Source of the DNA: a virus
IMG/VR virus record: IMGVR_UViG_3300032331_002826
Location: 1-64,000 of that record
Reading direction: 5' to 3' (one strand)
Length of the DNA: 64,000 nt
The notes below the pieces were generated by a model. That model was given only the letters and a program-made list of their open reading frames with translations, was not told the origin of the DNA and made no database searches. The translations under genes and the position numbers were made by a program. Positions 1 through 64,000 of this stretch are shown here, one piece after another. The number at the start of each line of letters is the position of its first letter. The first letter of the stretch is position 1.

Positions 1-500
1 CCACTTGATCCACTTGAACCACTTGTTCCTGCACTTCCACTTGATCCACTTGAACCACTTGTTCCTGCACTTCCACTTGATCCACTTGAACCACTTGTTC
101 CTGCACTTCCACTTGATCCGCTTGATCCAGCAGTTCCACTTGATCCGCTTGATCCAGCAGTTCCACTTGATCCGCTTGATCCAGCACTTCCACTTGAACC
201 CGATGTGCCACTTGATCCGCTTGATCCGCTTGTACCAGCACTTCCGCTTGTTCCAGCTGCACCCGGATCTCCTTGCACACCACTTGTACCAGCACTTCCA
301 CTTGATCCACTTGATCCACTTGTACCAGCAGTTCCACTTGAACCACTTGTACCAGAACTTCCACTTGTACCACTTGATCCGCTTGTACCAGCACTTCCAC
401 TTGAACCACTTGTTCCAGCACTACCACTTGATCCACTTGATCCTGATGTTCCACTTGAACCGCTTGTACCAGCACTTCCACTTGATCCGCTATTGCCTGA
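1..500 (-). repeat. Tandem Gly-Ser-rich coding repeats (collagen-like)
   Basis: Three perfect 36-base units lie at 1-36, 37-72 and 73-108, followed by three 27-base units from 109 to about 189 and then mixed units to about 500. Read on the minus strand in the frame of the gene starting at 737 they encode Gly-X-Y triplets such as GSS, GSA and GTS. The repeat is coding and continues past the window edge. Confidence 0.9.
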
Positions 501-737
501 TGTGCCACTAGCATTGAACACTGTCCAATTGATTAGATCGTTATCGAGTGTATATGCGAGAGCAGTTGTGGTCACAAAAACCATCATACCTGTAATACGA
601 CGGTCGGTTGTGATAGCATCTCTTTCAACGATGGTATCTACTTGTTGGTATCCACCTTTACCCAAATTTGAAAAATGTGTTGGGTATGTATCGGTTGGTG
701 CCGTTGTAGAGATATAATCTGTTACTGGAATTGGCAT
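1..737 (-). CDS. Collagen-like tail fibre/appendage protein, C-terminus outside window
   Basis: This is the N-terminal 245 codons of a gene that runs off the left edge; no stop is reached. The start is ATG at 735-737 (MPIPVTDYISTT). About 80 non-repetitive residues include a basic stretch (ITTDRRITGMMVFV) and a segment LAYTLDNDLINWTVF, of the type seen at the N-termini of phage fibre and structural proteins. The rest is an uninterrupted Gly-X-Y array (GSSGSAGTSGSS type), which in phage fibres forms collagen-like triple-helical shafts. The Ser/Thr-rich, Pro-poor triplets are typical of phage rather than animal collagen. A trimeric fibre is inferred; the adhesin tip, if any, lies outside the window. 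The next gene starts 10 bases away and is also fibre-like. Confidence 0.8.
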   Translation of the reverse strand, partial: MPIPVTDYISTTAPTDTYPTHFSNLGKGGYQQVDTIVERDAITTDRRITGMMVFVTTTALAYTLDNDLINWTVFNASGTSGNSGSSGSAGTSGSSGTSGSSGSSGSAGTSGSSGSAGTSGSSGTSGSSGTSGSSGTAGTSGSSGSSGSAGTSGVQGDPGAAGTSGSAGTSGSSGSSGTSGSSGSAGSSGSSGTAGSSGSSGTAGSSGSSGSAGTSGSSGSSGSAGTSGSSGSSGSAGTSGSSGSS

Positions 738-746
738 AAAAATGGT

Positions 747-1718
747 TTAAGATGCTTGAATATTAATTGCTCCGCCTAATTTATTTAATGATCTATGTAC
801 GTTATAATTAGTAACAACGCCATAATAATTTGTAACTGATACGACGGTCATTGGCGACATAGCAACGTTCAACAATGTAGCTGTATCTTTAAATGTTGTT
901 AATGTTCCAAACGATGACGGATATGTGATATATTTGTATTTTTGGATATCAGCAATAAAAGCATAAGTATGTGCAGCGGTATTTGACAAGTCTGATGCTC
1001 TTAAAGAAGATATATCTGTATCTGTTAGTGAACCGGATACATGTTCACCGTAGTAGATTCTCCAATACCAATCCACCGTATATGTTTTTGACAATGATCC
1101 GGTGTGAGTATCTTGAGCATATATAGACCATATATGTGAAGAATCTGTAAGATACTGTATGGATGAGATTGAAATATTTTCGGATCCGTCGTTTGCAAGA
1201 CCTGTAGCAAGAATGATTGAATCGGTAGAATCTTCTATAGATACAGAATTTGGAACGATGTTTGATGAATTTGTAGTAGTCCAAGTAAATGTTTTAGACC
1301 CGGCGGAAATTGTATATCCAACTTCTACTGGAGATGATTCATTTAGACTAAAAGATGAAAAGGATGGTACTTGATAAGGATACAGCAATGCGTCAAACAT
1401 TGCAGTAAGAGGTACGTTATTAAACGTTGTACCCGCTTGAATTCCCCCAAGGGTTTGAGGTACAGGTGTTGGATTGGTGTAAAATCCTACTCCAACAGGG
1501 CCAGGAACGCTTCTGAACGATCCACTTTCAAATACTATAACATCGTAAGTGCTAGTTACAGCAGGAGTCTGAAACAACGATGACGTTACAACTCCTGTTG
1601 CGTCGGTGTGAATTAACAGCGACGATCCAGATATTTCAACCACTTCGTAGAATTCTTGAACATTCTGACGAAACTGCTTGAATATAAACGAGTTTATTTG
1701 TGGATCATAGCTTCCCAT
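747..1718 (-). CDS. Putative tail fibre/structural protein, 323 aa
   Basis: A 323-residue beta-rich, Ser/Thr-rich protein with few charged residues. The N-terminal third reads SGSSLLIHTDATGVVT and VIVFESGSFRSV. The middle holds the segment LGGIQAGTTFNNVPLTAMFD followed by LLYPYQVPSF, a module I know from tail-fibre and surface structural proteins of marine phages. An Ig-like stretch follows. There is no signal peptide or catalytic motif. It is the first gene after a terminator and a TATTTATA motif, so it probably starts a late fibre operon that continues into the collagen-like gene. The role in host contact is inferred from composition and position. Confidence 0.6.
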   Translation of the reverse strand: MGSYDPQINSFIFKQFRQNVQEFYEVVEISGSSLLIHTDATGVVTSSLFQTPAVTSTYDVIVFESGSFRSVPGPVGVGFYTNPTPVPQTLGGIQAGTTFNNVPLTAMFDALLYPYQVPSFSSFSLNESSPVEVGYTISAGSKTFTWTTTNSSNIVPNSVSIEDSTDSIILATGLANDGSENISISSIQYLTDSSHIWSIYAQDTHTGSLSKTYTVDWYWRIYYGEHVSGSLTDTDISSLRASDLSNTAAHTYAFIADIQKYKYITYPSSFGTLTTFKDTATLLNVAMSPMTVVSVTNYYGVVTNYNVHRSLNKLGGAINIQAS

Positions 1719-1739
1719 AATGGATCATTTGACTATTGG

Positions 1740-1747
1740 TATAAATA
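1740..1747 (-). promoter_or_regulatory. Candidate late promoter TATTTATA
   Basis: The octamer TATTTATA on the minus strand lies 21 bases before the ATG at 1718 and just after the terminator at 1766-1799. The same octamer recurs before at least seven other genes in the window. Confidence 0.45.
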
Positions 1748-1765
1748 TAGGATCAATACCAAAGA

Positions 1766-1799
1766 AAATAAAAAACCGCTGATATTACCGTATCAGCGG
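1766..1799 (-). terminator. Intrinsic terminator
   Basis: A 9-bp stem (1776-1784 with 1791-1799, CCGCTGATA type) is followed on the minus strand by a T-rich run (TTTTTTATTTTC). It ends the operon whose last gene is 1830-2102. Confidence 0.85.
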
Positions 1800-1829
1800 C
1801 GATTATTTAAAAATCTAAATTATATGAGG

Positions 1830-2102
1830 TTAAGATGGACTAAATGTACCATCTCTGATATTCAGAGAACCGTTGCCGTATTTCTTGGTCAACTTGTTCA
1901 TCAACTCTTCTTCGGTTTGTTGAAGTTGAATATATTCGGTTCTATGTTTTTCTTGTTCCTTCTTTAAAAGGTCAAGTCTTTCTTGCAATTCAATGGTTTC
2001 AAGATGAATTTGTCCAAATTTGACCAACTTGTCTTGAAACTTACCTTGAATATATCGTAGATCTTTTACTTCTTCGTCTGTGAATTTGATTGGTTCTGGC
2101 AT
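1830..2102 (-). CDS. Small coiled-coil phage protein, 90 aa
   Basis: A 90-residue, highly charged protein. Residues about 8-75 show heptad-like spacing of Leu/Ile (LDLLKKEQEKH, LQQTEEELMNKL), so a long coiled coil is likely. No membrane segment or enzyme motif is present. It is the last gene of the operon carrying the neck genes and is followed by a terminator. I recognise this only as a short coiled-coil protein of the kind often found near T4-type neck genes; its function is not known to me. A structural or chaperone role is possible but unsupported. Confidence 0.6.
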   Translation of the reverse strand: MPEPIKFTDEEVKDLRYIQGKFQDKLVKFGQIHLETIELQERLDLLKKEQEKHRTEYIQLQQTEEELMNKLTKKYGNGSLNIRDGTFSPS

Positions 2103-2154
2103 AACAATATAATGTGTTCATTGATACATAGGAGATCAATCAACTAATTAACTG

Positions 2155-3123
2155 TTATAAATTAGTGACTGGTGGATAAACTACAGGTGCATCTTTAGCA
2201 TCAATAACTGGAAGGACTAAATTATCTCCATCTTGTTTTAATGGATTGATATAAGAATAAGGATATGGTTTGTGATATGACGTTTTAGTCAAATCAGCAT
2301 TGACTTTATCAAGGGTTTGTCCATCAACTATTTCACCCGTGACAATAACTTTTCTAGGTGTGAAGCTCTTGGTTGTGGTGAGTTTTTTATTTTCAAATGA
2401 ATCATTCAACAAATATGCTTGTACCGTCATGTTAAATGTGGTACGAACCATACGATCTTTTCCTGACTGTACCTCAGTATTGTTGCTATAATCGTTGATA
2501 TAGACTCTAAACTTAAATCTTGTTGGATCGCCCCAATATTCTTCTGTTGCCCAATTGATTTTTTCAATCAACGAGTTCATTTGTTCGACGTACTCCGTCC
2601 ACAACATAAACTCATAAGTGAGTGTTACGTGATCGGGCAGAGTAACATTCATTACTTGTGATGTAGGAGCGGTCTTCTTTGTGAGAATGGAAAATCTATC
2701 GTATACGTTCTTTTGATCGTATTTTCTCAACACTTGAACATTCAAATGACGATTAAACGTTGCAAGACTTTCATTTTTTGCAACCGTATTTCGTTTGAAC
2801 ATTATGGCTGGAAGTTGTAATTTTCCATTGTTATCACGAATACCACCATCATATTGAATAGCTTTCCATCTTTCAGGATTTCCGTAAAGGATTGGTACTT
2901 TGATATTGTCTCCGTTATCAACCACTGTAGGATTGATAGTGTTGTCCAAATGATCTACAATTGCAGAGTCAATATCAAGAAGAGTAACCGTGAAATTTTT
3001 CAAGTCATCGGTGTCTCTGCGAACCTGAAACTCCCTATGCACATCAGTTTTCTTATCAGCGACATGATCGCTGTTATTTTGCTGATTTGGAGCTGGATTA
3101 TTTGGATTACCTTTCCATGCCAT
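2155..3123 (-). CDS. 15: Probable gp15-like tail terminator / sheath stabiliser
   Basis: A 322-residue protein directly downstream of the gp14-like gene. The N-terminus (about 30 residues) is Asn/Pro-rich and probably disordered. The central part contains LTYEFMLWTEYVEQMNSLIE (residues about 168-187), a pattern I associate with the T4 gp15 family, which caps the tail tube and sheath and joins the tail to the head neck. Gene order 13-14-15 matches T4, and that order is the main support. The length is somewhat greater than T4 gp15 (272). The C-terminal tail is Pro-rich. An alternative is another neck or tail-completion protein. Confidence 0.6.
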   Translation of the reverse strand: MAWKGNPNNPAPNQQNNSDHVADKKTDVHREFQVRRDTDDLKNFTVTLLDIDSAIVDHLDNTINPTVVDNGDNIKVPILYGNPERWKAIQYDGGIRDNNGKLQLPAIMFKRNTVAKNESLATFNRHLNVQVLRKYDQKNVYDRFSILTKKTAPTSQVMNVTLPDHVTLTYEFMLWTEYVEQMNSLIEKINWATEEYWGDPTRFKFRVYINDYSNNTEVQSGKDRMVRTTFNMTVQAYLLNDSFENKKLTTTKSFTPRKVIVTGEIVDGQTLDKVNADLTKTSYHKPYPYSYINPLKQDGDNLVLPVIDAKDAPVVYPPVTNL

Positions 3124-3132
3124 AGGTTGTAA

Positions 3133-3600
3133 TTATCGTTGAAAAATGTTAAGCTTGGATAGACGAGAGTAGTGAGTGTTACAGATAAAGCTGTGACTCT
3201 TTGTATCTTGTCCGCCCAAAAATTGTTCTTGAACCACATTGTCAATTTCGTGATAACGATCATTGAAAAAAACAATGTCTCCGATTTGAGGAAAGAAGTT
3301 CACTTGTTGACACATCTTTTCTCTGAATTTGAATACCACCGATTGATCACGATCAGGACCAAATCCTTCGTCTTCCCCTGTAATATCACCACGATCAATA
3401 AGTGCGCTCAAGTCAATGCCGGGATAAAAGGTCTTACCTTCAGTAGGAGCAGATTCTCCATACATGTTTACTCTCGTTTCCGATGCAGCGATCTTAAACA
3501 CAGTCACAAGCGTTTCAATGATATCACCCATCAATTCAGCATTGATAGAATTGATCAGACGAATATCACGTTCACTAAAATATCTTCCTCTTAATCCCAT
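3133..3600 (-). CDS. 14: Probable gp14-like neck protein
   Basis: A 155-residue protein beginning MGLRGRYFSERDIRLINSIN. The pattern of an N-terminal helix, then a segment with VNMYGESAPTEGKTFYPGID and an acidic loop, resembles short homologues of T4 gp14, which helps seal the filled head and accept the tail. It lies 3 bases downstream of the gp13-like gene and 9 bases upstream of the gp15-like gene, so the three are co-transcribed. It is shorter than T4 gp14 (256). The assignment rests on order and weak pattern similarity. Confidence 0.55.
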   Translation of the reverse strand: MGLRGRYFSERDIRLINSINAELMGDIIETLVTVFKIAASETRVNMYGESAPTEGKTFYPGIDLSALIDRGDITGEDEGFGPDRDQSVVFKFREKMCQQVNFFPQIGDIVFFNDRYHEIDNVVQEQFLGGQDTKSHSFICNTHYSRLSKLNIFQR

Positions 3601-3603
3601 AAA

Positions 3604-4773
3604 TTATCCTATGTAAATAAACATTGGAACTTTGCGAAGAATTTCCTGATTCTTTTCCGCTTTATTGGCTTGTTGTTCGATGAGATTAGCACCGAGAGTT
3701 GCCTCCAACATCTCTCTCAATTGTGACATTAAGGCTTCTTTTTCTGCTGATGCTTCACTTCTTAGTTCAGCACCATCAAGAGTAACCTCTCCGCCTGGAA
3801 TTGGAATCGTACTATATTTTTGACGAATTGCTCCAAGCACTTCCTTACAAAGTGCCAAGAAATATTTTCGTATCCATTGACGTCCAGGTCCATTGATCGT
3901 ATTGTACCTCAAGTTATCATATGGAACATTACTATAGTCAGAGACTTTATCATAATTATCCCCCGGCGTAAAAATATCTGCTTGTTTATCACTATCCAAA
4001 CTGTATTCAAAATACACTTTGTAATTACTATTAGGAATAGGAAACAACCTCAATTTGTTGTTGACTAGTTCAAACGAATATGCACTCTTACGAACCATAT
4101 CATTAAACTCAATTGCTTGACCACGAAGCAAATCTTCAAAAATTGGAGTCATCAAAAATTGAACAGCAGGACTATATCCAGCAAATCCCATTTCGTTCAA
4201 TACGTTGCTGTAACTCATACCCGTCATACTGAATGGATCATAGATACGGGCCATTGCCGGAGATTGATAGTGGAATACTCTTTTTACTTCCAATCGATTT
4301 CCAGATCCCGATGCTTGATCATAAAGACATTGTAGATCGTAATTTTGTTGACCTGCAATGACATCAACGTGACCTTTCTTCCAATCAACATTTCCACCAA
4401 CACCAACTTCTGAACCATATGCTCTTGAAAGATTTATTACATATGGCAGAGGACTACCCGTTACTGCTTTTCCTGAAGCATCTTTGTTTGCAGGAGTTCC
4501 CAACAAATTCAACATGTTATTACGAATGTTGAATTGATTAACTTGAGAACTATATTCGTTTACTGCTTCTTCAAAAGCAGCATAAAAATTAAGGTCGATG
4601 AGTTCAATATCTTCGATTGGATAACCAAGACGAATAGCTGCCCATACAGCACTGCTGCTACAATCCGATGTGAACTTTTTATCATCATCGTAAAACCCAA
4701 ATGGGGTTCTGCCTGGAACTGCACTGCCGCTTCCAGGCCATCTCACTCTGTCTTGATCAAGATTTGCACTCAT
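3604..4773 (-). CDS. 13: Probable gp13-like neck / head completion protein
   Basis: A 389-residue protein. The region AVWAAIRLGYPIEDIELIDL followed by NFYAAFEEAVNEYSSQVNQF matches what I know of gp13-family neck proteins in marine T4-like phages. The C-terminus carries an acidic helix and QQANKAEKNQEILRKVPMFI. The likely role is head completion after DNA packaging, at the portal vertex, with gp14 and gp15. ATG at 4773 is chosen because the start of the next upstream gene's stop codon and a TATTTATA motif lie immediately before it. No SD sequence is obvious. Confidence 0.65.
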   Translation of the reverse strand: MSANLDQDRVRWPGSGSAVPGRTPFGFYDDDKKFTSDCSSSAVWAAIRLGYPIEDIELIDLNFYAAFEEAVNEYSSQVNQFNIRNNMLNLLGTPANKDASGKAVTGSPLPYVINLSRAYGSEVGVGGNVDWKKGHVDVIAGQQNYDLQCLYDQASGSGNRLEVKRVFHYQSPAMARIYDPFSMTGMSYSNVLNEMGFAGYSPAVQFLMTPIFEDLLRGQAIEFNDMVRKSAYSFELVNNKLRLFPIPNSNYKVYFEYSLDSDKQADIFTPGDNYDKVSDYSNVPYDNLRYNTINGPGRQWIRKYFLALCKEVLGAIRQKYSTIPIPGGEVTLDGAELRSEASAEKEALMSQLREMLEATLGANLIEQQANKAEKNQEILRKVPMFIYIG

Positions 4774-4777
4774 GGTT

Positions 4778-4785
4778 TATAAATA
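4778..4785 (-). promoter_or_regulatory. TATTTATA motif before the gp13-like gene
   Basis: The motif abuts the TGA of the upstream gene and lies only 4 bases before ATG 4773. If it is a -10 element the start of transcription would be at or inside the coding sequence, so its role here is uncertain. Confidence 0.25.
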
Positions 4786-5058
4786 TCACGTCGATTTGGT
4801 TATCTTCACTATAAGTTTGTCATTGCCTTTTATAATCCTATGGTATGTCTCTTTAGGAACAAAGAAACTGCCTGTCATTACAACAGGCAGTTCGTTGTCC
4901 ATTTGAAATTCCCAACCGTCGTTTTGAAGGACTTCAACTATACGATCTTCACGATCTTTGTGCCATTCTAACTCATGACTATCAACCGTTTTATCAAATT
5001 CTCGTATATATTTGTTTCCTCCAAGATGTTTTTCTTCAAAAGGAAATGACATAACCAT
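4786..5058 (-). CDS. Hypothetical protein, 90 aa
   Basis: A 90-residue acidic protein (MVMSFPFEEKHLGGNKYIRE). It has mixed alpha/beta character with a patch VVMTGSFFVPKETYHRII and no recognised motif. A second ATG two codons in (MSFPF) could also be the start. It sits 5 bases downstream of the GP88-family gene and 12 bases upstream of the gp13-like gene, so it is part of the same operon. The function is not recognised. Confidence 0.6.
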   Translation of the reverse strand: MVMSFPFEEKHLGGNKYIREFDKTVDSHELEWHKDREDRIVEVLQNDGWEFQMDNELPVVMTGSFFVPKETYHRIIKGNDKLIVKITKST

Positions 5059-5063
5059 ATTTT

Positions 5064-6197
5064 TCAGTGGAATGTCAAGAAGTTGTATCTGACATCCTTT
5101 CGTTGAGCTGGTCTATCACTGTCACCGCCTGGCAACGTAATAATAGAAAACTCGCCTGGATTTCCTTCTACAGATGGAAGTTCGTCGGTATACTTCAACG
5201 AATCAAACGTGAGAGCATCAAATTCAGAATCAGTATGATACTTGTCATAGATTCTCTTCTTCAATTCATTTCTGCCATTCACAGGATCAGCAAACTTTGA
5301 CTTGCCGGATTCATCTTTTTCGTATCCACGTCCTTTGGTTGGTCTGAATATACCAGCAAACACTTCCTTTGGAACAATTACCGATTTCTTTTTTGCATCA
5401 GGCAAAGATTGAGTTCCACCTACAGAGTGAGTAACAACAAATCCAAGAAGTTCAGCAATATTTACAATACCTGACATTTTGGTGTAAAAATATGAGTTTA
5501 CTTTGTATCCGTTCTCCCATAGTTTTTTAGTAACTTTAACCGCAGAGTCAAAATATCGTTGAGCAAAAAAGTCGCCAGCATCATTCCAACGAATACTCAA
5601 TATGTTATCTTCTCTCTTTGCTTTGAAAGCATACAATTCAGCTTCTGAATATGCTTGTTTGACATATGAGTCTGGATCTTGAAGTATTTGTTGAAGACGT
5701 TGTGCCAACTTGATATTCTTTCCATCATTCATGATGTAGAAGCCTTGTAGAGCGTAACAATCCAACGCACACGATCCTGCTGCTGGACATGTGTTAACCA
5801 CCTTGAATGGTTTTTCAGCATCATCCTTGTCATAAACAAATCCACGAAGAGCAGGAATGCCTGTATTGATTGTCAAAATTCCCTGACCCGATGAGTGTTT
5901 TGATTTTTCTCCTTCGTCAAAAATAGTTTTAGGCGGAGTGGTCAACAACTTGGCAAATGCTGGAATATCAATTTCACTTGTACCAAGTTTCAATTTGATG
6001 TTTCCTTTGGAAATGCGTGGCATTCCGAGAGATGCTTTTCCCCCAACAGAAACTCTTTTTAGTTCACTGTTGAAAAAACCTACTACCTGATCCATCGTCA
6101 TACATCTAGTAATTTTTGCATCACCTAGATCGGGAGATGACCAGTCGATTTCGTTAATCACTTCTTTGATTAGACTTTTTAATTCTGTGAGCTTCAT
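5064..6197 (-). CDS. GP88-family protein with N-terminal prohead-targeting-like peptide
   Basis: A 377-residue protein. Residues 137-150 (CPAAGSCALDCYAL) form the cysteine cluster C137/C143/C147 that I associate with the phage gene-product-88 family. A second family-like patch is LSIRWNDAGDFFAQRYF (about 200-216). The biochemical role of that family is unknown to me. The N-terminus MKLTELKSLIKEVINE resembles the short amphipathic peptides that T4 gp21 removes from head proteins (consensus hydrophobic-x-x-E before the cut), so packaging inside the head is a reasonable inference. It is co-transcribed with neck genes. Confidence 0.6.
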   Translation of the reverse strand: MKLTELKSLIKEVINEIDWSSPDLGDAKITRCMTMDQVVGFFNSELKRVSVGGKASLGMPRISKGNIKLKLGTSEIDIPAFAKLLTTPPKTIFDEGEKSKHSSGQGILTINTGIPALRGFVYDKDDAEKPFKVVNTCPAAGSCALDCYALQGFYIMNDGKNIKLAQRLQQILQDPDSYVKQAYSEAELYAFKAKREDNILSIRWNDAGDFFAQRYFDSAVKVTKKLWENGYKVNSYFYTKMSGIVNIAELLGFVVTHSVGGTQSLPDAKKKSVIVPKEVFAGIFRPTKGRGYEKDESGKSKFADPVNGRNELKKRIYDKYHTDSEFDALTFDSLKYTDELPSVEGNPGEFSIITLPGGDSDRPAQRKDVRYNFLTFH

Positions 6198-6201
6198 AGT
6201 T

Positions 6202-6714
6202 TTAGAAATTTACGTAAAATGAACATTGTGGACCGCTATATTTGAATCCTGTAATAGGAACTTTGATTTTTAATCCTTCACGAATATGTGAAAAACTTCC
6301 CTTCTTAACATAAGCAAGAGTCATGTGGGGATGATAGTCTGGATACGAATCCTCATTTGGATACTTATCACATCTATTTCGAATCTCCATAAGTTGATCA
6401 TTCTTTTCAACGTCGAATTTTACCACGTCATATTTTTCGTTGTTGAATTGAGTCAATGATTTTAACACCACCTCAAATGGTTTCATGTGTTTCAAAATGC
6501 GTGCAACATCTCGCTTCTGTAAGTCAGGAATAAATCCATACTTAAGAGTAACATGAGGTTCTTCGCTGTATCCATATGTAGGATCTTCTGGATCCGTGTA
6601 AAGTATCTCAGGGGGAATTACCGTTTTTCCCAATTTGACAATATGGGGTCCGTAAGTAGGACTCACTCTGGCCATCAGACATCCCTTTTCTACAAATCTA
6701 TTTTCGGTCAACAT
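6202..6714 (-). CDS. 2H phosphoesterase superfamily protein (possible Acb1-like nuclease)
   Basis: A 170-residue protein with two H-x-T motifs, H54-V-T56 (PHVTLKY) and H130-M-T132 (HPHMTLAYV), separated by 76 residues. This is the defining pair of 2H phosphoesterases, which act on 2'-5' or 3'-5' linkages and cyclic phosphates. The size and spacing are close to T4 57B/Acb1, the phage enzyme that destroys CBASS cyclic nucleotide signals. tRNA- or ADP-ribose-related cyclic phosphodiesterase activity is an alternative. It lies in a late-type operon just upstream of the GP88-family gene. The family call is firm; the substrate is inference. Confidence 0.75.
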   Translation of the reverse strand: MLTENRFVEKGCLMARVSPTYGPHIVKLGKTVIPPEILYTDPEDPTYGYSEEPHVTLKYGFIPDLQKRDVARILKHMKPFEVVLKSLTQFNNEKYDVVKFDVEKNDQLMEIRNRCDKYPNEDSYPDYHPHMTLAYVKKGSFSHIREGLKIKVPITGFKYSGPQCSFYVNF

Positions 6715-6715
6715 A

Positions 6716-7324
6716 TTACCAATATCTCCCCTTGCTGTGTGTACCTAAACTTTTAATTCGATGACTTCTACAACTCCAATATCCTGCAGTTGTGCGATCT
6801 TTTTTCTGACTACATTTGTGTCTAGCTCTAAAACTCTTTCTACGAGCAGCACTGCTAGCACGGATCCTCATTTTAGGATCTCCAAACGATACCTTCTTTA
6901 TAGTACCCTTCTTGGTTTTAACATATACAGCAAACTTCTTTGCTCCGCCCGAAGTCCTAAAAGGACGATTTAGATGTACGGTACGACCTCGATGTTTGAC
7001 TTCATGGAGATGATCTTCATCTTCTTCCAATGGCGCATCCAAAAATACTTCTCTACCTTCGTATATCGCAGTTTGACCTATGTCACTTTCAATCAAATCA
7101 AGATCATCATCGTTGATTTCGATCAAATCCTTTTCATACAAATCACGAACTTCACTGATAAGTTCAAAATACTTCTCTGAATAAGCACGAAAAACATTTT
7201 CAGTCAAAGACAATCCTTTATCCAAATGAAATTTAAGATCGTTTGAAACAACCGTTGTGACAGTTAATTTCATAGGACTTACGACGTAATCGTCCCCAGC
7301 TAGTAAATTTGCCAGTTTTATCAT
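6716..7324 (-). CDS. Conserved basic phage protein, 202 aa
   Basis: The N-terminal half is acidic (EINDDDLDLIESDIG; LEEDEDHLHEV). The C-terminal half is strongly basic, with KKVSFGDPKMRIR followed by RRKSFRARHKCSQKKDRTT and YWSCRSHRIK. I know the C-terminal module (KFAVYV to YWSCR) from many T4-like phages, often in head-region proteins, but not its function. The conserved Cys/His residues (H-x-C and C) could bind metal. The stop is 1 base before the next gene's ATG, so translation is probably coupled with the 2H phosphoesterase. Confidence 0.65.
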   Translation of the reverse strand: MIKLANLLAGDDYVVSPMKLTVTTVVSNDLKFHLDKGLSLTENVFRAYSEKYFELISEVRDLYEKDLIEINDDDLDLIESDIGQTAIYEGREVFLDAPLEEDEDHLHEVKHRGRTVHLNRPFRTSGGAKKFAVYVKTKKGTIKKVSFGDPKMRIRASSAARRKSFRARHKCSQKKDRTTAGYWSCRSHRIKSLGTHSKGRYW

Positions 7325-7363
7325 GTACTATACATATTAAAAATACTAGCAAACCGTTCACAT

Positions 7364-7918
7364 TTAAGTTTGTCTGTACAAAATTCCAAGTCCGTAACCA
7401 TCTTTTATGTTGAAATAGTTCATATTGAACTTTGCTGAAATGTCTATACAAACTTTATCTATATTTTCACACGAATATGTGTTGGGAAGAATAACCACGT
7501 TAGAATGTTGCACCGACCACTCAGTACACTCATATACATCAGTAGGATGATCTCCCAGATCTACGTGAATCAAATCAAACATTCTAGTTTCAGATTTGAT
7601 ATACTCAATGTAAGATTTTCTTACCAAATCAACATTGGTATTATTGAACTTTTTACATGCAGTTTCGTAAATCATGTATTTTTGTTCTTGACTAATTCTA
7701 TCACTGATATACGAATCCACACCAACAACATGGTTGAATAACTTTGATAAAACATCTGTGCTATATCCTGACCCCACTCCGAATTCCAATGCCGAATTTC
7801 TTGTTACTTTGAATACATCGACTATTGAAAGCATGTAATTCTCAAATCCTCTCCAATCGGATACAACCTCTTTTATTTTGTATGGCCATTTTCTAATAGG
7901 CAAATAGATCTTATTCAT
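7364..7918 (-). CDS. Class I SAM-dependent methyltransferase-like protein
   Basis: The segment SALEFGVGSGYSTDVLSKLF followed by VVGVDSYI is a glycine-rich SAM-binding motif I with an acidic residue at the end of strand 2. VDLVRKSYIEYIKSE and DLIHVDLGDHPTDVYE follow. This resembles the methyltransferase-24 / macrocin O-methyltransferase type, acting on small molecules or sugars. The reading frame is open to a TTG at 7936, but ATG at 7918 (MNKIYLPIRKWPYKI) is the likelier start, giving 184 residues. It is the first gene after the major capsid terminator. Confidence 0.65.
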   Translation of the reverse strand: MNKIYLPIRKWPYKIKEVVSDWRGFENYMLSIVDVFKVTRNSALEFGVGSGYSTDVLSKLFNHVVGVDSYISDRISQEQKYMIYETACKKFNNTNVDLVRKSYIEYIKSETRMFDLIHVDLGDHPTDVYECTEWSVQHSNVVILPNTYSCENIDKVCIDISAKFNMNYFNIKDGYGLGILYRQT

Positions 7919-7955
7919 GATATAACACTTTGTCAAATAAGTAGTATTGCCACAA

Positions 7956-7983
7956 ACAAAAACCCCGCTCCGAAGAGCGGGGT
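7956..7983 (-). terminator. Intrinsic terminator downstream of the major capsid gene
   Basis: An 8-bp GC-rich stem (7963-7970 with 7975-7982, CCCCGCTC) with a TTCG loop on the minus strand is followed by TTTTTG. This is a very strong terminator, typical after a highly expressed capsid gene. Confidence 0.92.
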
Positions 7984-8020
7984 TTGATTTAATCGGTTGA
8001 TCCGACTACAACAATCAAGA

Positions 8021-9643
8021 TTAGACCTGATCGAGATCGCCGACAAGAATCTTGCCGTAGAACTCAGGGCGGACCATCTTCTTTGCGTAGCGAGTCATCA
8101 CACCACGACGTGGAGTGAAGTTCACTGGATCATAGACCAATGGAGTTTGGACTAGTGGGATGTATGGAGCATACACTGCACCGGTTTCGAGGAAGTTGTT
8201 TCCACGGAAACCAACCAAGATGGTGTTTTCAACCATGTATGGATTCTTGTAAACTTGGAAGCGACTTGCGAAGCTACCAACCTTACTTACACCCATTGCG
8301 AACTTAGCACTGTCACCATCGGTGTTGACAACGAAACCTGGAATTGACTCCAAGATTGTTGCAACGTCTGGTGAGCAGACAAGGAAGTTAGCACCACCAC
8401 GGAGTGTCAACTGGTGAATCTTGTTCGAGACCTTTTGGATCTTGTTACCAAGTGTTTGGAACCAAGTTGACTTGGTGTAATATCCACCTGTACCAGCAGT
8501 AGTGGTGTCAGTGATGACGCCGCTGTCGCTGATTTCACGGTTGATCTTAGCACTCCAACGTGCAGTGGTTACTGCTGGTGCGTTGGTGATCAACATGTCT
8601 AGGATTTCCAAGTCGATTTCCATCGAAACGTACTCAGACAACAAAGCAGTCAATTCTGCTTCTGCGTCAATGCTGTGGTAAGCATTCAAGTCTTGAGCGA
8701 GTTCTGGGGTCCAGACTGCCTTCAACTTACGAGTCTTAGCAACGATTGGCTCGCTCTTCAACTCTAGGTTGACTTCTGGAATACCGATAGAAGGAGCACT
8801 GGTTCCGTCACCGGTTGTGTCTTCGAAGTCACCACGGTTACTGTCCTTAGGTTGGACACTGTAGTTAACGGTCAAACTTGCCGAAGCAGGGTTTGAACCA
8901 GAAACAACGAATGTTACTTCAGAACCGTTGATCTCGGTGAATTGTGGGAAGTATGTAGTAATACCACTACCTGCGATGGTGAAGGAGCGAACTCCGTTTG
9001 CATCGAACACGTTACCTGCAGCACTAGAAGCACTGTAGAAGTTGGTTGTGGTCAAGGTGTAAACCTTACCAGAAGCAACTGAAGCACTGTAGTTTGCATC
9101 GAAGTTAACACCCTCCAATGTACTTACAGCAGCACGTGAAGCACTTACAATTGTGGATTGGTCATTGACCGAGTAACCGAAACGACCAGGACCATAGAGA
9201 CCGCCAGTAGCGGAATCGGTTGAACCTAGCTTGGTTCCAGTACCACCGAACAACGAACTGTAGTTGTTGCTGGTGTCCTTGGTGAACACACCGTTGTTGG
9301 TTCCATACTTGAAATCAAGATAGAAGATAAGACCGCTTGGGAGGTTCATTGGTTGAACCGAAACGAACTCCTTAGCTGCGATTTCTGCGAACACACGGCG
9401 AACGAGTGGGAGAGCAACGCCTGCCCATTGTTCACTGTTTGCTGAAGTACCTGTTGAGGTTGCTTCATCAAGCAATTGCTTTGCTTGGTTTTCAAGCAAG
9501 ATACTCATGTTTGCCTTCTCAACGCCCTTTAGGCCTTCAAGCAAACCTGTGTTTTCCCACTTTGATGTCAATCCACGGGTCTTGGCCATAAGCTCTGCCT
9601 GTGGATTCATATTTGTTGTCAATAGCGACTTCATATCACTCAT
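8021..9643 (-). CDS. 23: Major capsid protein (gp23-like)
   Basis: A 540-residue protein with the T4 gp23 pattern. The N-terminal delta peptide ends at NQAKQLLDE60 before A61, a gp21-type cleavage site. It is followed by SEQWAGVALPLVRRVFAEIA and FVSVQPMNLPSGLIFYLDFK, which are strongly conserved in gp23. The C-terminus (FTPRRGVMTRYAKKMVRPEF) is also typical. The codon pattern is visibly more GC-rich than in neighbouring genes, as expected for the most expressed protein. The SD-like AAGGAT lies before ATG 9643. It lies directly downstream of the scaffold gene and ends in a strong terminator. Confidence 0.95.
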   Translation of the reverse strand: MSDMKSLLTTNMNPQAELMAKTRGLTSKWENTGLLEGLKGVEKANMSILLENQAKQLLDEATSTGTSANSEQWAGVALPLVRRVFAEIAAKEFVSVQPMNLPSGLIFYLDFKYGTNNGVFTKDTSNNYSSLFGGTGTKLGSTDSATGGLYGPGRFGYSVNDQSTIVSASRAAVSTLEGVNFDANYSASVASGKVYTLTTTNFYSASSAAGNVFDANGVRSFTIAGSGITTYFPQFTEINGSEVTFVVSGSNPASASLTVNYSVQPKDSNRGDFEDTTGDGTSAPSIGIPEVNLELKSEPIVAKTRKLKAVWTPELAQDLNAYHSIDAEAELTALLSEYVSMEIDLEILDMLITNAPAVTTARWSAKINREISDSGVITDTTTAGTGGYYTKSTWFQTLGNKIQKVSNKIHQLTLRGGANFLVCSPDVATILESIPGFVVNTDGDSAKFAMGVSKVGSFASRFQVYKNPYMVENTILVGFRGNNFLETGAVYAPYIPLVQTPLVYDPVNFTPRRGVMTRYAKKMVRPEFYGKILVGDLDQV

Positions 9644-9682
9644 ATTATTTATCCTTGTTTAATTTGTTGTTAAGACGTTAGA

Positions 9683-10792
9683 TTACTTATTGATACCAGC
9701 GAGTGTCTTAAATCTCTCTGCCATCTTGTTACCACCAGACACAATTTCTTGTGATGGCTTTGTACTTGCAACTGCCTTACTTGCCAAACCTTCGGTGATA
9801 GTAGTTGCAGTTGTATTCTTTTTCTTGACAACTGATCCACCCAAATTAAACGATTCGGCCATAATTGCGTATGTCAACTTGACTTCACGTACATTCGTAG
9901 TGAGGTCAAAATTCTCTACAACCTTCATCTTCTGTTCAGCGTTCAAACTATATTGCTTGAACAACTTGTTAGTATAAAGCAACTTAGCGTTTAGCAAGTT
10001 AACTTCATTGATTTGGTTGCGCAAAATTTGCACTGTCTTCATTGCTTCGTCACGTTCTGCGGTGACTTCTTGAAGTTGTTCTTCCCATGCACTTTCATCG
10101 ACGTGCATTTCACCCTCGGAACCTTCTTTACCTTCTTCTCCGTCGAGTTCAGCAAGAAGTTCATCGAGGTTGATTTCTTCCATTTCCTCTTCAGCAACAG
10201 GTGCCACAGGAGCAACAGCAGTAGGATCTGCTGGAGCAACAGGTGCGGCTGGAGCGATAGTAGGATCACATGGTACAGCAGCGGTTGGATCTGCTGGAAC
10301 GGCAGGTGCTACAGGAGCAACTGCGGTTGGATCTGCTGGAACGGCAGGTGCTACAGGAGCAACTGCGGTTGGATCTGCGGGAGCAACTTCACCCTCTTCA
10401 TCGAGTCCACCTTCCTTCTCCAACTCAGCAATAATTTCTGCCAAATCAGCATCGGTGATTTCCTCTACTCCCTCTTCTTCCATCGAACCAGCGACGTGAC
10501 CAGCAGAGTGGCCTGGATCTTCGGTCTGATGACCTTCTTCTTCAAGATGACCATCAAAATGTTGTGAACCCTTTTCCGTCTTTGGTTCTTGAACTGGCTT
10601 CTTGTTGTCACCATGACCGATTGCGGATGGAACAACGTTTTCTTCTTCAGCGACTTCATTCTTGAGTCGTTCTGCAAACATAGCTTGAATGCGTTCACCG
10701 AAAGCTTCTTCAAGTGCTACTTTTGCGTTAGCAAGAGCAGTAGCACGAACAGCTTTAGCGTCCGCAAGCGCTTCTTTCAATAGATCTGACAT
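9683..10792 (-). CDS. 22: Prohead core scaffold protein (gp22-like)
   Basis: A 369-residue, very acidic protein just upstream of gene 23, as in T4. The N-terminus (MSDLLKEALADAKAVRATAL) and C-terminus are helical. The middle (about residues 130-205) is low-complexity with repeats of ADPTAVAPVAPAVP type and long acidic runs. gp22 forms the internal core around which gp23 assembles and is then degraded by gp21. The SD-like AAAGGA lies before ATG 10792. The Pro/Ala repeat is encoded by near-identical DNA units (about 10200-10390). It is longer than T4 gp22 (269) because of that insert. Confidence 0.85.
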   Translation of the reverse strand: MSDLLKEALADAKAVRATALANAKVALEEAFGERIQAMFAERLKNEVAEEENVVPSAIGHGDNKKPVQEPKTEKGSQHFDGHLEEEGHQTEDPGHSAGHVAGSMEEEGVEEITDADLAEIIAELEKEGGLDEEGEVAPADPTAVAPVAPAVPADPTAVAPVAPAVPADPTAAVPCDPTIAPAAPVAPADPTAVAPVAPVAEEEMEEINLDELLAELDGEEGKEGSEGEMHVDESAWEEQLQEVTAERDEAMKTVQILRNQINEVNLLNAKLLYTNKLFKQYSLNAEQKMKVVENFDLTTNVREVKLTYAIMAESFNLGGSVVKKKNTTATTITEGLASKAVASTKPSQEIVSGGNKMAERFKTLAGINK

Positions 10793-10945
10793 AATTGTGA
10801 TTTCCTTTAGTTCTGAAGTTATTGGGGAGGAACTTCAATGAGAATTGGTATTCGTCTGGCAACAAAGAGGTTGTTGCATTTTGAAATAAATATATACAAA
10901 AATTCGAAACGAATAAAAATGTTGAGATTTGTATGTATTAGTGTC

Positions 10946-10953
10946 TATTTATA
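10946..10953 (+). promoter_or_regulatory. Candidate late promoter TATTTATA (plus strand)
   Basis: On the plus strand the octamer precedes ATG 10967 by 13 bases. It has the same orientation relative to the gene as the minus-strand copies, which supports a directional element rather than random AT-rich sequence. Confidence 0.45.
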
Positions 10954-10966
10954 CATTACGAGTATT

Positions 10967-11683
10967 ATGCCATCAAAAACACCAGCACAACAACGTCTGA
11001 TGGGACTTGCCCTATCCATTAAAAGGGGCAAAAAAAGCATTTCTAGTCTTCCAAAAGGACTACAATCAAAAGTGCGTCCTCTTCTACACATGACGGATGA
11101 CCAACTATCTGATTTTGCTAAAACCAGATTCAAAGAAATAGTTGCTGACATTGTAAATGAAATCTTGAATGAAAACGATGATAGCAATATTTCGGATAGC
11201 AAAGACATTGAAGTTGCAAACTTTGAAAACTATTTGAAACTGCCAGAAAACATTGGTATCTCATTTACTCAGAAAGAAAAAGATGCAACACTAATTCCAA
11301 ATCTCCCCGCTCCTTTTGCTAAAAGCATATTTGAAATACGTTACAAGAGCGTCGAAGGGGTGATGTCAGATGGATCAGAAGTAAAAACCAATAAAACTAC
11401 GGTCATTAAAAAGATTCGTGTTGGTGAAACAATGATGTACAAATCGTTTACATTGTTAGAGCCAGCAGAGGAACCAAAAAAGGACGGATCAGGAGATGAG
11501 TTAAAAGAAGCCGATGTTCCTCCTACAGGTCAACAACCAAAACCGACTGCTCCTCAACCAACACCCGAACAAAAGAAACAAAAAGTGATAGAAAAAACAT
11601 CACAGAGTTTCACTACCACACAGGGAGATGTTGAACTTTTTATCAACTTCCTAAAAGACGTAAACGAAGATATAAGATTGTAA
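10967..11683 (+). CDS. DUF3008-like N-terminal domain protein, 238 aa
   Basis: ATG 10967 (MPSKTPAQQRLMGLALSI) is chosen over the in-frame ATG 10838, because homologous small proteins begin MPSK..QQR and the candidate promoter lies between the two. Residues 1-60 contain the pattern QQRLMGLALS, then LSDFAKTRFKEIVADIVNEI, resembling the DUF3008 family. The rest is charged and Pro/Gln-rich (QQPKPTAPQPTPEQKKQK). IVADIVNEILNE also resembles the prohead cleavage-type peptide seen in other proteins here. It is one of only two plus-strand genes and is followed after 3 bases by the second. Confidence 0.6.
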   Translation: MPSKTPAQQRLMGLALSIKRGKKSISSLPKGLQSKVRPLLHMTDDQLSDFAKTRFKEIVADIVNEILNENDDSNISDSKDIEVANFENYLKLPENIGISFTQKEKDATLIPNLPAPFAKSIFEIRYKSVEGVMSDGSEVKTNKTTVIKKIRVGETMMYKSFTLLEPAEEPKKDGSGDELKEADVPPTGQQPKPTAPQPTPEQKKQKVIEKTSQSFTTTQGDVELFINFLKDVNEDIRL

Positions 11684-11686
11684 CAT

Positions 11687-12619
11687 ATGGATACCGCAAC
11701 ACATATTATTAATCTCCACAACCCAAATAAGGAAGGAAAACATCCACATCTTATTCAAAAAGGTGGTGGTAGAACAACAACTCATACAAACAAAACGTTT
11801 GAGGAAAAACAACCACATCCAACATTGGTTGCACTAAAAGACTGGAAAATCAATGACATTGAGTTGTTTGCAAGCATGGGTTTCTCGGCCGAGAAACATG
11901 GTGAAGATGGATATTATATGGAAGAAGATATTCTTCCTATTGGAGACGGAGAACCACAAAACTTTGTTCGTCGTATTTCAAGAACCAAAGACCATAAATG
12001 GATACTAGAAAAGAAATCAAGAGAAAACGTTCAAGATGATTTCAAGTTAGAAAAAACATTTAACCAATTGATGGGTACAGAAAGTAATCCCGGCCTCTTG
12101 GATTATTTTGATACTTTAACCGATAAATTGACTGAAAGACTATATTTATACAAGCATATGAAACTCAAAACCATTCTCGAAAACCTACCACCAGCAGCGC
12201 CACTGTCTCCATTGAAACAAGACGTGACACAAGTAAGCAAACACGGTCAAGCAGAAGAAGCTGTAATCAATCGTGGATTGTCAAAAGAACAAAAGAAAAT
12301 GCTCCAAGAATTGGTAATGGAATATAACCGTTACAACGAAGTATTGGAAGCACGTAAAAAACTTATGGAAGTTGCCACAAAAATGGCCAATATCGGAGAT
12401 CTTGCCGAAGCATATCTGACCGAAAAACTTCACGAAGGTAACAACGACGAAAACGCATGGTTTGAAGAAAAGACCATTCGTAGAAACACCTCAGAAATCA
12501 AGAAATTTGCAGCAGAGTTCAAGAAGTCAGCAACAGACTGTGACCAACAAATGAAGGGTATGCAAACCATGTACAAAGAATGTGGTATGTTGCTAGAACG
12601 TTATTTCAATATGGAGTAA
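11687..12619 (+). CDS. Hypothetical phage protein, 310 aa, plus-strand island
   Basis: A 310-residue protein starting MDTATHIINLHNPNKEGK. The His/Asn-rich N-terminus is followed by a helical, charged remainder with likely coiled coils (MEYNRYNEVLEARKKLMEVA and EIKKFAAEFKKSATDCDQQ). No catalytic motif is recognised. It is tightly coupled to the preceding gene (3-base gap) and ends before a bidirectional terminator. Its location inside the head gene cluster suggests a head or assembly role. This is inference from position only. Confidence 0.6.
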   Translation: MDTATHIINLHNPNKEGKHPHLIQKGGGRTTTHTNKTFEEKQPHPTLVALKDWKINDIELFASMGFSAEKHGEDGYYMEEDILPIGDGEPQNFVRRISRTKDHKWILEKKSRENVQDDFKLEKTFNQLMGTESNPGLLDYFDTLTDKLTERLYLYKHMKLKTILENLPPAAPLSPLKQDVTQVSKHGQAEEAVINRGLSKEQKKMLQELVMEYNRYNEVLEARKKLMEVATKMANIGDLAEAYLTEKLHEGNNDENAWFEEKTIRRNTSEIKKFAAEFKKSATDCDQQMKGMQTMYKECGMLLERYFNME

Positions 12620-12640
12620 GTTGAGTTTCATATAAAAAGA

Positions 12641-12671
12641 AAACCCACCGATTTGTTTCGGTGGGTTTTTT
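12641..12671. terminator. Bidirectional intrinsic terminator between convergent genes
   Basis: The stem ACCCACCGA / TCGGTGGGT has an A-run on its left and a T-run on its right. It can therefore stop both the plus-strand pair ending at 12619 and minus-strand transcription of the gene ending at 12710. Confidence 0.9.
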
Positions 12672-12709
12672 CGTGCGTGGATGTCGTTGTTCAACGACTC
12701 ATGTTATTA

Positions 12710-15700
12710 TTACTTGTAGAACTCTCTATAGATCTCAGGTGAAATGAACTCTTCCTTAAGATTCTTGAAAGCAGGAGACTGATCAAACGTCTTGTCAGAG
12801 TAACTCAACTTCAATACATCATCGGTATCATCACGGCCCGATTTAGCAAGAGAATTAAGCTTGTCAATATAATTCTTACCTTTTTCAGGATCAATTGCCT
12901 GTGATCCATTCTTAGATACGTAATTCCATTCTCCATTGTAATATTGATACATAGAGTTTGGTGTCAACGGTTTTTCTTCTGCCTTTGCTCTAATAATAGT
13001 CTTTTCTTTTGGTTTGAATGAATCAGAAGTCTTCTCAGCTTCTTTGCCAGCATCAGCAGTCTTTGCTGCATCCGTACCACCGAGAATATCGATTCCTTGG
13101 AATGCACTGTCAATTGTCTTATCGACCTTGCCTAGACCCTTCTTGCCGCTTGTACCAACGATCATGTCGTTTATATCCAATACCACTGAGATGATGGGTT
13201 TCAACGATGCCTTGGTTGCTTTTATAGGATCAAATGATTTGAGCAAAGTAGAAAGATCGATCAATCGTGACAAGAACAATTTTACTTGTTTGATATCACT
13301 TGCATCAATCTCAGTGCCAGTCGAAGACGCAGCAACAGCGGATTCATCTTCTTTAACAACATTAGGATTCTTCTTATTCACCATTTGACGAAGTTCAAAT
13401 GTCAATCCGATGATGTTTGGAAGAAGAGTGTTAACCTCTTTTGTAAATGCAACTATGTCAGCACTCGTCATAGTTTCAGCCAACATTGATTTTCTGAGAG
13501 CGTTAACATTACCGCCGAGTTTCTTCATCACTTCAGCTTTGTACTTTGGATTTTCCAAAGCATTCTTGATTGCGATCACCAATGATTTTACATACTTTGC
13601 ATTCTTAGGATCATTTTGATCTCCCTTCAAAAGTTTTTGAATTCTCGATTGTAGACCACCCGAAAGTAAAGGACTACCTTTCAATGCCGTCAAATATGTA
13701 GTAAATCCGTTAGATACACCAGCAGGAGTTGTACCATCACCGGGAGTTGTTCCGCCCGGAGTTGTTCCACCACCACCTCCGCCTCCGCCTGGGGTTGTTC
13801 CGCCTGGGGTTGTTCCACCACCACCTCCGCCTCCGCCTGGGGTTGTTCCGCCTGGGGTTGTTCCACCACCACCTCCGCCTCCGCCTCCGCCTGGGGTTGT
13901 TCCGCCTGGGGTTGTTCCACCACCACCTCCGCCTGGGGTTGTTCCGCCTGGGGTTGTTCCACCGCCGCCGTCTGGTGTTGCTGGTGTAGGTGGAGTGGAT
14001 GCTTCTTTATCATCTACAACGACATCTTTTGGAAACTCCAATTTATACTTTGGAAACTCTCCAAGAATACTATCAATAATTTCAACAGCAGATTTTGCCT
14101 TTGGTTCTTTTCTTAATCCGTCTAACAATTCAGTTGTAGTTTTACCTTTTATTTTAAAGGTCTTTGCAACATCCTTGATGTATCCACGGATTTCTTTATC
14201 AATATTCTTCTTTAAATTTGCAACTGCGTCTTGTTGATTTCCAGATAACTTGTCTGGATTCACAGGAGGGTTGCCTGGAAGAACAGGAGGAACTGCGCCT
14301 GGAGCAGCTGCTTCAGCTTCAGACATTACTGATTTAACAATATCAGAAAGTTTAAATGATTCTTTGATAACTGGGGGTTTTCCGGATGCACCAACTGATG
14401 CACCTGCACCAATTGCACCACCAGCTGCACCTGCAACACCACTTGCAGCACCCTGTGTTACTCCCAAGTAAATATCATTAAATGCTTTTGTTGCGGCTTG
14501 TGCATCATTATTTGCTGCCATAACAGCGTCATAATTTTTAAATGCATTTACAAGCTTGGTATTGTTAGGGTCGTTTGCAATTTGACTAATTACCTTTTTG
14601 ATTTCAGATAATTGTTGTGGAATTTTATTTATAATTGTTTCTGCACCAGCTTGATCCCCTGATCTAAACACATTCCAAGCATCGTCACTCAACTTATTAA
14701 TATTATCCGACATGGATTTAATATAAGCAGCATTCTCTGGAGTTGTTACTATATCCATATCAATACTTTGACCGGATGAAAAACTTTTACCGCTGAATCC
14801 CTGAAATATGGTTCCTTTATTTGTAACGCCTCCAACCATATGTTGTTGATAGTTGGTATACAACTTCAACTTTTCATGTACCCATCCTTTGCCAGTTGCA
14901 TCAGTAACTTTATTAATGACATCTGGTTGAAGTATTGCTGGTTGTGGCACTTTGATCATATTATCAAAGATTGGACCAACCACGGTACTGATAAGTTTTC
15001 CTGTAATCCAACCAACAGCTGCTGCTTTCAACGCACCACCAACTGCTGTTGATGCACTTTCACCTTTCAACAATCCCAAACCGGTTCTCAAGAAGAATGC
15101 AACTGCACTAGTAAGAATTGGCAATTGAGTTGCAGTAAGAATACCAAGTCCCAATGTACCCGCACTCAAACCGATAGTAGTCGTCATCAATGCAATAATA
15201 ACACCAGATTTGCCTGGATTCTTTTTTGCATATTCTGCCAATGCATCAACTGATTGTAAAATCTTTGAAGTTTCTTTACCCTCTTTGTCTGTTTTTGACA
15301 ACTTATTACGTAAAGATTGTTTCTTTTCTTCAAACAAACGATCAAAGTCTTGAACAGGTTGTGTATTTTGAATTTTCTTCCATTGAGCATCAAACACTTC
15401 ATTGAGTTTGTTGGTCAATTGTTGTACACCATTTGCACCAGCAAATGCGGTTCCGATAAGTGCAGCACCTGGCAAACCTACTCCAGCTAATGCCAAACTA
15501 CTACCACCTTTCAAAACTTGTCCACCTTTTTGAGCAATACCTTTCAACCATCCACTTTTCTGTACAGGAACCAAACCAATTTTATCTGGTATAGTATTGT
15601 CAAATGTTTTTAGTTGACCGAGATAATCACCCAAACTTCTTGTGAAATTCTTATTTCTGGCGTTAATATATGCTACACTACCATCTTTATCTACATTAAT

Positions 15701-16033
15701 ATCTAACTTGTTTTGTGCCCAATTACCAAGTTTACCGCCTAATCCTGCTCCGGTAGCAAGTTTTCCAACAAGAGTTGTTGCCTTTGAACCAAGACCCGCT
15801 ACTCTCGCAGCAAACTGATCACCAAACTTCTCTTGAAGAATCTTCTCACTAATTTCGACACACTCTAATGCAAGAATCAATTCTTTCTGGACATTCAGTC
15901 CGTCACGATAATATTCAAAAAATTCTTGAGTACGATCACCCAGCAAAGAACTATATTGTTCGTTGAATGCAACTTCTTCGTTGAGAAGTTGTTTAAAATA
16001 CAAATTTTCGATGATAAGTGTTGTATCAGTCAT
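12710..16033 (-). CDS. Large Gly-rich, membrane-active-type protein of the head cluster, 1107 aa
   Basis: The N-terminal part (to about 230) is helical, with Gly/Ala-rich stretches (LAGVGLPGAALIGTAFAGAN). Residues about 275-365 hold several hydrophobic segments (GVIIALMTTTIGLSAGTLGL; ILTSAVAFFLRTGLGLL; VGWITGKLISTVVGPIF). The middle has an Ala/Gly/Pro-rich spacer with KLSDIVKSVMSE before A, a gp21-type site. A Gly-rich linker and a helical C-terminal domain ending in KEEFISPEIYREFYK follow. It lies between protease and scaffold genes. I infer an internal head protein, possibly ejected with DNA, with membrane-interacting segments. No enzyme motif is seen. Confidence 0.6.
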   Translation of the reverse strand: MTDTTLIIENLYFKQLLNEEVAFNEQYSSLLGDRTQEFFEYYRDGLNVQKELILALECVEISEKILQEKFGDQFAARVAGLGSKATTLVGKLATGAGLGGKLGNWAQNKLDINVDKDGSVAYINARNKNFTRSLGDYLGQLKTFDNTIPDKIGLVPVQKSGWLKGIAQKGGQVLKGGSSLALAGVGLPGAALIGTAFAGANGVQQLTNKLNEVFDAQWKKIQNTQPVQDFDRLFEEKKQSLRNKLSKTDKEGKETSKILQSVDALAEYAKKNPGKSGVIIALMTTTIGLSAGTLGLGILTATQLPILTSAVAFFLRTGLGLLKGESASTAVGGALKAAAVGWITGKLISTVVGPIFDNMIKVPQPAILQPDVINKVTDATGKGWVHEKLKLYTNYQQHMVGGVTNKGTIFQGFSGKSFSSGQSIDMDIVTTPENAAYIKSMSDNINKLSDDAWNVFRSGDQAGAETIINKIPQQLSEIKKVISQIANDPNNTKLVNAFKNYDAVMAANNDAQAATKAFNDIYLGVTQGAASGVAGAAGGAIGAGASVGASGKPPVIKESFKLSDIVKSVMSEAEAAAPGAVPPVLPGNPPVNPDKLSGNQQDAVANLKKNIDKEIRGYIKDVAKTFKIKGKTTTELLDGLRKEPKAKSAVEIIDSILGEFPKYKLEFPKDVVVDDKEASTPPTPATPDGGGGTTPGGTTPGGGGGGTTPGGTTPGGGGGGGGGGTTPGGTTPGGGGGGGGTTPGGTTPGGGGGGGGTTPGGTTPGDGTTPAGVSNGFTTYLTALKGSPLLSGGLQSRIQKLLKGDQNDPKNAKYVKSLVIAIKNALENPKYKAEVMKKLGGNVNALRKSMLAETMTSADIVAFTKEVNTLLPNIIGLTFELRQMVNKKNPNVVKEDESAVAASSTGTEIDASDIKQVKLFLSRLIDLSTLLKSFDPIKATKASLKPIISVVLDINDMIVGTSGKKGLGKVDKTIDSAFQGIDILGGTDAAKTADAGKEAEKTSDSFKPKEKTIIRAKAEEKPLTPNSMYQYYNGEWNYVSKNGSQAIDPEKGKNYIDKLNSLAKSGRDDTDDVLKLSYSDKTFDQSPAFKNLKEEFISPEIYREFYK
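13735..13972 (-). repeat. In-gene Thr-Pro-Gly tandem repeat (poly-Gly linker)
   Basis: Repeated units on the minus strand encode GGTTPGG followed by runs of 5-10 Gly within the 1107-residue protein. The unit GGAACAACCCCAGGCGGAAC recurs with variable GGAGG-type stretches. Such DNA is prone to length change by slippage. Confidence 0.85.
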
Positions 16034-16037
16034 AAAA

Positions 16038-16670
16038 TTACTTAATTTCAGATATAATGTCTCGAATCAAACTCTCTACCTTTTCATATCTGTTTGCAAT
16101 CTGACGTTCTACAGATTCTTTTAGTTGTTCCGCTGGAAACAAAAAAGCACCTCTAGTCGAAGGATTGCTTACAAAATCAAACGCGATTAGTTCAAAATCG
16201 TCTTGAACTTCATCTGCGTTTTCTCTTACGTTCTTGCGAACACTTCCGAGTCCACGGCTACTAATACCGAGTTTAATTCCTGCCTTAAAAAGTTGTTTGA
16301 GAATGTTACCATTTGGAGTTGGAAGAAGTTCTACCTTGCCAACCAAATCATCACCATTCCACATCATTTCCACCACGTTGTGACTTACGTTTTGTAGATT
16401 TACTACACTGCTATCTGGATGATCCAACTCACCCAACGCACGACGTTCTTTCACAAAGTTTTGATCGTATTTTTGAACTTCACGTTGCAAAATATCTTTT
16501 GGGTAAACACGACCGTTTTGATTTTTTACGTTAGCTCTTTGCAAAACACCTTGAACGATCACCGTAGAATCGGGATCATCAAATGATTCATTCAAATTGC
16601 CTTTAGCTGGTTCAAACCAGATGCAATTTACCAACAAATCATTGGTTGTTTTAGAAATTATGTTTTCCAT
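16038..16670 (-). CDS. 21: Prohead core protease (gp21-like)
   Basis: A 210-residue protein of the T4 gp21 / herpes-protease-like serine protease fold. LGELDHPDSS supplies the catalytic His84 and GISSRGLGSV the catalytic Ser (137/138). FELIAFDFVSNPSTRGAFLF is the conserved following segment. It matures the prohead by cutting scaffold and capsid delta peptides. The C-terminus SLIRDIISEIK itself resembles the hydrophobic-x-x-E cleavage consensus. The position between the head-protein genes and the scaffold/capsid genes fits T4 order 20-21-22-23. Confidence 0.92.
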   Translation of the reverse strand: MENIISKTTNDLLVNCIWFEPAKGNLNESFDDPDSTVIVQGVLQRANVKNQNGRVYPKDILQREVQKYDQNFVKERRALGELDHPDSSVVNLQNVSHNVVEMMWNGDDLVGKVELLPTPNGNILKQLFKAGIKLGISSRGLGSVRKNVRENADEVQDDFELIAFDFVSNPSTRGAFLFPAEQLKESVERQIANRYEKVESLIRDIISEIK

Positions 16671-16671
16671 A

Positions 16672-17193
16672 TTATTTTGGGTTTTGTTGTGTAGGCACTA
16701 CAGGAGGTTGTTTTGGAGCAGCAGGAACTCCTGGAGGAGTGCCTGGCGGCTTAACAGAGGGTTCAGTTGATACCTTAGGTTTCTTTTCCCTCTTTGGTTT
16801 TAACGGTTCTCCTTGACCAAGAATTGTAATCTTGAAACCAGTTTTCAGAAAATACTCCTTGTCATGTTCGTCGCGAAAAATGACAACATAACGGTCATAG
16901 AAATAATCCAAACTTGTGCCTGTAACAGAAATAACATAGTCTCGAATTGGTTGACCGTATCCTTTTGATGCCTGAATGGATACTTTCTTTCCCAGAACTC
17001 GAGCGTTCAAATTACGAAGAAATGCTGCTTTTGATTGTTCGGTAGCATTAGCAATTTTGCTTTCAAAATCCGAAAAATCAGCACTAACATTATAGTCAAT
17101 AGCACCAGAGGGCATAGGTTGTCCGCCAGCAGTAGATGGTGCTGGGGCAACGACTGGTTCTTGTTCCATGATCAATTTGACTAGAGAAATCAT
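16672..17193 (-). CDS. Head-associated protein with prohead-cleavage-type N-terminus
   Basis: ATG 17193, 1 base after the upstream stop, is preferred over a TTG at 17226; it gives 173 residues. The N-terminus MISLVKLIMEQEPVVAP fits a short amphipathic targeting peptide cut after MEQE. A folded middle domain (about residues 40-125) with YVISVTGTSLDYFYDRYVVI follows, then a Lys/Pro-rich tail (TPPGVPAAPKQPPVVPTQQN). It is not a recognised family. Position next to gene 21 and the N-terminal peptide suggest a protein packaged in, and processed inside, the prohead. Confidence 0.6.
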   Translation of the reverse strand: MISLVKLIMEQEPVVAPAPSTAGGQPMPSGAIDYNVSADFSDFESKIANATEQSKAAFLRNLNARVLGKKVSIQASKGYGQPIRDYVISVTGTSLDYFYDRYVVIFRDEHDKEYFLKTGFKITILGQGEPLKPKREKKPKVSTEPSVKPPGTPPGVPAAPKQPPVVPTQQNPK

Positions 17194-17194
17194 A

Positions 17195-17875
17195 TTATCG
17201 GTGAAATGTTTTGAGTCTTGATTCAAGCGACTTTAGACGACTACGAATTTCAGCAATACGTACCTCAGTACGCTTCCACAAATCGTCCTTTGGAATATTT
17301 AGTTCAGTCTTAAGTTTTTCGTTGACAGTCATCAAAAAATCCACTTCTCTCAACATTTTGGTGATTTCTTGTACCACCATAGAAATCTTGGATCTGTCCT
17401 TCATCGGATGAGTCTTGAAACGATTATAACGAGAAACTGCTTCGTCCAACTTTTCAAGGTCATCAAGATGTTTTTTGATTTTCTTTACCGCATCCTTCTT
17501 TCCAGTCTTTTTTGACACATCCAAACGTCGTCTCAACAAATACTCATCTGAATCTGTTGCTGGTATTCCATCATTGTCAACATCGTCATCTTCTTTACCC
17601 ACTGGATCCAACTTTGACTTCTTTCCGACCTTCTTTCCGACTTTCTTTTCGTCGATTTCTTTAGCAACAGTAAAACCCATACTCGTCATTGCGTCGGTTG
17701 CTTTCTTTCCATGAGACTGACCTTTCTCTGAAAATGCTGCTGGTCCAGTTACAGCACCAATTGCGCTCGTGCCGGTCATTTCTTCCAATTCTTTACGAAT
17801 GATCGACTTGATAAGTTCTTTCAATTTATCTTCGCCGGTGATCAATTTTGCGGTTTTATGTTTTTGTTCACTCAT
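17195..17875 (-). CDS. Head-associated protein with acidic Asp-rich loop, 226 aa
   Basis: The N-terminus contains EDKLKELIKSIIRKELEEMT, again of the prohead-cleavage type, followed by GTSAIGAVTGPAAFSEKG, a segment I have seen in several marine T4-like phages. Residues about 97-112 (DDDVDNDGIPATDSDEY) look like a Ca-binding Asp loop. The rest is Lys-rich and ends with a long coiled coil (RIAEIRSRLKSLESRLKTFH). The protein is probably a virion head component; no enzyme motif is seen. It overlaps nothing and is 1 base from its upstream neighbour's stop. Confidence 0.6.
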   Translation of the reverse strand: MSEQKHKTAKLITGEDKLKELIKSIIRKELEEMTGTSAIGAVTGPAAFSEKGQSHGKKATDAMTSMGFTVAKEIDEKKVGKKVGKKSKLDPVGKEDDDVDNDGIPATDSDEYLLRRRLDVSKKTGKKDAVKKIKKHLDDLEKLDEAVSRYNRFKTHPMKDRSKISMVVQEITKMLREVDFLMTVNEKLKTELNIPKDDLWKRTEVRIAEIRSRLKSLESRLKTFHR

Positions 17876-17876
17876 A

Positions 17877-18740
17877 TTACTTCAAATTGCTTAGTTCTTT
17901 GATAAGTTCGTAAGACAACATCAGTGTCATAACATGACTGTCTTTAACAACTGTGGACGGTTTGATACGACTCAAAACCTTGGAAATTTCATTGAGTTTA
18001 ATCTTGACAACATCGTTGTCATTGATATTTGACGCAAATACAGACAGTTGTGACTTAATCTTCTCAACCTCTTCACAAACAAATTTTGAAAGAGCATTGG
18101 TATTTGAAACGTTGAGAATATACTCTCTCAAAAGTTTCTTTTGATTTTCGTCGAAATCTTTATACTTGTTATTGATACCTTCCAACAAAATCTTGTATGC
18201 GATTAATCTAATATCTTCGCTTTGTTGTTTATAGTATTCAACCAACTTTTCCTCAGCGTCACTCTTGCGAGAAAGTTTGTTTACCAAAGAATCGGTAACG
18301 GATTCTCTTGCTTTAACAATATCATTGACATCGGTTCTGGCAGACGAACGATTTTCAAGTATCTTGTATACAGATGCCAACACTCTATAGTTTTTGATAT
18401 TACCCTTCAAGAAACTTTCAATTGGATACACACCTTTGATCTCTTTAATTAGATCATATTTTTGTTGAGCCAACTTTCTATCATCCAATTTTGCGCGAGA
18501 TTCCAACACCACATTTACGATCCTATCGGCGTGTGTCACGTCCCTTGCCTTTTCGTTCAACAGAAAATTGTAAAGTTGATACTCCCTGCCCAGTTCAGTA
18601 TTTTCTGTAAAATACTTGAAAAGAATTTGTTTTGCAGCTGAATGATCGTTACCAGCAAGAATATCGGCCGTGATCTGTCTGGTAAGCAGCTCAAACAAAA
18701 TTCCCGTATTTTTGAACTTTGAATGCTTAGATTTATGCAT
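17877..18740 (-). CDS. Conserved phage protein between portal and protease genes, 287 aa
   Basis: An all-helical 287-residue protein beginning MHKSKHSKFKNTGILFELLT, followed by RQITADILAGND. I recognise this start as conserved in marine T4-like phages between genes 20 and 21, but no function is known to me. It is rich in Lys/Asn/Glu, with no Cys cluster, membrane segment or nucleotide motif. It begins a sub-operon: a TATTTATA motif precedes it by 16 bases. A head-assembly role is inferred from the neighbours. Confidence 0.65.
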   Translation of the reverse strand: MHKSKHSKFKNTGILFELLTRQITADILAGNDHSAAKQILFKYFTENTELGREYQLYNFLLNEKARDVTHADRIVNVVLESRAKLDDRKLAQQKYDLIKEIKGVYPIESFLKGNIKNYRVLASVYKILENRSSARTDVNDIVKARESVTDSLVNKLSRKSDAEEKLVEYYKQQSEDIRLIAYKILLEGINNKYKDFDENQKKLLREYILNVSNTNALSKFVCEEVEKIKSQLSVFASNINDNDVVKIKLNEISKVLSRIKPSTVVKDSHVMTLMLSYELIKELSNLK

Positions 18741-18756
18741 ACTGTTAGTTATAAGT

Positions 18757-18764
18757 TATAAATA
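18757..18764 (-). promoter_or_regulatory. Candidate late promoter TATTTATA
   Basis: The octamer lies on the minus strand in the 54-base gap between the portal gene and the 287-residue protein gene, 16 bases before ATG 18740. Confidence 0.45.
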
Positions 18765-18794
18765 TATCAATGTTTATTGAAACTCCCATATTTG

Positions 18795-20687
18795 TTATTC
18801 CAATATGTTGGTTTCATCCATAATGGATTTTTGTTGATTTTCAGAGATTAGTTCTTTCTTTTCCTGCTTGACAGTTTTGAGATACGAGTCCAATTTCATT
18901 AGATCTTTGTCAGGAAGAACAGCTTCAAGACTAAAAGGTGAACCTCCAGCATATGCGTGTGATATAGGATTTGATCTAGATTTACTATTGTTTTCCAAAT
19001 TACCCAAAGGATCTTCTCCAAATGGATAGTTAGATGCTTTTTTCAATCCAACTTGGGACGGTCTTTCATATTCATCTTTCTTTTCCTTCAACGGAGGAGA
19101 TCCTGCATCTGAAGGTTCTTTTCCACCACTTGGTTCTGGTTCTGGTTCACCTCCACCACTTTCCCCTGATTTAGCCGTCGATCCATCCTTATTTACCTTT
19201 TGGAATGATTTTGCTGGATCATTACCTTCTTCTTCAATTTGCTTGAATCGATATGCTTGTTTTGCGTCATCAATAATATCGTTCTTTAGTGCATCAGCAT
19301 CATCTTCCGACATGTTAAATACTTCGTGATATACCCACTTTTTACTGAAAAGTTTGTTTTCGATCATGTCTTTTGCGACACTGACCTTATCAGTCCAAAT
19401 TGCAACTTTTTCCTTTTCATACACAGTAGATGGATTTGTAAGTTCAAGACTAAACTCCACCAGACTTTCATCTCTATATCCTTGTGAATACAAGTGGACG
19501 ATACCAATCTTAGTCAATTCACTGATGATGATTTGTTGAATACGTTGAATGGTACGAGAAAAACGAACGTCCTCTTGAGCCAATGTAGCTTTACCAGATA
19601 GTGATTCATCGTATCCCAAGAATGCCTTTGGAATTTTCAATGCACTCATCATCTTGTTTCTTAGATACTCAATGTCATCGGTTCCTGTGAATTCCATTCC
19701 ACTCAATGTATCAATAGATGTACCACTATCACCACCACGAACGGGCAAGTAAAAGTCTTCAACCATGTTCTGAAGGTTGAATTTAAGATTGTAATCACCC
19801 GTTCTCTCATCAATGTATGGAACCTTCTTCATCTTACTGATGGCTTTTTCCATGTAACTATCGATTTCATTGGGAGGAATATTACCAACGTCAATTTTAA
19901 AGATACGCTTTTCAGGCGCTCTCATAATACGATGGATCAACATTGCGTCTTCCATCAATGAAAGTTGTTTCCAAACACGTCTTGCTCCTTCAAACATACT
20001 CTTACCATATGGCAAGAAGTTGCTGTCGCTCAACAAACGAAAATGTGCAATTTGATAGTTTTCCAAATCTTCCACTTTACCACCGTCTGGCAAATTAACT
20101 TGGAACTTAACATAGTTCTTGTTATATAGATCACTATTTTCAACACGGGTAACGTTATAAGCACTAATTGGTTCCACCATGTAAACACCGTATTCTGGTG
20201 AAATGTACAATCGAAGATAAAAATCACCGTATTTGCACATGTTACGAGTGTAACTCCAAAGGTTAAACTCGATATTCATGATGTCGTAATACAAATTACG
20301 AAGAATCTGTTTGATATTATCATTCGGACTCTTAATGATCAACATGTCACCCAATTCATTACGGGTCAGACATTCATCCGCATAAATGTCTAGAGCAGAA
20401 CTTAGAATTGGATCCATGTCCATAGTATCATAATCTCTAAAGAGTTCGATACGTGCTGCTTGATAACTGAGTGTAAAATCTCTGCTGTATTGATTATATG
20501 CAGATGTACGAATACGATTGAAACGGTCACGAAGAGTGTTTCTATCAGTCGCGTATGCAACCTCATCGGTATCTACAACCTTTAGCTTTTTACCACCAAT
20601 GTTACGAACAATAACGTCTGTGGAAAATAGACGCTTTAGTCTTGCAAATAATGATCTGCTTTTTAAATCTGTAGGTAGTTCTGCCAT
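18795..20687 (-). CDS. 20: Portal vertex protein (gp20-like)
   Basis: A 630-residue T4-type portal protein. Recognised segments include SSALDIYADECLTRNELGDM, NMCKYGDFYLRLYISPEYGV, RIMRAPEKRIFKIDVGNIPP and MMSALKIPKAFLGYDESLSG (helix and crown region). The last 150 residues are Pro/Glu/Gly-rich (GGEPEPEPSGGKEPSDAG) and probably disordered, longer than in T4 (524 total). The dodecameric portal is the DNA channel of the head and the docking site of terminase. It lies 28 bases downstream of the terminase gene. Confidence 0.93.
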   Translation of the reverse strand: MAELPTDLKSRSLFARLKRLFSTDVIVRNIGGKKLKVVDTDEVAYATDRNTLRDRFNRIRTSAYNQYSRDFTLSYQAARIELFRDYDTMDMDPILSSALDIYADECLTRNELGDMLIIKSPNDNIKQILRNLYYDIMNIEFNLWSYTRNMCKYGDFYLRLYISPEYGVYMVEPISAYNVTRVENSDLYNKNYVKFQVNLPDGGKVEDLENYQIAHFRLLSDSNFLPYGKSMFEGARRVWKQLSLMEDAMLIHRIMRAPEKRIFKIDVGNIPPNEIDSYMEKAISKMKKVPYIDERTGDYNLKFNLQNMVEDFYLPVRGGDSGTSIDTLSGMEFTGTDDIEYLRNKMMSALKIPKAFLGYDESLSGKATLAQEDVRFSRTIQRIQQIIISELTKIGIVHLYSQGYRDESLVEFSLELTNPSTVYEKEKVAIWTDKVSVAKDMIENKLFSKKWVYHEVFNMSEDDADALKNDIIDDAKQAYRFKQIEEEGNDPAKSFQKVNKDGSTAKSGESGGGEPEPEPSGGKEPSDAGSPPLKEKKDEYERPSQVGLKKASNYPFGEDPLGNLENNSKSRSNPISHAYAGGSPFSLEAVLPDKDLMKLDSYLKTVKQEKKELISENQQKSIMDETNILE

Positions 20688-20715
20688 ATTTCGTTAAATA
20701 AATAGTGTGTCTTCC

Positions 20716-22320
20716 TTATAATAACCAAGTTAGAGACTCTTTTTGGTCCATTGTCCCTGCAACACCCGTCGGCATCTCCCATGAATGTTTACCCATAGCA
20801 GTCTTTGTTGTATAAACCGGACCGCCATCCGACTTTGATACATTTATGTGTGATAACATACTTTTTGTAAGCTCAGTTGCTTGTGAACGCAACTTCAAAG
20901 CAGTATCTCTAACCCAAAATCCGATTCCCAGCGACATTACCAAGTCGTCGTTATAATTCTTCATTGCCTCAGGTCTACCGTTATTCCAAATAAACGTGTA
21001 AAACTCATCAATAGTTCTAACCGACTGAATATTCACTTCTTTCTCTCTCATGTAACTTTCCAATCGAGAAATGATCAGCTGTCGAGTAAGAGATGTGGTA
21101 GTAAATCCAGGCGTAAGCTTCTTCTCTTGTGCGTTGATTTTGTTGGACATTTGATTTTCAACATCCACATATTTCAAATCAGAACTGCTGTAAAATAGAT
21201 TAGGATATTTACGATCTATGACCTGTTGAATTGCACCCCACCCGACATTCATATTTTCTACCACCAACAACGCAGTATTATATTCAGTAGAAATGTTTAC
21301 CAACAGATTTCCATAGTCCTTTGTAGATATCAGACCCTTGTATTCAGCCACTTGCGTCATGGTATCAATATCCAACACGTGAAATGCGCTAAAGTCTCCA
21401 CCATCACCACGGGCAACGTCCGCACAAACAAGATACGACCGAGTATAATCAGGATACTCCCAAATCCACAGTGACTTGTCTATGCCTCTTGTTTCTACAG
21501 GGTTACGAACTTTGCTGTGTTTATAGAAATCAAGAACCGGAACTTCAATGACCGTATTACCTGATGTAGCAAAGTCACAATCGCATTCTTGTGCTGCCAT
21601 CTTTGGTCCGAGAAGTTTTGTTTGTTCATCTCTCCAAACTTGATCTCGTTCTGGATGAAGAGACCATGGCAATCTAATCGTATGAAATTTGTTCTTTTTA
21701 GCGTCAGCTTCAACCCATGTTCTATGGAAAAAGTTACCCACACCGTTTGGTGTTGATAGAACAATAGCTTTACCTCCCGTTGATAGAGTGGATTGTGCAG
21801 ATGTCCAAATATCATCGATGTTATCAATAAATGCAGCTTCGTCAATAATCAACATTGACAGAGCAGACGAACGACCGGCGGTTCCAGAAGATGAAACTGC
21901 TTTGATTTGAGATCCATTTTTGAGACGAAGACTCAAACGATTATCTTCTACACATTCCACTTTCAACCAACTTGGAAGGTTGTCGTTAGCAAACCTAACA
22001 CGTGTAACAATTTCTTTTGAGGTCTCTTGAGTAATACTAATACACAGAATGTTTTTGTCACTATGGAAAATCATCAACCACAAACTATATGCAGAACTCA
22101 ATGTGGTGATACCCAACTGACGACTTTTCAGAATGATGTTGTAGTCATTGTCGATCAAATCCTGCAAAGCCGATTCCTGAAAAGGATACAGCTCAAACGG
22201 AATCGTACCTCTTTTTGGATGTTGAATTTTGACGTATTTCTTCATGAAATACATCGGATTCTCAAGACACTTTTTGTACTCAGCCTTGATTATATCTCGT
22301 AATGACCTATCATTCGACAT
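20716..22320 (-). CDS. 17: Terminase large subunit (gp17-like)
   Basis: A 534-residue packaging motor with N-terminal ATPase and C-terminal nuclease. The P-loop region is K65-SRQLGITT: the usual Lys of GKT is Ile, and the Lys stands before the loop, a deviant Walker A known in many terminases. Walker B is SMLIID160-E161. Nuclease acidic residues are D300 (LVCADVARGDGG), E354 (LVVENMNVGWG) and the C-terminal DD of YNDDLVMSLG. It docks on the portal and cuts concatemeric DNA. The ATG overlaps the end of the upstream gene by 11 bases, the T4 16/17 arrangement. Confidence 0.93.
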   Translation of the reverse strand: MSNDRSLRDIIKAEYKKCLENPMYFMKKYVKIQHPKRGTIPFELYPFQESALQDLIDNDYNIILKSRQLGITTLSSAYSLWLMIFHSDKNILCISITQETSKEIVTRVRFANDNLPSWLKVECVEDNRLSLRLKNGSQIKAVSSSGTAGRSSALSMLIIDEAAFIDNIDDIWTSAQSTLSTGGKAIVLSTPNGVGNFFHRTWVEADAKKNKFHTIRLPWSLHPERDQVWRDEQTKLLGPKMAAQECDCDFATSGNTVIEVPVLDFYKHSKVRNPVETRGIDKSLWIWEYPDYTRSYLVCADVARGDGGDFSAFHVLDIDTMTQVAEYKGLISTKDYGNLLVNISTEYNTALLVVENMNVGWGAIQQVIDRKYPNLFYSSSDLKYVDVENQMSNKINAQEKKLTPGFTTTSLTRQLIISRLESYMREKEVNIQSVRTIDEFYTFIWNNGRPEAMKNYNDDLVMSLGIGFWVRDTALKLRSQATELTKSMLSHINVSKSDGGPVYTTKTAMGKHSWEMPTGVAGTMDQKESLTWLL

Positions 22321-22918
22321 GACTCAAACCTTTCAGTGACTTCTCAAGAGTAGCAATACTTTTATTGATTTTCTTCAGATCTTTTTTTAGATCCTTAATG
22401 ATCAAATCACGTCTCTCAATTGTCCACTCATCCGATGTTCCATCTCCGTTTGGAAATGAAATCTTCTTGTTGTTTTCAATAAATGAAATACTTTCATCGA
22501 TCTTGGTTTTCAATTCTCTAGAAATACTCAGTTGATTGCTAAAATACTTCTTTTGTTCATAGTCCTCGAACTTACCTTGAAGTCTGAGTTTCGATTCATA
22601 TTTAGCAACACACTCCTGACATCTGCCTGTCTTATTGAAAAATATCTGATCGTATCTATTACCCCATTTTATTTCCATGGAACAATCTTTACAGACCTGT
22701 TTAGTAGCATCTACAGTTGCTGCATTAACACTGTTGATGGCCTTCTTGAATCCATTTTTCTTGATCCACCTTTTACCGTTTACGTCGGTCCAAATTTCAC
22801 CGTTTTTTCTAGCAGCAACATCCGAATCAGATGTATAACCTACTTGAACAAATGGTCTATTACCATCAAGGTAATCTTTTACGATTGACAAATTACTTTT
22901 TCCAGATGCATGTTTCAT
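22310..22918 (-). CDS. Zinc-finger protein in the small-terminase (gp16) position
   Basis: A 202-residue protein with a likely zinc site, CKDC about residues 76-79 and CQEC about 98-101, around WGNRYDQIFFNKTGR. The C-terminal 60 residues form a charged coiled coil (DLIIKDLKKDLKKINKSIAT). The gene overlaps the start of the terminase large gene, as gp16 does in T4, so small terminase is the natural candidate. However, T4 gp16 lacks a Cys4 site, and I do not see gp16 sequence motifs. The call is by position plus plausible DNA binding. Confidence 0.5.
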   Translation of the reverse strand: MKHASGKSNLSIVKDYLDGNRPFVQVGYTSDSDVAARKNGEIWTDVNGKRWIKKNGFKKAINSVNAATVDATKQVCKDCSMEIKWGNRYDQIFFNKTGRCQECVAKYESKLRLQGKFEDYEQKKYFSNQLSISRELKTKIDESISFIENNKKISFPNGDGTSDEWTIERRDLIIKDLKKDLKKINKSIATLEKSLKGLSHVE

Positions 22919-22983
22919 ATAACTTAACTATTCCTTTATTGTTTCAACGTGTTTTTATATTACCAAATTACAGTGTCAGTATG

Positions 22984-25104
22984 TTATGTTGCCTTGTATG
23001 CGGGAACCTTGTATCCAGCAACGTCTAACCAAGCGTCTGGCGGAGTTGCGCCGGCCACATTAGGAGGTCGAAGAGGAACTCCCGATGTCCAACTTATTGC
23101 GTTTATAGTGACAGTTCCTACAGGAGAAGATTGATCCATAGTAAGAGGATAGTCCGTTCCAGAAATAGTAACTTTTCCGGTTGGAGTAAACGGAGTTATT
23201 GATATTATCCCCGTTGGAGTCACAACATCGGTAGTAACAGGAGTGGTTATACCACCAGATGATACTGTCGCTGTACCAATGCTTGCCCCATCCGGATCAA
23301 AAGCAGCAATGGTAGTAAGATTCGAATACACCAATTTATGATCGATATCAAATAATTCCGATTTGAATTTGAACTGTTGATTTTTCTCAGAAACGGGACA
23401 TGGAATTGTAGAAACAAATATGGATGGAGAAAAAGAAACATCCGTATAATTTTTCAATGTGATCTGTGAAACAGTAGCATTACAATTTTTTGTATAAATC
23501 ACGACCGTTCCAGCAAAATCATTAGCAAATTGACTGTAAAATGAAATGGGATTGTCTACTTGATATAACGATGAAGTACCCGACCCAAGAACTAGTTCTC
23601 CCAACCTTATCCCTTTTTGTGGATCAAAGTCTAAATCCGCAGAGATTTTATCATATTGAGACGATGTAAAGTAAAACCCAATAGACGCATCTTTTGTTAG
23701 ATCGACGGAGTTCTTAGTAACAATAGCTTTGAAAGACAACTCATATGGAATGTTTGCGGAACATGAAATGAAATTACTGTCATACGATTGTGCATCTGTA
23801 GGAAATGTATACGCATGATACTCTCCATTTTTTATATGAAGTGGATCGGTATCAGTATCATTTTTTACTATGACATATCCCTCGTCAGTAGGTCCACCGG
23901 AATTAACAATAGACATACCATCCATCAATTTGGTTCCATCTCTGGATATAGTAATTGATGTAGGTTTAGTAAACCAATAATGATTAACGAATTCATTTGC
24001 AGAATTAAATCCTCTAGGAAAACTTCCCAATGAACTAAAATAAGAATTGGTAGAAACGGTATCTGATAGAATATCGACCGGCGTTACAAGAGCATCCGCA
24101 ATCAATTGATAGTCTCCGGACGAAACCAAACTCTTTCTATATAGTTTGTGTCTATAGACATTTCCGCTAAATGTGTCTATGTTTGAATACGTTACTACCG
24201 CCAAAGATTGTGAATATGACGTAGTAGCAGTAGCATCATAGGGAATATCAGCAACAGTAGCAGAAAAAGTTCCGGCAGTAACATCAGCTATAATCTTTCT
24301 ATTTCTACTGTCATATGTGTATATTGGATATTTCAATCTTACGGTAGTATCGTTTAATACCTCTGAAATGATGTTTTTTGAAGTCATAGAAACTGTTCCG
24401 ACATCATTTAACTGAGTTATTGTTAACACTATTTCAGACTCAACCATAGACGACACATTGAGATTGCCATTGATTCCGCCTGAGTTAATTGTAAGAACGG
24501 CTCTGTAATCAACGTTTTGTTTTGATGGATCAAATTGACCGTAATCGTCGCCTTTTCTTGGAGTGACAGCAAAAGATTTAAAGTCGCCCGATACGGTTTT
24601 TATGATGGTAGCAATTGAAGACTTTGAATTGCCTGCTGGACTCACCAATGAATCAATTTTCAATGTCGGCGGTTTGTAAAACACCACGGATGAATGATTC
24701 TCAAGTGTAGGGTATATCTGAATGTTAGCTGTCCATCTTACTTTTTTTCCTGTAGGGGTAGTACCAACAAGATATAACTTACCTATTCCTTGACGTGTGG
24801 TACTATAAACATGAACTGCAACTCTCAATGCTCCGCCTTCAGTATATGATATACTGTTTGATCGTGCCACCTCTACATACAAAGAATTGTTGCTAGAGTC
24901 AAGAACCTCAATTTGAACGGGTGAATTTATTGATAAGTTTGGAGATCCGTTTATTAGAAACGTGTTTTTTCCACCAGAGAACTTTGGTTCAAATTCAGAC
25001 AACACAAAGTAGTTAGATAGATATCCATTGTCTTCAATGTCTACCGCCAATCTACCCAAATTAAGTACCTGACCCCGTTTTCGTATATTAGAGATTATAG
25101 CCAT
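22984..25104 (-). CDS. Large Ig-like/beta-sandwich structural protein, 706 aa
   Basis: A 706-residue Ser/Thr-rich beta protein. The N-terminus (MAIISNIRKRGQVLNLGRLA) is followed by VDIEDNGYLSNYFVLSEFEP and a repeated Ig-like pattern with extensive VTL strands. The C-terminus ends DAWLDVAGYKVPAYKAT. No signal peptide is present. Similar proteins in marine T4-like phages are annotated as structural, probably tail or baseplate decoration. It sits alone between the packaging genes and the recombination genes. Function is inferred from composition. Confidence 0.55.
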   Translation of the reverse strand: MAIISNIRKRGQVLNLGRLAVDIEDNGYLSNYFVLSEFEPKFSGGKNTFLINGSPNLSINSPVQIEVLDSSNNSLYVEVARSNSISYTEGGALRVAVHVYSTTRQGIGKLYLVGTTPTGKKVRWTANIQIYPTLENHSSVVFYKPPTLKIDSLVSPAGNSKSSIATIIKTVSGDFKSFAVTPRKGDDYGQFDPSKQNVDYRAVLTINSGGINGNLNVSSMVESEIVLTITQLNDVGTVSMTSKNIISEVLNDTTVRLKYPIYTYDSRNRKIIADVTAGTFSATVADIPYDATATTSYSQSLAVVTYSNIDTFSGNVYRHKLYRKSLVSSGDYQLIADALVTPVDILSDTVSTNSYFSSLGSFPRGFNSANEFVNHYWFTKPTSITISRDGTKLMDGMSIVNSGGPTDEGYVIVKNDTDTDPLHIKNGEYHAYTFPTDAQSYDSNFISCSANIPYELSFKAIVTKNSVDLTKDASIGFYFTSSQYDKISADLDFDPQKGIRLGELVLGSGTSSLYQVDNPISFYSQFANDFAGTVVIYTKNCNATVSQITLKNYTDVSFSPSIFVSTIPCPVSEKNQQFKFKSELFDIDHKLVYSNLTTIAAFDPDGASIGTATVSSGGITTPVTTDVVTPTGIISITPFTPTGKVTISGTDYPLTMDQSSPVGTVTINAISWTSGVPLRPPNVAGATPPDAWLDVAGYKVPAYKAT

Positions 25105-25138
25105 ATGTGTACTGACCTAACAGTACATACATATAGAT

Positions 25139-28100
25139 TTATTCGTAATTTATCCTTGAAAACCCTCCATCCTTATGGATTTCGACTCGACTGTCCACCA
25201 TATCTTTCATTGCATCCAAGTGACTGATGATCCAAATAAAGTCAAAATTAGACTTCAAAAAGGAGAACAATACACTCATTACAGCAAGATTATCAGCGTC
25301 AGCACATCCAAATCCTTCGTCGATTGCAATGAAATTTGGACGAGGTAGATTCGATATATTGATTAAAGCCACCCTTATTGCCAAAGAACTCACAAACTGT
25401 TCCAATCCACTTGCCAGTTCGAGTTTCCACTTTTTATCTTCATAGACAATAAAAGTAGATACGTTTTTACCATCAGTTTGAAGTGAAACCGTAAATTCCA
25501 CAATCTGACTTAAAATGGTATTTACCTCTCGTTCAATCTCAGGAATAGCTTTGGATATGATGTTATACTGCAATCCGTCTCTTGATACTGCTTCGGTATA
25601 CATGCTATATGACGCATTTACCTTCTCAATCGTCTTTATCTCCTTGAGTGTGTCTTCGACCTTGCTCTTCTGAAATGTCCATGTATTGACCCGCCCGGAC
25701 ATATCAGCGATGGTCTTATTGCATTGTGTGATCTCAAACTCAAGATTCCTTACTGTTTGCTTGATCTTATCAATCGTGGTTTGAACAACTTTGTTGGTTT
25801 CGATTGCATCTTTTGAATCATAGTAATCTTTGATTTGAGTCTTTATTGTGTCTAGAGCATTTGTTTCTTTTTCAATTTGAGTCTCTCGTTTTGCAACACG
25901 AATGCTTACAGTAGAAATGTTTCCATTCAACTTATCGATGTTAGATACCAAAGTCTTGTATTCCTGATGCAACGTAACATTTGGTTCAAGATCCAAAATT
26001 TGTTTCTTCAATTCGTTTTGTTTGTTAAACAGTGCAGCAACTTCAACTTTATCATTTTGAAGATCCGCTTTGGTATTGATAGCATCTTTTACAAACACAT
26101 TGTTTACACAATACTCGCAGTTAGGATCATACTTGTGGTCCTCAAGTTTCTTCAACTTTTCAAGCTTATTGTTAACCACCATTTTCTTTTTGTCGATATC
26201 ACGTTCAACCAGCAACAACTCTGATTTCAATTTGGTGTAATCATTAACCTTGGATTCCAGATCTTGATCTTTGAACGTCTCCACCTTTTCAACAAGAGGA
26301 ACAGACTGACGTTTTAGATCTTCGATGGTCGTATTATCAGTTTGGTTTTGTAATGTGTAAGTTTTGATGTTTTCTTCAAAAGAAATTCGATTGCGTTCCA
26401 TGGAAGCAATGTCAACCGAAGTATTTGAAATTTTCATCAACTTCTTTGTTTCTTCAATGAGAGAATCGTTGGTATCATTTTTATCCGATGTCAACTTATC
26501 TACATTCTTGGTTGTGACTGCAATCACAGATTCGGCATTAGAAATGTTCTGAGTAAGAGACGCTAGTTCCGATGCGTGGTCAGTCTTCAACAGATTTTTC
26601 AACAACACCGATGTTTCTTTTGTCTTTTCGTTTGCCAGTTCGTGGAGTTTGTCAAATACCGTCAACCCCATAAACTGCGCCAATAGATCCTTACGTTCGG
26701 TCTGACCTAAATTGATGAATGATCCTGTTTTTCCGTTTTGAATACTCAACACGGTCAAAATAAAGTCATCATAAGTTCCGAGATAATCTCTAATAAGGTC
26801 GTTGGTGTTTCTGCGTGCCTCTCCGTTGAGTTCAATAACTTGTCCATTTTCTTCCTTCCAAAACTTAACATCCACTTTTACGTTTCCCTTTTTATCAGCG
26901 GATCCTTTTCGTTCAATGAAATAGTCAATCTTGTTAATTTCAAAATTGAACTTGCATCTAAACGACTGTTTTTGACTATTCATGACCTCCGCTGCTTTGA
27001 AAGTTCGTTCACATTTATCAAATATACAAAATGACAATGCTGACAATACGGTGGATTTTCCACTAGCATTTGGGGCAAACAATCCCATGACTCCTGTCAT
27101 TTTTGAAAAATCAACAACGTTTCCTTCACCATAACTAAACATGTTGTCGAACTCTAATTTCTTAGGCTTCCAACGAATACTCTTGACACTTGAATCTTTT
27201 TCAATTGATGAGTTTAAAGTTTGGTTGATTTTAGATACCGCCTTCAAAACATCTTCCGTAACAGTAGGATGCTTCTCTTTGATGTAGTTGGCGATCAATT
27301 CATTCTGATAATCAACATCCGTTATGCTGTTGATTTTGAAATCAGATGAGTTTACAATAGCATTTTTAGTCGATTTCGGACTATCGACTCGCATATAACT
27401 TACATCAATAACCTCGGTTTGTTTTTTGATTTCGTCTATAATAGATTTTGTGTCAGATGCCAACGTCTCAAAACAACGATATCTAAGACGAGTCTTCTTA
27501 GGTATATCCTTGGTATCCGTTTCCAGAACACCGTTATTGATGTCAATAGTATAAAACCCGTAGTCGTTTGGAACTTCAATATGTTTGTATGCTTTGTTGG
27601 CAAGGTTCCAATAAACAAATCCGTGACCTTTTAGAGTTTCTCCGTGATTCTGTTGAATTAAAGAACCAGAATAAACAATAGCAGGCAAACTTTGAGAATT
27701 GTCATATTGTTGAAGAATCTGATATTTGTGAATATCACCCAACAACGCAATATGATGACCATCAAACAAAGAGTTTGCAATCGCACGATTCGTAATTCTG
27801 AATCCTACGTCTGTTACAGCATCGTTTACACCTCCGTGATACAACGCCACAACATGGTTGGCGTTTCTCACATAGATCTTAGGAATATCTGCAAACTTAA
27901 CATATTTTTCAGGACTGTGTTCGTCAAACACAGAGAACGTGTTAAACAATATATCTCCCAAAATATAGATGCCAGTATCCCGCAAATAAAACAGATTGTC
28001 ATGTTGAAGAGCATTAACGATTGGACTCAAACAATCCATTCGGTTTTTGTTTGCTAGAGTAGCATCATGATTTCCAGCAATCAAAACTGTTGGGCGACGA

Positions 28101-28345
28101 TCTGCCAGATTCTTTAGAAAGTTGGACCCAATTTCCACACATTCGGGGCTAAGATCGCTTTTGTTGTGAAACACATCACCCAATACACAAACCACTGTGG
28201 TTTTGGGTGTTTTATCAACGGCGTCATACAAACGGTTAAACACATCAACATATTCATCGTGACGTTTTGTCAATCGAATATGAATGTCTGCAACATGCAG
28301 AATGTTGGTGAAGTTAGTGACGGAACATTTTAGTTGTGTAGCCAT
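25139..28345 (-). CDS. 47/46: Fused Mre11-Rad50-type recombination nuclease (gp47-gp46 fusion)
   Basis: A 1068-residue single polypeptide. The N-terminal Mre11/SbcD/gp47 phosphoesterase has D20-I-H22, GD57VFHN, GNH93D, LYHGGVND and LLGDIH motifs. From about 395 there is a Rad50/SbcC/gp46 ATPase: Walker A APNASGK430ST, long coiled coil, zinc hook C743-E-Y-C746, ABC signature LASGLEQF (about 977) and Walker B FIAIDEGFG (about 1004-1012). In T4 the two are separate genes. The enzyme resects DNA ends for recombination-dependent replication and host DNA breakdown. The reading frame is continuous, so the fusion is not a sequencing artefact at this level. Confidence 0.93.
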   Translation of the reverse strand: MATQLKCSVTNFTNILHVADIHIRLTKRHDEYVDVFNRLYDAVDKTPKTTVVCVLGDVFHNKSDLSPECVEIGSNFLKNLADRRPTVLIAGNHDATLANKNRMDCLSPIVNALQHDNLFYLRDTGIYILGDILFNTFSVFDEHSPEKYVKFADIPKIYVRNANHVVALYHGGVNDAVTDVGFRITNRAIANSLFDGHHIALLGDIHKYQILQQYDNSQSLPAIVYSGSLIQQNHGETLKGHGFVYWNLANKAYKHIEVPNDYGFYTIDINNGVLETDTKDIPKKTRLRYRCFETLASDTKSIIDEIKKQTEVIDVSYMRVDSPKSTKNAIVNSSDFKINSITDVDYQNELIANYIKEKHPTVTEDVLKAVSKINQTLNSSIEKDSSVKSIRWKPKKLEFDNMFSYGEGNVVDFSKMTGVMGLFAPNASGKSTVLSALSFCIFDKCERTFKAAEVMNSQKQSFRCKFNFEINKIDYFIERKGSADKKGNVKVDVKFWKEENGQVIELNGEARRNTNDLIRDYLGTYDDFILTVLSIQNGKTGSFINLGQTERKDLLAQFMGLTVFDKLHELANEKTKETSVLLKNLLKTDHASELASLTQNISNAESVIAVTTKNVDKLTSDKNDTNDSLIEETKKLMKISNTSVDIASMERNRISFEENIKTYTLQNQTDNTTIEDLKRQSVPLVEKVETFKDQDLESKVNDYTKLKSELLLVERDIDKKKMVVNNKLEKLKKLEDHKYDPNCEYCVNNVFVKDAINTKADLQNDKVEVAALFNKQNELKKQILDLEPNVTLHQEYKTLVSNIDKLNGNISTVSIRVAKRETQIEKETNALDTIKTQIKDYYDSKDAIETNKVVQTTIDKIKQTVRNLEFEITQCNKTIADMSGRVNTWTFQKSKVEDTLKEIKTIEKVNASYSMYTEAVSRDGLQYNIISKAIPEIEREVNTILSQIVEFTVSLQTDGKNVSTFIVYEDKKWKLELASGLEQFVSSLAIRVALINISNLPRPNFIAIDEGFGCADADNLAVMSVLFSFLKSNFDFIWIISHLDAMKDMVDSRVEIHKDGGFSRINYE

Positions 28346-28346
28346 A

Positions 28347-29309
28347 TTATACTGTTAGTTTAAATTTGAATAGTGATTCGAAATCCAACACGTCGGATGA
28401 ATTAATCATATCCCATGTTTTTTCAAATCCAATATCAGATGGATCTTTACCATCTAGTTGTACTAGTTTTGTTTCAATGTGGTTTTTAGCCAAGAATTCA
28501 CAGATTCTAATTGAATCTCTCATAGCATCGTTGTCAAGAACCACATTTACTTTCTTTACTTGATGTGTGATAAAAGCGGATTTTAGTTTATGTGAAAGTG
28601 TTTTTCCAAACAATGGAACCGCATTATTTCGCACTGCGATAGCATCAAATGCACCTTCAACCAATGTGATTGGCTGATTGTAATCTAAGAACATTTCAAA
28701 GCCAATAATGTCTTTCGACACCATCGAATTTACATACTTTATCTTTGCGTTCTCATAAATACTTCTTGTTGAAAAGAAGTTCAAGTTTCCATTTTCGTCG
28801 TATGATGGAACTAGAATTCGATCTTTATATTGACCGGATTCACAATATCCAATGTTGTATCTTAAAATGTCGTATTTTGTTATACCTCGCCGTTTTAGAT
28901 AGTTCAGCGCATGTTTTCCAAACAAGGTTATGTCATCTTCAAAAAACGACCGACATTCACTTGGCAGAAAAAGTTGAGGTTTAGGTTCTTCCGTTTCAAC
29001 GGTAAACAGTTTGACAACCAAATCCAAATCAGGACGAGGAAGTTTTTTTAACGACTGCGTGTTTCTCTGAACTTGTGTTAGAAGTTCCGATGACAATCCG
29101 AGTTTCTTAAATAACGTTTTTAATGACGTGCCAGACAAACCGCATACCCAACAATGATATTTTCCCGTAACGGTATTTATCTCCAACTTGCGTTTGTAAT
29201 GTTTGCAGTTAGGACAATGATAAACAGCATCAGTGCCCTTACGAATACGGGCTGACTGATTCAACGCTTTGTTTAGAATTGTCACCACCTCTGTCTGATA
29301 CAACAACAT
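28347..29309 (-). CDS. DnaG-type DNA primase (gp61 role)
   Basis: A 320-residue primase. The N-terminal zinc ribbon is C32PNC35 with C53WVC56. The TOPRIM core includes TLVEGAFDAIAV (E218) and VNVVLDNDAMRD (D259/D261). The intervening RNA polymerase domain has GYCESGQYKDRILVPSYDEN. It lays RNA primers for lagging-strand synthesis with a hexameric helicase that is not in this window. The C-terminal helicase-binding domain appears short or absent, as in T4 gp61. One base separates it from the fused nuclease gene, so the two are co-expressed. Confidence 0.9.
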   Translation of the reverse strand: MLLYQTEVVTILNKALNQSARIRKGTDAVYHCPNCKHYKRKLEINTVTGKYHCWVCGLSGTSLKTLFKKLGLSSELLTQVQRNTQSLKKLPRPDLDLVVKLFTVETEEPKPQLFLPSECRSFFEDDITLFGKHALNYLKRRGITKYDILRYNIGYCESGQYKDRILVPSYDENGNLNFFSTRSIYENAKIKYVNSMVSKDIIGFEMFLDYNQPITLVEGAFDAIAVRNNAVPLFGKTLSHKLKSAFITHQVKKVNVVLDNDAMRDSIRICEFLAKNHIETKLVQLDGKDPSDIGFEKTWDMINSSDVLDFESLFKFKLTV

Positions 29310-29349
29310 ATCAACAGTGTACCATACATCTCAATGAAATCAACTTTTT

Positions 29350-30282
29350 CTATCGTGTAAGAAAAACTGTTCCAAGGGAACTCGTAAGAGATGAAGAATA
29401 AGCAACGGTAAACCCTATCGATGTGAATCGATCAATAACTGTTTGAACGTTAGTTCCGTTGTTATAATGAAATTCAAACAGAATAGTGTGGGTATCAGAA
29501 AAAAATTCATCTGACGTACTGGATAACACATCGTATTCTCCTCCTTCGATATCAATTTTGAAAAATGTAGGTTTCTTTAAATTGTTGACGTGTACAAACT
29601 TTTCCAAGTTAATTCCATCAACCTTATATTCTCCGGTGTCTTTTATAGAACCACCCACTGATCCGCCGCCTCCAAAAGACAGTTGTTTGAAATCGTTGAA
29701 CACTGCTTTTTCAAAACAGGTCACATTTTTACCATATCGATCACAGTTCTGTTTGAGATATTTAAAATTCTCTGGTTGTGGTTCAAATGCATATATAGCT
29801 TTCACGTCATAATTTGAACACATCAACGAAAACACGCCAACATTAGCACCCAAATCATACACAACATCTCCATCACGAACTTTAACGTTGTCTATGAACT
29901 CTTTTTCATAGAAAAGAGAATAATACGGATTGTACGTAATTTCAGCAATATTAGACTTTAAATCCAAATAGACTGATCTTTTGTTTTTGTGAAATGATTT
30001 TTCGTGTAAAAGAGTTTTGAATGTCTTATCGTACACTTCAATTTTAAATCCGGGATGATCCTTCTCTTTAAACACAAATACATTGAAATTATACGTCCAA
30101 TAATTGTGCTCTGATGCACAATCGTGATAACACACGTCTGTGGTCAAATTACAATCCAAACTCTTTATTACAACAATGAACTCTTTACGTTTTCCAAATT
30201 CGGACCCCACCTGAAAAGTGCCGTCCTCGTTGAAATGAAACTCGATTTTGCCAAACTCTCCGATATCAGTGGAATATAACAT
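29350..30282 (-). CDS. FkbM-family methyltransferase
   Basis: A 310-residue protein. The C-terminal 200 residues are a class I methyltransferase of the FkbM type: VVYDLGANVGVFSLMC (SAM motif I), AIYAFEPQPENFKYLKQNC and TFFKIDIEGGEYDVLSS. The N-terminal 110 residues form an extra beta domain (CNLTTDVCYHDCASEHNYW). FkbM enzymes O-methylate sugars or antibiotics, so modification of a surface or virion glycan is a reasonable guess. It lies oddly inside a replication gene cluster, 1 base from the RuvC-like gene, which suggests cargo gene insertion. Confidence 0.8.
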   Translation of the reverse strand: MLYSTDIGEFGKIEFHFNEDGTFQVGSEFGKRKEFIVVIKSLDCNLTTDVCYHDCASEHNYWTYNFNVFVFKEKDHPGFKIEVYDKTFKTLLHEKSFHKNKRSVYLDLKSNIAEITYNPYYSLFYEKEFIDNVKVRDGDVVYDLGANVGVFSLMCSNYDVKAIYAFEPQPENFKYLKQNCDRYGKNVTCFEKAVFNDFKQLSFGGGGSVGGSIKDTGEYKVDGINLEKFVHVNNLKKPTFFKIDIEGGEYDVLSSTSDEFFSDTHTILFEFHYNNGTNVQTVIDRFTSIGFTVAYSSSLTSSLGTVFLTR

Positions 30283-30283
30283 A

Positions 30284-30787
30284 TTATGGTTGATACAATG
30301 CGCAAACTATTGCGTCATACATATCACCATTTCGTTCATCCCACCCACCTTTGGGTCGTTTTTTGTCGTATTTGGATACGTCAATATGAACACCAATGTT
30401 CATCTTCACATAATCCTTAGGCTTTATACCTTTAACACGACTCTTGCCAAACAATTGCTTTCGCATCGTATTGACATTGCAGAGATTTACTTTCAGTCCC
30501 GTTTCTTCTGAGATGATGTATTCAAACAAAGCATTGAATCGTGCAAGTTTGATAATCACTTGTTGACTGGTTCTACCACCAGCAAAACCACTCAAGGCAG
30601 CCTCTAGGTTGACCTCAGTGACGTGTTTTAGATGTGCAGTGGATCGAATATGATCCAGAACAAAAAGAGCCTTTTCCTTGTTGGTTTCTTTTTTTGAAAT
30701 ATCAAGAAAACCAGCATCAACGATTTTACCGTTGTCAGAAAAGGCCCAACCTACCGTAGACGTACTAGCGTCTAACCCTAATATCAT
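30284..30787 (-). CDS. RuvC-like Holliday junction resolvase
   Basis: A 167-residue RNase H-fold nuclease. MILGLDASTSTVGWAF carries the first Asp (D6), VTEVNLEAALSGF the Glu (E62), and the C-terminal GDMYDAIVCAL the late Asp pair (D155/D158). Size and motif order match phage and poxvirus RuvC-type resolvases. T4 uses the unrelated endonuclease VII (gp49), so this protein probably takes its place in trimming branched DNA before packaging. It is in the same transcription unit as the primase and the fused nuclease. Confidence 0.85.
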   Translation of the reverse strand: MILGLDASTSTVGWAFSDNGKIVDAGFLDISKKETNKEKALFVLDHIRSTAHLKHVTEVNLEAALSGFAGGRTSQQVIIKLARFNALFEYIISEETGLKVNLCNVNTMRKQLFGKSRVKGIKPKDYVKMNIGVHIDVSKYDKKRPKGGWDERNGDMYDAIVCALYQP

Positions 30788-30804
30788 AACTTATTATTTG
30801 ATTG

Positions 30805-31113
30805 TTACTTCTTGTACCTATTGTTGTTAAATCCATTCAAACCGATTGTTGCAGATCCACCGATTCTACCAGAGAGATTAGAATTACCCTTTTTTACGTC
30901 TTTGAAATCACTAATCGTGAGTTGGTTTTTTTTATCAAGAACGAATCCTGTCGCAGCATCATTTGCAAAGTTATCAACTGGATTGTTCTGTCCACCTTTA
31001 ACACCTGCTGCACGGGCATCATAGGCTCCACCAACGTTTTGTGTAGCATAACGTGTAGCCAAGTCCTTTGTTAAGGATTCACGGTCGATGATTTTGTCCC
31101 AAGGTTGTGTCAT
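30805..31113 (-). CDS. Small hypothetical protein, 102 aa
   Basis: A 102-residue Gly/Asn/Ala-rich protein (MTQPWDKIIDRESLTKDLAT, ending in GSATIGLNGFNNNRYKK). No motif or membrane segment is seen. Composition and a candidate late promoter 17 bases upstream suggest a minor virion or assembly protein. It is the first gene of the unit that leads into resolvase and primase. Confidence 0.55.
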   Translation of the reverse strand: MTQPWDKIIDRESLTKDLATRYATQNVGGAYDARAAGVKGGQNNPVDNFANDAATGFVLDKKNQLTISDFKDVKKGNSNLSGRIGGSATIGLNGFNNNRYKK

Positions 31114-31130
31114 ATGATTTTAGGTTTGAT

Positions 31131-31138
31131 TATAAATA
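31131..31138 (-). promoter_or_regulatory. Candidate late promoter TATTTATA
   Basis: The octamer lies on the minus strand immediately after the stop codon of the 783-residue gene and 17 bases before ATG 31113. Confidence 0.45.
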
Positions 31139-31141
31139 TTG

Positions 31142-33493
31142 TCACACGTCCCATTTAATCAAAAAATTTAGAGGGTATTCACCGCTGTTCTTCACCGGAG
31201 ATGAAAGTTTAGCCACAGCAACCAAGTCTGTACCCGAATACAAACCAATTGTAGTAACATACGGTGCCAAATAAGATCCAGTCACATCAAGCGAGGAACT
31301 ATATCCATATTCAGAAAATACACTCTTTTGAGTAGGAACCCCATCAGTATTAGCATATTTGGATGTCAATGTAGTCAAATATGCAACGCCATCAGATAGT
31401 GTCTTTCTAGTAGAAAATGGATTGATTAATCTCTGATAACTATCTGTATCAAGCCCCGCCACAAAGTATTTCCAAAGTATTTTGGCATCATTGATCGTAA
31501 TTTTTCCATCGCCATCAAAATCGAATTTCGATTCAAGAGAACGTAGAACGGAGATATACTGTTGATACTCAACCTTCAAAGTGAATCTACCGTAATCATA
31601 TCTATTTTTGTAATACTCAAACAAACTTCTCTCAGTTTGAGTTTCAATTACATATTCGTCCCAAAAAGTATCGTCAGTAGCAAAGTTTGGACTTCCAGGT
31701 GTATTGATATCCACGATGTACAAAAGAATCAAATTGATGTCTCTGAATGTAAATTCTCCGCTTCCGTGTAAATCAAAGATAGGATCTACAAGATCCAATG
31801 CAGTATAGTTTGTACTTACATTGAACTCGCCAGGACTAACCGTACAGATTATTGATTTTTCATTTAACGTATAATATCCACGATAGTTCAAGTCATACTT
31901 GAACTCTTGAGTATCATTCGTTTTTAACATGTTAGTAAATTGAGATCCCGTGTTAGAAAACACAATCTCGCCATTTCTATAAAACACATTACCAGCGTGA
32001 TAATCAGTTCTAATAGAATCAAGTGAAGAAATGTATACGTGACCTTTTACGTTAACCAAATCTGATTGTTGAATAGGAAGAGTAAAAGTGTTACTAGAGG
32101 TTGCGTCAGTCAATATAAACGGCGCACCCATCAATATGGCTTTCTCACTAATAGCAACATCATATCCATATGTCAAATACGGATATCTATACTGTTTTTT
32201 CTTGTTGTCGTAAGTTACCGTATTAACTAAAGATCCGGATCTCTCAAAATACACGAATTGACCAAGGACCACGGGAAAATCATCATATGATTCATTCAAC
32301 GAAGACGAGATACTAGATGTAGTATATCCATAACTGGAAGAAATACATCCAGCAATAATCTTTCCGTCATATACACCAACCGAACACCCTAGTTGATTTC
32401 CTTTGATCGAATTTTCATCTCCAATATATTTTTCTTCGAGATCCCAATAGGATTCTGAAATATCGTTGTAAACACTAGAAGTTGTGTTTGTTGTAAATGT
32501 GTAATCAGATGGACAATCTGTTCTTCCGTAAATGTACACAGCACCCTTTGAATATTGTGTTGACGATCCAGAATATTCGTAGTACGAAGAATCAAGAGGA
32601 GCACCAATTACAATTGTCCGACCATCAATCGATATGCTTTTTCCAAATTGGTCGTAGGGATTTTTGACATAATTGTATGATTCAAACTGATCAAATGGTA
32701 CATTTTTTGAGCCTGTAATTGATGAAAATACATGCGTTTTGTTCCACCCACCAGATGAACTTTCATAGAGATATACATTTGGATTCTCCAAAGAAGAACT
32801 TTCTGCAATCAATATGTTATTCGTCCCAGAATGATCAATTTTTACTTGGGAACCAAAAAACTTACCAGCGGTATCTCCAAGAATATGTTGTACCAGAGAA
32901 TAAGAAAATACCGATCCAGTTGTATAACTGTAAATGTAAATTCCTCCCTCTTGAGATCCACCTTCCTCATTTGCACCTACTACAATGTACTTGTTATTAA
33001 CAGAAACCGATGTACCGAAAGAATTTTTTGACGTTGATATAGGAGAATTGATCTTGCGAACCGAATACATGGTCTGTCCTAGCGTGGATGACACAGAAGA
33101 GGTTTCATTCAGAACATACACATCTACAAGACTCTTGTGAGAATATGGATTTCCATCATAACTTCCTGAGAAAAATGGATCGCCGACAATGAAAATGTTG
33201 TTGTGTAAAGCAAATGACAAACCATATGAATCCGCAACCACCGTTGCACTGCTTCCCGCTGTTCCTGCCGTTCCATTTCCCGACGTTCCACTCGATCCAT
33301 TTGCTTTGATCGATTGTGATGTTCCGTAATAAGAATATGCTCCTTTAGACGCATCATAACGATACACATCAATACTACCAGATCCGTGTTGATTCTGATA
33401 TTGTCTATTTGGATTACCTACCGCAGCAAACTTTCCGTGAGCTTCTACCTTGTACCCAAATAGTGTATTTGATCCTATAGTTCCTGTGGGCAT
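31142..33493 (-). CDS. Beta-propeller (FG-GAP-like) tail protein with dockerin-like pair, 783 aa
   Basis: Residues about 1-500 repeat a propeller-blade pattern: GYKVEAHGKFAAVGNPNRQY, YGLSFALHNNIFIVGDPFF, GTSVSVNNKYIVVGANEEGG and GKSISIDGRTIVIGAPLD. Residues about 573-592 (FDLHGSGEFTFRDINLILLY) and 657-676 (FDFDGDGKITINDAKILWKY) are two Ca-loop-plus-helix repeats like type I dockerins. The C-terminus (TIGLYSGTDLVAVAKLSSPV) matches the C-terminus of the 428-residue protein at 33990, so both probably plug into the same baseplate site. The likely role is a peripheral baseplate or fibre-attachment protein. Confidence 0.65.
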   Translation of the reverse strand: MPTGTIGSNTLFGYKVEAHGKFAAVGNPNRQYQNQHGSGSIDVYRYDASKGAYSYYGTSQSIKANGSSGTSGNGTAGTAGSSATVVADSYGLSFALHNNIFIVGDPFFSGSYDGNPYSHKSLVDVYVLNETSSVSSTLGQTMYSVRKINSPISTSKNSFGTSVSVNNKYIVVGANEEGGSQEGGIYIYSYTTGSVFSYSLVQHILGDTAGKFFGSQVKIDHSGTNNILIAESSSLENPNVYLYESSSGGWNKTHVFSSITGSKNVPFDQFESYNYVKNPYDQFGKSISIDGRTIVIGAPLDSSYYEYSGSSTQYSKGAVYIYGRTDCPSDYTFTTNTTSSVYNDISESYWDLEEKYIGDENSIKGNQLGCSVGVYDGKIIAGCISSSYGYTTSSISSSLNESYDDFPVVLGQFVYFERSGSLVNTVTYDNKKKQYRYPYLTYGYDVAISEKAILMGAPFILTDATSSNTFTLPIQQSDLVNVKGHVYISSLDSIRTDYHAGNVFYRNGEIVFSNTGSQFTNMLKTNDTQEFKYDLNYRGYYTLNEKSIICTVSPGEFNVSTNYTALDLVDPIFDLHGSGEFTFRDINLILLYIVDINTPGSPNFATDDTFWDEYVIETQTERSLFEYYKNRYDYGRFTLKVEYQQYISVLRSLESKFDFDGDGKITINDAKILWKYFVAGLDTDSYQRLINPFSTRKTLSDGVAYLTTLTSKYANTDGVPTQKSVFSEYGYSSSLDVTGSYLAPYVTTIGLYSGTDLVAVAKLSSPVKNSGEYPLNFLIKWDV

Positions 33494-33496
33494 AGT

Positions 33497-33985
33497 TTAT
33501 AACGATGAAGTAATTTCTGTGTAGTTTATGAAATGGGTTCCTTCAACTTGAAGGTTTCCATATGCATCATCAACAATGGTATAAGGTTTGTCTTTGGAGA
33601 AGTCGTCGATTTGAACAGAATCAGGTTGAATCTTTTCTCCAAAATATGTTCTTGGAACTATGATTCTTACAAGCGACGGTTGCAAAATCTTGATAACCTT
33701 ATCAATATCAAGTGTTTCCAAACCAAATGCTTTAACCACGTCATTTACATAATATGCGTTCTTTACGACGTTATATACAAGTCGTTTGTATGAACCATCA
33801 GCGTTTTGTGGTTCAACTGGAAACCCATAGGTATAACTCGACGCAGAATCGTAAAAGTTGAAACTGCTGCTTACAAAATAGCCCTCTTCAACCGTTTGAA
33901 CCGATGAACTTGAACTTAATGTCCAAGATTTATTTGATAGAAACGGTGTGTTGAAGATCTCATCCGATTGGATAGGCTTGATCAT
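33497..33985 (-). CDS. Hypothetical structural protein, 162 aa
   Basis: A 162-residue protein starting MIKPIQSDEIFNTPFLSNKS, with a Ser-rich, Tyr-rich first half and a compact C-terminal region (SLVRIIVPRTYFGEKIQPDS, then SVQIDDFSKDKPYTIVDDAY). Such sequences occur in baseplate operons of marine T4-like phages, but I cannot assign a T4 counterpart. It is packed between two baseplate-type genes with gaps of 3 and 4 bases, so it is probably a tail or baseplate component. Confidence 0.55.
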   Translation of the reverse strand: MIKPIQSDEIFNTPFLSNKSWTLSSSSSVQTVEEGYFVSSSFNFYDSASSYTYGFPVEPQNADGSYKRLVYNVVKNAYYVNDVVKAFGLETLDIDKVIKILQPSLVRIIVPRTYFGEKIQPDSVQIDDFSKDKPYTIVDDAYGNLQVEGTHFINYTEITSSL

Positions 33986-33989
33986 TGAA

Positions 33990-35276
33990 TTAGAAGTCTA
34001 GTCGTACTTTGACCAACAATTCGTTAGTGAAGGTCTTTTGTGCCGGATTGCTCAATTTGGCCACAGCAACCAACTCATTGTTGCTGTTGTAAAGTCCGAC
34101 ACTGGTTGGATACACCTTAGGTTCCGTCAAAAAGTCAGTCTGAATGATATCACCTTTTTGATGGAAATTTCCACTTGTATCGGTTGTAGCCGTCTGATAT
34201 GAGAATGTAGGATTGTTTGTATAATTAAACTCTCTGTTTTTTACACGTACAAAATAGTGACGAGATGGAACATATTCAGATCTGCGAATTCTCAACTTTT
34301 CTCCAGCAACACAGTCAGTAGAAATTAGCATTTGGTATACCGCTGTTTTTATATTATTATTTTTATTGATTAAAGCGTCGGCGGTAGGATCATATGCTCT
34401 ATAATTTCCGGAACCGGCACCTACTGCATCTGATAGTATGGGAATCGCAATCCCTACAGGCCCACTATTAGAAATCACACTCAAAAAATCAACATTGAAT
34501 ATAACCACACCCGATTTTGGATAAAATAGTCCGATTCCGCCAGAGTAAGATCCTACTGCCGGATAATACTGAGCTTGAGACGATGTTCCTACGTAGTGTT
34601 GTGCAGATGTCAATCCGCCGTTCGTTGTTCCCGGACCGGATGCACTTGAAGACCAATATGTAGCTGTTCCATTTGAATCATATTCACCCAATACCAAATT
34701 GTATACATCAGATGATCCGCTTTGTGGAGTCAAGGTGGAATCATCAATGATTCTCCAAAGTTTAGGTGTACCTCCGGATCCACTAGTTTGAAGAGTCAAC
34801 TGAAATTGACCCGCGTCAAGAGTATCTTTGGTTTTTTGCGAATTGAAAGATAGGGCAACAAAATCTGTACTCAGCGATACAGAAGATACAGTTCCATTTA
34901 CAGAAGATTGAGATTTAACCGAAAAAGACTGTCCTCCGTTCAATTCGTTTACATACTGTCTCCAAACTGCCTGAGTAGGATGAACTTGAACATTTGTATA
35001 TTCATCTGCACTGGTACCATATCCATTTACGTTTCCATATGCGATGCTGAAAATTTGATCAGCGGAAGTAGTGTCGGCTGAATCTGGAAACACATCCAAA
35101 TAGTAATATCCATTATAGATGTCGAATCTATTTGATCCTGATATTGTCTCTTGGGTACTGCTAGATACAAACGAACTTTGCAACGTAGTCAATGCGCCGT
35201 CAGCAAAGAATCCGGTAGATACCTTTGTTGCTCTTCCCGATACAATGTCGGCCTGTTCAAATGCTTTGTAAATCAT
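33990..35276 (-). CDS. Baseplate-associated structural protein, 428 aa
   Basis: A 428-residue beta-rich protein. Its C-terminus (SVGLYNSNNELVAVAKLSNP and ELLVKVRLDF) is shared with the end of the 783-residue propeller protein. The N-terminal helix (MIYKAFEQADIVSGRATKVS) and the segment VQVHPTQAVWRQYVNELNGG are typical of a conserved marine-phage baseplate protein. No enzyme motif is seen. It is co-transcribed with the neighbouring tail genes. Attachment of fibres to the baseplate wedge is inferred. Confidence 0.6.
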   Translation of the reverse strand: MIYKAFEQADIVSGRATKVSTGFFADGALTTLQSSFVSSSTQETISGSNRFDIYNGYYYLDVFPDSADTTSADQIFSIAYGNVNGYGTSADEYTNVQVHPTQAVWRQYVNELNGGQSFSVKSQSSVNGTVSSVSLSTDFVALSFNSQKTKDTLDAGQFQLTLQTSGSGGTPKLWRIIDDSTLTPQSGSSDVYNLVLGEYDSNGTATYWSSSASGPGTTNGGLTSAQHYVGTSSQAQYYPAVGSYSGGIGLFYPKSGVVIFNVDFLSVISNSGPVGIAIPILSDAVGAGSGNYRAYDPTADALINKNNNIKTAVYQMLISTDCVAGEKLRIRRSEYVPSRHYFVRVKNREFNYTNNPTFSYQTATTDTSGNFHQKGDIIQTDFLTEPKVYPTSVGLYNSNNELVAVAKLSNPAQKTFTNELLVKVRLDF

Positions 35277-35280
35277 ACGT

Positions 35281-35913
35281 TTAAGAAATTCTTACTGTGA
35301 TTGGGATAGTGATAGATCCGCCGCTTTCATTTCCTACAATTGTCAATGAAGTAGAAGTTGTCACAGTTAGTGATGCGTTTGGAACAAATCTGAATCTATT
35401 TACTACAACCACCTGTGAAGTGGTAGAAATCAAATCTCCTGCAAATGATGGAACTGTGCTGTTAGAGCTGTTCACTGCATTTGCCTGATCAACAATCAAA
35501 GTTCCAACCTTTTTGTTACCCAAAATAGCGGTATATCCAAGAGTTAGATTGTAAGCTGGATTTGTGGTTGGAGAAATAATGAAATCTGACTTGTTGTCTT
35601 TTTGAGTGTCAATAGAAGACAACGAAAGACTAATGACAGGAATAGAAGTGATTCCTTGAGCCAAGGTAATCAATTTGTATTTCAATGACTGTGTTTCATC
35701 GGAGAGAGGTTGAAACACCGGAGTATTACGAATGGAGATATCGTAATATGCACTTCCCTGTGGGTGGTTTGGATTGTAAAGTGAGTAATCCACCTCGTCG
35801 TCTGCCAACGCAAATGAAGTGATATTCAAGTTCCCCGTTTGAGCGAGAAGTTCACGACCTCTCTTTGTCAGAACCGCGTCAACGGTAATAGTCTTGTTGT
35901 CAATATATGCCAT
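35281..35913 (-). CDS. Conserved tail/baseplate protein, 210 aa
   Basis: Starts MAYIDNKTITVDAVLTKRGR, followed by ELLAQTGNLNITSFALADDE and VDYSLYNPNHPQGSAYYDIS. This N-terminal block is a recognisable conserved module of marine T4-like phages, found in the baseplate gene cluster. The C-terminal half is an Ig-like beta domain (SQVVVVNRFRFVPNASLTVT). The function is not established to my knowledge. It is 4 bases from its downstream neighbour. Confidence 0.6.
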   Translation of the reverse strand: MAYIDNKTITVDAVLTKRGRELLAQTGNLNITSFALADDEVDYSLYNPNHPQGSAYYDISIRNTPVFQPLSDETQSLKYKLITLAQGITSIPVISLSLSSIDTQKDNKSDFIISPTTNPAYNLTLGYTAILGNKKVGTLIVDQANAVNSSNSTVPSFAGDLISTTSQVVVVNRFRFVPNASLTVTTSTSLTIVGNESGGSITIPITVRIS

Positions 35914-35963
35914 AAGTCTTGTCTATAAGTATTGGTTTAGAACTCTTTTTTCTTTATTTTTTG

Positions 35964-38900
35964 TTAACGTACCGTCAAAACACCATTGTTGTTTGTAACG
36001 ATAGAAGTGTTGGTCACAATAGTGCTTACAATCGGACTTGTTTTATCTGGATCTCCACAGTGATCCACCGTGTAATCGCTGGTCTGACCATTTCTCTTGA
36101 ACACACCATAATGAGTGCCGTCTCCCGACAAAATTTTCACCGAATCAGATGTAAATACATTGTTTCTATGACCCAAATAGTTTTTTGTACAGCCAGGGTT
36201 AGGCGTTCCAATAGAAGCGTATGTTGAATATGCACTTATTGGCGTAGCAATGATCTTTTGAAAAGTTTTATAGTAATGATGAACTTGATCGTCAACATCA
36301 TATGATTCAACCGATGCGCTATATGGTATGCTCCAAATATAGTATGGAAGTGAACGTGTATTGTTGATATAATTTTGCGATGGATCAGTTACTTTAAAAT
36401 CCAAATATGTAATGTACAATCCAGAGCCATTGTTTTCTCCACACAAAATCAACTCTTGATCGGTACTAACATCTGAAATGTAATTTCCACCAAAATTGTT
36501 GTTTAGACCAATTGTGTCAGAATATGGGTTTGCCTGAATTCCAGGTTTATCCACAAACTTGTCAAGGGTTCCTACGACATCAGGATTGTAATACTGATCA
36601 TTACGCCAAATGGATATGTTCTCTGCGTCGTTGGTATTTACTATATCAGAATAAGTGACATCGGTTTCTACCAATTCCATATTGATTGGTTTCAACGGAA
36701 ACTTGGTTCTCTCCAAAATCGTTGGTTCAATCAAAATACCTGTCAACAATTTGTTTCTGGCAGCAATAACATTTCGGATAGATTCGAAAATGCTAGAATC
36801 AAAATAGACTTTGTATATCGTTGTAAACTCTTGATAAAGCAATCGTCCTGTACTTGGAGGATCTCCTGCTTCATAGTATGTACTTCTATACAAATCAAGT
36901 GGAGAATAACTTTGAGAAAATTCTAGTCTTGGATCTCCCAATTCGTTGATGATTGTCTTATCACCAAAAAATTGAAGTATGTCTGCATTTTTGCTAGACA
37001 CGGGCGATGCAAACACACCTACCAAATTGGAATCCACGTTTTTATTGTATGGTGTGGATTTTTGAAATGGAGTTATAGATGTAACATCAGATTTTTCTTT
37101 TACTGAAATCTTGTTGTTCCACAATAGATTTGGCCCGTAGTTAGAAATTCTGTACGCTTGATTTACCGTGTATTCCAAGAAATTGTATGGGAACTGTGAA
37201 GGAACTTCTCCCAAACAAAGACTTGAATATGGATACAACGAACTTGTATCATAGGTTCCACCATATGTTTTACGAGCCTCTATTGTATCTTGATAAAGGT
37301 AAGGATTATCCGTGACTGCATTATTCGTTATACTAGAATCGGTTGACACCGATTGTATATTGTACAAATGTGCAGTTCCGCTCGAGCCGTATGTGAACGA
37401 TTCATCGACGGTGTTCAGTGGTCTTGGATAATCATATGCCAATCGGAAGAACAAATTGTTTCTTATGTTGGCGTAGTCATCTTGATAATATGAATCAAAA
37501 TTGTTAGTATGTTCGACGAAATTATCATCGGACAATGGAATTGTCCATACATTGATTTTGTCAATTGATCCACTAAACTGATTTGATCCGAACTTCAAAT
37601 AAGAGTCTACATCATCGGCAAAAAGATCATTCTGATCCGAACCGAACAATCCAGATGTTTTAGAATGTAGACGTGATTGTCCTTCCTCAGTAATATCAAC
37701 TAGAAGATCGTATTGAGTTGGAACTAGGTTTTCGTCAATGTTTGATGTGTATAGTGAAGATGGAGTATTTTTTCTGATCATCACGCTGTACACACTACCG
37801 TCAAACAAAGGCAACATTTTCGATGAGATGTACTGATCTCCTATTTGGAAAATGATTTTACCGTTGTTGTTTAACGACTGTTTATACGCGTAAACTCGAT
37901 AATCCAAACTTGACGTATGTGAATATTTCTCAAGCAGATTGATCTCAGCTTGGAGATTATACGATTTGCTGTATAGGTTACTAAACGCAATTTTGAACTC
38001 TACTGTATTAACTGACGATGTGTATGGCATCGTGATATATGAACTTTGATTCATACTCAATAGATGCAATGTTTTATCGAAGGTGTAGAGAGATTGAGAC
38101 ACATCAGAGTAAGATCCAAACTCTCTTACAGTCAAAATGTTTTCTGGTACACCGTAACATGAAAGAATTAGCTTGACCGATTCAATTGTTCCTTTTGATT
38201 TCAATATCGCAGGAAGCGTATTCAAAATACGATTATTGATTATGTTAGCTTTATCTGATATTGACGATACGGCGGTGGAGTTAATGTAGTTAGCAGACAA
38301 TGTTGTATCATTAACCAAAGACTGCATGTTCCAACCAAACGATGACAACATACCATCAAGAATGTTGTTTGGAATAAGTTTTTCCAATCCACCCGAATTG
38401 TAAGTCAATAGAGGGAACTTATCAATGTACACATAAATGTTGTCGAAATGATGTCCAATCATTGACAAAAAAATCAAAAACTCGTCGTTAGCTGAATCAA
38501 CAAGAATATATTCAGGCAAATTGTTGATCAAACTGTCTCTGTTGTTTGAATCGTATTCCCCCGCTTCATCTTCATATGATTTTGGAAATATTTCGAGGTT
38601 ATTGTAAAAGTCATTGGTGTACAAGTAATACTCATATCCATCAAATGACAACAAGATATCATTAATTTCAGATTGAAGACTATTGGATTTACTAACCGTG
38701 TATACGTCTGAGTATGACACGGAATCTATTTGAGCTTTTGCTGCAAGCTTAGAATTCAAGGAATTAAGCTTGTTCTTGTAAATTGTAATACGCGTCTTTG
38801 CAGATGAGTACACAACAAAATTTTCAAACTTAGTATAATCAACATTGATTGTTGAAAATCTCTTTTTCAATACCACATCGACACTTGATGAATCATCGAT

Positions 38901-40211
38901 ATCACTTGTGTCGTTTAGATTAACAGTAGAAGATGTTCTTTTATCATTAACCTTAAGATTGAAATTTGCGTTTTTGATGTTGAACGTATTGTATGTAGGC
39001 AACGACTCCAATACGACATCCTGTACCACCGGCGCAAGTGATGTATTTGTTATCCAAAATGTGTTATTTACACCAAATGTGTTTGGTAACTGATTTTGAA
39101 GTTTGATAACCAAACTTCCATCGGAAAATTTCTTACTTGATAGGATCTTGAAAAATGTATTGTCGCCAAAATTGATCGAATTTTTCAACGGACCAACGTA
39201 TTTGGTGGAGTAATCATAATTCACCGCATTCAGGTATCCCTGAATTTGACTGTTGAAAACACTGAACAAATACGTGTTGCAAACTTCGCTGTCGGTGTTT
39301 TGAATGTCGTGAATAGACTTCAATCGAAGATTAATGGTCTCCGATACAATTGACTCCAATATTTTAGAATATTCTTCGTAGCTAAAACAATTATTGTAGT
39401 TTTCATACAACATCAACATGATGTGTGATGAAATACCAATGAAAGTTTGGTTTTTAGAAACACCATTTTCAGAACTTGCAACCAATTGATATCCATTAAA
39501 AATACCATTGAAAAGTTCATACAAAGCATCAGATCCCGTAACAGAATATCCTTTGCTGAACGACTGTTTTACGTTATCCGGAATGACGTTTACAAAATTA
39601 AGGATGTACGTTTGTTTTAGATATGACTCGAAATCTGGCAGAATATCTCTAGACTCAATTTTTCCACTGACAAAGCAATCAAACTCACTTTGAAGGTTTG
39701 CTTTATCTACATTGGTGAAATTCTCTTTATCAAGCAATAGCGTTGCTTTTATTTCTCTTCTCGATGGTGATACTTGTTTAATGAGAAAGCATTGCTTGTC
39801 ATATGATCCAACAATGTTGGATTGGAAATTGTACACCAATCTATAACTTCCGCCGGATAGACCTAAATTTTGAAGGTCCGTTTTTGGATCCAACAAAATC
39901 TTACTGTTTTCATACAACGTGAAACTAGGAACAAATTCACGATACGTAACCGTGTTCGTATTATTTTTAGAGTCCTGATATTGAACTTGACGATCTTTAT
40001 ATGTTGGTAGTTGTACAATTGGAACCCACTTGTTCAAATTGTCTTGACTGTCAAATATGGATAATTCAATGTAGTCGTCTTCCTGCGATCCAAAAAACTT
40101 CTCGGACGAAACCGGAGTCTTCTTCATCAACGATGAAATATCCGTTGGAAGATACGAAGCATAATTAACACGGTTCGTGTAATTTGTTACCGTTGGAAAT
40201 GGAATTGCCAT
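35964..40211 (-). CDS. Very large baseplate/tail structural protein, 1415 aa
   Basis: The largest gene of the window. It is Asn/Ser/Tyr-rich, with mixed alpha/beta content and no membrane segment. The N-terminus (MAIPFPTVTNYTNRVNYASY) is followed by a long helical region. A probable LamG/lectin-like part (about 720-930) contains FKIAFSNLYSKSYNLQAEIN, QIGDQYISSKMLPLFDGSVY and GSIDKINVWTIPLSDDNFVE, the usual strand order of concanavalin-like folds. It could occupy the role of T4 gp7 (1032 aa, wedge scaffold) by size and position after gp6-like, but I see no gp7 signature. Confidence 0.55.
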   Translation of the reverse strand: MAIPFPTVTNYTNRVNYASYLPTDISSLMKKTPVSSEKFFGSQEDDYIELSIFDSQDNLNKWVPIVQLPTYKDRQVQYQDSKNNTNTVTYREFVPSFTLYENSKILLDPKTDLQNLGLSGGSYRLVYNFQSNIVGSYDKQCFLIKQVSPSRREIKATLLLDKENFTNVDKANLQSEFDCFVSGKIESRDILPDFESYLKQTYILNFVNVIPDNVKQSFSKGYSVTGSDALYELFNGIFNGYQLVASSENGVSKNQTFIGISSHIMLMLYENYNNCFSYEEYSKILESIVSETINLRLKSIHDIQNTDSEVCNTYLFSVFNSQIQGYLNAVNYDYSTKYVGPLKNSINFGDNTFFKILSSKKFSDGSLVIKLQNQLPNTFGVNNTFWITNTSLAPVVQDVVLESLPTYNTFNIKNANFNLKVNDKRTSSTVNLNDTSDIDDSSSVDVVLKKRFSTINVDYTKFENFVVYSSAKTRITIYKNKLNSLNSKLAAKAQIDSVSYSDVYTVSKSNSLQSEINDILLSFDGYEYYLYTNDFYNNLEIFPKSYEDEAGEYDSNNRDSLINNLPEYILVDSANDEFLIFLSMIGHHFDNIYVYIDKFPLLTYNSGGLEKLIPNNILDGMLSSFGWNMQSLVNDTTLSANYINSTAVSSISDKANIINNRILNTLPAILKSKGTIESVKLILSCYGVPENILTVREFGSYSDVSQSLYTFDKTLHLLSMNQSSYITMPYTSSVNTVEFKIAFSNLYSKSYNLQAEINLLEKYSHTSSLDYRVYAYKQSLNNNGKIIFQIGDQYISSKMLPLFDGSVYSVMIRKNTPSSLYTSNIDENLVPTQYDLLVDITEEGQSRLHSKTSGLFGSDQNDLFADDVDSYLKFGSNQFSGSIDKINVWTIPLSDDNFVEHTNNFDSYYQDDYANIRNNLFFRLAYDYPRPLNTVDESFTYGSSGTAHLYNIQSVSTDSSITNNAVTDNPYLYQDTIEARKTYGGTYDTSSLYPYSSLCLGEVPSQFPYNFLEYTVNQAYRISNYGPNLLWNNKISVKEKSDVTSITPFQKSTPYNKNVDSNLVGVFASPVSSKNADILQFFGDKTIINELGDPRLEFSQSYSPLDLYRSTYYEAGDPPSTGRLLYQEFTTIYKVYFDSSIFESIRNVIAARNKLLTGILIEPTILERTKFPLKPINMELVETDVTYSDIVNTNDAENISIWRNDQYYNPDVVGTLDKFVDKPGIQANPYSDTIGLNNNFGGNYISDVSTDQELILCGENNGSGLYITYLDFKVTDPSQNYINNTRSLPYYIWSIPYSASVESYDVDDQVHHYYKTFQKIIATPISAYSTYASIGTPNPGCTKNYLGHRNNVFTSDSVKILSGDGTHYGVFKRNGQTSDYTVDHCGDPDKTSPIVSTIVTNTSIVTNNNGVLTVR

Positions 40212-40214
40212 ATG

Positions 40215-42287
40215 TTAAAATTTCTTTGCGAGGAACGATTGATTTCTGTTTATTGCATTGTGTCCGATGATATTCGTACCCATCACATATCTTTGGTTAT
40301 CAACATTCATGTGCATATATTGATCATCACGTAGATAATTAACGCTATTGACCTTTACATTTGTTCCTTCTGTGGTTTTAACAAAGTCTCCTGCCTTGAT
40401 ATCTGTAACTTTGACCCATTGGTCATTTCCCAGATACCATTTATGGGAATGGTCAACATCAAACACTTGTCCGTCAATGTCCACTCTATAAATAGGTGCC
40501 ACATCAATATAAGCGACGTTAACTCTATTCCAAACGCCAGGAACCGAGTCTCTTAAATGCATTCCTACCGTTATATGTCTCGCTTCTACTACTCCCAGTT
40601 CTTTAGTTTCCATCAATTGCCATACAGCAGGACACCCACCTCCGCCTTCACCCGTTGTGGTTGGAACAGAAGAAACAGGACATTTCAACTGGTATAGTTC
40701 AAATGAGTAACTGCCCTCACCACCTTTTGAATCGAATATGTCAACGATTGCGGTGTAATCGTTGGATACACTTGGTTGTTGTGAAAGGGTAACACTTGAA
40801 CGCCCTTGCAATATCTTCAATGTCAATTGAGGGTTAATTTGATCCAACCCATCATTAAAGAACAGAGATTTCTTTTGAATGTCGCCGTGATTTTTTTCAT
40901 TACTATACGAAGCTGACTGGCCTTTTATTGTGATTTTCAACGTATGATCAATATTTCCTACGAAACTATAAACCTTGGTAGGCACAGGATTATCACATCC
41001 TTGTTTAGGTGAAACAGTCGGTGAAACCGGTTGTGCAGCATACGATGTCATTGACAAATTACCACTACACTCTTGATAGTCTTTAGCGTTATAAGCCATT
41101 CTCGAATTCCATACAACTCGTCCATTATAAATGATGGAAGCAGCGACGGAATGTGGACCACCCCAATTTTTATAGAATAGATTGACGTTCTTCCAACCAG
41201 CTGTGAGAGTTTTGGTCGTAGCATGATCACCCAAATATGCCTCTACTTGACTTGCATATGGAGAAGAACTATTTATGTCAGACAAATCAATCAGTTTAAC
41301 ACCATCCATGTCGATGTATCCAGCATTATCAGCAGAGAACTTAATAGTGTAACTTCCATCTGTTGGAATGTATACCTGATACGGGAGGGTATCTGAGGTT
41401 TCCCGTTCATACGTTTCAGATACCTTTTCACTATACACGCCGTAGGTATTAATCATTGGACTAGTCTGTAGACCAAGACTTTCCCACACGCCTTTATACT
41501 TTCCATACTTGTAAAACAGTTCTTTACAAGAGGTCTGTGGCGCAGCTACAGCAGCAACAGCCATTTGATGTATTGGTAATTGAACGGGAGCCGGAGGAGG
41601 AGTAACAATAGTTATCGGAGTAGGAAAAACTGGAACCGGACCTTTAATAACAAGATCGGTTGGTGGTATAATTTGAAGATCTTGTTGTACGGGACAAATA
41701 TCTCCCTGTACTAATGTCTGTGTCACTGATGTTCCCACTTTTGCGGTAGAAGACATGGACGTATCTGATGTTGACTGATTTACATTAGTTGAAGATGATG
41801 TTGTCTGCGTCGATGGTGTTGTCTGTTGAGTGGGCGACGAATTGATTCCTGATGAATCTGATGCTTTTGCAGCAGCAGAGAATAGAGGGAGATATGGAAA
41901 TGCAGTATTAAAATCAGACGGAATAGATCCTTCTCCTGCTTTTATTCTTAGAGATACAATAACATTTCTACTAGCATTGATAAGAGTATCTTTTTCAGAC
42001 GGATTTACAGATTGTAAACGTGTAGTTAAATCTGAAATTTGTTTTTGAAGATTTGTCTTTTCAGATTCAAGCGATGCCACTTTTTGGTTCGGTGCAGATG
42101 ATACTTCTTTAAACTCCTCTATCTCAATGTTGTACACCGATGACAACGACTGTTGTTCATACACTTCTGGATTTAAAATAACCGAAAGATATTTGTCTGA
42201 ACCTTCAACTATTATCAAGTTGCCAAATTCATCAAACTCATTCGTATATTCACCTGTACTTGTAAAATTGCTTTGGGTGGCATTCAT
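40215..42287 (-). CDS. Baseplate-cluster protein with C-terminal Hint (intein-like) domain, 690 aa
   Basis: Residues about 60-95 are coiled coil (VASLESEKTNLQKQISDLTT). A Thr/Ser/Gln/Pro-rich linker follows. Residues about 260-420 look PA14-like (LPYQVYIPTDGSYTIKFSAD, GYIDMDGVKLID). The C-terminal 126 residues form a Hint domain: C552 after GGGG, VEARHITVGMHLRD, FDVDHSHKWYL, WVKVTDIKAGDFV, ending IIGHN677 followed by A678. Thirteen residues follow (AINRNQSFLAKKF). Cys at the start and His-Asn at the end are the residues needed for intein-type chemistry; +1 Ala is typical of bacterial intein-like domains. Auto-cleavage or cross-linking of a virion protein is inferred. Confidence 0.75.
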   Translation of the reverse strand: MNATQSNFTSTGEYTNEFDEFGNLIIVEGSDKYLSVILNPEVYEQQSLSSVYNIEIEEFKEVSSAPNQKVASLESEKTNLQKQISDLTTRLQSVNPSEKDTLINASRNVIVSLRIKAGEGSIPSDFNTAFPYLPLFSAAAKASDSSGINSSPTQQTTPSTQTTSSSTNVNQSTSDTSMSSTAKVGTSVTQTLVQGDICPVQQDLQIIPPTDLVIKGPVPVFPTPITIVTPPPAPVQLPIHQMAVAAVAAPQTSCKELFYKYGKYKGVWESLGLQTSPMINTYGVYSEKVSETYERETSDTLPYQVYIPTDGSYTIKFSADNAGYIDMDGVKLIDLSDINSSSPYASQVEAYLGDHATTKTLTAGWKNVNLFYKNWGGPHSVAASIIYNGRVVWNSRMAYNAKDYQECSGNLSMTSYAAQPVSPTVSPKQGCDNPVPTKVYSFVGNIDHTLKITIKGQSASYSNEKNHGDIQKKSLFFNDGLDQINPQLTLKILQGRSSVTLSQQPSVSNDYTAIVDIFDSKGGEGSYSFELYQLKCPVSSVPTTTGEGGGGCPAVWQLMETKELGVVEARHITVGMHLRDSVPGVWNRVNVAYIDVAPIYRVDIDGQVFDVDHSHKWYLGNDQWVKVTDIKAGDFVKTTEGTNVKVNSVNYLRDDQYMHMNVDNQRYVMGTNIIGHNAINRNQSFLAKKF

Positions 42288-44740
42288 TATCGAACTACTT
42301 TGAAATAAGTATTGTTGTCAATCACCTCGACAGCTCCATCTATCTCGGTTTTAATGAGAATCTTGAAATATCTTTCTTGTGGAAGACCCGTCATATCCAA
42401 CATAAAGTAGTTACCATTTGAATCACAACTCAATTTTGTTCCTTCATCAAAGTCAATTACAACTTCTTCGGTTTCGGTGTCTTTTATCGAATAGTAAGTT
42501 TCAACAGGAAGATATTTTGGAGTCAATTGTGATGTCTGCTGTGTTGCTTTAGTAAAATTCTTCAGCGGAAACTTTTCTCTAGCAAAAACATTCACTCTAA
42601 CAATACTGTTGTGTTTATATTCCTTCTTTATGTTTTTCAAAGTAACAATAAACGGAATATTACCATCAATCGGTTCCAAAGAATCGGTGACAAATTCTGA
42701 GTCATCCCATGTTATATCCAAACATGGAGTATAAATTGTATTTGTCTCTTTACTATAGAATCCCAATGCACCATTAGAAAGTGTACTCAACTCCTCTGAA
42801 GTCAATAGAATAATTCCCTCATTAGGAATACATCCGCTTATCCAAGATTTTACAATTGGAGTCACGTCCATTTTAATATCAGATGACTCATATGAAAAAC
42901 TTTGTGACATTATCAACGAACTTCCTGTGATCAATGTGTCATAAAATGGAGAATCAAACGACTGTGTTAGACTACCCGATACACTAGATGATGTTTCTGC
43001 CTTTACAACTTCAATTTGTTGATTGATGTAATACAACAAACTTGAAGAGAAATCGTTGGTAGCGCTAGATGTAAACTGAGCGGTCATCAATGACAAAGAA
43101 CTTGTCAACAATGACGGCGACATACTTGCACTTACATAGATCAAATATGGATCTGTAGTACCGAGAGCCTCAGACAAACTAGAAGAGAAATCGGTGTATA
43201 CCGTATTTACATTGATAGCATACAAACTAGCAGATGTGGCGTTCGCAGACCAATCATTCAAAATCGAATATACCTCATCAAATGTAGTCGGATTCAATCC
43301 ATACATACTACTCGAAAGATATACATCATAAGCGTAGGCATTATCAGAATAATAAGCAGCTGAGGATGAATCATTCAGGATCGTCTGAATACTAGAACTC
43401 AAGTGGTTAACAAACAACGTACTTGAACTGTATTCACTTTGGTACAACGAACAAGAACTACATGCAAGTGATGAGGTAGTATTGATTGTTGACAAATAAT
43501 CAGCAATGCTACCCGATGTATTTTCGTATGTAGGTACTGCGATTGATCTCAATAGATCGTTAGCCGCATCAGCATTTTGTTGTGATATAGTCGAGTCGGC
43601 CAACACTGACGCCAAACTTGAAGACAAAATACTGTCAAAACTGGAACTTAAGTTGGAATCTAGACTTGACGAATATTGTTGATCGAATGTAGGAATTGAA
43701 ATCTCTCTAGTATAAAAAGGAGTTTGAACACTAGATGTAGGATTGATAAACGATGATGGAACACTATAACACCATGTTCCTCCGCCATTACGAAACGCTG
43801 TAGATTTGTTTGACTCATTGGTCAAATAGTCAGATAATTGAGTAGTCGGATTGTAAGGATACCACACCTCACCTCCATTTTCATCACGATAGTTCCAACT
43901 TGCACCCAAATCAGTTCCATCATCTGCAAATCTTCCGTCACCCATAGACCAACTTTGACTGATTGGGTAAGCATAGATCGTATAATCAAACGGCAATTCC
44001 GATTGACGCAACACTTTCACTGAAAGAGTAAACTTTGGATCGACGACTTCACCTTTGCTGATCGAACTCGAAATTGAGGTTATATCAAATTTAATCATTG
44101 ATCTCGTCAACACCTGTGAAGAACTCAATGTAAAATGCGGTTCGTAATATTCGTAACTTCCAGATATAGACCCCAACAAAGTTCCCGATACTCCGTTCAA
44201 ACTTCCAGAAAAATTGAATAATAGACCCGTCACACTTCCTGATATTTCTCCTGTTACGGCTGATCCGGACACGCTTCCTGAAAGATGTGTAACACTTCCG
44301 CTTGAATTAGGATCAGATACTACAATCTCATCCGAGTAAGACACTCCGTTAATAGTAGCATCGTAAACATATCCGTTCAAACTTCCTGTAAAGTCTCCGG
44401 TAAAATCTGATGTGACGAAGTTTGAACAACTCATTTCGGCTGGATTAACATACCCAACTACGTTTCCGTTTACAACAGTAACATCTGATGAAGGGTCAGA
44501 TACGATAACGTTTATTGTACTTCCAGAAAAGTAGGCATCACATTGACCTTGAAAGTTTACAACGTTTTCTACAAATACGTTTGATGAACTGACATTGCTA
44601 GACTGATAATATGACACCTTTTGAACGGTGTTAGTCTGTGAAGCGACAGTCAGTATTTCATCAATACCAAAGTTCTTGTTCTCCAAGGTCTTTAGATTGG
44701 TAATATACGTGTCTTTAGATGGAAATAGAAAATGGTGCAT
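42287..44740 (-). CDS. Ser/Gly-rich baseplate-cluster structural protein, 817 aa
   Basis: An 817-residue protein starting MHHFLFPSKDTYITNLKTLE, a DNRLRE-like opening, interrupted at residues about 95-200 by beta-roll-like repeats of the type GDFTGSLNGYVYDATINGVS and SGSVSGSAVTGEISGSVTG. A conserved core continues (ISQSWSMGDGRFADDGTDLG, TGLPQERYFKILIKTEIDG). A second insertion (about 360-620) is Ser-rich with LSSSLASVL-type helices. The inserts look like expansions of a shorter baseplate protein. Its start is 2 bases from the gp6-like stop, and its stop overlaps the next start. Confidence 0.55.
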   Translation of the reverse strand: MHHFLFPSKDTYITNLKTLENKNFGIDEILTVASQTNTVQKVSYYQSSNVSSSNVFVENVVNFQGQCDAYFSGSTINVIVSDPSSDVTVVNGNVVGYVNPAEMSCSNFVTSDFTGDFTGSLNGYVYDATINGVSYSDEIVVSDPNSSGSVTHLSGSVSGSAVTGEISGSVTGLLFNFSGSLNGVSGTLLGSISGSYEYYEPHFTLSSSQVLTRSMIKFDITSISSSISKGEVVDPKFTLSVKVLRQSELPFDYTIYAYPISQSWSMGDGRFADDGTDLGASWNYRDENGGEVWYPYNPTTQLSDYLTNESNKSTAFRNGGGTWCYSVPSSFINPTSSVQTPFYTREISIPTFDQQYSSSLDSNLSSSFDSILSSSLASVLADSTISQQNADAANDLLRSIAVPTYENTSGSIADYLSTINTTSSLACSSCSLYQSEYSSSTLFVNHLSSSIQTILNDSSSAAYYSDNAYAYDVYLSSSMYGLNPTTFDEVYSILNDWSANATSASLYAINVNTVYTDFSSSLSEALGTTDPYLIYVSASMSPSLLTSSLSLMTAQFTSSATNDFSSSLLYYINQQIEVVKAETSSSVSGSLTQSFDSPFYDTLITGSSLIMSQSFSYESSDIKMDVTPIVKSWISGCIPNEGIILLTSEELSTLSNGALGFYSKETNTIYTPCLDITWDDSEFVTDSLEPIDGNIPFIVTLKNIKKEYKHNSIVRVNVFAREKFPLKNFTKATQQTSQLTPKYLPVETYYSIKDTETEEVVIDFDEGTKLSCDSNGNYFMLDMTGLPQERYFKILIKTEIDGAVEVIDNNTYFKVVR

Positions 44741-44741
44741 A

Positions 44742-46697
44742 TTATACTGCTGTTGCTTTGATATCCGTTTCTGGGTTTTTCAATTCAAACACACATGGAT
44801 CCAATGAAGGATACACAATTTTGTTCACCGTGGCTGCATCAATGTTGTATTCAATTGGAGAATACGATCCATCTTTGCTTGTCAAATTTGTTAACTTGAG
44901 TGAAGCAACCGATTGAACTCCCTCCACCTTAGCAATTTCCAACTCCAATTGGCTCAAATTGATTGGTTGAGAGAATCCCCAAATGTCAATATTGAAAAAT
45001 GATTTAACTGCATTTACGCAATTTACTAACACTTCTTTTTTGTTGAAATTGTTGTATGTGACAATTTTGAATTCAACTCCAATGTTCACCACATATCCGT
45101 CGATCAAATTGATGCCATCCGTCATCATACGATACTGGTTCAAATACTGTCTGATGTTGTGGAATAGAGCAGGATTAGGTTTTACCAAGTTTTTGTTTTC
45201 ATCGTATGACAACAAAAACACATTGATTGAAAATGGATTTTTCAAATTTCCACTGATGTTGCGATTAGACAATACTTCGCTTTCTTGTGTCAATGATCCA
45301 TTTACAATCGAATTTGCGTTTAGATTGTTATCCGAAGTTACCGTTGCCTTCGCAATAGATCCAAACTTAGCGGGCAGCGCGTAGATACGAGCAATATAAT
45401 CATCTGCGGTAACAACACGATTTTGTGCAGCGAAGAATGCTGTGGCATTCTGTTTGATTTCATCAATCGACTCAGGTCCATCTCCACCAACTGCTGGTAT
45501 GTTATTTTCCACCGCAAGCGAATTCTTTACCACCTGGAAGAGGTTTTGTTCAGGAGTTGTAAGAAGAGTAAGATCGTTCTCAAACTCAACGCCTACGATG
45601 CTTTTAATGTCACCCGTCTGACTGTTTGATTCAACCCCACCACCAACAAGATAACGAACGGTAAATTGAGTTCCCTTCTTTGGATATATACCAAACGCAT
45701 CCGAATTGATGATGTTGGTAGGATCGAGAGATACATTAAGGGTTCTAAGATTGCTCAGACTAACACCTAGTATTTCAGCAGATGGTACTATAATTTCATC
45801 GTTGACACCTTCATTACCCGGACCGAACTCAAGATATGTTAGATCATCTGAGTTTATGTTGGACGTAAACTTTCGTTGGGTTCTAAGCAACTTCAAAATA
45901 TTTGGCACCGAAGATTGGTACTGAATATAACGATCATCATTCAACGAAGAGTTTTCATATGATGTGATAACAACATCCTGTGCGAGATAATCAACTTCAT
46001 ACCATTTTATGTTGTCTTGGTCTCTAACATCCAATATATCCAAAACATTGTTTTCATCCAAATACAGTTTGTAAAAGGATTGATTCTCATTGACCGTGAA
46101 AATCTTTTGAACTATTTTACCCGATATACCATTTACCGTTTTCTTCAATAGGAAAAATTGAGGAATTCCATAGTCATCTCTCGAACTCACAGATACTTCT
46201 CTTGGAGACTCGGAACTATCCAACGAAAAATCAATCAAATCAGTAGTTACAAAATATACGCCAGCACTATTGACCAACTGCATACCTTCTTTGATGCGAA
46301 GACAATACTTGTTGTCAGGAACATAGGATCCAGTGGAATCTTTTACCGATGGAACTACTTGATACACATCGAAATTTGTAAGTGACGGCCTAGAAACTTT
46401 TGGTTTGTATCCCAAAAACTTTGAAAGAGCAAGGACATTCTTTTTTTCCTCTGTATATGGAAAGATACTCTCCTTAAATTGTTGATCCAAGTAAAATGAC
46501 AGAACATCACCAACATATGATGCCATTTCAATAAATATCGTGCCAGGAGATGAGTCGGAAAAATCCTGATAGTTCTTTGGAAAATATGACTTGGTATAAT
46601 CAATTAGATTCTTCTTGAACTGAGAAAAATCTCTGTTCAAATACGAAACATCCTTGTTAGTCAAGGGTTTGAACGTTTTCTGTATAGTTGATGCCAT
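44742..46697 (-). CDS. 6: Baseplate wedge protein (gp6/J-like)
   Basis: A 651-residue T4 gp6-type wedge protein. The N-terminal region has LNRDFSQFKKNLIDYTKSYF and SDSSPGTIFIEMASYVGDVL followed by SFYLDQQFKESIFPYTEEKK, a highly conserved gp6/gpJ signature. The middle includes DEIKQNATAFFAAQNRVVTA, followed by DDYIARIYALPAKFGSIAKA. gp6 dimers join neighbouring wedges into the hexameric baseplate ring that triggers sheath contraction. It lies 2 bases downstream of the gp25-like gene, the usual pairing. Confidence 0.93.
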   Translation of the reverse strand: MASTIQKTFKPLTNKDVSYLNRDFSQFKKNLIDYTKSYFPKNYQDFSDSSPGTIFIEMASYVGDVLSFYLDQQFKESIFPYTEEKKNVLALSKFLGYKPKVSRPSLTNFDVYQVVPSVKDSTGSYVPDNKYCLRIKEGMQLVNSAGVYFVTTDLIDFSLDSSESPREVSVSSRDDYGIPQFFLLKKTVNGISGKIVQKIFTVNENQSFYKLYLDENNVLDILDVRDQDNIKWYEVDYLAQDVVITSYENSSLNDDRYIQYQSSVPNILKLLRTQRKFTSNINSDDLTYLEFGPGNEGVNDEIIVPSAEILGVSLSNLRTLNVSLDPTNIINSDAFGIYPKKGTQFTVRYLVGGGVESNSQTGDIKSIVGVEFENDLTLLTTPEQNLFQVVKNSLAVENNIPAVGGDGPESIDEIKQNATAFFAAQNRVVTADDYIARIYALPAKFGSIAKATVTSDNNLNANSIVNGSLTQESEVLSNRNISGNLKNPFSINVFLLSYDENKNLVKPNPALFHNIRQYLNQYRMMTDGINLIDGYVVNIGVEFKIVTYNNFNKKEVLVNCVNAVKSFFNIDIWGFSQPINLSQLELEIAKVEGVQSVASLKLTNLTSKDGSYSPIEYNIDAATVNKIVYPSLDPCVFELKNPETDIKATAV

Positions 46698-46699
46698 AG

Positions 46700-47089
46700 T
46701 TAGTTGTTTTCCAGAAACATCTCAATCGAAGTAGTATCGTTATTAACGGAAATCGTAAGATTGATGTATAGTCTATAAATATCTACATCTTCCTTTTTTA
46801 GGACTTTAATGTCGATATTGTCAATGTTGGCAATGGGAACCCAATAGTTTATATCCTGAGTCAACGATTGTTTGATTCTTTGAGGAAGAGTAGCGTCGTT
46901 TTGATCAAATACAAATTTGTTAAGAGAATGACCAAACGTGGGCTGCATACGACGTTCGCCCTTTCTGGTATTCAACAAATTAACAATGTTAGTCTTTGTC
47001 TGTTCCAACGTATATATGGTTTGAGCAAAAAAACCACCCTCTCCGTTTTTAATAGGCAAAGTTAACCCGATGGGATATAGGGTAGCCAT
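46700..47089 (-). CDS. 25: Baseplate wedge protein (gp25/W-like)
   Basis: A 129-residue protein of the gp25/gpW family: GEGGFFAQTIYTLEQTKTNI, NLLNTRKGERRMQPTFGHSL, NKFVFDQNDAT. The EPR-like core motif of this family is here RRMQPTFG. It interacts with gp6 and starts sheath polymerisation on the baseplate. Full length for the family (T4 132). It is adjacent to the gp6-like gene with a 2-base gap. Confidence 0.93.
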   Translation of the reverse strand: MATLYPIGLTLPIKNGEGGFFAQTIYTLEQTKTNIVNLLNTRKGERRMQPTFGHSLNKFVFDQNDATLPQRIKQSLTQDINYWVPIANIDNIDIKVLKKEDVDIYRLYINLTISVNNDTTSIEMFLENN

Positions 47090-47090
47090 A

Positions 47091-47531
47091 TTACATCATT
47101 GATACATTAGAACTTGATGATCCTCCGGACTTTTTCTTATTATCAATAGCCTTCATCAAAGAAGAATAGTTCTTTGTAAGAGCTGTCGCAATAGGAGCGG
47201 GAACACTTTCAATATGGTCCAATACAGAGTTGGCAGATGGTCCCATATTAGATGAAACCAACGATCCTTCTTGTGGTACACCACCAACCGTCTCATTAAG
47301 AACCTTATTCAGTGCCTCATTTTTTGTGAATATCTTGTATTCCTTTTTTGGTTGAGGAGCAACGACCGATTTAGTTGTGCGTTCTATGGTTTTTTTAACA
47401 GGTTCAGATTGGTGTACAACCTTTGAAGAGAAAACCTCAGCCATGATCTGAGGCAAAAGAGATGGCAGAGTCTCTCTAACTTCTTGTTGCACCATCTCCT
47501 TGATTAGTTGTTTGAGTGAATCTTTTGTCAT
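47091..47531 (-). CDS. Hypothetical tail-cluster protein with amphipathic N-terminus, 146 aa
   Basis: Begins MTKDSLKQLIKEMVQQEVRE, the same LKxLIKE pattern as the GP88-family protein and other probable prohead-processed proteins in this window, although it is located in the baseplate cluster. The remainder is low-complexity, with helices around EYKIFTKNEALNKVLNETVG and a Ser-rich C-terminus (SGGSSSSNVSMM). The function is not recognised. It is 1 base upstream of the gp25-like start. It may be a virion protein processed by the protease or an assembly chaperone. Confidence 0.55.
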   Translation of the reverse strand: MTKDSLKQLIKEMVQQEVRETLPSLLPQIMAEVFSSKVVHQSEPVKKTIERTTKSVVAPQPKKEYKIFTKNEALNKVLNETVGGVPQEGSLVSSNMGPSANSVLDHIESVPAPIATALTKNYSSLMKAIDNKKKSGGSSSSNVSMM

Positions 47532-47573
47532 AGTATAATTAAATATCAGAGTTTTGTTTGTAAAGTGACACTA

Positions 47574-49256
47574 TTATTCAGGACGTTCACGTCTTATTTT
47601 ACCACGGAATCCGCCTGGAACTCCGTCTCCATTGTACGTATTAACACTAACAGGTTGTGATCCATCTGTTATATTTTCTCCGTCTTGACCCGGAGCATAT
47701 CCTCCGCCCGTCAAAAACACTCTACGGCTCATCAAATTGTAGAGTCGTTGTTCAAGATCAAGCAAAGGATTTAATTGAACACGTTCTTGGGTTTGATTAG
47801 GATCCGCTCCGCCAGCATCTGGATGACTGTGATCATACCAATGGGTATGAATTCTAAGCCACTCACATAGATCATACAACCAATCGACCGTTGTTTGACC
47901 TAACAATGCTGGTTCGTTTGTTTCATCGTACTGACCAAGATATATCACAGGAGCGTTGATGACTGCTTTTTTATGAGTAGTTAAAACAACCTGATCATGA
48001 GCATCAACAGTAAACTCGTTATCAGTGATAATACCATATCGTTTTTTAGAGAAGTGAAAAGTCTCTCCAAATCGGCTACTTAAAATGATACGATCAGTAT
48101 TTAGAATCAACTGATCTTTGTTTAGTACCGGCCAAGTAAAGTTGGTGGCACCATCAGGACAAAAAGCATCAACTTCTTCACGGGTATCATTTGAAAATAT
48201 CTTTTTGTAACAAGTTGTCACAAACTTAGATATTGTACAACCAGATGTTATGTGGATCGATGTACCATCGTTATTTATATCTTCCAACATGAACCCACCA
48301 ACATTTCTCTCAGGATGTCCATGATCATCCAACTCGATCTTTTCAATGATAGGAAGAAGATCGTGCAATTGAATGTCTCGATCTTTTTTTAAAGGTCTTT
48401 GTCTGTTACGAATAAGGACCATTGGATTTCCACCACCAACCTCCGGTTCGTCTTTGAAAAATGTATTCTTTTTACCCTCTCCTATAGCATAATCATCATA
48501 ACCCCAAAAATTATCAAAGGGATTAAGACTATATCCTTTATCGTTTGATCGATCATCGTCATACGCACCAAACCTAATTGATGATCCAAATCTACTTTCA
48601 AAAACCGTATCTCCTTCAAATCGTTTCAATGAACGAATATTTGGGTTGTTCAAAAAATATCTACCCAATGCACCTTCAAATCCATATCCGCCTTGAGCTC
48701 GTAGTTTACTAACCGGCCCTTTGTAGTCAACAAATTGAGGATCGTTTTGATCGGTCAATTCTTCACGGTTTCCCATTCCACCGCCGTATGTCAACTCAAA
48801 CGCAATATCAGCATTGTTGTTGATGAAGTTTTTGTAGTTGATTTTACGGGTATAGTAAAGGTTGCCGTGGTGTTCTACCACACCCACGATTTCATTAACA
48901 AGAGGATATTCTGATATGTTGTTCTCCAATGGAAGTGCCCATGGAAGACCTTCTTTTGGAACGCTAGTATGAGATCTAAGAAGTCGAAGTTTGACTCGTC
49001 CTATCCAAGTGTAATCTACATCGGAAAAATCTGTAGGTTTCCCGACATAATTTTCAGGCCACTGTGTCGAGTCAACGTAGTGTCCATTATTTGCCAACTC
49101 AGGATGTGTCTCATCCAATATGATATCCAAAACAACGGCAGGTTCGACTTGAATTGTGTCGGACCTATCCATTGAAAGGAATTTGATGTCTCGTTTGGTC
49201 GCCAAAAGATTTGTATCTTTTGACATATCCATTGGAAGAGGATTGTTACTTGTCAT
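47574..49256 (-). CDS. gp5-like baseplate hub/spike protein without lysozyme domain
   Basis: A 560-residue protein. The N-terminal OB-like part includes DYTWIGRVKLRLLRSHTSVP and LPLENNISEYPLVNEIVGVV. The C-terminal part has regular strands (DNEFTVDAHDQVVLTTHKKA and VINAPVIYLGQ) that suggest a beta-helical spike, then IHTHWYDHSHPDAGGADPN, a His-rich loop that could bind metal, as the tips of phage spikes do. No lysozyme motif is present, unlike T4 gp5. The C-terminus is Gly-rich. Position upstream of gp25 and gp6 fits a central baseplate component. Its start overlaps the upstream gene by 11 bases. Confidence 0.65.
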   Translation of the reverse strand: MTSNNPLPMDMSKDTNLLATKRDIKFLSMDRSDTIQVEPAVVLDIILDETHPELANNGHYVDSTQWPENYVGKPTDFSDVDYTWIGRVKLRLLRSHTSVPKEGLPWALPLENNISEYPLVNEIVGVVEHHGNLYYTRKINYKNFINNNADIAFELTYGGGMGNREELTDQNDPQFVDYKGPVSKLRAQGGYGFEGALGRYFLNNPNIRSLKRFEGDTVFESRFGSSIRFGAYDDDRSNDKGYSLNPFDNFWGYDDYAIGEGKKNTFFKDEPEVGGGNPMVLIRNRQRPLKKDRDIQLHDLLPIIEKIELDDHGHPERNVGGFMLEDINNDGTSIHITSGCTISKFVTTCYKKIFSNDTREEVDAFCPDGATNFTWPVLNKDQLILNTDRIILSSRFGETFHFSKKRYGIITDNEFTVDAHDQVVLTTHKKAVINAPVIYLGQYDETNEPALLGQTTVDWLYDLCEWLRIHTHWYDHSHPDAGGADPNQTQERVQLNPLLDLEQRLYNLMSRRVFLTGGGYAPGQDGENITDGSQPVSVNTYNGDGVPGGFRGKIRRERPE

Positions 49257-49632
49257 TTTTAATAGAAGGTACTTTGATTGGTTTTTTTAGAGTTGCGTCA
49301 ATATCATCAATTTCTTTCATCAACTGACGCTTTTCTTCTTCGGTCAACATAAACGCTCCACCTGAACCTTCAGGTCCAGCATTTCCTCTCGACATGATAC
49401 GCTGTACTACAGCTGCAAGTTTAACCAACTGTTCATCATTTTTAACCCGTACATCAAAATAGTCTCTGATCAAAGGAACAATCAATAGCGCGTCATTTGC
49501 TGTTTTGACCAACGATCTCAGGTCGCTAATAAGGATATCAATTTGATCACGATTACTTTCCGAGTTACTTACAATGTCCTTACATAGATCTGAAAACTTC
49601 TTGTTTTTATATATCTCAATGTCGTTATCCAT
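49246..49632 (-). CDS. Conserved phage protein, 128 aa, starts baseplate operon
   Basis: A 128-residue helical protein (MDNDIEIYKNKKFSDLCKDI, and LRSLVKTANDALLIVPLIRD). The C-terminal FMLTEEEKRQLMKEIDDIDA is amphipathic and acidic. I know similar small proteins upstream of gp5-like genes in marine T4-like phages, but not their function. It starts right after a terminator and a TATTTATA motif and overlaps the next gene by 11 bases, so translation is probably coupled. A tail assembly chaperone is possible. Confidence 0.6.
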   Translation of the reverse strand: MDNDIEIYKNKKFSDLCKDIVSNSESNRDQIDILISDLRSLVKTANDALLIVPLIRDYFDVRVKNDEQLVKLAAVVQRIMSRGNAGPEGSGGAFMLTEEEKRQLMKEIDDIDATLKKPIKVPSIKNDK

Positions 49633-49647
49633 ACCAGTATATCAGTG

Positions 49648-49655
49648 TATAAATA
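49648..49655 (-). promoter_or_regulatory. Candidate late promoter TATTTATA of the baseplate operon
   Basis: It stands between the terminator at 49656-49684 and ATG 49632 (15-base gap) on the minus strand. A terminator next to this motif and then a long structural operon is the clearest case for promoter function in the window. Confidence 0.55.
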
Positions 49656-49684
49656 GAAAAACCACCCCAAACGGAGTGGTTTTC
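49656..49684 (-). terminator. Intrinsic terminator after the late sigma gene
   Basis: The stem AAAACCAC / GTGGTTTT (49658-49665 with 49676-49683) is followed on the minus strand by a T-run TTTTTC. It ends the sigma-factor unit. Confidence 0.85.
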
Positions 49685-49706
49685 CTTATTTTATTTTAGA
49701 GTCTAA

Positions 49707-50597
49707 TTACAACGCTCCTGCATCAGAATAGGATTTGGCTATCGTGGTTTGATAGTTTTTCATCCTATTGATGACCTTTGTTATTTGTTGGGTTTTACAA
49801 GATGAAATCTCACGGATGTACAAATACAATGCTTTTTTATTGAAAGCATCGATTCTATCACTATTTCTAAACAGTTCAATTACCGCATTAGCAATGTTAA
49901 TATCTCTCTGTTTGGTGAAGATCTTATTGATGTTCTTCTCCCAATAATCCACCATCAAACCAATGAACTCACGGTTTTCTTTTTCTCTGTAATGCGTATC
50001 TTCTTGCTGTAGTTTACATGTACCCTCACCATTGTCCTCACTAATTTCAACGTGTTGATTGAAACGTTTGTAGTTGGTGTTGTTTTGAAAAATAAGATAA
50101 TTCTTGGCGATGATACTAAAGTATCCAAATGCTTTACCTTTGCATTTGTCAAACTTGTGCATATTTGCTACCAAATGAGCTACTGTTTCTTTTTGTACTT
50201 CAAGTGGACCCGTCTCAAAATAACAGAATTTGAAAGTGTTAAATACGTTTTCTACCAATTTTTCAAACGGATACTTAATGTGAGTATTATAGATGTCATC
50301 TCTAGTGTCCTGATCATCCGTCGTGTTGTAAGTGATGATTGCGTCTTCTGTATTAGAGGTGAAATACATTTTGTCTTTAGAAGACTTTTTCTTCTTAGAA
50401 GACTCTGATGCAACATCAATATCAACTTCAGCGTCTACAACAATTTCTTCAATTGGCATTTCAACAGAACTAGTCTCTGTTTTTGAAGTCTTTTTTAGAA
50501 CCTTTTTATTTACGGACTTTTTCTTATTAACAGCGGGTTCTGTGCGACTTTTCTGTTTCTTAAGAACTTTGGTTATTTTCTTTTTGGTTTTTGACAT
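49707..50597 (-). CDS. 55: Late-transcription sigma factor (gp55-like)
   Basis: ATG 50597, preceded by AAGGA 9 bases upstream, is preferred over a TTG at 50606; it gives 296 residues. The first 85 are Lys-rich and low-complexity (KKKSVNKKVLKKTSK), unlike T4 gp55 (185 aa). The core has IKYPFEKLVENVFNTFKFCY, followed by THLV-type helices and KFDKCKGKAFGYFSIIAKNY, a sigma-70 region 2-like block that grips core RNA polymerase and the -10 element. gp55-type factors direct late, structural-gene transcription together with the sliding clamp. Its own gene is followed by a terminator and then a candidate late promoter. Confidence 0.8.
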   Translation of the reverse strand: MSKTKKKITKVLKKQKSRTEPAVNKKKSVNKKVLKKTSKTETSSVEMPIEEIVVDAEVDIDVASESSKKKKSSKDKMYFTSNTEDAIITYNTTDDQDTRDDIYNTHIKYPFEKLVENVFNTFKFCYFETGPLEVQKETVAHLVANMHKFDKCKGKAFGYFSIIAKNYLIFQNNTNYKRFNQHVEISEDNGEGTCKLQQEDTHYREKENREFIGLMVDYWEKNINKIFTKQRDINIANAVIELFRNSDRIDAFNKKALYLYIREISSCKTQQITKVINRMKNYQTTIAKSYSDAGAL

Positions 50598-50859
50598 CAG
50601 ATTCAATCCTTGTATTTAATTTTTCGATTATTGTAACAATGTCCAAAAATATCACGCCGACCTCATCATCTTTTTGGAAAATCTGTTTATCGTCCAGTTG
50701 TTGGAGTTGGGTATAGACATTATTGACATCAGTCCTAAACTCTAACACCCACTGTTCATATATGTCAATTTTTTTCTGTCCTATATAAACAAGATAACCC
50801 AGTATCACAGAAGCTGTCACCGACACTATAACCAATATAACTAGTAAAGCTATTAACAT
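50560..50859 (-). CDS. Small membrane-anchored coiled-coil protein, 99 aa
   Basis: N-terminal hydrophobic segment LIALLVILVIVSVTASVILG continues to about residue 27 (single membrane anchor, probably N-out or signal-anchor). It is followed by a charged helical region (YTQLQQLDDKQIFQKDDEV and VTIIEKLNTRIESDVKNQKE). No enzyme motif is present. The end overlaps the sigma gene start by 38 bases, so the two are translationally linked. Membrane association with the infected cell envelope is likely; the function is unknown. Confidence 0.6.
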   Translation of the reverse strand: MLIALLVILVIVSVTASVILGYLVYIGQKKIDIYEQWVLEFRTDVNNVYTQLQQLDDKQIFQKDDEVGVIFLDIVTIIEKLNTRIESDVKNQKENNQSS

Positions 50860-50862
50860 ATT

Positions 50863-51003
50863 TTAGTCGTTGTCTTCATTTTCACCGTAGTCATGACAAT
50901 AATCTTTGATATACATCAAAGCATCGTCAACTATTGTCCAATCTTTAGATTCAATAGCGTCGTTCAAAATTTCAACGAGTTCACAAATTTCTTGTTGATT
51001 CAT
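50863..51003 (-). CDS. Very small acidic protein, 46 aa
   Basis: A 47-codon ORF: ATG 51001-51003 (MNQQEICELVEILNDAIESK), stop TAA 50863-50865. The protein is acidic and helical, ending DYCHDYGENEDND. It has good phage-like codon use and sits 3 bases before the next gene's start, which supports it being real. No known family is recognised. Confidence 0.55.
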   Translation of the reverse strand: MNQQEICELVEILNDAIESKDWTIVDDALMYIKDYCHDYGENEDND

Positions 51004-51099
51004 AGTAGAAATATCAGATTAATTATTTACAATACTCTGACTTGATAACGCCATGAGCAAAGTTAAATAGTGTAACGTCAGTAAAACTATCAGATATTT

Positions 51100-52116
51100 T
51101 CACCTATGTGCAAAATAACGCTTGAAAAAGTCATCTTGTCCTGACTTTTTTGCAGGATCGGGTTTTTCACTGGTCACAGTAATCGTTGGTTCTAGTACAC
51201 TCGATTCGGAAATATTGTTGGACGGTTCAGTTACAATTTCTTTTTCTTCAACCACATCTGATTTTGGTTGAATAACAGGTTCCGGCTTTGGTTGTGGGAT
51301 AGATTCTGGTGCAGTAGCATAAATTGCATATTCTCTGTTGATCGCAACGTTATATGCTAAAACCAATGCCACTGCGAGGGGATCGAATACACATATCAAT
51401 ATCAATATGAACCACTTTGCAACAGTGTTAATACTAACACCGGCAGACTCGGCAACAAATTTGAAGGTCTGAATATCTTTTGCTGAAGATGATGTAAGTT
51501 TAAGTTCGGTAATTTTCTTGTCTACATTATCTATATCAGTAGAATATGATTGAGATTTATCATTTTCCGATTTGATATTTTTGTCTGTTTGATCAATAAG
51601 TTCCATCGTCTGTTCCTGTACCTGACGAAATTGAATTGGATTTCTTGCCAACAGTGAGTTTGTATTAACCTGACTCAATCGATCCTCTTGACTCTTTCTT
51701 AGAGAGGTCAACGACTCAATACGTTTTTTTACATCATCGATCTTTACAAGAGACAATTTCTTCTGATTCTCCAATGACGTAACTTGTTCTTGCATCATTG
51801 TATATTGTATCGAAGACTGTTGATACGCACTTGTCAAGTATCCAAAAACACCTAAAGATGTAATACCCATCAAAACGATGACAGCAATACAAAGGTATGA
51901 TTTTAGTAGAAATTGAGATTTTTTCCAAAATCGATATAGAAATGAGGTAGCAACAAGTTTGCCTAACTCAAGTGAAGATGCCATCACCATTGCAGCAATT
52001 GATGCTCCAGAGAATAATAACCCAATGCCCCATATGGAGAAGAATGCAGCACACCCAGCAATGAATAGTGCTGAAAATCCCAATAGGTTATTGAAATTAA
52101 GAAAGTTCTTGTTCAT
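51100..52116 (-). CDS. Multi-pass membrane protein with coiled coil, 338 aa
   Basis: Hydrophobic segments at about 10-30 (LLGFSALFIAGCAAFFSIWG), 33-55 (FSGASIAAMVMASSLELGKL), 72-96 (SYLCIAVIVLMGITSLGVFG) and 240-262 (WFILILICVFDPLAVALVLA), with a long coiled coil between the third and fourth (VTSLENQKKLSLVKIDDVKK). The Pro/Glu-rich C-terminus (IPQPKPEPVIQPKSDVVEEK) is probably cytoplasmic. This topology is common in marine T4-like phages without known function. A role at the host membrane is inferred. It follows a terminator and a TATTTATA motif. Confidence 0.65.
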   Translation of the reverse strand: MNKNFLNFNNLLGFSALFIAGCAAFFSIWGIGLLFSGASIAAMVMASSLELGKLVATSFLYRFWKKSQFLLKSYLCIAVIVLMGITSLGVFGYLTSAYQQSSIQYTMMQEQVTSLENQKKLSLVKIDDVKKRIESLTSLRKSQEDRLSQVNTNSLLARNPIQFRQVQEQTMELIDQTDKNIKSENDKSQSYSTDIDNVDKKITELKLTSSSAKDIQTFKFVAESAGVSINTVAKWFILILICVFDPLAVALVLAYNVAINREYAIYATAPESIPQPKPEPVIQPKSDVVEEKEIVTEPSNNISESSVLEPTITVTSEKPDPAKKSGQDDFFKRYFAHR

Positions 52117-52120
52117 AAGA

Positions 52121-52128
52121 TATAAATA
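52121..52128 (-). promoter_or_regulatory. TATTTATA motif after a terminator
   Basis: It lies between the terminator at 52138-52164 and ATG 52116, but only 4 bases from the ATG, so a standard leader would not fit unless translation starts downstream or the mRNA is leaderless. Confidence 0.3.
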
Positions 52129-52137
52129 TCACCAAAA

Positions 52138-52164
52138 ACAAAAAACCCCACCTAAATGGTGAGG
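52138..52164 (-). terminator. Intrinsic terminator after glycosyltransferase gene
   Basis: The stem CCTCACC / GGTGGGG (52158-52164 with 52146-52152) is followed on the minus strand by TTTTTTGTTTTTGG. Confidence 0.85.
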
Positions 52165-52172
52165 GTAGTGTA

Positions 52173-53471
52173 TCAAACGTCAACGTTCAACTTGTTTTTA
52201 TACGAACCAAGTTCTCTTCCCATTATGTCATACGATTTGACTTCATAATGTAGGTTTTTGTTATCCGCAAGTAGTTGCAAATGAACGTTAAACGAAACTT
52301 TGTCGGGGCGATTCTGCCAGAATCCTATAATTTCCGGACCAAATGTATTCACCTGAATCAATCTATTTCTATCATCATATACAGAAACGGTTAATTTATT
52401 GACCGATTTGTTATTCAATATAGACGGATTCAAATCTATACTTGGAGAAACAGAAATGATGCTTAAAGTGATGGGATCGTGTCCGTCAACATAGTTTTCA
52501 TTGTATGGAGTTGGAGCTAACTTACCTGACAAAGTGTAAATACACACTTCTTTGGTGGAGAATTTAACACCAGCATATCTCTCATATTCACTTAAAGTAC
52601 GAACCTTTCCAAAGTTATATTTGTCAGATATGACAATTGCGTCATCTTGTTCCATTCCAAACAAAACTCGATTTCTCTTTTGTGACTTGATATCACGTTC
52701 CCACCAAGATTGTTTGATTCCTTTGATGTCTTGTTTAGTGAGATCATGATCGTCCCAATGCTTAAACCTGGCAGATCTAGTATATTCATGCCAACACACG
52801 ACTTTGTGTGGATGATACAAATCGTATCCGTGGGTAAATGCTCTTACCGCAATACTGATCTCTTCACCGTAGAAATAAAACTCAGGATCGTGCGGAACCT
52901 CTTCACAGAATTTACCATCAGCAAACGCAAAATGAGCAGAGTAAAATCTCGACGGAACAGGTGTTGTGCAAAACTCATAATCGTTTATTGGAGACGGCAC
53001 AAAGAAAATGGGACCGTCTGAAAGAAACTTATGAAAGTCCATTTTCCACGGAATCAGTTCATATGTACTTTTATCCGCAAATGGATCGAAAGCCGGAATA
53101 TAGGCAGTGATTAAGGGTTTTTCACTGCCCATATTTTGACACTGATTATACATCGTCTTTAGTTCTGTATCCCACCCCTGAACAAATCGATGATGTGAAT
53201 CCAACTGCATCGTATAACGTTGTCCGTTATACCTACGTTGAATTTGATTTCTTGCCCAACACGCGCCTTTACTTTCGTAATATGGAATGTCAATAATTTC
53301 GATATTTGGATACGACTTTAATACATCTAAATTTTCAGAGTCGTCGTGTTGCCAACATATACAAACATGCAACGCTTCGGGATTGTGAGCATTTTCGTAC
53401 ATATCCAAAATGGTTGGCACCAATTCTGGATCTCTGTACGATGCAATTTGTACAAATATCGATTCGTCCAT
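52173..53471 (-). CDS. GlcNAc-type glycosyltransferase, 432 aa
   Basis: The N-terminal 290 residues match the GlcNAc glycosyltransferase family: FVQIASYRDPELVPTILDMY, HVCICWQHDDSENL, KGACWARNQIQRRYNGQRYT, MQLDSHHRFVQGWD (D-x-H-H nucleotide-sugar/metal site) and EISIAVRAFTHGYDLYHPH. Residues 320-432 form an extra beta domain. The likely activity is transfer of an HexNAc-type sugar from a nucleotide sugar to a glycan, a host-surface component or a virion protein. It is the last gene of its unit and is followed by a terminator. Confidence 0.85.
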   Translation of the reverse strand: MDESIFVQIASYRDPELVPTILDMYENAHNPEALHVCICWQHDDSENLDVLKSYPNIEIIDIPYYESKGACWARNQIQRRYNGQRYTMQLDSHHRFVQGWDTELKTMYNQCQNMGSEKPLITAYIPAFDPFADKSTYELIPWKMDFHKFLSDGPIFFVPSPINDYEFCTTPVPSRFYSAHFAFADGKFCEEVPHDPEFYFYGEEISIAVRAFTHGYDLYHPHKVVCWHEYTRSARFKHWDDHDLTKQDIKGIKQSWWERDIKSQKRNRVLFGMEQDDAIVISDKYNFGKVRTLSEYERYAGVKFSTKEVCIYTLSGKLAPTPYNENYVDGHDPITLSIISVSPSIDLNPSILNNKSVNKLTVSVYDDRNRLIQVNTFGPEIIGFWQNRPDKVSFNVHLQLLADNKNLHYEVKSYDIMGRELGSYKNKLNVDV

Positions 53472-53474
53472 AAC

Positions 53475-54143
53475 TTAGTCGTTTTCTTGTCTCCACATAT
53501 CATATTCACACCGACAACTAAGATAGTCAGCAACGTGAACGATTCTCGGAAGGTTGGTTTTCAACTCATGATCCGGGTTGTATGATTTTAAATATGAAGT
53601 ATTAGCCTCATGATACAATCCGTCAGAAAGTTTAATTGCTAATGTCTCCTTCCAATTACACACAATTCCATATTGCTGTAAAATAAACAGAGCACGATCT
53701 GTTACATCCATATATTGAAGATTTGCGTTGAACTTGTAAATCTCCGACTTGTTCTTTCGATGCCACTCACTATCCTGTGGAAGGTAATAGTCTCCCTGTT
53801 CCTTATCACCCAACTTTCCAAGATCGTGATGAATTGTGGCAAACGCTAGTTCCTCGTCGGTAAAATCAACTGTACCACCACGCATTTCGTACAACTTTTT
53901 AACACCAAATGAAGTTGTCAATACGTTGGTAATATGATCAATGTATCCGCCAGGATACGCGTTGTGATAGTGTTCTTTAGCACTAGCAGGAGCCAGTGTC
54001 AATCTATAACCATACTCATCTTCACTATAAAGATGATTGAGTTTCTTTAACCTTTCACCGGAAAAATATTTCGGCAAAAGTTCCATGAATTTTTCATAAT
54101 TAGCAGCAAGTTGTTTTTCAGTGTATGTCTTTGTCATAGACAT
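53475..54143 (-). CDS. HD-domain phosphohydrolase-like protein
   Basis: ATG 54143 (MSMTKTYTEKQLAAN) is chosen over an in-frame TTG at 54173; ATG 54137 is also possible. The residues GGYIDHITNVL and AFATIHHDLGKLGDKEQG give the H...HD...D pattern of HD metal-dependent phosphohydrolases. LPRIVHVADYLSCRCEYD supplies the last Asp. Substrates of phage HD proteins include nucleotides and cyclic nucleotides; which one applies here cannot be read from the sequence. It lies 3 bases upstream of the glycosyltransferase gene. Confidence 0.75.
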   Translation of the reverse strand: MSMTKTYTEKQLAANYEKFMELLPKYFSGERLKKLNHLYSEDEYGYRLTLAPASAKEHYHNAYPGGYIDHITNVLTTSFGVKKLYEMRGGTVDFTDEELAFATIHHDLGKLGDKEQGDYYLPQDSEWHRKNKSEIYKFNANLQYMDVTDRALFILQQYGIVCNWKETLAIKLSDGLYHEANTSYLKSYNPDHELKTNLPRIVHVADYLSCRCEYDMWRQEND

Positions 54144-54179
54144 CAATACTACACCAAAACCCAACAATGTCAATTATGT

Positions 54180-54671
54180 TTAAACCGTGAATTCGACCGA
54201 TCCGTTTGGAGTTGTAAGTTTTATTGATGTGACTATATCTCCATCCTTCTTATTGAAACCACAAGAAAAAGGAGAGTAAACCGATGCAGGAATTGTATCT
54301 GAACTTCCGTTGTAAGAAATGATGGTATCACTATAAACAAATCCGTCACCGTCAATGTACACCCAATTATACTCAACTACCGGATGAACTTCAATAGATG
54401 TAACGGTAGGTGGAATTGCAGGTGTAGCTACAGTAAACACATCAGAACTAGTACATTCTCCTTCTGATGTGACTACACGTATTGTGAACTCACTTGATAC
54501 TCCTTCGGGAATAGCAAATGCAATTTGAGTAGAGTCGTAATACTGAACGGTATTACACTTGACACCACCAACATATGCGATGGTGTCGTTATCTATGAAT
54601 CCTGTTCCATAAACATACGTCCATTGACCAACTGGGCCCGTATGTGGAAGAAAATCTGTAATTATAGGCAT
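54180..54671 (-). CDS. Two IPT/TIG Ig-like domains protein, 163 aa
   Basis: Two TIG/IPT repeats: ITDFLPHTGPVGQWTYVYGT (residues 4-23, then GFIDNDTIAYVGGVKCNTV) and PTVTSIEVHPVVEYNWVYID (about 88-107, then GDGFVYSDTIISYNG). Ser/Thr-rich with no signal peptide. Such domains decorate phage virions and bind carbohydrates weakly, so a capsid or tail decoration protein is likely. A TATTTATA motif lies 7 bases before the start and abuts the PhoH stop, suggesting separate late expression. Confidence 0.7.
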   Translation of the reverse strand: MPIITDFLPHTGPVGQWTYVYGTGFIDNDTIAYVGGVKCNTVQYYDSTQIAFAIPEGVSSEFTIRVVTSEGECTSSDVFTVATPAIPPTVTSIEVHPVVEYNWVYIDGDGFVYSDTIISYNGSSDTIPASVYSPFSCGFNKKDGDIVTSIKLTTPNGSVEFTV

Positions 54672-54678
54672 ATCACCC

Positions 54679-54686
54679 TATAAATA
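54679..54686 (-). promoter_or_regulatory. Candidate late promoter TATTTATA before TIG-domain gene
   Basis: The motif lies in the 15-base gap between the PhoH stop and ATG 54671, 7 bases from the ATG. Spacing is short for a -10 element. Confidence 0.35.
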
Positions 54687-55412
54687 TCATCGAACCGATA
54701 TTTGTTTCAATCGAGTCACAATAAATTTTACCAATGCACTTCTTACAATATCATTCTCATCAAATTCAAACACGTGAATTCCATTTTCTTTACTCTCATC
54801 ATCACGAAATTGTTCAGTGAGTTTTATGAATCCGCTTTTTGACCCAATATCACTTTGTTCTGGATCACCAAGAATAAACACTTTACTGAATTCACCAACG
54901 CGTGTAACCAAAGTGACCAACTCTTTATGAGTCATGTTCTGTGCTTCATCAGCAATGATGCAACGAGCGTTCCAGTTCAATCCACGGAGAAATCCAATAG
55001 GAATACTGTCTACGTGTTTTTCTTTTTGCAACCAATCAACTGTTGACTTATTCAAAAATTCAGACAACTTCTCAACTAGAGGTTGAATATATGGTGCCAT
55101 TTTTTCCTCAGCTTCTCCTGGCAAAAAACCGATCTTACTATCAGAGCTTTCCACTGCGCTTCGTAGATAAAGAAGATCACTAACTCGTTTCTGATTCATC
55201 AATTTTAGTGCTGTCAACACAGCCAAATATGTCTTTGATGATCCGGCCGGGCCGCTTACAAATACTAGTTTTGTGTTTTTATCTAACGCTATATTAAGAA
55301 ATTCTTTTTGTTTTTCCGTCAACTCTCTGTGAGATATGTCCATCTCAGTTTTAATTTTGTGTTTTTGTGGAACAGTAGGACTAGTATCTGGAAGTTTCTT
55401 GTGTTTTTTCAT
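54687..55412 (-). CDS. phoH: PhoH-like ATPase
   Basis: A 241-residue protein with the PhoH-type P-loop ATPase: KNTKLVFVSGPAGSSKTYLA (Walker A GPAGSSKT at 54-61), CIIADEAQNMTHKELVTLV (Walker B) and SKVFILGDPEQSDIG (motif III). PhoH-like genes are widespread in marine phages; RNA-related or phosphate-stress roles have been proposed, but the function in phages is unsettled. The full domain is present. The start overlaps the stop of the upstream gene by 1 base. Confidence 0.92.
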   Translation of the reverse strand: MKKHKKLPDTSPTVPQKHKIKTEMDISHRELTEKQKEFLNIALDKNTKLVFVSGPAGSSKTYLAVLTALKLMNQKRVSDLLYLRSAVESSDSKIGFLPGEAEEKMAPYIQPLVEKLSEFLNKSTVDWLQKEKHVDSIPIGFLRGLNWNARCIIADEAQNMTHKELVTLVTRVGEFSKVFILGDPEQSDIGSKSGFIKLTEQFRDDESKENGIHVFEFDENDIVRSALVKFIVTRLKQISVR

Positions 55413-55744
55413 TAGATTTTAGTTTTGGTATCCAATAACAATTCTAGTTTTTTCACTCGGGCGCACAATTCATACTTCTCCTCTTTTATGTAAAAGTTGT
55501 ATATGTGGCTGACATTTTCACGAAACTCAGTTTGTGAAACCGTAATGACGAAATCTGAATTTTTAAAAGCGAAAACCTCCACCATAGGTAGGTTTTTTTC
55601 AACGGCGAACTCAATTGAAGAGATGACTTTTTCCGTCAAGTCTATTTTATTAGACTCAACGTATGATTCTAACTCAGTAAAGTTAGAAGGCAATACAAAC
55701 GGTTTGTACTTTGCTTTTTTTGTCATATCAATAACAGTTGACAA
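55412..55744 (-). CDS. Hypothetical protein, 110 aa, coupled to phoH
   Basis: A 110-residue protein (MSTVIDMTKKAKYKPFVLPS). Helix-strand composition (SSIEFAVEKNLPMVEVFAFK, NFYIKEEKYELCARVKKLEL). No motif is recognised. Its stop overlaps the phoH start by 1 base, so the two are translated together. The unit begins after a terminator with a near-match to the late motif (ATATTTATT, 16 bases before ATG). Confidence 0.6.
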   Translation of the reverse strand: MSTVIDMTKKAKYKPFVLPSNFTELESYVESNKIDLTEKVISSIEFAVEKNLPMVEVFAFKNSDFVITVSQTEFRENVSHIYNFYIKEEKYELCARVKKLELLLDTKTKI

Positions 55745-55773
55745 TAAATATCTTCAACGTTGTTGATAAACAA

Positions 55774-55801
55774 ATAAAAAACGCCATCCGAAGATGACGT
55801 T
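55774..55801 (-). terminator. Intrinsic terminator with TTCG loop
   Basis: A 9-bp stem with one mismatch (55780-55788 with 55793-55801) closes a TTCG tetraloop on the minus strand and is followed by TTTTTTATTTG. Confidence 0.85.
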
Positions 55802-55829
55802 TACAGTAGATCAAAATGTATCAAACAGG

Positions 55830-56048
55830 TTAATTTTTCTTCTTTGAAGACTTCTTCACAGGGGATGTTTTAGAAGGAGCGGTTTGTTCGGAATCCTGAG
55901 TGCTCAGTTCAATGATTCGATTCTTGGCGGTAGAGTTCCAAGAATTCTTTGTTCTATCAGATGCGAACCCATATGACTTGCCACCAGCAAGTAACTGAGA
56001 CACTTCCGCTTCTGATCCTGCGTTTTTAATTTGCTCTCTTAGTCCCAT
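55830..56048 (-). CDS. Small hypothetical protein, 72 aa
   Basis: A 72-residue protein starting MGLREQIKNAGSEAEVSQLL. The first 45 residues are helical, with the segment SYGFASDRTKNSWNSTAKNR. The C-terminus is Lys/Ser-rich (SKTSPVKKSSKKKN) and probably disordered. It may bind nucleic acid, but this is only a composition-based guess. It is the last gene before the terminator at 55774. Confidence 0.6.
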   Translation of the reverse strand: MGLREQIKNAGSEAEVSQLLAGGKSYGFASDRTKNSWNSTAKNRIIELSTQDSEQTAPSKTSPVKKSSKKKN

Positions 56049-56054
56049 AATAGT

Positions 56055-56243
56055 TTACCAAATACGATGCTTTTTTTCATCCTTCTCAACAACTTCAATG
56101 GTCGAACCATCCGGCCATCGTTGAATAAGTGACTTCCAATGTTGCACTTCAGTGTTCGCTTCGACCGGAGTATCATACTCCTGATCAGAAACACGAAGTC
56201 CGCTACGGACAACTACATACTTTTTAGTTTTAGTATCAGACAT
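56055..56243 (-). CDS. Small hypothetical protein, 62 aa
   Basis: A 62-residue protein (MSDTKTKKYVVVRSGLRVSD, ending VEVVEKDEKKHRIW-type). Predominantly beta, with WKSLIQRWPDGSTIEV in the middle. No family is recognised. It lies 6 bases upstream of the 72-residue protein gene and about 50 bases downstream of a host-type promoter, so it is likely an early gene. Confidence 0.6.
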   Translation of the reverse strand: MSDTKTKKYVVVRSGLRVSDQEYDTPVEANTEVQHWKSLIQRWPDGSTIEVVEKDEKKHRIW

Positions 56244-56293
56244 AACTGTACTCTTTGTTTATTGTTGTTTACACACTTCGATCTACATTTTCA

Positions 56294-56321
56294 AGTATAT
56301 CACATCGACATATGATGTCAA
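56294..56321 (-). promoter_or_regulatory. Sigma-70-type early promoter
   Basis: Minus strand: TTGACA (56316-56321), 16-base spacer, TATACT (56294-56299), pointing toward the small genes at 56243 and 56048. Same architecture as the promoter at 62133-62160. Confidence 0.75.
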
Positions 56322-56329
56322 TGGTTTAT

Positions 56330-56656
56330 TCACCAAAATCTGTGGTTTTCTCTTATGACTTCAAATCCCGCCGTTTCAGACAAATGCCAATGTCTAACTC
56401 TATGTCCGTTCTCATCTACGGATTCAAGAGTATCTGGAACTTCAACAACACGCAAATCTGCTGTATCACCATTAGCTCGTTCCTGAAGAAATTCAATGAC
56501 TTCAATTAGCTTTTGGTTTGTGCGTTCTTCTTGATTGTAGAAACTATATGGCTCTGTTACACCAAGCATATCACATGCTTCTTTTGAAAGTTTGTATCCA
56601 CATTTACTATCTCTATTTTCTTTAGTACCTTTTGATCGATTTACTACAATTTTCAT
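56330..56656 (-). CDS. Hypothetical protein, 108 aa
   Basis: A 108-residue soluble protein starting MKIVVNRSKGTKENRDSKCG. The segments YKLSKEACDMLGVTEPYSFY and LRVVEVPDTLESVDENGHRV suggest a small mixed alpha/beta domain, and the end WHLSETAGFEVIRENHRFW is Trp/His-rich. No motif is recognised. The end of the gene lies 9 bases from the -35 box of the promoter at 56294-56321. Unknown role; small early-gene clusters often hold host-takeover proteins. Confidence 0.55.
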   Translation of the reverse strand: MKIVVNRSKGTKENRDSKCGYKLSKEACDMLGVTEPYSFYNQEERTNQKLIEVIEFLQERANGDTADLRVVEVPDTLESVDENGHRVRHWHLSETAGFEVIRENHRFW

Positions 56657-56666
56657 ATATCTATAA

Positions 56667-56942
56667 TTAGTCTGAATTCAATTGTTCTTGTACAAATTTG
56701 CAAAGATCTTTGGCTTTTTCATCTGTAATGATTACTGTGTCTGCCCAAAGATGACCATGTATAAGTATATGTTTTATCCACCTAAATCTCTCTTTCCAAT
56801 TCATAACCCTCTGATGTCCCTCACGTGCCCATATGGTTAAGTTAAATCCTTTATCCACATTGTCGTACTTGTATCTTTCAATCTCAAGGGTATGACAACT
56901 ACATTCACATTTTGTGTAATAAGATATTTCAGTGGGTTTCAT
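56667..56942 (-). CDS. Hypothetical protein, 91 aa
   Basis: A 91-residue protein (MKPTEISYYTKCECSCHTLE). The cluster C-E-C-S-C-H near residues 12-17 could bind metal. A basic/aromatic stretch (NWKERFRWIKHILIHGHLWA) follows, then an acidic helix. No family is recognised. It overlaps the upstream gene by 4 bases (ATGA-type coupling). Confidence 0.55.
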   Translation of the reverse strand: MKPTEISYYTKCECSCHTLEIERYKYDNVDKGFNLTIWAREGHQRVMNWKERFRWIKHILIHGHLWADTVIITDEKAKDLCKFVQEQLNSD

Positions 56943-57367
56943 ATGTCTGTAAATCTATAAGATCCTCCTTCTGGATGAACAACAACGCTTTCATAGTGAA
57001 AACACTGCATCATTTCATACACCGTATTGTATATTGTAACTCCTCCATTTGGAAAGCATGGGTCTCCAACTCTATGAGTTTTGTACAAGTATAGTTTGTA
57101 AAAGTCTGGGTATTTTGCGACCAACACACGTGTGCCTTTTGGAGTGATTTCGTTTACTACGTTGGTTTTGTCAACATTAATAAACACCTCAAAAATGGTT
57201 CCATTTGTACCAATGATCTTAGGTATACTTTTGTAATACCTATTTGATTCATCTGACTCAGTAATCTTCTTCGATTTCTTCTTTACTTTTTTGGCGTCGT
57301 CCGCCGGATCAATAATCTTGGCTTTGATATCATCCAGACGTTCTTTTTGTTTTTTGATTTTTTTCAT
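56939..57367 (-). CDS. Hypothetical protein, 142 aa
   Basis: The first 40 residues are Lys/Asp-rich and disordered (MKKIKKQKERLDDIKAKIID). A compact domain follows: YYKSIPKIIGTNGTIFEVFI and GVTIYNTVYEMMQCFHYESV. No recognised motif. It overlaps by 4 bases both the upstream glycosyltransferase gene and the downstream 91-residue gene, so the three are translated as a coupled set. Confidence 0.55.
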   Translation of the reverse strand: MKKIKKQKERLDDIKAKIIDPADDAKKVKKKSKKITESDESNRYYKSIPKIIGTNGTIFEVFINVDKTNVVNEITPKGTRVLVAKYPDFYKLYLYKTHRVGDPCFPNGGVTIYNTVYEMMQCFHYESVVVHPEGGSYRFTDI

Positions 57368-58683
57368 TTAACTGTTAGCTCGCACAACTTGTTATAGTCA
57401 CTGTTTATCTGATCGAGCATATTCGCAGGAATCAAATCTACACTATCTAACAATCGACGACAAGATTTTTTTGATTCATCATATTTTTTCAAATACATAG
57501 CTGATGTATAATGATAATACAAAGGTTCATAGTTTGTGTCGGGATATGCACATTTGTTTAAGAAAAACTCTCGTTGTTTTTCAACATCAACATGATTGTT
57601 TTGTATGGACAACAATGAGTATAAATACGTCATTTTATGATCCTGTTTTTCAACGTAATATCTACATAAACACAAAAGTCCTTCGTTTCTGGTGTGGTCA
57701 ATCCGATAACTATTTATCAAATATTGAATTCCGTCTTTCTTATCGTCGTAACATCTAAGTATAAGTTCACCCATGTAACAAAAAGCAACATACGCCATTT
57801 CGTTTGTGTATCCCAAAGTTGTGGGAATAGATTCATACATTATTGATAAGTTGGTATCATCTCTTATTCCCATTGTTAATTCTAAATATTTTCTGTAGTA
57901 GAAAATGCTTCTGCGTGCTATTTCTTTTATGTGATCGTCGCCAAACATCATTTTCATATTGGCAAATTTGTGGTCCGATGATCGGTAGTTTTCGAGAAAG
58001 TCATAATAAGACTTTGCAAGATACCAAACATAATAAGCATCATAGGAAAAGTCAGGGTCGTTTCTATCTTTGATAGGAGTTAGAATCAATTGATGTTCAA
58101 GTTCTTTAGCGTCCACATAGAACTTCAAAGGATTAGTAGAACTATGACTTCCTTCTACCATGATGATTCTTAGATTTTTTGACAGATATCCAAGTTTCCA
58201 CTTCTCTCTAGATTTACGTCGAATCAATTCATGTGCTCTGCTTGGAACAAACTCCCAGTCAATTTTAGCATTCAAAATCCAAGGTCTATATACAGATGTG
58301 TCACCAAAACTCGTTTTTGAATGAACATACCATTCATCACAATTAAACAGTTGGTCCCAATCAAAATCGTCGTCCACTTCAAGTCGTTCATCAGCATCAA
58401 CTCGGAGAATATAATCACATCCATGATCCGATTTCAAACACGTTTGAGTTGCATCGTTTCTATTGTGACCATGGCTAACCCACGGAGTATAATACAGAAA
58501 CCCAGGAATGTTCTTCTCTTTGAAAAAACTAGTAATCAACTGTTGAGTTCCATCTGTAGATCCGTTGTCTTGAATAACCCAATAGTCAATGTATTTGTAC
58601 ACGGTTTCAAGCATAGGAATAATGACTTTGGCTTCATTCTTCACCATGATGTTAAATACGATTTTGATTTTATTTTTGGGCAT
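57364..58683 (-). CDS. Glycosyltransferase family 2-type protein
   Basis: ATG 58683 (MPKNKIKIVFNIMVKNEA) is preferred over the upstream in-frame start at 58725, which lies inside the terminator hairpin; this gives 439 residues. The N-terminal GT2 fold shows VKNEAKVIIPMLETVYKYID, QDNGSTDGTQQLI and CDYILRVDADERLEVDDDFD (D-x-D metal/UDP-sugar site). The C-terminal half is helical and TPR-like. Similar to glycosyltransferases of the WaaE/KdtX type that extend lipopolysaccharide cores. Surface glycan modification is inferred, in line with the other sugar genes here. Confidence 0.8.
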   Translation of the reverse strand: MPKNKIKIVFNIMVKNEAKVIIPMLETVYKYIDYWVIQDNGSTDGTQQLITSFFKEKNIPGFLYYTPWVSHGHNRNDATQTCLKSDHGCDYILRVDADERLEVDDDFDWDQLFNCDEWYVHSKTSFGDTSVYRPWILNAKIDWEFVPSRAHELIRRKSREKWKLGYLSKNLRIIMVEGSHSSTNPLKFYVDAKELEHQLILTPIKDRNDPDFSYDAYYVWYLAKSYYDFLENYRSSDHKFANMKMMFGDDHIKEIARRSIFYYRKYLELTMGIRDDTNLSIMYESIPTTLGYTNEMAYVAFCYMGELILRCYDDKKDGIQYLINSYRIDHTRNEGLLCLCRYYVEKQDHKMTYLYSLLSIQNNHVDVEKQREFFLNKCAYPDTNYEPLYYHYTSAMYLKKYDESKKSCRRLLDSVDLIPANMLDQINSDYNKLCELTVK

Positions 58684-58715
58684 AACGATGTTACAGTTAA
58701 CTATATCAGCGCAAA

Positions 58716-58743
58716 GAAAAACCACAAACTTTCATTTGTGGTT
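58716..58743 (-). terminator. Intrinsic terminator before glycosyltransferase gene
   Basis: The stem AACCACAAA / TTTGTGGTT (58735-58743 with 58720-58728) is followed on the minus strand by TTTTCTTTG. It ends the transcript that carries the structured segment 58746-58905. Confidence 0.85.
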
Positions 58744-58745
58744 TA

Positions 58746-58905
58746 ACTTACAGACTACTCCTCACTTCTATTCTGAGGGGAAGTTAACCCCAAGTCTACC
58801 TCACGGCGTAGACCGCCTTACTCAAGTTTCGAAACAATTCAAGTTTCTACTTTTATGTCGAGTGCGCCCATGTATCCATACTAAGGGCAATTTATTGAGT
58901 CATCG
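58746..58905 (-). other. Structured non-coding segment (three hairpins) ahead of a terminator
   Basis: No ORF. On the minus strand there are stacked hairpins: GTCTAC/GTAGAC (58808-58813 with 58794-58799), GGGG/CCCC (58788-58791 with 58777-58780) and CCTCA/TGAGG (58774-58778 with 58760-58764). A direct repeat GAAACTTGA lies upstream of them. The segment leads directly into the terminator at 58716. It could be a 3'-processed or free-standing small RNA; no family is recognised. Confidence 0.45.
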
Positions 58906-58909
58906 TCTG

Positions 58910-59116
58910 TCAAACATCTTCTTCTTCAACTGGATTTTTGATGGTTGGAGAAATTGCTTCAGCTTCTTCTACAACTGCTTTAATCTCATTCTCCAAATCT
59001 TTTATCTTCTCTTTATATCCAGCGGAGATATCCTTAAAATCTTTCTTAGTGAAGATCAACTTTTCAGTAAGTTCGTAAACTTTCTTTTCTGCTTCTGATT
59101 TAGATATTGTAACCAT
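58910..59116 (-). CDS. Small coiled-coil protein, 68 aa
   Basis: A 68-residue charged protein (MVTISKSEAEKKVYELTEKL) with an almost continuous helix (KEKIKDLENEIKAVVEEAEA) and an acidic end (NPVEEEDV). Coiled coil likely. No family is recognised. It follows the tmRNA in the direction of transcription and precedes the structured non-coding segment. Confidence 0.6.
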   Translation of the reverse strand: MVTISKSEAEKKVYELTEKLIFTKKDFKDISAGYKEKIKDLENEIKAVVEEAEAISPTIKNPVEEEDV

Positions 59117-59180
59117 TTTAATGTATAACCTTTCTATGTAATAACTATTGGTATGTGTAACTAAACTGTCGGAAAAAAAT

Positions 59181-59571
59181 TGGTGGACGTGGCGGGATTC
59201 GAACCCGCGTCTTCAAAAATATATTCTACATCAGACTACACGCTTATGAATTTTTTGACCGCACAACAACCATAATCTAAAATCCCAAACTTATGATTGT
59301 TTATGTTTGTAAGTTTCAACAACATATCCAAACTATATGTCATCAAGCCTGATAGAGTACACCCAACACAATTATCAGACATCGTTGTATTGGATGTGCA
59401 GCAACTTAAGCTGCGAGTAGTGCAACGTCTTCTCTCTTAGAAGTGAAGTCGTAGCTGATTACTTTGCTTTTCTTAGCATTTATTTTTTGAACAGATGATT
59501 AAAGAGGCCGACCGTTCATCCTCTGCGTGCCTAACATGAACTAATCTTTGAATCGAGACCAGTACACGCCC
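59181..59571 (-). ncRNA. ssrA: tmRNA (ssrA), one-piece, 391 nt
   Basis: The 5' end GGGCGTG (59565-59571) pairs with CACGTCC (59185-59191), followed by A and an encoded CCA. The pair G3-U70 is the alanine identity signal expected in tmRNA. The 5' part reads GTACTGGTCTCGA, like the usual CTGG-TTCGA start, and the 3' part has a full T arm (GCGGG TTCGAAT CCCGC). A tag reading frame of 23 codons runs from about 59477 to 59409, begins AKKSKV, ends ALLAA and is followed by TAA at 59406-59408. The LAA end is a protease-targeting signal. It rescues stalled ribosomes. The exact resume codon (GCT) is inferred. Confidence 0.93.
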
Positions 59572-59597
59572 AAATTTTGAAAGAACAACTATAAGTA

Positions 59598-60227
59598 TCA
59601 GATCGATTTAGGATCGTATCCGAATTTCATAAATGCATCATGATAGAAATGAGCAACAATGTCAATCTCTTTTTGAGTATAATAACTCTGCCAATCACTT
59701 AACGTTGGATTGTTTTTATTCCTTCTCAGAATAAACTCGGGTCCAGAACCTCCACTTTCAGTGTAACTATTTTGAACAAGTTGATTTTGAATTATAGATT
59801 GAACATTCGGATCTTTTAAATCCACAAAAGGAATTTTGGCAAGATCTTCCATATAATTTTCAATCCTAACATAGATGTCTGGTTGTTTTTTGTATGTTAG
59901 AATTGGAGAAAATTCACCCATTCCTGTCATACCTGATACCCATTCTGGAAAAGTCTGACGTATGATGATATTATTGTTTTCATCGATGTCAAAATTCCTC
60001 CAATGCCAAACAGATAAAACGTGTGAATATGGATTACGTACATTACATATCACCAAATAATCGTCACACCCCGCCGGTATTCCTATCTCATGAGTTCCTT
60101 GCTCTTTGATGTGACATTGACTTGCAGCGTTGTAAAAATCGTAGTATTCCAAAATGTAAGACATCGATCTACTGGCTGTACGAGGCGGCAACCACCACAC
60201 CGCTTTATGTTTATGATTTACAAGCAT
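59598..60227 (-). CDS. Sulfotransferase-like protein, 209 aa
   Basis: A 209-residue protein with VWWLPPRTASRSMSYIL (5'-phosphosulfate loop position) and YLVICNVRNPYSHVLSVWHW (3'-phosphate loop, R-N-P-x-x-x-x-x-S-x-W) as in PAPS-dependent sulfotransferases. The C-terminus AHFYHDAFMKFGYDPKSI is also typical (Y...D...FGY). The likely activity is transfer of sulfate from PAPS to a glycan or other acceptor. It lies just upstream of the tmRNA and belongs with the sugar-modification genes of this end of the window. Confidence 0.75.
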   Translation of the reverse strand: MLVNHKHKAVWWLPPRTASRSMSYILEYYDFYNAASQCHIKEQGTHEIGIPAGCDDYLVICNVRNPYSHVLSVWHWRNFDIDENNNIIIRQTFPEWVSGMTGMGEFSPILTYKKQPDIYVRIENYMEDLAKIPFVDLKDPNVQSIIQNQLVQNSYTESGGSGPEFILRRNKNNPTLSDWQSYYTQKEIDIVAHFYHDAFMKFGYDPKSI

Positions 60228-60308
60228 ATTATGTATCCTATATCGAATACATATGTTTATGTTGAGTAATATTCAGAAAGAAATGTCTGAATTAATATCT
60301 AACAAATT

Positions 60309-60382
60309 TGGAGCGGGTAGTGGGAATCGAACCCACACATCAACCTTGGCAAGGTCGAAGGCTACCACTACATCATACCCGC
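60309..60382 (-). tRNA. tRNA-Gly (GCC)
   Basis: The acceptor GCGGGTA pairs with TACCCGC; U73 as usual for glycine; CCA encoded. The D loop has GG and the T loop is TTCGATT. The anticodon loop reads CTTGCCA, with a 5-bp stem. Canonical. Confidence 0.95.
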
Positions 60383-60394
60383 ATTATTAAAATT

Positions 60395-60470
<76 letters not shown>

Positions 60471-60503
60471 ATTTAATATCACCAATACATAGTGATAAAA
60501 AAT

Positions 60504-60599
60504 TGAAAAAAACACAAACCGTGCTATTATACGCTAAAAAGCAATGCGGCACATGCGCCCAAACCCTTACGGAATCCTCCTATCGGGTGTTTGTGTTTT
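60504..60599 (-). ncRNA. Candidate small RNA closed by an 11-bp terminal stem
   Basis: The minus strand has AAAACACAAAC (60589-60599) pairing perfectly with GTTTGTGTTTT (60509-60519), followed by T-run. Inside are a hairpin ACCC/GGGT with a GATA/GTAA internal loop and GGA/TCC tip, and a second hairpin around GGCGCATGTGCC. End-to-end pairing with a 3' U-tract is typical of an independent small RNA. No known family is recognised. Confidence 0.5.
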
Positions 60600-60604
60600 C
60601 AATT

Positions 60605-60745
60605 GGATGACCGTGACTTGCGAATATATGGGGATTTCACGAAAAACGTTCCTAGTATTGAACAGGACATGATCCACTGTTCACCAGTCTATCCCACCAA
60701 CTTCAGTCTCTTATACCCTCCCACGGGTATCGTGCATTAATTCTA
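60605..60745 (-). other. Structured intergenic segment downstream of cupin gene
   Basis: Minus-strand hairpins: ATACCC/GGGTAT with a GTGGGA loop (about 60707-60728), GAACAG/CTGTTC (about 60659-60682) and CGTGA/TCACG (about 60611-60640). No ORF of convincing size. Together with 60504-60599 it makes about 240 bases of structured non-coding sequence between the cupin gene and tRNA-Ala. It may be part of one longer RNA; unassigned. Confidence 0.4.
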
Positions 60746-60764
60746 TACACCAACGATCAAATTT

Positions 60765-61121
60765 TTAATCTCCTTTTTGGAGTCGAATACTATCTTCATC
60801 AAAATGTTGTGTACTGAATTCAAACAACTCAGTGTCTTCAATTGCATACATTTGATGTTTCAGTCCAATTGGAATATGAAAATGGTCACCCTTGTTTAAT
60901 GCAACAGATGTAGACTTATTAATATCATCGTGCCAACCATAATACAATATAATCTTTCCACTTTGGACATAAAATGTTTCATCCTTAATTTTGTGATAGT
61001 GCCAACTACACTTTCGATCCTTCACAAGATAAAGAATCTTGCCACAATACTTTTCATTGTTGACAATCCACTTTTCAAATCCCCATCCCTTCGGTACAAT
61101 ATGTAATCTTTGGTAATCCAT
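60765..61121 (-). CDS. Cupin-fold sugar-related protein, 118 aa
   Basis: A 118-residue single-domain cupin: CSWHYHKIKDETFYVQSGKI (motif 1 with H-x-H and E) and GDHFHIPIGLKHQMYAIEDT (motif 2 with G, P and H). This type occurs in sugar isomerases and epimerases (mannose-6-phosphate isomerase type II, lyxose isomerase-like) and in polysaccharide operons. Metal-dependent sugar isomerisation or sugar binding is inferred. It lies next to the RNase P RNA, 8 bases from its 3' end, probably co-transcribed with it. Confidence 0.75.
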   Translation of the reverse strand: MDYQRLHIVPKGWGFEKWIVNNEKYCGKILYLVKDRKCSWHYHKIKDETFYVQSGKIILYYGWHDDINKSTSVALNKGDHFHIPIGLKHQMYAIEDTELFEFSTQHFDEDSIRLQKGD

Positions 61122-61129
61122 AAATTAAT

Positions 61130-61415
61130 TTGACACAGCCGTAGCCGATGTTCTGTTCTATTCCTACATTTATCTCAATATCTCTATTGGTCATCCATTA
61201 AAGATGACTGCTCCAACCTTGTCCTGATAACGTGCAGCACTACACTCGGACACTTTAGGATTACTGCTAATTTGTGGTGTTAACGAGGGGGACTATCACA
61301 ATGAAGTGGTCTTAGCCGATTTGGACTCGGTTTACAATGCCCTCTCCCAATCATCTGCTGTGCAGCATCGAACTTCCTCTAGGATATTATCCCAGCGTAG
61401 GATCGCTTATGTCAA
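61130..61415 (-). ncRNA. rnpB: RNase P RNA (rnpB-like), compact, about 286 nt
   Basis: The ends pair as P1 (TTGACA 61410-61415 with TGTCAA 61130-61135). The 5' conserved region reads TAGAGGAAGTTCGATGCTG, then CACAGCAGATG, matching the bacterial pattern GAGGAAAGTCC...CACAGGGCAGAGTG. The 3' conserved region reads ACAGAACATCGGCTAC, matching ACAGAAnCCGGCTTA. The two pair to form P4 (GTTCGATG with CATCGGC, with a bulged U as expected). GAGATAAATG matches TAGATGAATG, and GGACAAGG matches GGAGCAAGG. The size is below the usual 350-400, so some peripheral helices are missing. A catalytic RNA for tRNA 5' processing is inferred; the protein subunit would come from the host. Confidence 0.8.
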
Positions 61416-61438
61416 AATTTCAGTCAGTGTTTGATAAA

Positions 61439-61657
61439 CTATTGCTTTGCAAACAAATGCAGATTCTCTGCTTTCAACGTATCCATTTGTTTTTCTATGA
61501 CTTTGCGTTTTGTAACGTCATTTGTTTTCTCCCATTTTACCACAAGCGAACTGTATTGCTTGCGATACTTTTCAATGGTGAGTTTTTTGGTTACGTTGTC
61601 TGCGCCAAATGCATTCAATGCAAGTGTCAATACGATTGTTGCTAGAATTGTTTTCAT
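61439..61657 (-). CDS. Small exported protein with signal peptide, 72 aa
   Basis: ATG 61657 (MKTILATIVLTLALNAFGAD) is chosen over the upstream in-frame codon at 61714, which lies in the tRNA-Pro region. Residues 1-19 form a classical Sec signal peptide (K, hydrophobic core, A-x-G-A cut before D20). The mature part is a short basic helix (KKLTIEKYRKQYSSLVVKWE, then KRKVIEKQMDTLKAENL), probably a coiled coil. A periplasmic role, for example in envelope modification or superinfection exclusion, is inferred. It sits between tRNA-Pro and RNase P RNA. Confidence 0.65.
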   Translation of the reverse strand: MKTILATIVLTLALNAFGADNVTKKLTIEKYRKQYSSLVVKWEKTNDVTKRKVIEKQMDTLKAENLHLFAKQ

Positions 61658-61684
61658 ATGTTCAACAATACATATTGATGAAAG

Positions 61685-61760
61685 TGGTCGGAGTGGAGAA
61701 TTTCGCAATCTCAACCTCCTGTCTCCAAAACAGGCCGTCTACTTTTGACATTACACTCCG
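61685..61760 (-). tRNA. tRNA-Pro (UGG), divergent copy with A18/G55
   Basis: The acceptor CGGAGTG/CACTCCG, C1-G72 and A73 are proline hallmarks and are identical to the canonical tRNA-Pro at 62816-62893; CCA encoded. The anticodon loop is TTTGGAG: UGG anticodon but A37 instead of G37. The D loop AAAAGTA lacks GG (A18 G19), and the T loop is TGCGAAA (G55). The T stem has one T-T mismatch. It may be a functional variant or a decaying copy. Confidence 0.75.
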
Positions 61761-61768
61761 ATAAAAAT

Positions 61769-61842
61769 TGGCAGGGGATAAGGGAATCGAACCCCTACAA
61801 AGGGCTTCAAAGGCCCCCGCACTACCATTATGCAAATCCCCA
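61769..61842 (-). tRNA. tRNA-Gln (UUG)
   Basis: Acceptor TGGGGAT/ATCCCCT with G73 and CCA. U1 faces U72, an open first pair, where glutamine tRNAs normally have the weak U1-A72. The anticodon loop is CTTTGAA. D loop GG and T loop TTCGATT are canonical. Confidence 0.92.
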
Positions 61843-61851
61843 GTTCTAAAT

Positions 61852-61942
61852 TGGCGGTGAGGGAGGGATTCGAACCCTCGGTGGTTTTTTAGTCCACAAC
61901 AGTTTAGCAAACTGTCTCTTTAGACCACTCAGACACCTCACC
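61852..61942 (-). tRNA. tRNA-Ser (GCU)
   Basis: Acceptor GGTGAGG/CCTCACC, G73, CCA, 91 nt with a long variable arm (GGTGGTTT-type hairpin). The anticodon loop is TTGCTAA with a perfect ACAGT/ACTGT stem. T loop TTCGAAT. Confidence 0.95.
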
Positions 61943-61979
61943 GTAAAATATTTGACATCTCCGATTTCTTCAAGGGACG

Positions 61980-62007
61980 ATTTTATCAGTCCTCGGCTCT
62001 AAGTCAA
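61980..62007 (-). promoter_or_regulatory. Sigma-70-type promoter for the tRNA-Ser(GCU) unit
   Basis: Minus strand: TTGACT (62002-62007), 16-base spacer, TAAAAT (61980-61985), about 40 bases before the mature tRNA 5' end. Confidence 0.65.
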
Positions 62008-62024
62008 GTAGAGTTGTATTAAAT

Positions 62025-62112
62025 TGGAGGAGAGAGAGGGATTCGAACCCCCGGAGGCTTTCACCCCTACGGTTTTCAAGACCGTCGCCTTAGACCACTC
62101 AGCCACCTCTCC
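62025..62112 (-). tRNA. tRNA-Ser (UGA)
   Basis: Acceptor GGAGAGG/TCTCTCC (G7-U66 wobble), long variable arm, anticodon loop CTTGAAA, T loop TTCGAAT, CCA encoded. The discriminator base is U73, where bacterial serine tRNAs have G73. Confidence 0.92.
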
Positions 62113-62132
62113 ATTTTGAAAGAACTATATGT

Positions 62133-62160
62133 AGTATAAACACAAACGTGTTGATGTCAA
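62133..62160 (-). promoter_or_regulatory. Strong sigma-70-type promoter for tRNA-Ser(UGA)
   Basis: Minus strand: consensus TTGACA (62155-62160), 16-base spacer, TATACT (62133-62138), about 20 bases before the mature tRNA 5' end. Confidence 0.8.
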
Positions 62161-62275
62161 CTACAAACTAAATTTTCTACCGTTTAAAGCCGTCTTACCA
62201 TTCAAATAAATTTGAATGCGTCTAAGCAGGGTTTTCGCCCCTCGTTCACCATATGGTGAATACGTCTAAACTAGC
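62161..62275 (-). other. Structured segment downstream of tRNA-Ala copy 2
   Basis: No gene. Three hairpins on the minus strand: TTCACCATATGGTGAA (62245-62260), AGGG-GCGAAA-ACCCT (62228-62242) and CATTCAAA/TTTGAATG (62199-62218). The first and third follow a repeated box TAGACG(T/C)ATTCA. This may be a 3' processing or terminator region, or a small RNA. Not recognised. Confidence 0.4.
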
Positions 62276-62280
62276 AAAAT

Positions 62281-62356
62281 TGGTGGACCAGGTGAGAATC
62301 GAACTCACAACAGATTGCTTGCAAAGCAGTCTCGCTCCCTTAGAACATGCCAGCCC
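62281..62356 (-). tRNA. tRNA-Ala (UGC), copy 2, atypical
   Basis: Acceptor GGGCTGG/CTGGTCC keeps the G3-U70 alanine signal; A73, CCA. The anticodon loop is TTTGCAA, but the stem ACTGC/GCAAT has an A-C mismatch. The D arm is shifted: stem GTTC/GAGC with only a 5-base loop TAAGG. The T arm is canonical (TTCGATT). Possibly a weakened or regulatory copy. Confidence 0.8.
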
Positions 62357-62364
62357 GTAAAATT

Positions 62365-62451
62365 TGGTGGGTGTAGAGGGACTTGCACCCCCATGCCTTT
62401 CGGCAGCTCGTTTTAAGTGAGCCGTGTATACTAATTCCAAACCATACACCC
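62365..62451 (-). tRNA. tRNA-Leu (UAA), A18/G55 type
   Basis: Acceptor GGGTGTA/TACACCC, A73, CCA, 87 nt with a long variable arm (TGCC GAAA GGCA). The anticodon loop is CTTAAAA; stem GCTCA/CGAGC has A31-C39. The D loop reads GGAATTAGTATACAC, with AG where GG is expected. The T loop is TGCAAGT (G55). Confidence 0.9.
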
Positions 62452-62463
62452 GTTATCTAAACT

Positions 62464-62541
62464 TGGTAGCTACGACTGGATTCGAACCAGCACTATTCTA
62501 TTTTTGAGATAGACGACTCCTCCCAATTGGTCTACGTAGCC
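62464..62541 (-). tRNA. Short-variable-arm tRNA with leucine anticodon CAA
   Basis: Acceptor GGCTACG/CGTAGCT, nearly identical to the acceptor of elongator tRNA-Met as I know it (GGCTACG/CGTAGCC), A73, CCA. The anticodon loop is CTCAAAA with a perfect TCTAT/ATAGA stem. The variable region is 5 bases (ATAGT), so this is a class I body, unlike normal leucine tRNAs. D loop GG and T loop TTCGAAT are canonical. Amino acid identity is uncertain. Confidence 0.85.
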
Positions 62542-62551
62542 ATTAAAAATT

Positions 62552-62635
62552 TGGTCGGCATGATAGGACTTGCACCTACACCCCTTTCGGGACGAGCTTC
62601 TAAGACTCGCATGGCTTCTATTACATCACATGCCG
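62552..62635 (-). tRNA. tRNA-Leu (UAG), A18/G55 type
   Basis: Acceptor CGGCATG/CATGCCG, A73, CCA, long variable arm (TCCC GAAA GGGG). The anticodon loop is CTTAGAA. The D loop TAATAGAAGC has AG instead of GG, and the T loop is TGCAAGT (G55), as in tRNA-Leu(UAA) and the divergent tRNA-Pro. Confidence 0.9.
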
Positions 62636-62638
62636 ATT

Positions 62639-62716
62639 TGGTGGCGACGACAGGATTCGAACCTGCACTACCGGAGTTCTCAACCCCGTGACTCCTTCCA
62701 GTTGGTCTACGTCACC
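62639..62716 (-). tRNA. Short-variable-arm tRNA with leucine anticodon GAG
   Basis: Acceptor GGTGACG/CGTCGCC, A73, CCA, 78 nt. The anticodon loop is TTGAGAA in the stem CGGGG/CTCCG. The variable region is 5 bases (GTAGT), a class I body. The D arm TAGACCAACTGGAAGGAGTC is nearly the same as in the CAA tRNA, so the two share a common origin. T loop TTCGAAT. Confidence 0.85.
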
Positions 62717-62734
62717 ATATCAAAGATCAAAAAT

Positions 62735-62808
62735 TGGTCGGCCACGTCAGAATTGAACTGACTCTCTATGCTCCCAAAGCACACGTGCTACCGTAACACT
62801 TGTGACCG
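62735..62808 (-). tRNA. tRNA-Pro (UGG), canonical copy a
   Basis: C1-G72, A73, CCA; acceptor CGGTCAC/GTGGCCG. The anticodon loop is TTTGGGA with G37. D loop GG, T loop TTCAATT. Confidence 0.94.
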
Positions 62809-62815
62809 ATTAAAA

Positions 62816-62893
62816 TGGTCGGAGTGACAGGATTTGAACCTGCAACTTCTTGCTCCCAAAGCAAGCGCTCTAGCCAAGTTGAGCTACACTCCG
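62816..62893 (-). tRNA. tRNA-Pro (UGG), canonical copy b
   Basis: C1-G72, A73, CCA; acceptor CGGAGTG/CACTCCG. The anticodon loop is TTTGGGA with G37 in the stem CTTGC/GCAAG. D loop GG, T loop TTCAAAT. It has the same acceptor stem as the divergent copy at 61685-61760. Confidence 0.94.
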
Positions 62894-62902
62894 ATAATAC
62901 TG

Positions 62903-63082
62903 TTACTCTACATTCAACAACTTCAAATACTTATTCTCAGGTTCAGGGAAGATACTGTCAGCAACCTTCTTGATTGCCATGTAGTAACTATACGTTGGAA
63001 ACCTCTCCAACATCATCCTGTTTCTAAGGTACTCGAACTGTACCTCGTTGTCAACATCATTCTTCAAGTTGTAATCAGACAT
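62903..63082 (-). CDS. Small hypothetical protein inside the tRNA cluster, 59 aa
   Basis: ATG 63080-63082 (MSDYNLKNDVDNEVQFEYLR), stop TAA 62903-62905. The sequence is phage-like, helical and charged, with MMLERFPTYSYYMAIKKVAD and FPEPENKYLKLLNVE. It fills the gap between tRNA-Val and tRNA-Pro almost exactly, which supports it as a real gene. No family is recognised. Confidence 0.65.
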   Translation of the reverse strand: MSDYNLKNDVDNEVQFEYLRNRMMLERFPTYSYYMAIKKVADSIFPEPENKYLKLLNVE

Positions 63083-63100
63083 ATTTTCTTTTGTTAAAAA

Positions 63101-63176
63101 TGGTACGTGGGGAGGGACTCGAACCCCCGATAGGCACGGTGTAAACGTGCTACTTTGGCCACTAAGCTACCCACGC
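63101..63176 (-). tRNA. tRNA-Val (UAC)
   Basis: Acceptor GCGTGGG/CCCACGT (G1-U72 wobble), A73, CCA. The anticodon loop is TTTACAC in the stem GCACG/CGTGC. D loop GG, T loop TTCGAGT. Confidence 0.94.
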
Positions 63177-63193
63177 ATCTCAGTTGTTCATAC

Positions 63194-63221
63194 ATACTAA
63201 CACCAAATTTCAAATTGTCAA
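63194..63221 (-). promoter_or_regulatory. Sigma-70-type promoter at the head of the tRNA cluster
   Basis: Minus strand: TTGACA (63216-63221), 16-base spacer, TAGTAT (63194-63199), about 18 bases before tRNA-Val. It follows directly on the terminator at 63235-63267. Confidence 0.7.
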
Positions 63222-63234
63222 GGAACTATGAAAA

Positions 63235-63267
63235 AGAAAAAACCGTTGGTTTTTAGACCAACGGTTT
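63235..63267 (-). terminator. Intrinsic terminator downstream of fcl
   Basis: The stem AACCGTTGGT / ACCAACGGTT (63257-63266 with 63241-63250) is followed on the minus strand by TTTTTTCTTTTTC. Confidence 0.9.
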
Positions 63268-63360
63268 TGAAACTTACCTTCAACCGTCGATCCGTCTAGC
63301 CGAGGCTAGGTTGTGGGGCAGCACTTAGAAGTGCTGAGACCAAACTGGATGACGACAACT
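63268..63360 (-). other. Structured 3' segment between fcl and its terminator
   Basis: Two perfect hairpins on the minus strand, CAGCACTT-CT-AAGTGCTG (63319-63336) and CTAGCC-TC-GGCTAG (63296-63309), precede the terminator hairpin. No ORF. It may be a 3'-UTR-derived small RNA; unassigned. Confidence 0.45.
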
Positions 63361-63393
63361 GAATGTTCATACGACAATACATATCACGAAAAA

Positions 63394-64000
63394 TTAAAAA
63401 CGTACATTATTTTTGAACCAACTATATGTTTTTTCAAGACCGTCCTTCAAATTTGTTTTTGGCTTCCATCCCATAGAACAAATTCTGGACGAGTCCATTA
63501 GCTTACGAGGAGTTCCATCTGGCTTTGCTGTATCCCACACAACTTCACCTTCATATCCCACCACGTCTTTGACCAAATAAACTGCTTCTCGTATAGACAA
63601 ATCAGATCCATACCCAACATTGATGTGAAGTGAACCATCATAGTTGTTCATTAAAAACAAACAAGCATCTGCCAAATCATCCACGTAAAGAAACTCTCTC
63701 AACGGAGATCCAGTTCCCCAACAAACCACCTCCGGTTTGTTGTTTATTTTAGCTTCATGAAACTTACGAATCAATGCTGGCAACACATGTGAACTCGTCA
63801 AATCAAAGTTGTCGTTGTCACCGTACAAATTACAAGGCATGGCAGAAATGTAGTTGCTTCCATACTGATGTTTGTATGACTGACACATCTTGATGCCTGC
63901 GATCTTTGCGATGGCATAGGCATCGTTTGTTGGTTCAAGCAGTCCTGTGAGTAGATGTTCCTCTTTAATCGGCTGTGGAGCGAATTTAGGATAGATACAA
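63394..64000 (-). CDS. fcl: GDP-L-fucose synthase, C-terminal part (N-terminus outside window)
   Basis: About 202 codons of an extended SDR enzyme open to the right edge. Upstream of Met 63888 the frame continues with [20 protein letters not shown] and [17 protein letters not shown], which contains the catalytic Y-x-x-x-K. The visible rest has [52 protein letters not shown] and [12 protein letters not shown], all typical of GDP-4-keto-6-deoxymannose epimerase/reductase (Fcl/WcaG). It makes GDP-L-fucose, a donor for surface glycans. The truncation is due to the window edge, not decay. Confidence 0.92.

Follow-up and report, generated by a model that had tools for sequence, protein, structure and literature searches.

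The 690-residue virion-type protein encoded at 40215..42287 on the minus strand of the window (the 64,000-nucleotide stretch of viral DNA analysed here, drawn from a 74,203-base virus contig) ends in a Hint domain whose active site looks intact at both junctions, an assignment that is well supported by fold, residue register, invariance and dN/dS. From these features we infer a chemistry in which the C-terminal 139 residues probably act as a catalytically competent, A-type-BIL-like Hint domain that processes the adhesin or fibre protein at whose end it lies, and putative autoprocessing at one or both junctions is quite likely. Retention of the full self-cutting machinery thus suggests that the adhesin may trim itself or become welded to another chain after synthesis.

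The Hint domain covers residues 552-677 (40257..40634; this and the following features of the protein lie on the minus strand), as delimited by conservation, an AF2 model and structural matches. Its putative N-terminal nucleophile, C552 (Cys1; 40632..40634), is invariant, superposes on residue 1 of inteins and directly follows a Gly-rich junction, G548-G551 (40635..40646), with Gly at positions -1 and -2 in all relatives. Likewise invariant are the block B motif D612-x-x-H615 (40443..40454), in which Asp replaces the Thr of TxxH, the block F position 4 residue H659 (40311..40313) and the block G pair H676-N677 (40257..40262). H659 lies 18 residues before the terminal Asn, a position that is His in all relatives and that corresponds to D107 of gp41-1 (replaced by Cys in 6riz) and to His125 of BIL2 (N143 numbering). 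The first-pass annotation had described a Cys start after GGGG and a terminal GHN followed by Ala, and G548-G551, C552, H676, N677 and A678 indeed read that way. Its D-H-S-H block holds only in part: D610-V611-D612-x-S614-H615 is conserved, but relatives have N, S, D, E or I in place of the first His (613). The annotation does not mention the invariant block F His or the penultimate Lys of the tail, the two features with the greatest bearing on mechanism. Trp617 (40437-40439), two residues past the block B His, is also invariant and by residue offset matches the WCT-motif Trp of class-3 inteins, though the family retains Cys1.

Among 15 sequences (13 clusters at 90%, pairwise identity 36-99%), 31 of the 126 Hint columns are invariant, and these include all five classical catalytic positions, Cys1, His615, His659, His676 and Asn677 (hypergeometric P 7e-4). 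Since the domain occurs in 20 related contigs, keeps these five positions invariant and matches solved Hint folds, the Hint pattern claimed for this ORF is not due to chance. In line with this, the domain is 85% identical between the window and its relative L009, compared with 48-68% for the core, linker, PA14 and Ig-like parts. Its dN/dS between the window and L001 is 0.033, compared with 0.08-0.11 in the PA14 and Ig-like parts, the values of more distant pairs being rough because dS is saturated.

The AF2 model of the domain, computed with 15 family members as input, has a pLDDT of 90, and all five models (87-90) agree; it superseded a first model from 12 sequences, which had an open hinge and a poor rmsd. 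The model matches solved Hint domains with Z 14-18.5 over 121-131 residues, far above the Z 7-8 usual for models that match nothing clearly. Specifically, it aligns with the gp41-1 intein 6riz at Z 18.5 and 1.8 Å over 123 residues (model 1..128 on chain -1..125), and with the BIL domain 2lwy, BUBL BIL2 6y75 and Hedgehog 1at0 at Z 16.6, 16.1 and 15.7, respectively. The superposition pairs C552 with Cys1 and N677 with the final Asn of the intein, and C552 (model residue 3) coincides with the first residue of class-3 and RecA inteins and with C258 of Hedgehog. The modelled horseshoe fold with Cys1 and terminal Asn in register thus assigns the domain to the Hint superfamily. Neither Pfam nor NCBIfam yields a significant match within the Hint domain of the window protein. 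PT-HINT (PF07591) matches several relatives below threshold (best 21.4 bits against a gathering score of 27.7; best E 3.3e-4), and the first PDB match of the family profile is the Clostridium BIL 2lwy (E 5.6e-4, partly in the wrong register), followed by BUBL BIL2 structures covering blocks F-G. At the level of sequence, similarity to any known Hint domain is weak.

The 13-residue tail reported after N677 is present: AINRNQSFLAKKF (40218..40256) comprises A678 and 12 further residues, ends in KKF and carries the penultimate K689 at 40221-40223. It has a pLDDT of about 40 in the AF2 model and is predicted to be disordered, and its length varies from 6 to 15 residues among relatives. The penultimate residue is Lys in 15/15 sequences compared with 26/223 other long ORFs, though kinship among the sequences means that they do not count as independent events, and some of the background ORFs are spurious. 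Because both AAA and AAG encode this Lys and the groups are unlike in the spacing and sequence downstream of it, we rejected a nucleotide signal as the reason for its conservation; it could serve binding or stability instead of chemistry. The +1 residue after the Asn is A, G, F or V, and the absence of Cys, Ser or Thr there (0/15) makes canonical splicing unlikely.

The carrier gene lies between genes 42287-44740 and 35964-40211, just downstream of gp25-like and gp6-like baseplate wedge genes, and gp23-, gp20-, gp17-like and SbcC-like (phrog_77, gp46-type) proteins are encoded elsewhere in the window. The carrier sits in a T4-like structural cluster, and the uncultured phage is T4-like. The extent first given for the gene, 40215-41872, spans only the C-terminal part of an ORF of 690 codons. 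Residues 1-135 (41883..42287) form an N-terminal baseplate core whose orthologue is a 157-residue stand-alone protein in relatives, and about residues 251-410 (41058..41537) form a PA14-like adhesin region (phrog_773, E 2.3e-9). The first-pass PA14 assignment corresponds to a Pfam match below the cut-off (20.4 against 24 bits, E 4.7e-4). 'Virion protein' and 'adhesin' are thus provisional labels drawn from synteny and weak domain matches.

Repeated scans of IMG/VR converge on 20 further contigs with the same Hint domain plus one relic. The domain is always C-terminal after Gly-Gly, with one copy in each genome searched and no further copy found in the window genome; tblastn against 50,697 phage records yielded no cultured phage relative. 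Three carrier types bear it. Type a combines the baseplate core with PA14 and Ig-like parts (the window, L001 and L009); L010 (6798-8417) keeps a window-type core and the Hint domain around a different middle domain (phrog_13374) in place of the PA14/Ig-like part. Type b comprises proteins of about 630-790 residues that start with an RLNRSGP-like motif (L011-L025 and L036; L036 resembles a carrier without Hint, but a diverged Hint is present). Type c is a SASYAL-repeat fibre (L044). Types b and c are located between a PhoH-like gene and a homologue of window gene 51100-52116. Immediately upstream of the type-b carrier is a gene whose product ends in Peptidase_S74. Most relatives bear the domain on an adhesin or fibre gene adjoining a Peptidase_S74 fibre gene, compared with a baseplate protein in the window group.

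In L056, the window carrier has as its orthologue a 157-residue protein in syntenic position that lacks both PA14 and Hint. Across L056-L059, syntenic tblastn matches cover residues 8-135 of the window carrier at 27-36% identity, and in L057-L059 the match is limited to about residues 8-137. The short Hint-less baseplate orthologue, together with the Hint domain on another gene elsewhere, indicates that the domain has changed genes within one phage group. Its location in the fibre or adhesin locus of most relatives further indicates that it goes with the exchangeable adhesin rather than being tied to the baseplate itself. The first-pass proposal of a baseplate maturation step is accordingly right in that a Hint domain with an apparently intact active site is present, but too narrow. 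In L026, a relic of the C-terminal half of the domain (6503-6727, without a start codon) marks the point where the fibre cassette has been exchanged, with a breakpoint inside Hint and flanks about 87% identical to L013; loss of the gene in so close a relative shows that the Hint domain is dispensable. Taken together, the Hint carrier behaves as an exchangeable host-recognition cassette. Transfer of the domain from type-b to type-a phages is not claimed: Hint and marker trees look different by eye, but AU tests (p 0.22-0.23) do not reject agreement.

The proposed action rests on fold, residue register, invariance, purifying selection, carrier exchange and the disordered tail with its conserved Lys, all obtained here; one counterpoint to a competent Hint domain is the change of block B Thr to Asp and of block F Asp to His. 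C552, assisted by block B H615, would attack the carbonyl of G551 and yield a glycyl thioester on the adhesin. A nucleophile activated by block F H659 would then remove the adhesin from C552, a step that is not normal intein transesterification given Ala, Gly, Phe or Val at +1; the nucleophile could be water, a partner's amine or, from the same or a neighbouring chain, the epsilon-amine of invariant K689. Finally, N677 would cyclise with the assistance of H676 and release the tail, which would leave GGGG as the C-terminus of the mature adhesin, either free or joined to a lysine. We take the position of H659 to be the same as that of Hedgehog Asp46. Catalytic Asp46 serves the acceptor as general base and is required for native cholesterolysis but not for thioester formation (PMC13060885), and in Hog-type Hints the acceptor is activated by Asp or His (PMC7765530). 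BIL2, with its block F His, makes isopeptides between a Gly C-terminus and lysine; its His125 is a zinc ligand, and BIL2 is activated by zinc (PMC8616854). Circumstantially, the tail Lys and the block F His keep transfer to lysine possible beside hydrolysis, and, given processing, a lysine acceptor is a tentative suggestion that we hold at clearly less than even chances. The stronger form of this idea, an ATP-free, ubiquitin-like conjugation in virions in which Hint activates the adhesin GGGG as a thioester and transfers it to lysine, is unlikely. The acceptor would be the penultimate tail Lys of the same or a neighbouring subunit, giving a branched or cross-linked adhesin, or alternatively a lysine of another virion protein or of a host surface protein.

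Compared with known Hint systems, the domain has the hallmarks of an A-type BIL: Cys1, block B His, terminal His-Asn and no obligatory +1 nucleophile. It resembles the Clostridium thermocellum BIL (2lwy) also in fold and in being housed in variable proteins, but differs from it by its phage adhesin carriers, the 6-15 residue tail with penultimate Lys, the block F His and an identity of only 18%; moreover, no bacterial relatives were found in two scans of an 84,980-species genome collection, which reach only sequences containing the back-translated motifs. Gly-Gly before Cys1 and a His 18 residues before the terminal Asn are marks of BUBL BIL2-like ligases that the phage domain bears, and BIL2 of Tetrahymena thermophila (6y75, 6tmm) shares with the phage domain the fold and the lack of standard splicing. 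BIL2, however, is eukaryotic, flanked by ubiquitin-like domains and 16% identical, and no conserved His was found at the likely place of its second zinc ligand, His48, where the alignment is unsure. Canonical and class-3 mini-inteins (gp41-1, 6qaz/6riz; MchDnaB-1, 6rix) are the best structural matches (Z 18), but the phage domain lacks +1 Cys/Ser/Thr and the block F Cys, has Gly for the G-block Thr and sits at the C-terminus of a non-conserved adhesin. By its +1 residue the domain does not qualify as a canonical class-1 intein, nor, with Cys1, a block F His and a G-block Gly, as a class-3 intein. PT-HINT, the pretoxin Hint, is the one Pfam Hint model that matches repeatedly, albeit weakly, but the scores fall short of membership and no effector follows the phage domain; nor is it a Hedgehog Hog domain, with no sterol-recognition region and only 6-15 residues after Hint. 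Peptidase_S74 chaperone domains (PF13884) are likewise C-terminal modules of virion fibre proteins, here on the neighbouring gene, but have a different fold and chemistry.

This last likeness raises plain self-cleavage without ligation, in which Hint would be a removable C-terminal folding or assembly domain and hydrolysis would free the mature adhesin in an S74-like manner. The Peptidase_S74 terminus of the upstream type-b gene, the resemblance of carrier c to a tail fibre, the non-nucleophilic +1 residue and the mostly cleaved products of BIL domains (PMC7664689) all fit such a role; we nevertheless consider it somewhat unlikely, as it leaves unexplained the invariant penultimate Lys in a discarded tail and the conservation of both junctions. 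A conserved tail end would be expected if a mini-intein near the C-terminus linked adhesin and short tail through a peptide bond. The nearest structural match is a splicing intein (6riz), and some BIL domains without a +1 nucleophile are reported to splice, going by the title of ref. 69 of PMC7765530. Ordinary splicing is quite improbable, however, with A, G, F or V at +1 in every relative and an insertion site in a variable adhesin instead of a conserved active site.

The block B and block F substitutions would also suit a catalytically inactive Hint that the adhesin keeps for structure or binding, but Cys1, both His residues and the His-Asn pair are invariant down to 36% identity and would be unneeded in a purely structural role, which makes this reading improbable. 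A selfish, intein-like parasite spreading among virion genes could account for the same domain on unrelated carriers, the degraded copy in L026 and the real inteins elsewhere in one relative (G004). Against it, the domain holds no endonuclease, is always C-terminal and single per genome, and is the part of the gene under the strongest purifying selection; no empty-site allele with a rejoined gene was seen, and we find this explanation hardly credible.

The fold and the class of chemistry are already known, and there is no new fold here. In the literature searched, which covered few subscription papers, phage Hint domains are inteins in enzymes (such as terminase, helicase or reductase genes), and we came across no Hint domain that, followed by a tail with an invariant Lys, regularly forms the C-terminal module of phage adhesins that are exchanged. 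Structure databases hold uncultured-phage proteins named Hint, and such domains may have been noticed earlier. If active, the domain we propose would provide a new route to mature or covalently attach receptor-binding proteins. The conserved tail lysine offers a direct and cheap probe of isopeptide chemistry outside Tetrahymena, and the domain may be useful as a compact ligation tool.

Several further features were observed. The relative G004, a 303,564-base contig (L045, L047-L053), contains several ordinary intein-type matches, some in frames with in-frame stops near 278-280 kb. Adjacent structural proteins encoded at 31142-33493 and 33990-35276 of the window (minus strand) have the C-terminal motif GLY...LVAVAKLS.P...L.(I/V)K in common, which also terminates a protein of Microcystis phage Mel-JY01 and is perhaps a common attachment element. 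Additionally, two glycosyltransferase-like genes (52173-53471 and 57364-58725, minus strand) lie in or near the fibre locus, and the first of them is present as a fused double copy in L056.

Follow-up and report, generated by a model that had tools for sequence, protein, structure and literature searches.

The tRNAs described here are very probably intact, working molecules in which the G18-Psi55 contact of the elbow is replaced by a compensated purine-purine contact, A18-G55, with G19-C56 retained. The pairing is predicted from covariation and from the positions of the two bases. In canonical tRNA, G18 sits between bases 57 and 58 and bonds to Psi55; this contact is regarded as nearly invariant among tRNAs and as a target of TruB, TrmH and many readers of the elbow. 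The window, i.e., the whole stretch of DNA that was analysed (64,000 nt), consists of bases 1–64000 of a viral record of 74,203 nt (G000). The 13 tRNAs and one tmRNA that ARAGORN found in it all lie on the minus strand; a fourteenth tRNA, Pro-UGG, was missed by both ARAGORN and Rfam. The tRNA genes are located as follows:

61685..61760, minus strand: tRNA-Pro(UGG), identified from sequence; A18 at 61743 and G55 at 61706; three bases separate the acceptor and D stems
62365..62451, minus strand: tRNA-Leu(UAA), found by ARAGORN and Rfam; A18 at 62432 and G55 at 62386; long variable arm
62552..62635, minus strand: tRNA-Leu(UAG), found by ARAGORN; A18 at 62619 and G55 at 62573
61769..63176, minus strand: canonical GG/TTC array neighbours (Gln, Ser, Ser, Ala, Leu-CAA, Leu-GAG, Pro, Pro and Val), which serve as an internal control
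60309..60470, minus strand: tRNA-Gly(GCC) and tRNA-Ala(UGC), both with a canonical elbow

The original prediction had reported AG in the D loop together with a T loop beginning TGC for Pro-UGG, Leu-UAA and Leu-UAG, and the sequence confirms this. The T loops are TGCGAAA, TGCAAGT and TGCAAGT, respectively; the G18 and U55 of the canonical G18-Psi55 elbow are absent from all three genes, and A18 and G55 stand in their place. As had also been claimed, the other 11 of 11 window tRNAs have GG with TTC, and within the window A18/G55 is limited to the three named genes. The two Leu genes among them are interspersed among the canonical neighbours at 61769..63176. The cloverleaf is regular, with a 7-bp acceptor stem, 5-bp anticodon and T stems, U33 and CCA. 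The exception is Pro-UGG, which has 7/7 acceptor pairs, 5/5 anticodon-stem pairs (loop TTTGGAG) and the CCA, and only 4/5 pairs in the T stem, where 53-61 is T-T. Single A18/G55 genes such as this one may be weak. An identical copy of it is found in L036, and its relatives in L055, L068 and L114 have an intact G53-C61. Among the focal three, RNAfold recovered most of the cloverleaf for Leu-UAG alone, and the G55 genes have low Rfam scores.

A D-loop alignment that restores GG, named beforehand as a result that would count against the prediction, was not found. The D loop of Leu-UAA contains an upstream GG (GG-AATT-AG-TATA), but because the canonical Leu-CAA of the same phage aligns as GG-AAT-GG-CAGA, it is AG and not GG that occupies positions 18-19. 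Realignment is ruled out by this comparison and by the 7-nt D loops, which can be aligned in one way only.

Several features of the window lie beside this question. A long variable arm is normal for bacterial tRNA-Leu; the Leu-anticodon tRNAs CAA and GAG (62464–62541 and 62639–62716, minus strand) have a short class-I variable loop, which is also seen in L572 and L082, and class-I Leu tRNAs of a similar kind are present in other viral contigs. The tmRNA (59181–59571, minus strand) encodes the tag AKKSKVISYDFTSKREDVALLAA. At 40215–42287 (minus strand) lies a gene for a 690-aa protein, the C-terminal part of which looks Hint/intein-like by eye only.

Outside the window, the record carries five further A18/G55 tRNAs: Gln-CUG, Thr-GGU, Thr-UGU, Thr-CGU (matched by Rfam and missed by ARAGORN) and Ile-GAU. 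In the whole record, G55 is found in 8 of 33 tRNAs, 8/8 with A18, and U55 in 25 of 33, 25/25 with GG. The probability of this pattern under random assignment is 1/C(33,8), or ∼7e-8. All Thr tRNAs found in the record are of the A18/G55 type. A GOLLD RNA at record positions 68717–69180 (L001:9717–10180, minus strand) embeds the tRNA-Thr(UGU) with its A18/G55 elbow.

We scanned IMG/VR for T arms with TGC while ignoring the D loop, which yielded at least 120 stretches. Among the matches listed, a D-loop-blind parser called 100 TGC tRNAs, of which 88 had AG only, 3 were ambiguous and 1 had GG; the 210 TTC tRNAs called at the same loci, again among the matches listed, comprised 202 with GG and 1 with AG only. 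Two exception-seeking scans, for GG with TGC and for AG with TTC, gave a handful of structure-checked exceptions among the matches listed. In a control scan baited with canonical tRNAs, A18/G55 was found in 7 of 491 other viral tRNAs (1.4%), distributed over 6 of 74 loci, and AG-only calls in 0 of 476 U55 tRNAs. One scan selected AG and TGC jointly; the argument instead uses the D-loop-blind, exception-seeking and control scans. The samples are pattern-baited and the sequences mostly metagenomic.

Tool bias was checked with the D-loop-blind parser and with a finder blind to both loops, which uses only stem pairing, U33 and CCA and detected 1366 viral tRNAs vs 5 in a Markov control. Among its tRNAs with 7-nt D loops the combinations GG/UC (248) and AG/GC (88) are common, and GG/GC and AG/UC are both at 0. 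The clear calls (INDEPENDENCE; n = 2175) comprise 1913 GG/U55 tRNAs, 254 AG/G55 tRNAs and 8 discordant ones, several of which are calling errors or have one base inserted between G18 and G19. G55 without A18, which the original prediction had listed as evidence that would tell against it, occurs in only 2 of 256 unambiguous G55 tRNAs. A18/G55 is found in all 20 amino acid identities. D loops of the form AATAGCGTA or AACAGAGCA with a normal U55 are seen in L244, L335, L093, L022 and L745, and look as if G18 and G19 were split by one inserted base.

The coupling holds on several T-loop backgrounds. For a 54-58 pair of T-A, the finder blind to both loops counted 936 U55/GG, 5 U55/AG, 137 G55/AG and 1 G55/GG tRNAs; for A-U, 26 U55/GG and 42 G55/AG; and for G-G, 4 U55/GG and 37 G55/AG, with 0 cross combinations on either of the latter two. 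It is also present on A-A and C-A backgrounds. G55 tRNAs with A-U (n = 44) or G-G (n = 40) always have G53-C61 and almost always A60. ARAGORN misses 34 of the former and 38 of the latter, or 72/84 in total, and BLAST of the hidden tRNAs against cultured phages gave one partial match only. T loops of the forms AGCRTTA, AGCGTAA, GGCAGYA and GGCGGAA, with A54-U58 or G54-G58 and A60, are mostly missed by ARAGORN and occur in L738-L745, L573, L574, L104, L112, L114 and others. Covariation is also seen at 19-56 (G-C, A-U, U-A and C-G), which provides an internal positive control for tertiary pairs in these data; both 18-55 and 19-56 thus show the covariation expected of the canonical elbow fold. Pairs A-U, U-A and C-G at 19-56 were seen in viral tRNAs (L098, L104, L116 and L289) and in tRNAs of Mycoplasmataceae (G001).

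In order to count independent changes we built a tRNA tree without the D-loop centre and position 55. As the tree is noisy, only supported branches were used. Among 28 supported independent pairs that differ at position 18, 26.6 on average are concordant at 55 and 0 are discordant (median p 1.5e-8). For most A18/G55 tRNAs (237/259), some canonical tRNA is a closer neighbour than every A18/G55 tRNA specific for a different amino acid; for 186, the best canonical match has the same amino acid, with a baseline of 168/200 for canonical tRNAs. These two counts speak against spread from a single remodelled ancestor. Together, the independent pairs and the closeness to canonical tRNAs argue for many origins inside existing tRNA families. 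Among same-anticodon pairs at least 72% identical, which are not independent of each other, there are 163 double switches from AG to GT vs 9 single steps.

Such switches can be followed in the relatives that share tRNAs with the window phage, the viral contigs G692-G698. Leu-UAG has AG/TGC in the window, G692 and G693 (also L036 and L107) and GG/TTC in G694-G698 (also L055, L068 and L114); the copies in L107 (G693) and L055 (G694) are 93% identical and differ at both 18 and 55. Between the window and G693 (L107), this gene has compensated changes of 7-66 from G-C to A-U, of 51-63 from A-U to G-C and of the entire variable arm, which suggests that it is under structural selection. For Lys-UUU it is G693 that has AG/G55, with GG/U55 in the window. 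The Thr-UGU within GOLLD, AG/TGC in the window phage, has a similar counterpart in G693 with GG/TTC. The D arm of the G693 tRNA-Phe, TAAGCTAACTTAGTAGAAGCGT, has a single difference from that of the huge phage LR756502, G18 to A18, and the T loops are AGCGTAA (G693) vs TTCGAAA (LR756502). In the window phage and 6 of 7 relatives, alternative and canonical tRNAs have no anticodon in common and together form one set, with overlaps only in G693; Pro-UGG at 61685, which lies outside this count, has the same anticodon as two canonical Pro tRNAs of the window. An alignment of this phage and its relatives had been proposed as a check of 18/55 covariation; this covariation is near-perfect in more than 2,000 tRNAs, recurs on independent branches and is seen in orthologue switches.

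In two phages most of the tRNA repertoire is converted. G010 (131 kb) has 34 tRNAs in ∼8.3 kb. About 32 of these have the A18/G55 elbow; Ala-GGC, which combines GG with TGC, and Lys-UUU, which combines GG with C55, clearly depart from it. Most of the ∼25 tRNAs of G011 are also A18/G55. Compared with the viral background of 1.4%, conversion on this scale needs a genome-level cause, and near-complete conversion in one phage suggests selection in some lineages. Pfam identified a T4-like virion (portal, capsid, protease and sheath), HNH endonucleases, NUDIX and ADP-ribosylglycohydrolase proteins in G010, and no tRNA nuclease, TruB, TrmH or elbow-reading enzyme among 40 of its proteins. Also present in G010 are genes for a Ro60/TROVE-vWA protein and for a 2H phosphoesterase from the 2′-5′ RNA ligase superfamily (L751:7430-9229 and L746:5871-7862), and the window encodes a 2H phosphoesterase (6202–6714, minus strand) that weakly matches the anti-CBASS protein Acb1.

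The A18/G55 elbow is neither unique to the window phage nor to viruses. A strict A18/G55 pattern with an encoded CCA, run over 84,980 bacterial and archaeal genomes, gave 24 loci, including tRNA-Phe of Mycoplasmataceae, tRNA-Gly and tRNA-Thr of Patescibacteria and tRNA-Thr of DPANN archaea. The Mycoplasmataceae bins are presumably from termite gut, judging by their isolate names. In one such genome the A18/G55 tRNA-Phe is the sole tRNA-Phe among 35 distinct tRNAs recovered from a bin that may be incomplete; in the same phylum, no further A18/G55 genome was confirmed beyond the one already known. Patescibacteria (the phylum of G006) gave 40 matches in 380 genomes, and all 27 G55 tRNAs checked had AG (27/27; Cys, initiator-like Met, Gly, His, Pro, Thr, Tyr and Phe). 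Among cultured phages, an identical A18/G55 initiator-like tRNA-Met is carried by the Campylobacter phages F336, CP81 and CPX (Fletchervirus). It is annotated in F336, but the gene tables for CP81 and CPX (FR823450.1 and NC_016562.1; L753 and L754: 1501-1575) list its five neighbours and omit it.

Structurally, we propose that A18 would take the place of G18 between 57 and 58 and bond to G55, e.g., through A N6-H to G O6 and G N1-H to A N1. The L shape could then be retained without Psi55 and Gm18 and, in the A54 and G54 forms, also without m5U54. That 54-58 and 19-56 covary too indicates that the fold of T loop and D loop is kept. As the sequences predict, A18/G55 tRNAs would lack the target bases of TruB (U55) and TrmH (G18), and A54/G54 forms also the T54 site; resistance to enzymes that recognise the elbow is put forward as a hypothesis only. 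The rarity of single mutants suggests that the switch passes quickly through a costly intermediate. Most cases are probably ordinary compensatory changes, which may persist since a phage tRNA is not required to work with all enzymes of the host.

The original prediction had favoured an alternative elbow pair over decay, and the near-perfect covariation, the independent recurrence and the orthologue switches support it. That these are decaying genes which lost conserved bases by chance is extremely improbable: the weak T stem of Pro-UGG and the low Rfam scores of the G55 genes would fit decay, but the coupling to one specific alternative, the compensated stems, the identical or similar copies on other contigs and the A18/G55 elbow of the only tRNA-Phe found in a Mycoplasmataceae genome do not, and decay was rejected on account of the coupling, the stems and this single-copy cellular tRNA. 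D and T loops also deviate in the peptidoglycan tRNA-Gly isoacceptor of S. aureus. A comparable specialisation outside translation is very unlikely here, as the swap spans all 20 amino acids with no restriction to glycine and includes initiator-like tRNAs and the sole decoders found for some amino acids, even though PMC4810233, citing Giannouli 2009, reports that isoacceptor as poorly used in translation.

The A18-G55 pair is compatible with more than one account of why it arose. Neutral compensatory drift has a little under an even chance of being the explanation. In this account neither pair is better than the other, and drift is stronger in phages and reduced genomes since host modification enzymes constrain them less. 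The scatter over all identities and in reduced genomes and the near absence of single-mutant intermediates agree with neutral drift, but the same intermediates look costly, and drift through them should be slow; G010 and G011 are left unexplained by drift without a genome-wide bias. Evasion addresses the same question and is compatible with the A18-G55 pair: an enzyme that reads the canonical elbow, be it a defence nuclease, a toxin or a phage factor destroying host tRNAs, would spare A18/G55 tRNAs, and phages would recode in response. We consider this rather unlikely. It would fit the conversion of ∼32/34 tRNAs in G010 and most of ∼25 in G011 against the 1.4% background, and changes in the anticodon loop are known to shield phage tRNAs from tRNA-targeting defences (PMC10264068). 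However, most carriers mix both types as one set without a common anticodon, bacterial housekeeping tRNAs are also A18/G55, and the 40 G010 proteins include no tRNA nuclease recognised by Pfam. For whole-repertoire conversion in particular, non-recognition by an elbow reader is perhaps the most plausible cause. The broader proposal, that in some phages the elbows of almost all tRNAs were recoded at 18-55 and often 54-58, that a host-defence or phage enzyme separates phage from host tRNAs in this way and that many such tRNAs are unseen by current finders, is tentative and rather unlikely.

The A18-G55 elbow is a new variant of a known tertiary contact in tRNAs and not a new RNA class. It shares with the canonical elbow the cloverleaf, the 7-nt T loop, G53-C61, C56, purine 57, G19, the stem lengths and a contact of D loop and T loop at 18-55. 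It differs from G18-Psi55, G19-C56 and T54-A58 in having A18-G55 and, in a subset, A54-U58 or G54-G58 with A60; U55, G18 and, in the subset, U54 are absent as modification sites. Eukaryotic tRNA-Ala and initiator tRNA have A54-A58 with a purine at 60, stated not to be observed in bacteria or archaea (PMC7566577). These likewise have a purine-purine swap of a conserved pair and purine 60, but at 54-58 and not at 18-55. The G18G19/TPsiC signatures are also lacking in tRNA-Pyl and metazoan mitochondrial tRNAs (PMC7609411), which lose or reshape the contact of the two loops along with other structural changes, whereas here the geometry is normal and a specific pair replaces the canonical one. The S. 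aureus tRNA-Gly has altered translation properties according to PMC4810233 (Giannouli 2009), but is confined to a single amino acid and serves cell-wall synthesis. Phage tRNAs able to evade anticodon nucleases (PMC10264068) are similarly changed where tRNA-targeting enzymes may read them, in their case in the anticodon loop; the D loop, T loop and elbow are unmentioned in that paper. In the open-access literature we found no paper on an A18-G55 pair or its variants, and no mention of it in reviews that cover non-canonical tRNAs, modification of the T loop and evasion by phage tRNAs.

Taken together, evolution appears to have arrived repeatedly at one specific alternative to the near-universal 18-55 contact, even in initiator-like tRNAs and in a tRNA-Phe that seems to be the only one of its genome. 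The share of shape vs that of sequence and modification in the role of the elbow becomes testable. Standard models undercount viral tRNAs, with consequences for studies of codon supply, of host prediction and of defence based on tRNAs. Phages whose tRNA set is converted as a whole are natural candidates for orthogonal tRNA systems.

Follow-up and report, generated by a model that had tools for sequence, protein, structure and literature searches.

The DNA analysed here (the window) comprises bases 1-64000 of an IMG/VR virus record of 74,203 bases. Its major head protein and terminase match the PHROGs head and terminase families, and the virus is therefore a tailed phage. A minus-strand tRNA cluster starts near 59 kb and extends to the end of the record, with 31 tRNAs and one tmRNA called by ARAGORN in the last 15.2 kb. 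Two members of this cluster combine leucine anticodons with class I bodies: a tRNA-Leu(CAA) at 62464-62541 (minus strand), predicted to read UUG, and a tRNA-Leu(GAG) at 62639-62716 (minus strand), predicted to read CUC and CUU. Each is 78 nt long including an encoded CCA and was recognised by both ARAGORN and Rfam (RF00005; 54.0 bits for the CAA gene and 49.0 bits for the GAG gene, cut-off 29). Between them, no more than 10 bases from either, ARAGORN placed a class II tRNA-Leu(UAG) (62552-62635, minus strand), and a class II tRNA-Leu(UAA) was called at 62365-62451 on the same strand; both have variable regions of 13 nt.

The run opens with tRNA-Val (63101-63176), separated by a gap of 207 bases from the first of two tRNA-Pro genes, after which come Leu(GAG), Leu(UAG), Leu(CAA) and Leu(UAA). 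A promoter-like site (TTGACA-16-TAGTAT with TG before the second hexamer; 63194-63221, minus strand) is found 17 nt upstream of tRNA-Val; it is a consensus match only, of a kind that commonly occurs by chance (6 in the stretch versus 2.9 ± 1.7 in shuffles). Just upstream of this site is a terminator-like hairpin (63239-63268, minus strand), such hairpins numbering two versus 1.7 ± 1.4 in shuffles. Elsewhere in the cluster, a tRNA-like stretch at 61685-61763 (minus strand), identified by eye, adjoins real tRNA genes; its loop is UGG, its D arm is unusual, and it received no ARAGORN call.

Both class I genes are free of the broken stems and loops of pseudogenes. Their variable regions are only 5 nt long, ATAGT in the CAA tRNA (62492-62496) and GTAGT in the GAG tRNA (62667-62671), with U48 as the last base in each; the variable arm of at least 10 nt that marks class II is absent (tRNA position numbers are counted from the ARAGORN stems). 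The anticodons lie at 62504-62506 (CAA) and 62679-62681 (GAG), and the D arms, GACCAATTGGGAGGAGTC at 62515-62532 and GACCAACTGGAAGGAGTC at 62690-62707, differ at 2 of 18 bases, all four features being on the minus strand. The D arm of the CAA tRNA has a 3-bp stem, a C13.A22 mismatch, A14 and A15, G18G19 and A20a. Equally, A14, A15, U48 and A73 are present in both tRNAs, as is the D-loop motif G18G19 N A20a, in the forms GGGA and GGAA. A first-pass annotation had described two class I tRNAs with these anticodons and 5-nt variable regions, nearly identical D arms, an anticodon loop CTCAAAA in the CAA tRNA and long-armed Leu(UAA) and Leu(UAG) neighbours, and all of this stands.

Relatives were sought with the D-arm pattern CGTAGACCAAYTGGNAGGAGTC, leaving the anticodon unspecified. 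This returned 19 matches in 19 viral contigs, all of them in tRNAs with leucine anticodons, and a slightly looser pattern returned 10 matches in nine genome contigs, nine of which are tRNA-Leu (the match at L054 is not a tRNA and was rejected). Altogether, 28 of the 29 matches fall in tRNAs, and every one of these 28 carries a leucine anticodon (CAA, CAG, GAG, TAG or TAA), covering both leucine codon boxes; none has CAU. Applied across all D-arm loci, the looser pattern gave 30 tRNAs (24 distinct), again all leucine. CAA tRNAs identical or almost identical to that of the window occur in eight other viral contigs (L033, L039 and L044-L049). The eight bacterial D-arm loci are tRNA arrays, from Gemmata, Gemmataceae, Myxococcales, Kofleriaceae and Terriglobia. 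We also built a model, R1, starting from 84 short leucine tRNAs, 44 of which have an 18-nt D arm, a 5-nt variable region and a 75-nt body; removing six near-duplicates and four sequences with other D arms left 34. In the eight bacterial genomes R1 made 20 matches at E <= 1e-13; all but one of these lie on the array contig, the remaining one on another contig.

In textbooks, the long variable arm is the mark of bacterial leucine tRNAs. For E. coli, the accessible portion of PMC9976931 gives the leucine identity set as A73, A15-U48, G18G19 and A20a; it reports that the sequence and folding of the long arm do not correlate with leucylation, that the arm is dispensable for E. coli LeuRS, and that variants lacking both the anticodon arm and the long arm remain active. 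Both window tRNAs keep this published set, established for E. coli LeuRS, together with A14. Among 68 distinct short leucine tRNAs from the first loci, a set mostly picked by its D arm, A15-U48 is present in 66, A73 in 68, A14 in 67, GGNA in 66 and an unpaired 13:22 in 66. The corresponding counts for 296 other class I tRNAs are 78, 180, 221, 119 and 62.

Fairer samples were drawn by other criteria, and the figures that follow for them hold among the matches listed. The first comprised 120 viral loci chosen by an Arg-type D arm, 114 of which gave tRNAs. Here, 18 of 52 distinct leucine tRNAs were short, 17 of them with A15-U48, 17 with A73 and 18 with GGNA; since A15-U48 was also found in 173 of 337 other class I tRNAs, this pair alone is weak and not leucine-specific. 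In a further 120 loci chosen by an Ile(UAU) pattern, 11 of 33 leucine tRNAs were short and all 11 had A15-U48 and A73. Pooling the two samples, 28 of 84 distinct leucine tRNAs were short (27 of the 28 with A15-U48 and A73), whereas all 42 serine and all 16 tyrosine tRNAs were long. The loci were chosen for holding tRNAs and are therefore no census of viruses. Of the 561 distinct class I tRNAs in these loci, among the matches listed, 16 have a six-base core (A14, A15, U48, G21, A22, A73), namely 15 leucine and one methionine; only 15 of the 28 short leucine tRNAs of the pooled loci had it. A wider collection held 996 distinct class I tRNAs, of which 100 had the core and 99 of these were leucine. 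This set omits L206-L245 and L258-L417 and takes in loci picked by D arm, R1 or UAA pattern, so 99% is an upper figure. A short Leu(TAG) at L101 lacked the signature and may not be a leucine tRNA.

Our preferred reading, which we consider highly probable on sequence grounds, is that the CAA and GAG genes are working leucine tRNAs of the short-armed (class I) form. They would be transcribed with the phage tRNA cluster and would fold into a normal cloverleaf with A73 and a leucine-type D arm (3-bp stem, C13.A22, A14, A15 facing U48, G18G19, A20a). The LeuRS of the bacterial host would read these D-arm features and A73, not the anticodon or a long arm, and would charge leucine; the charged tRNAs would then read UUG (CAA) and CUC and CUU (GAG). 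The form belongs to a wide family, spread over phages and tRNA arrays with five leucine anticodons. Transcription and use in infection we infer, as we do the charging by LeuRS, for which the identity determinants argue. The first-pass annotation had suggested leucine tRNAs recognised in an unusual way: their leucine nature is well supported, but unusual recognition is probably unnecessary, because the identity set is kept and E. coli LeuRS has no need of the arm (PMC9976931, in the portion seen).

Short-armed forms are also found in cultured phages, and GenBank carries them under the plain name tRNA-Leu. By BLAST, the CAA gene matched six Streptomyces phage records at 79%, a Myxococcales member of the family matched 32 phage records, and the L037 member matched 77, some of these matches being short, two annotated as tRNA-Gly and one as tRNA-Met. 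Arm length was read (with ARAGORN) only in the stretches that were fetched, and most of the BLAST-matched records are judged by the match alone. Among the fetched stretches, Streptomyces phage Yaboi has a short Leu(CAA) beside a class II GAG, and Microcystis phage Mwe-JY26 a short Leu(TAG) beside a class II GAG. Streptomyces phage Manuel has a short Leu(TAG) that is the sole tRNA-Leu annotated in a 3-kb stretch. Short forms were likewise read in Gordonia phage Sixama (TAG, TAA and CAA), Bacillus phage P59 (TAG and TAA) and Pseudomonas phages 254 (CAA and TAG) and Ep020 (TAG). An 89-nt Leu(GAG) call with C73 in Sixama (L063:1547) starts inside an annotated tRNA-Gln and was taken as spurious. 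The GAG tRNA had no BLAST match in phages and the CAA tRNA none in plasmids; the L037 member had one partial plasmid match, to a record of 1000 bases. As a separate observation, eight viral loci fetched by the Arg D arm (L081, L083, L085, L100, L128, L141, L162 and L168, among the matches listed) have only two tRNA calls each, one for a class I Leu(UAA) and the other for Arg(UCU).

The UAA member of the family is also found outside arrays. R1 (E <= 1e-14) matched 25 of 188 genomes of Myxococcota, the phylum of the Myxococcales genome G002. Twenty Myxococcota loci were read. In 17 of them the class I Leu(UAA) gene stands alone, with a length of 74-77 nt and a variable region of 5 nt; the other three are arrays. 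One genome, G094, is represented by a contig (C1) of 5,847,748 bases, essentially the whole 5.8-Mb genome. Of its 42 Rfam matches over the cut-off, the only UAA tRNA is class I, the Leu AAG, CAA, CAG and TAG tRNAs being class II. Under established decoding rules UUA can be read only by a UAA anticodon, and G094 uses UUA, in 73 of 2617 leucine codons of 69 ORFs picked mechanically within 100 kb, and at four codons in the longest ORF of its LeuRS locus. The class I Leu(UAA) would thus be the only possible reader of UUA in this genome. Computation over all 188 Myxococcota genomes gave the class II UAA pattern in 91, the class I pattern in 20 and both in none (hypergeometric P = 6e-7, ignoring phylogeny); the 77 with neither pattern are incomplete genomes or pattern misses.

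Similarly, among 149 Planctomycetota genomes a slightly looser class I UAA pattern was found in 14, the class II pattern in 79 and both in two, G399 (with the class I copy in an array) and G407. Of ten Planctomycetota loci read, nine have the gene by itself, and none of these nine is from a genome with the class II pattern. In Acidobacteriota, 2 of 149 genomes had a class I UAA tRNA, one lone and one in an array. In some members of Myxococcota and Planctomycetota, the UAA form appears to have taken the place of the long-armed gene. Each of the seven bacterial genomes checked encodes a single full-length LeuRS scoring above the family cut-off, whereas no LeuRS above it was found in the phage record, possibly a fragment. 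The first-pass annotation had also considered that such bodies might be ordinary leucine tRNAs of the host lineage. This holds in part: some Myxococcota and Planctomycetota genomes have the short Leu(UAA) as a chromosomal gene standing alone, but the CAA and GAG short forms read in bacterial loci lie within tRNA arrays.

Why phages should carry such tRNAs is a further matter. Losing the arm may be an adaptation by which leucine tRNAs escape nucleases, toxins or modification enzymes that grip long arms, a proposal that is compatible with our preferred reading and that we regard as possible but doubtful. The frequency of short leucine tRNAs in the pooled samples (28 of 84, with serine and tyrosine tRNAs always long, among the matches listed) agrees with it, and tRNAs of arrays have been proposed as anti-defence elements (PMC12803027, in the portion seen). 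However, the lone chromosomal Leu(UAA) genes indicate that the form persists outside arrays, and the leucine bias is explained by simple tolerance, since LeuRS needs no arm while SerRS does (PMC9976931 and PMC7609411, as far as the excerpts go). A wider conjecture, to which we give similarly little weight, is that armless tRNA-Leu is a repeatedly arising kind, selected in phages to hide from systems that disable long-armed tRNAs, spread by arrays and then turned into the essential UUA tRNA in more than one bacterial phylum.

Decay of the two genes, or tRNA-like genes unused in translation, would be a very improbable explanation. An ordinary class II Leu(CAA) is present on the same record past the window (L030:8112-8195), so that UUG is read twice; the redundancy of the CAA gene is a point against our preferred reading and in favour of decay, as is the presence in the array of the uncalled tRNA-like stretch noted above. 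Against this stand the encoded CCA, the intact loops and the recurrence of the CAA tRNA in eight other viral contigs, together with the conservation of the fold. In the 34 chosen relatives, 97.6% of stem cells are paired, and double-sided changes number 219, where shuffles give 64 ± 6.7 and slid controls 31-41; the stems are therefore under selection and the fold is not due to chance.

The first-pass annotation had pointed to a likeness between the CAA tRNA and elongator tRNA-Met. This holds for the acceptor stem, compared with what we take to be the E. coli elongator Met stem, but not for the body: over 61 positions, the best non-leucine cores for the CAA tRNA are Glu (41), Arg (40), Arg (40) and Gln (39). 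For the GAG tRNA they are Arg (45), followed by Met, Lys and Lys (41 each). A Met origin was rejected as the main reading, the likeness being confined to the acceptor stem and none of the 28 D-arm tRNAs having CAU.

The same annotation had raised the possibility that these tRNAs insert another amino acid at leucine codons. Leucine codons were counted in 28 long minus-strand ORFs of the 56 listed in the window, giving UUG 524, CUU 264, CUA 133, UUA 108, CUC 73 and CUG 66; the two tRNAs therefore address 74% of the 1168 leucine codons. Codon meaning was then read computationally from homologue alignments, 73 for the major head protein and 54 for the large terminase subunit (those above 80% identity dropped). 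The modal residue is leucine at 36 of 40 UUG sites and 9 of 10 CUC sites. Homologues often carry UUA, CUA or CUG there, and so the leucine reading is independent of UUG. At CUU it is leucine at 13 of 19 sites, and at four of the 19 a different residue reaches 90% conservation or more (two Ile, one Met, one Lys). For comparison, the modal residue is leucine at 5 of 9 CUG, 9 of 10 CUA and 4 of 4 UUA sites, and methionine at 17 of 28 AUG sites; CUG is likewise weak, so CUU does not stand out in this respect. The leucine meaning holds at UUG and CUC, CUU is weaker and is not counted as proof, and the test is compatible with low-level misreading. Recoding or mischarging, in which bodies of another identity such as Met place another residue at UUG, CUC and CUU, draws on the short variable region, the presumed likeness of the CAA acceptor stem to elongator Met and the four deviant CUU sites, but is unsupported and extremely unlikely given the leucine anticodons of all 28 D-arm relatives, Glu, Arg and Gln as nearest non-leucine cores of the CAA tRNA, leucine in relatives at UUG and CUC, and a family member as sole possible UUA reader in one bacterial genome.

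Compared with bacterial class II tRNA-Leu, the short forms share leucine anticodons, A73, A14, A15-U48, G18G19, A20a, a 3-bp D stem with a 13.22 mismatch and, mostly, G21 and A22, but they have a 5-nt variable region here as opposed to 11-20 nt there. They also differ at position 9, with A9 in 104 of 124 short forms and G9 in 80 of 81 long forms. The cores of the 104 A9-type tRNAs are closer to another class I tRNA in 66 cases and to class II Leu in 21, with 17 ties, in a comparison of unequal pools (81 class II Leu versus 870 other class I tRNAs); descent from tRNA-Leu is thus not established for the A9 type. For the 19 G9 cores, by contrast, the closest is class II Leu in 10 and another class I tRNA in five, with four ties. 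The contrast suggests more than one origin, or convergence. Six loci (L102, L111, L112, L428, L443 and L511) hold a second short leucine type with G9 and variable regions of 5-6 nt, and several members have class II-like leucine D arms, as though they had arisen by plain loss of the long arm.

Several known systems bear a partial resemblance. Mitochondrial tRNA-Leu(UUR) is likewise a leucine tRNA without a long arm, with its identity in A73 and A14, but it is organellar, has its own LeuRS and has an anticodon arm that is partly unfolded in the transcript (PMC9976931, in the portion seen), whereas the short forms here are encoded by bacteria and phages and have firm stems. In Mycobacterium mucogenicum, a tRNA cluster includes a tRNA-Leu(TAG) with a short variable loop, array-borne like the present tRNAs and with a normal long-loop isoacceptor in the genome; other tRNAs of that cluster are expressed, as seen by northern blot. 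In the accessible text of that paper (PMC6582537) it is a single remark without identity analysis, distribution or function, and we compare it by description. A human tRNA-Met derivative with the anticodon CAA also has no long arm and some Met likeness. It is seven nucleotides from a human tRNA-Met, and the anticodon change is confined to human, chimp and gorilla; unlike it, the phage tRNA has a leucine D arm and relatives with five leucine anticodons. The nev-tRNAs of nematodes share the mismatch between arm class and anticodon but in reverse, as long-armed bodies with class I anticodons that are charged with leucine (PMC4033280, in the portion seen).

The literature searched, which largely leaves out subscription journals, so that an earlier description is possible, mentions a short-loop tRNA-Leu of bacteria once, in passing (PMC6582537), and gave no account of the family, of its determinants or of a housekeeping role. 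The words 'phage' and 'tRNA array' do not occur in a review of non-canonical tRNAs (PMC7609411), and in the excerpts available PMC5733544 (on cyanobacterial tRNAs), PMC9569102, PMC5966550 and PMC10865867 contain nothing on short-armed tRNA-Leu. The surprise is that armless leucine tRNAs are common in the loci sampled and that one bacterial genome has such a tRNA as its only one with UAA. Such a form would be natural proof that bacterial LeuRS manages without the arm, and would explain conflicts between anticodon and body in phage annotation without recoding. With armless leucine tRNAs, the reasons for which phages retain unusual tRNAs could also be tested concretely, and translation engineering may gain small leucine tRNAs.

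Further unusual genes accompany the cluster. The tmRNA (59181-59571, minus strand) encodes a long tag peptide, AKKSKVISYDFTSKREDVALLAA, and the related contig L046 has AEENVVSYDFSYGEVAALAA. Past the window, an 87-nt tRNA with anticodon CAU, a long variable arm and A73 (L030:9002-9088, minus strand) joins a long-armed body to a Met/Ile2 anticodon. Near it, a tRNA-Ile(UAU) (L030:8897-8990, minus strand; 67896-67989 of the record) has a variable arm of 24 nt. Long-armed Ile(UAU) tRNAs also occur in phage loci L036, L043, L097, L102, L112 and L144, with a small stem of varying sequence and a loop close to CAGATTA. A search with AGATT fixed gave 26 long-armed and one short-armed UAU calls in 120 loci, among the matches listed; the pattern itself accounts for AGATT in these, but not for the stem or for the loop bases on either side. 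The loop is missing from one distinct Ile(UAU) call, at L527. The arm of the long-armed Ile(UAU) looks like a conserved recognition feature.
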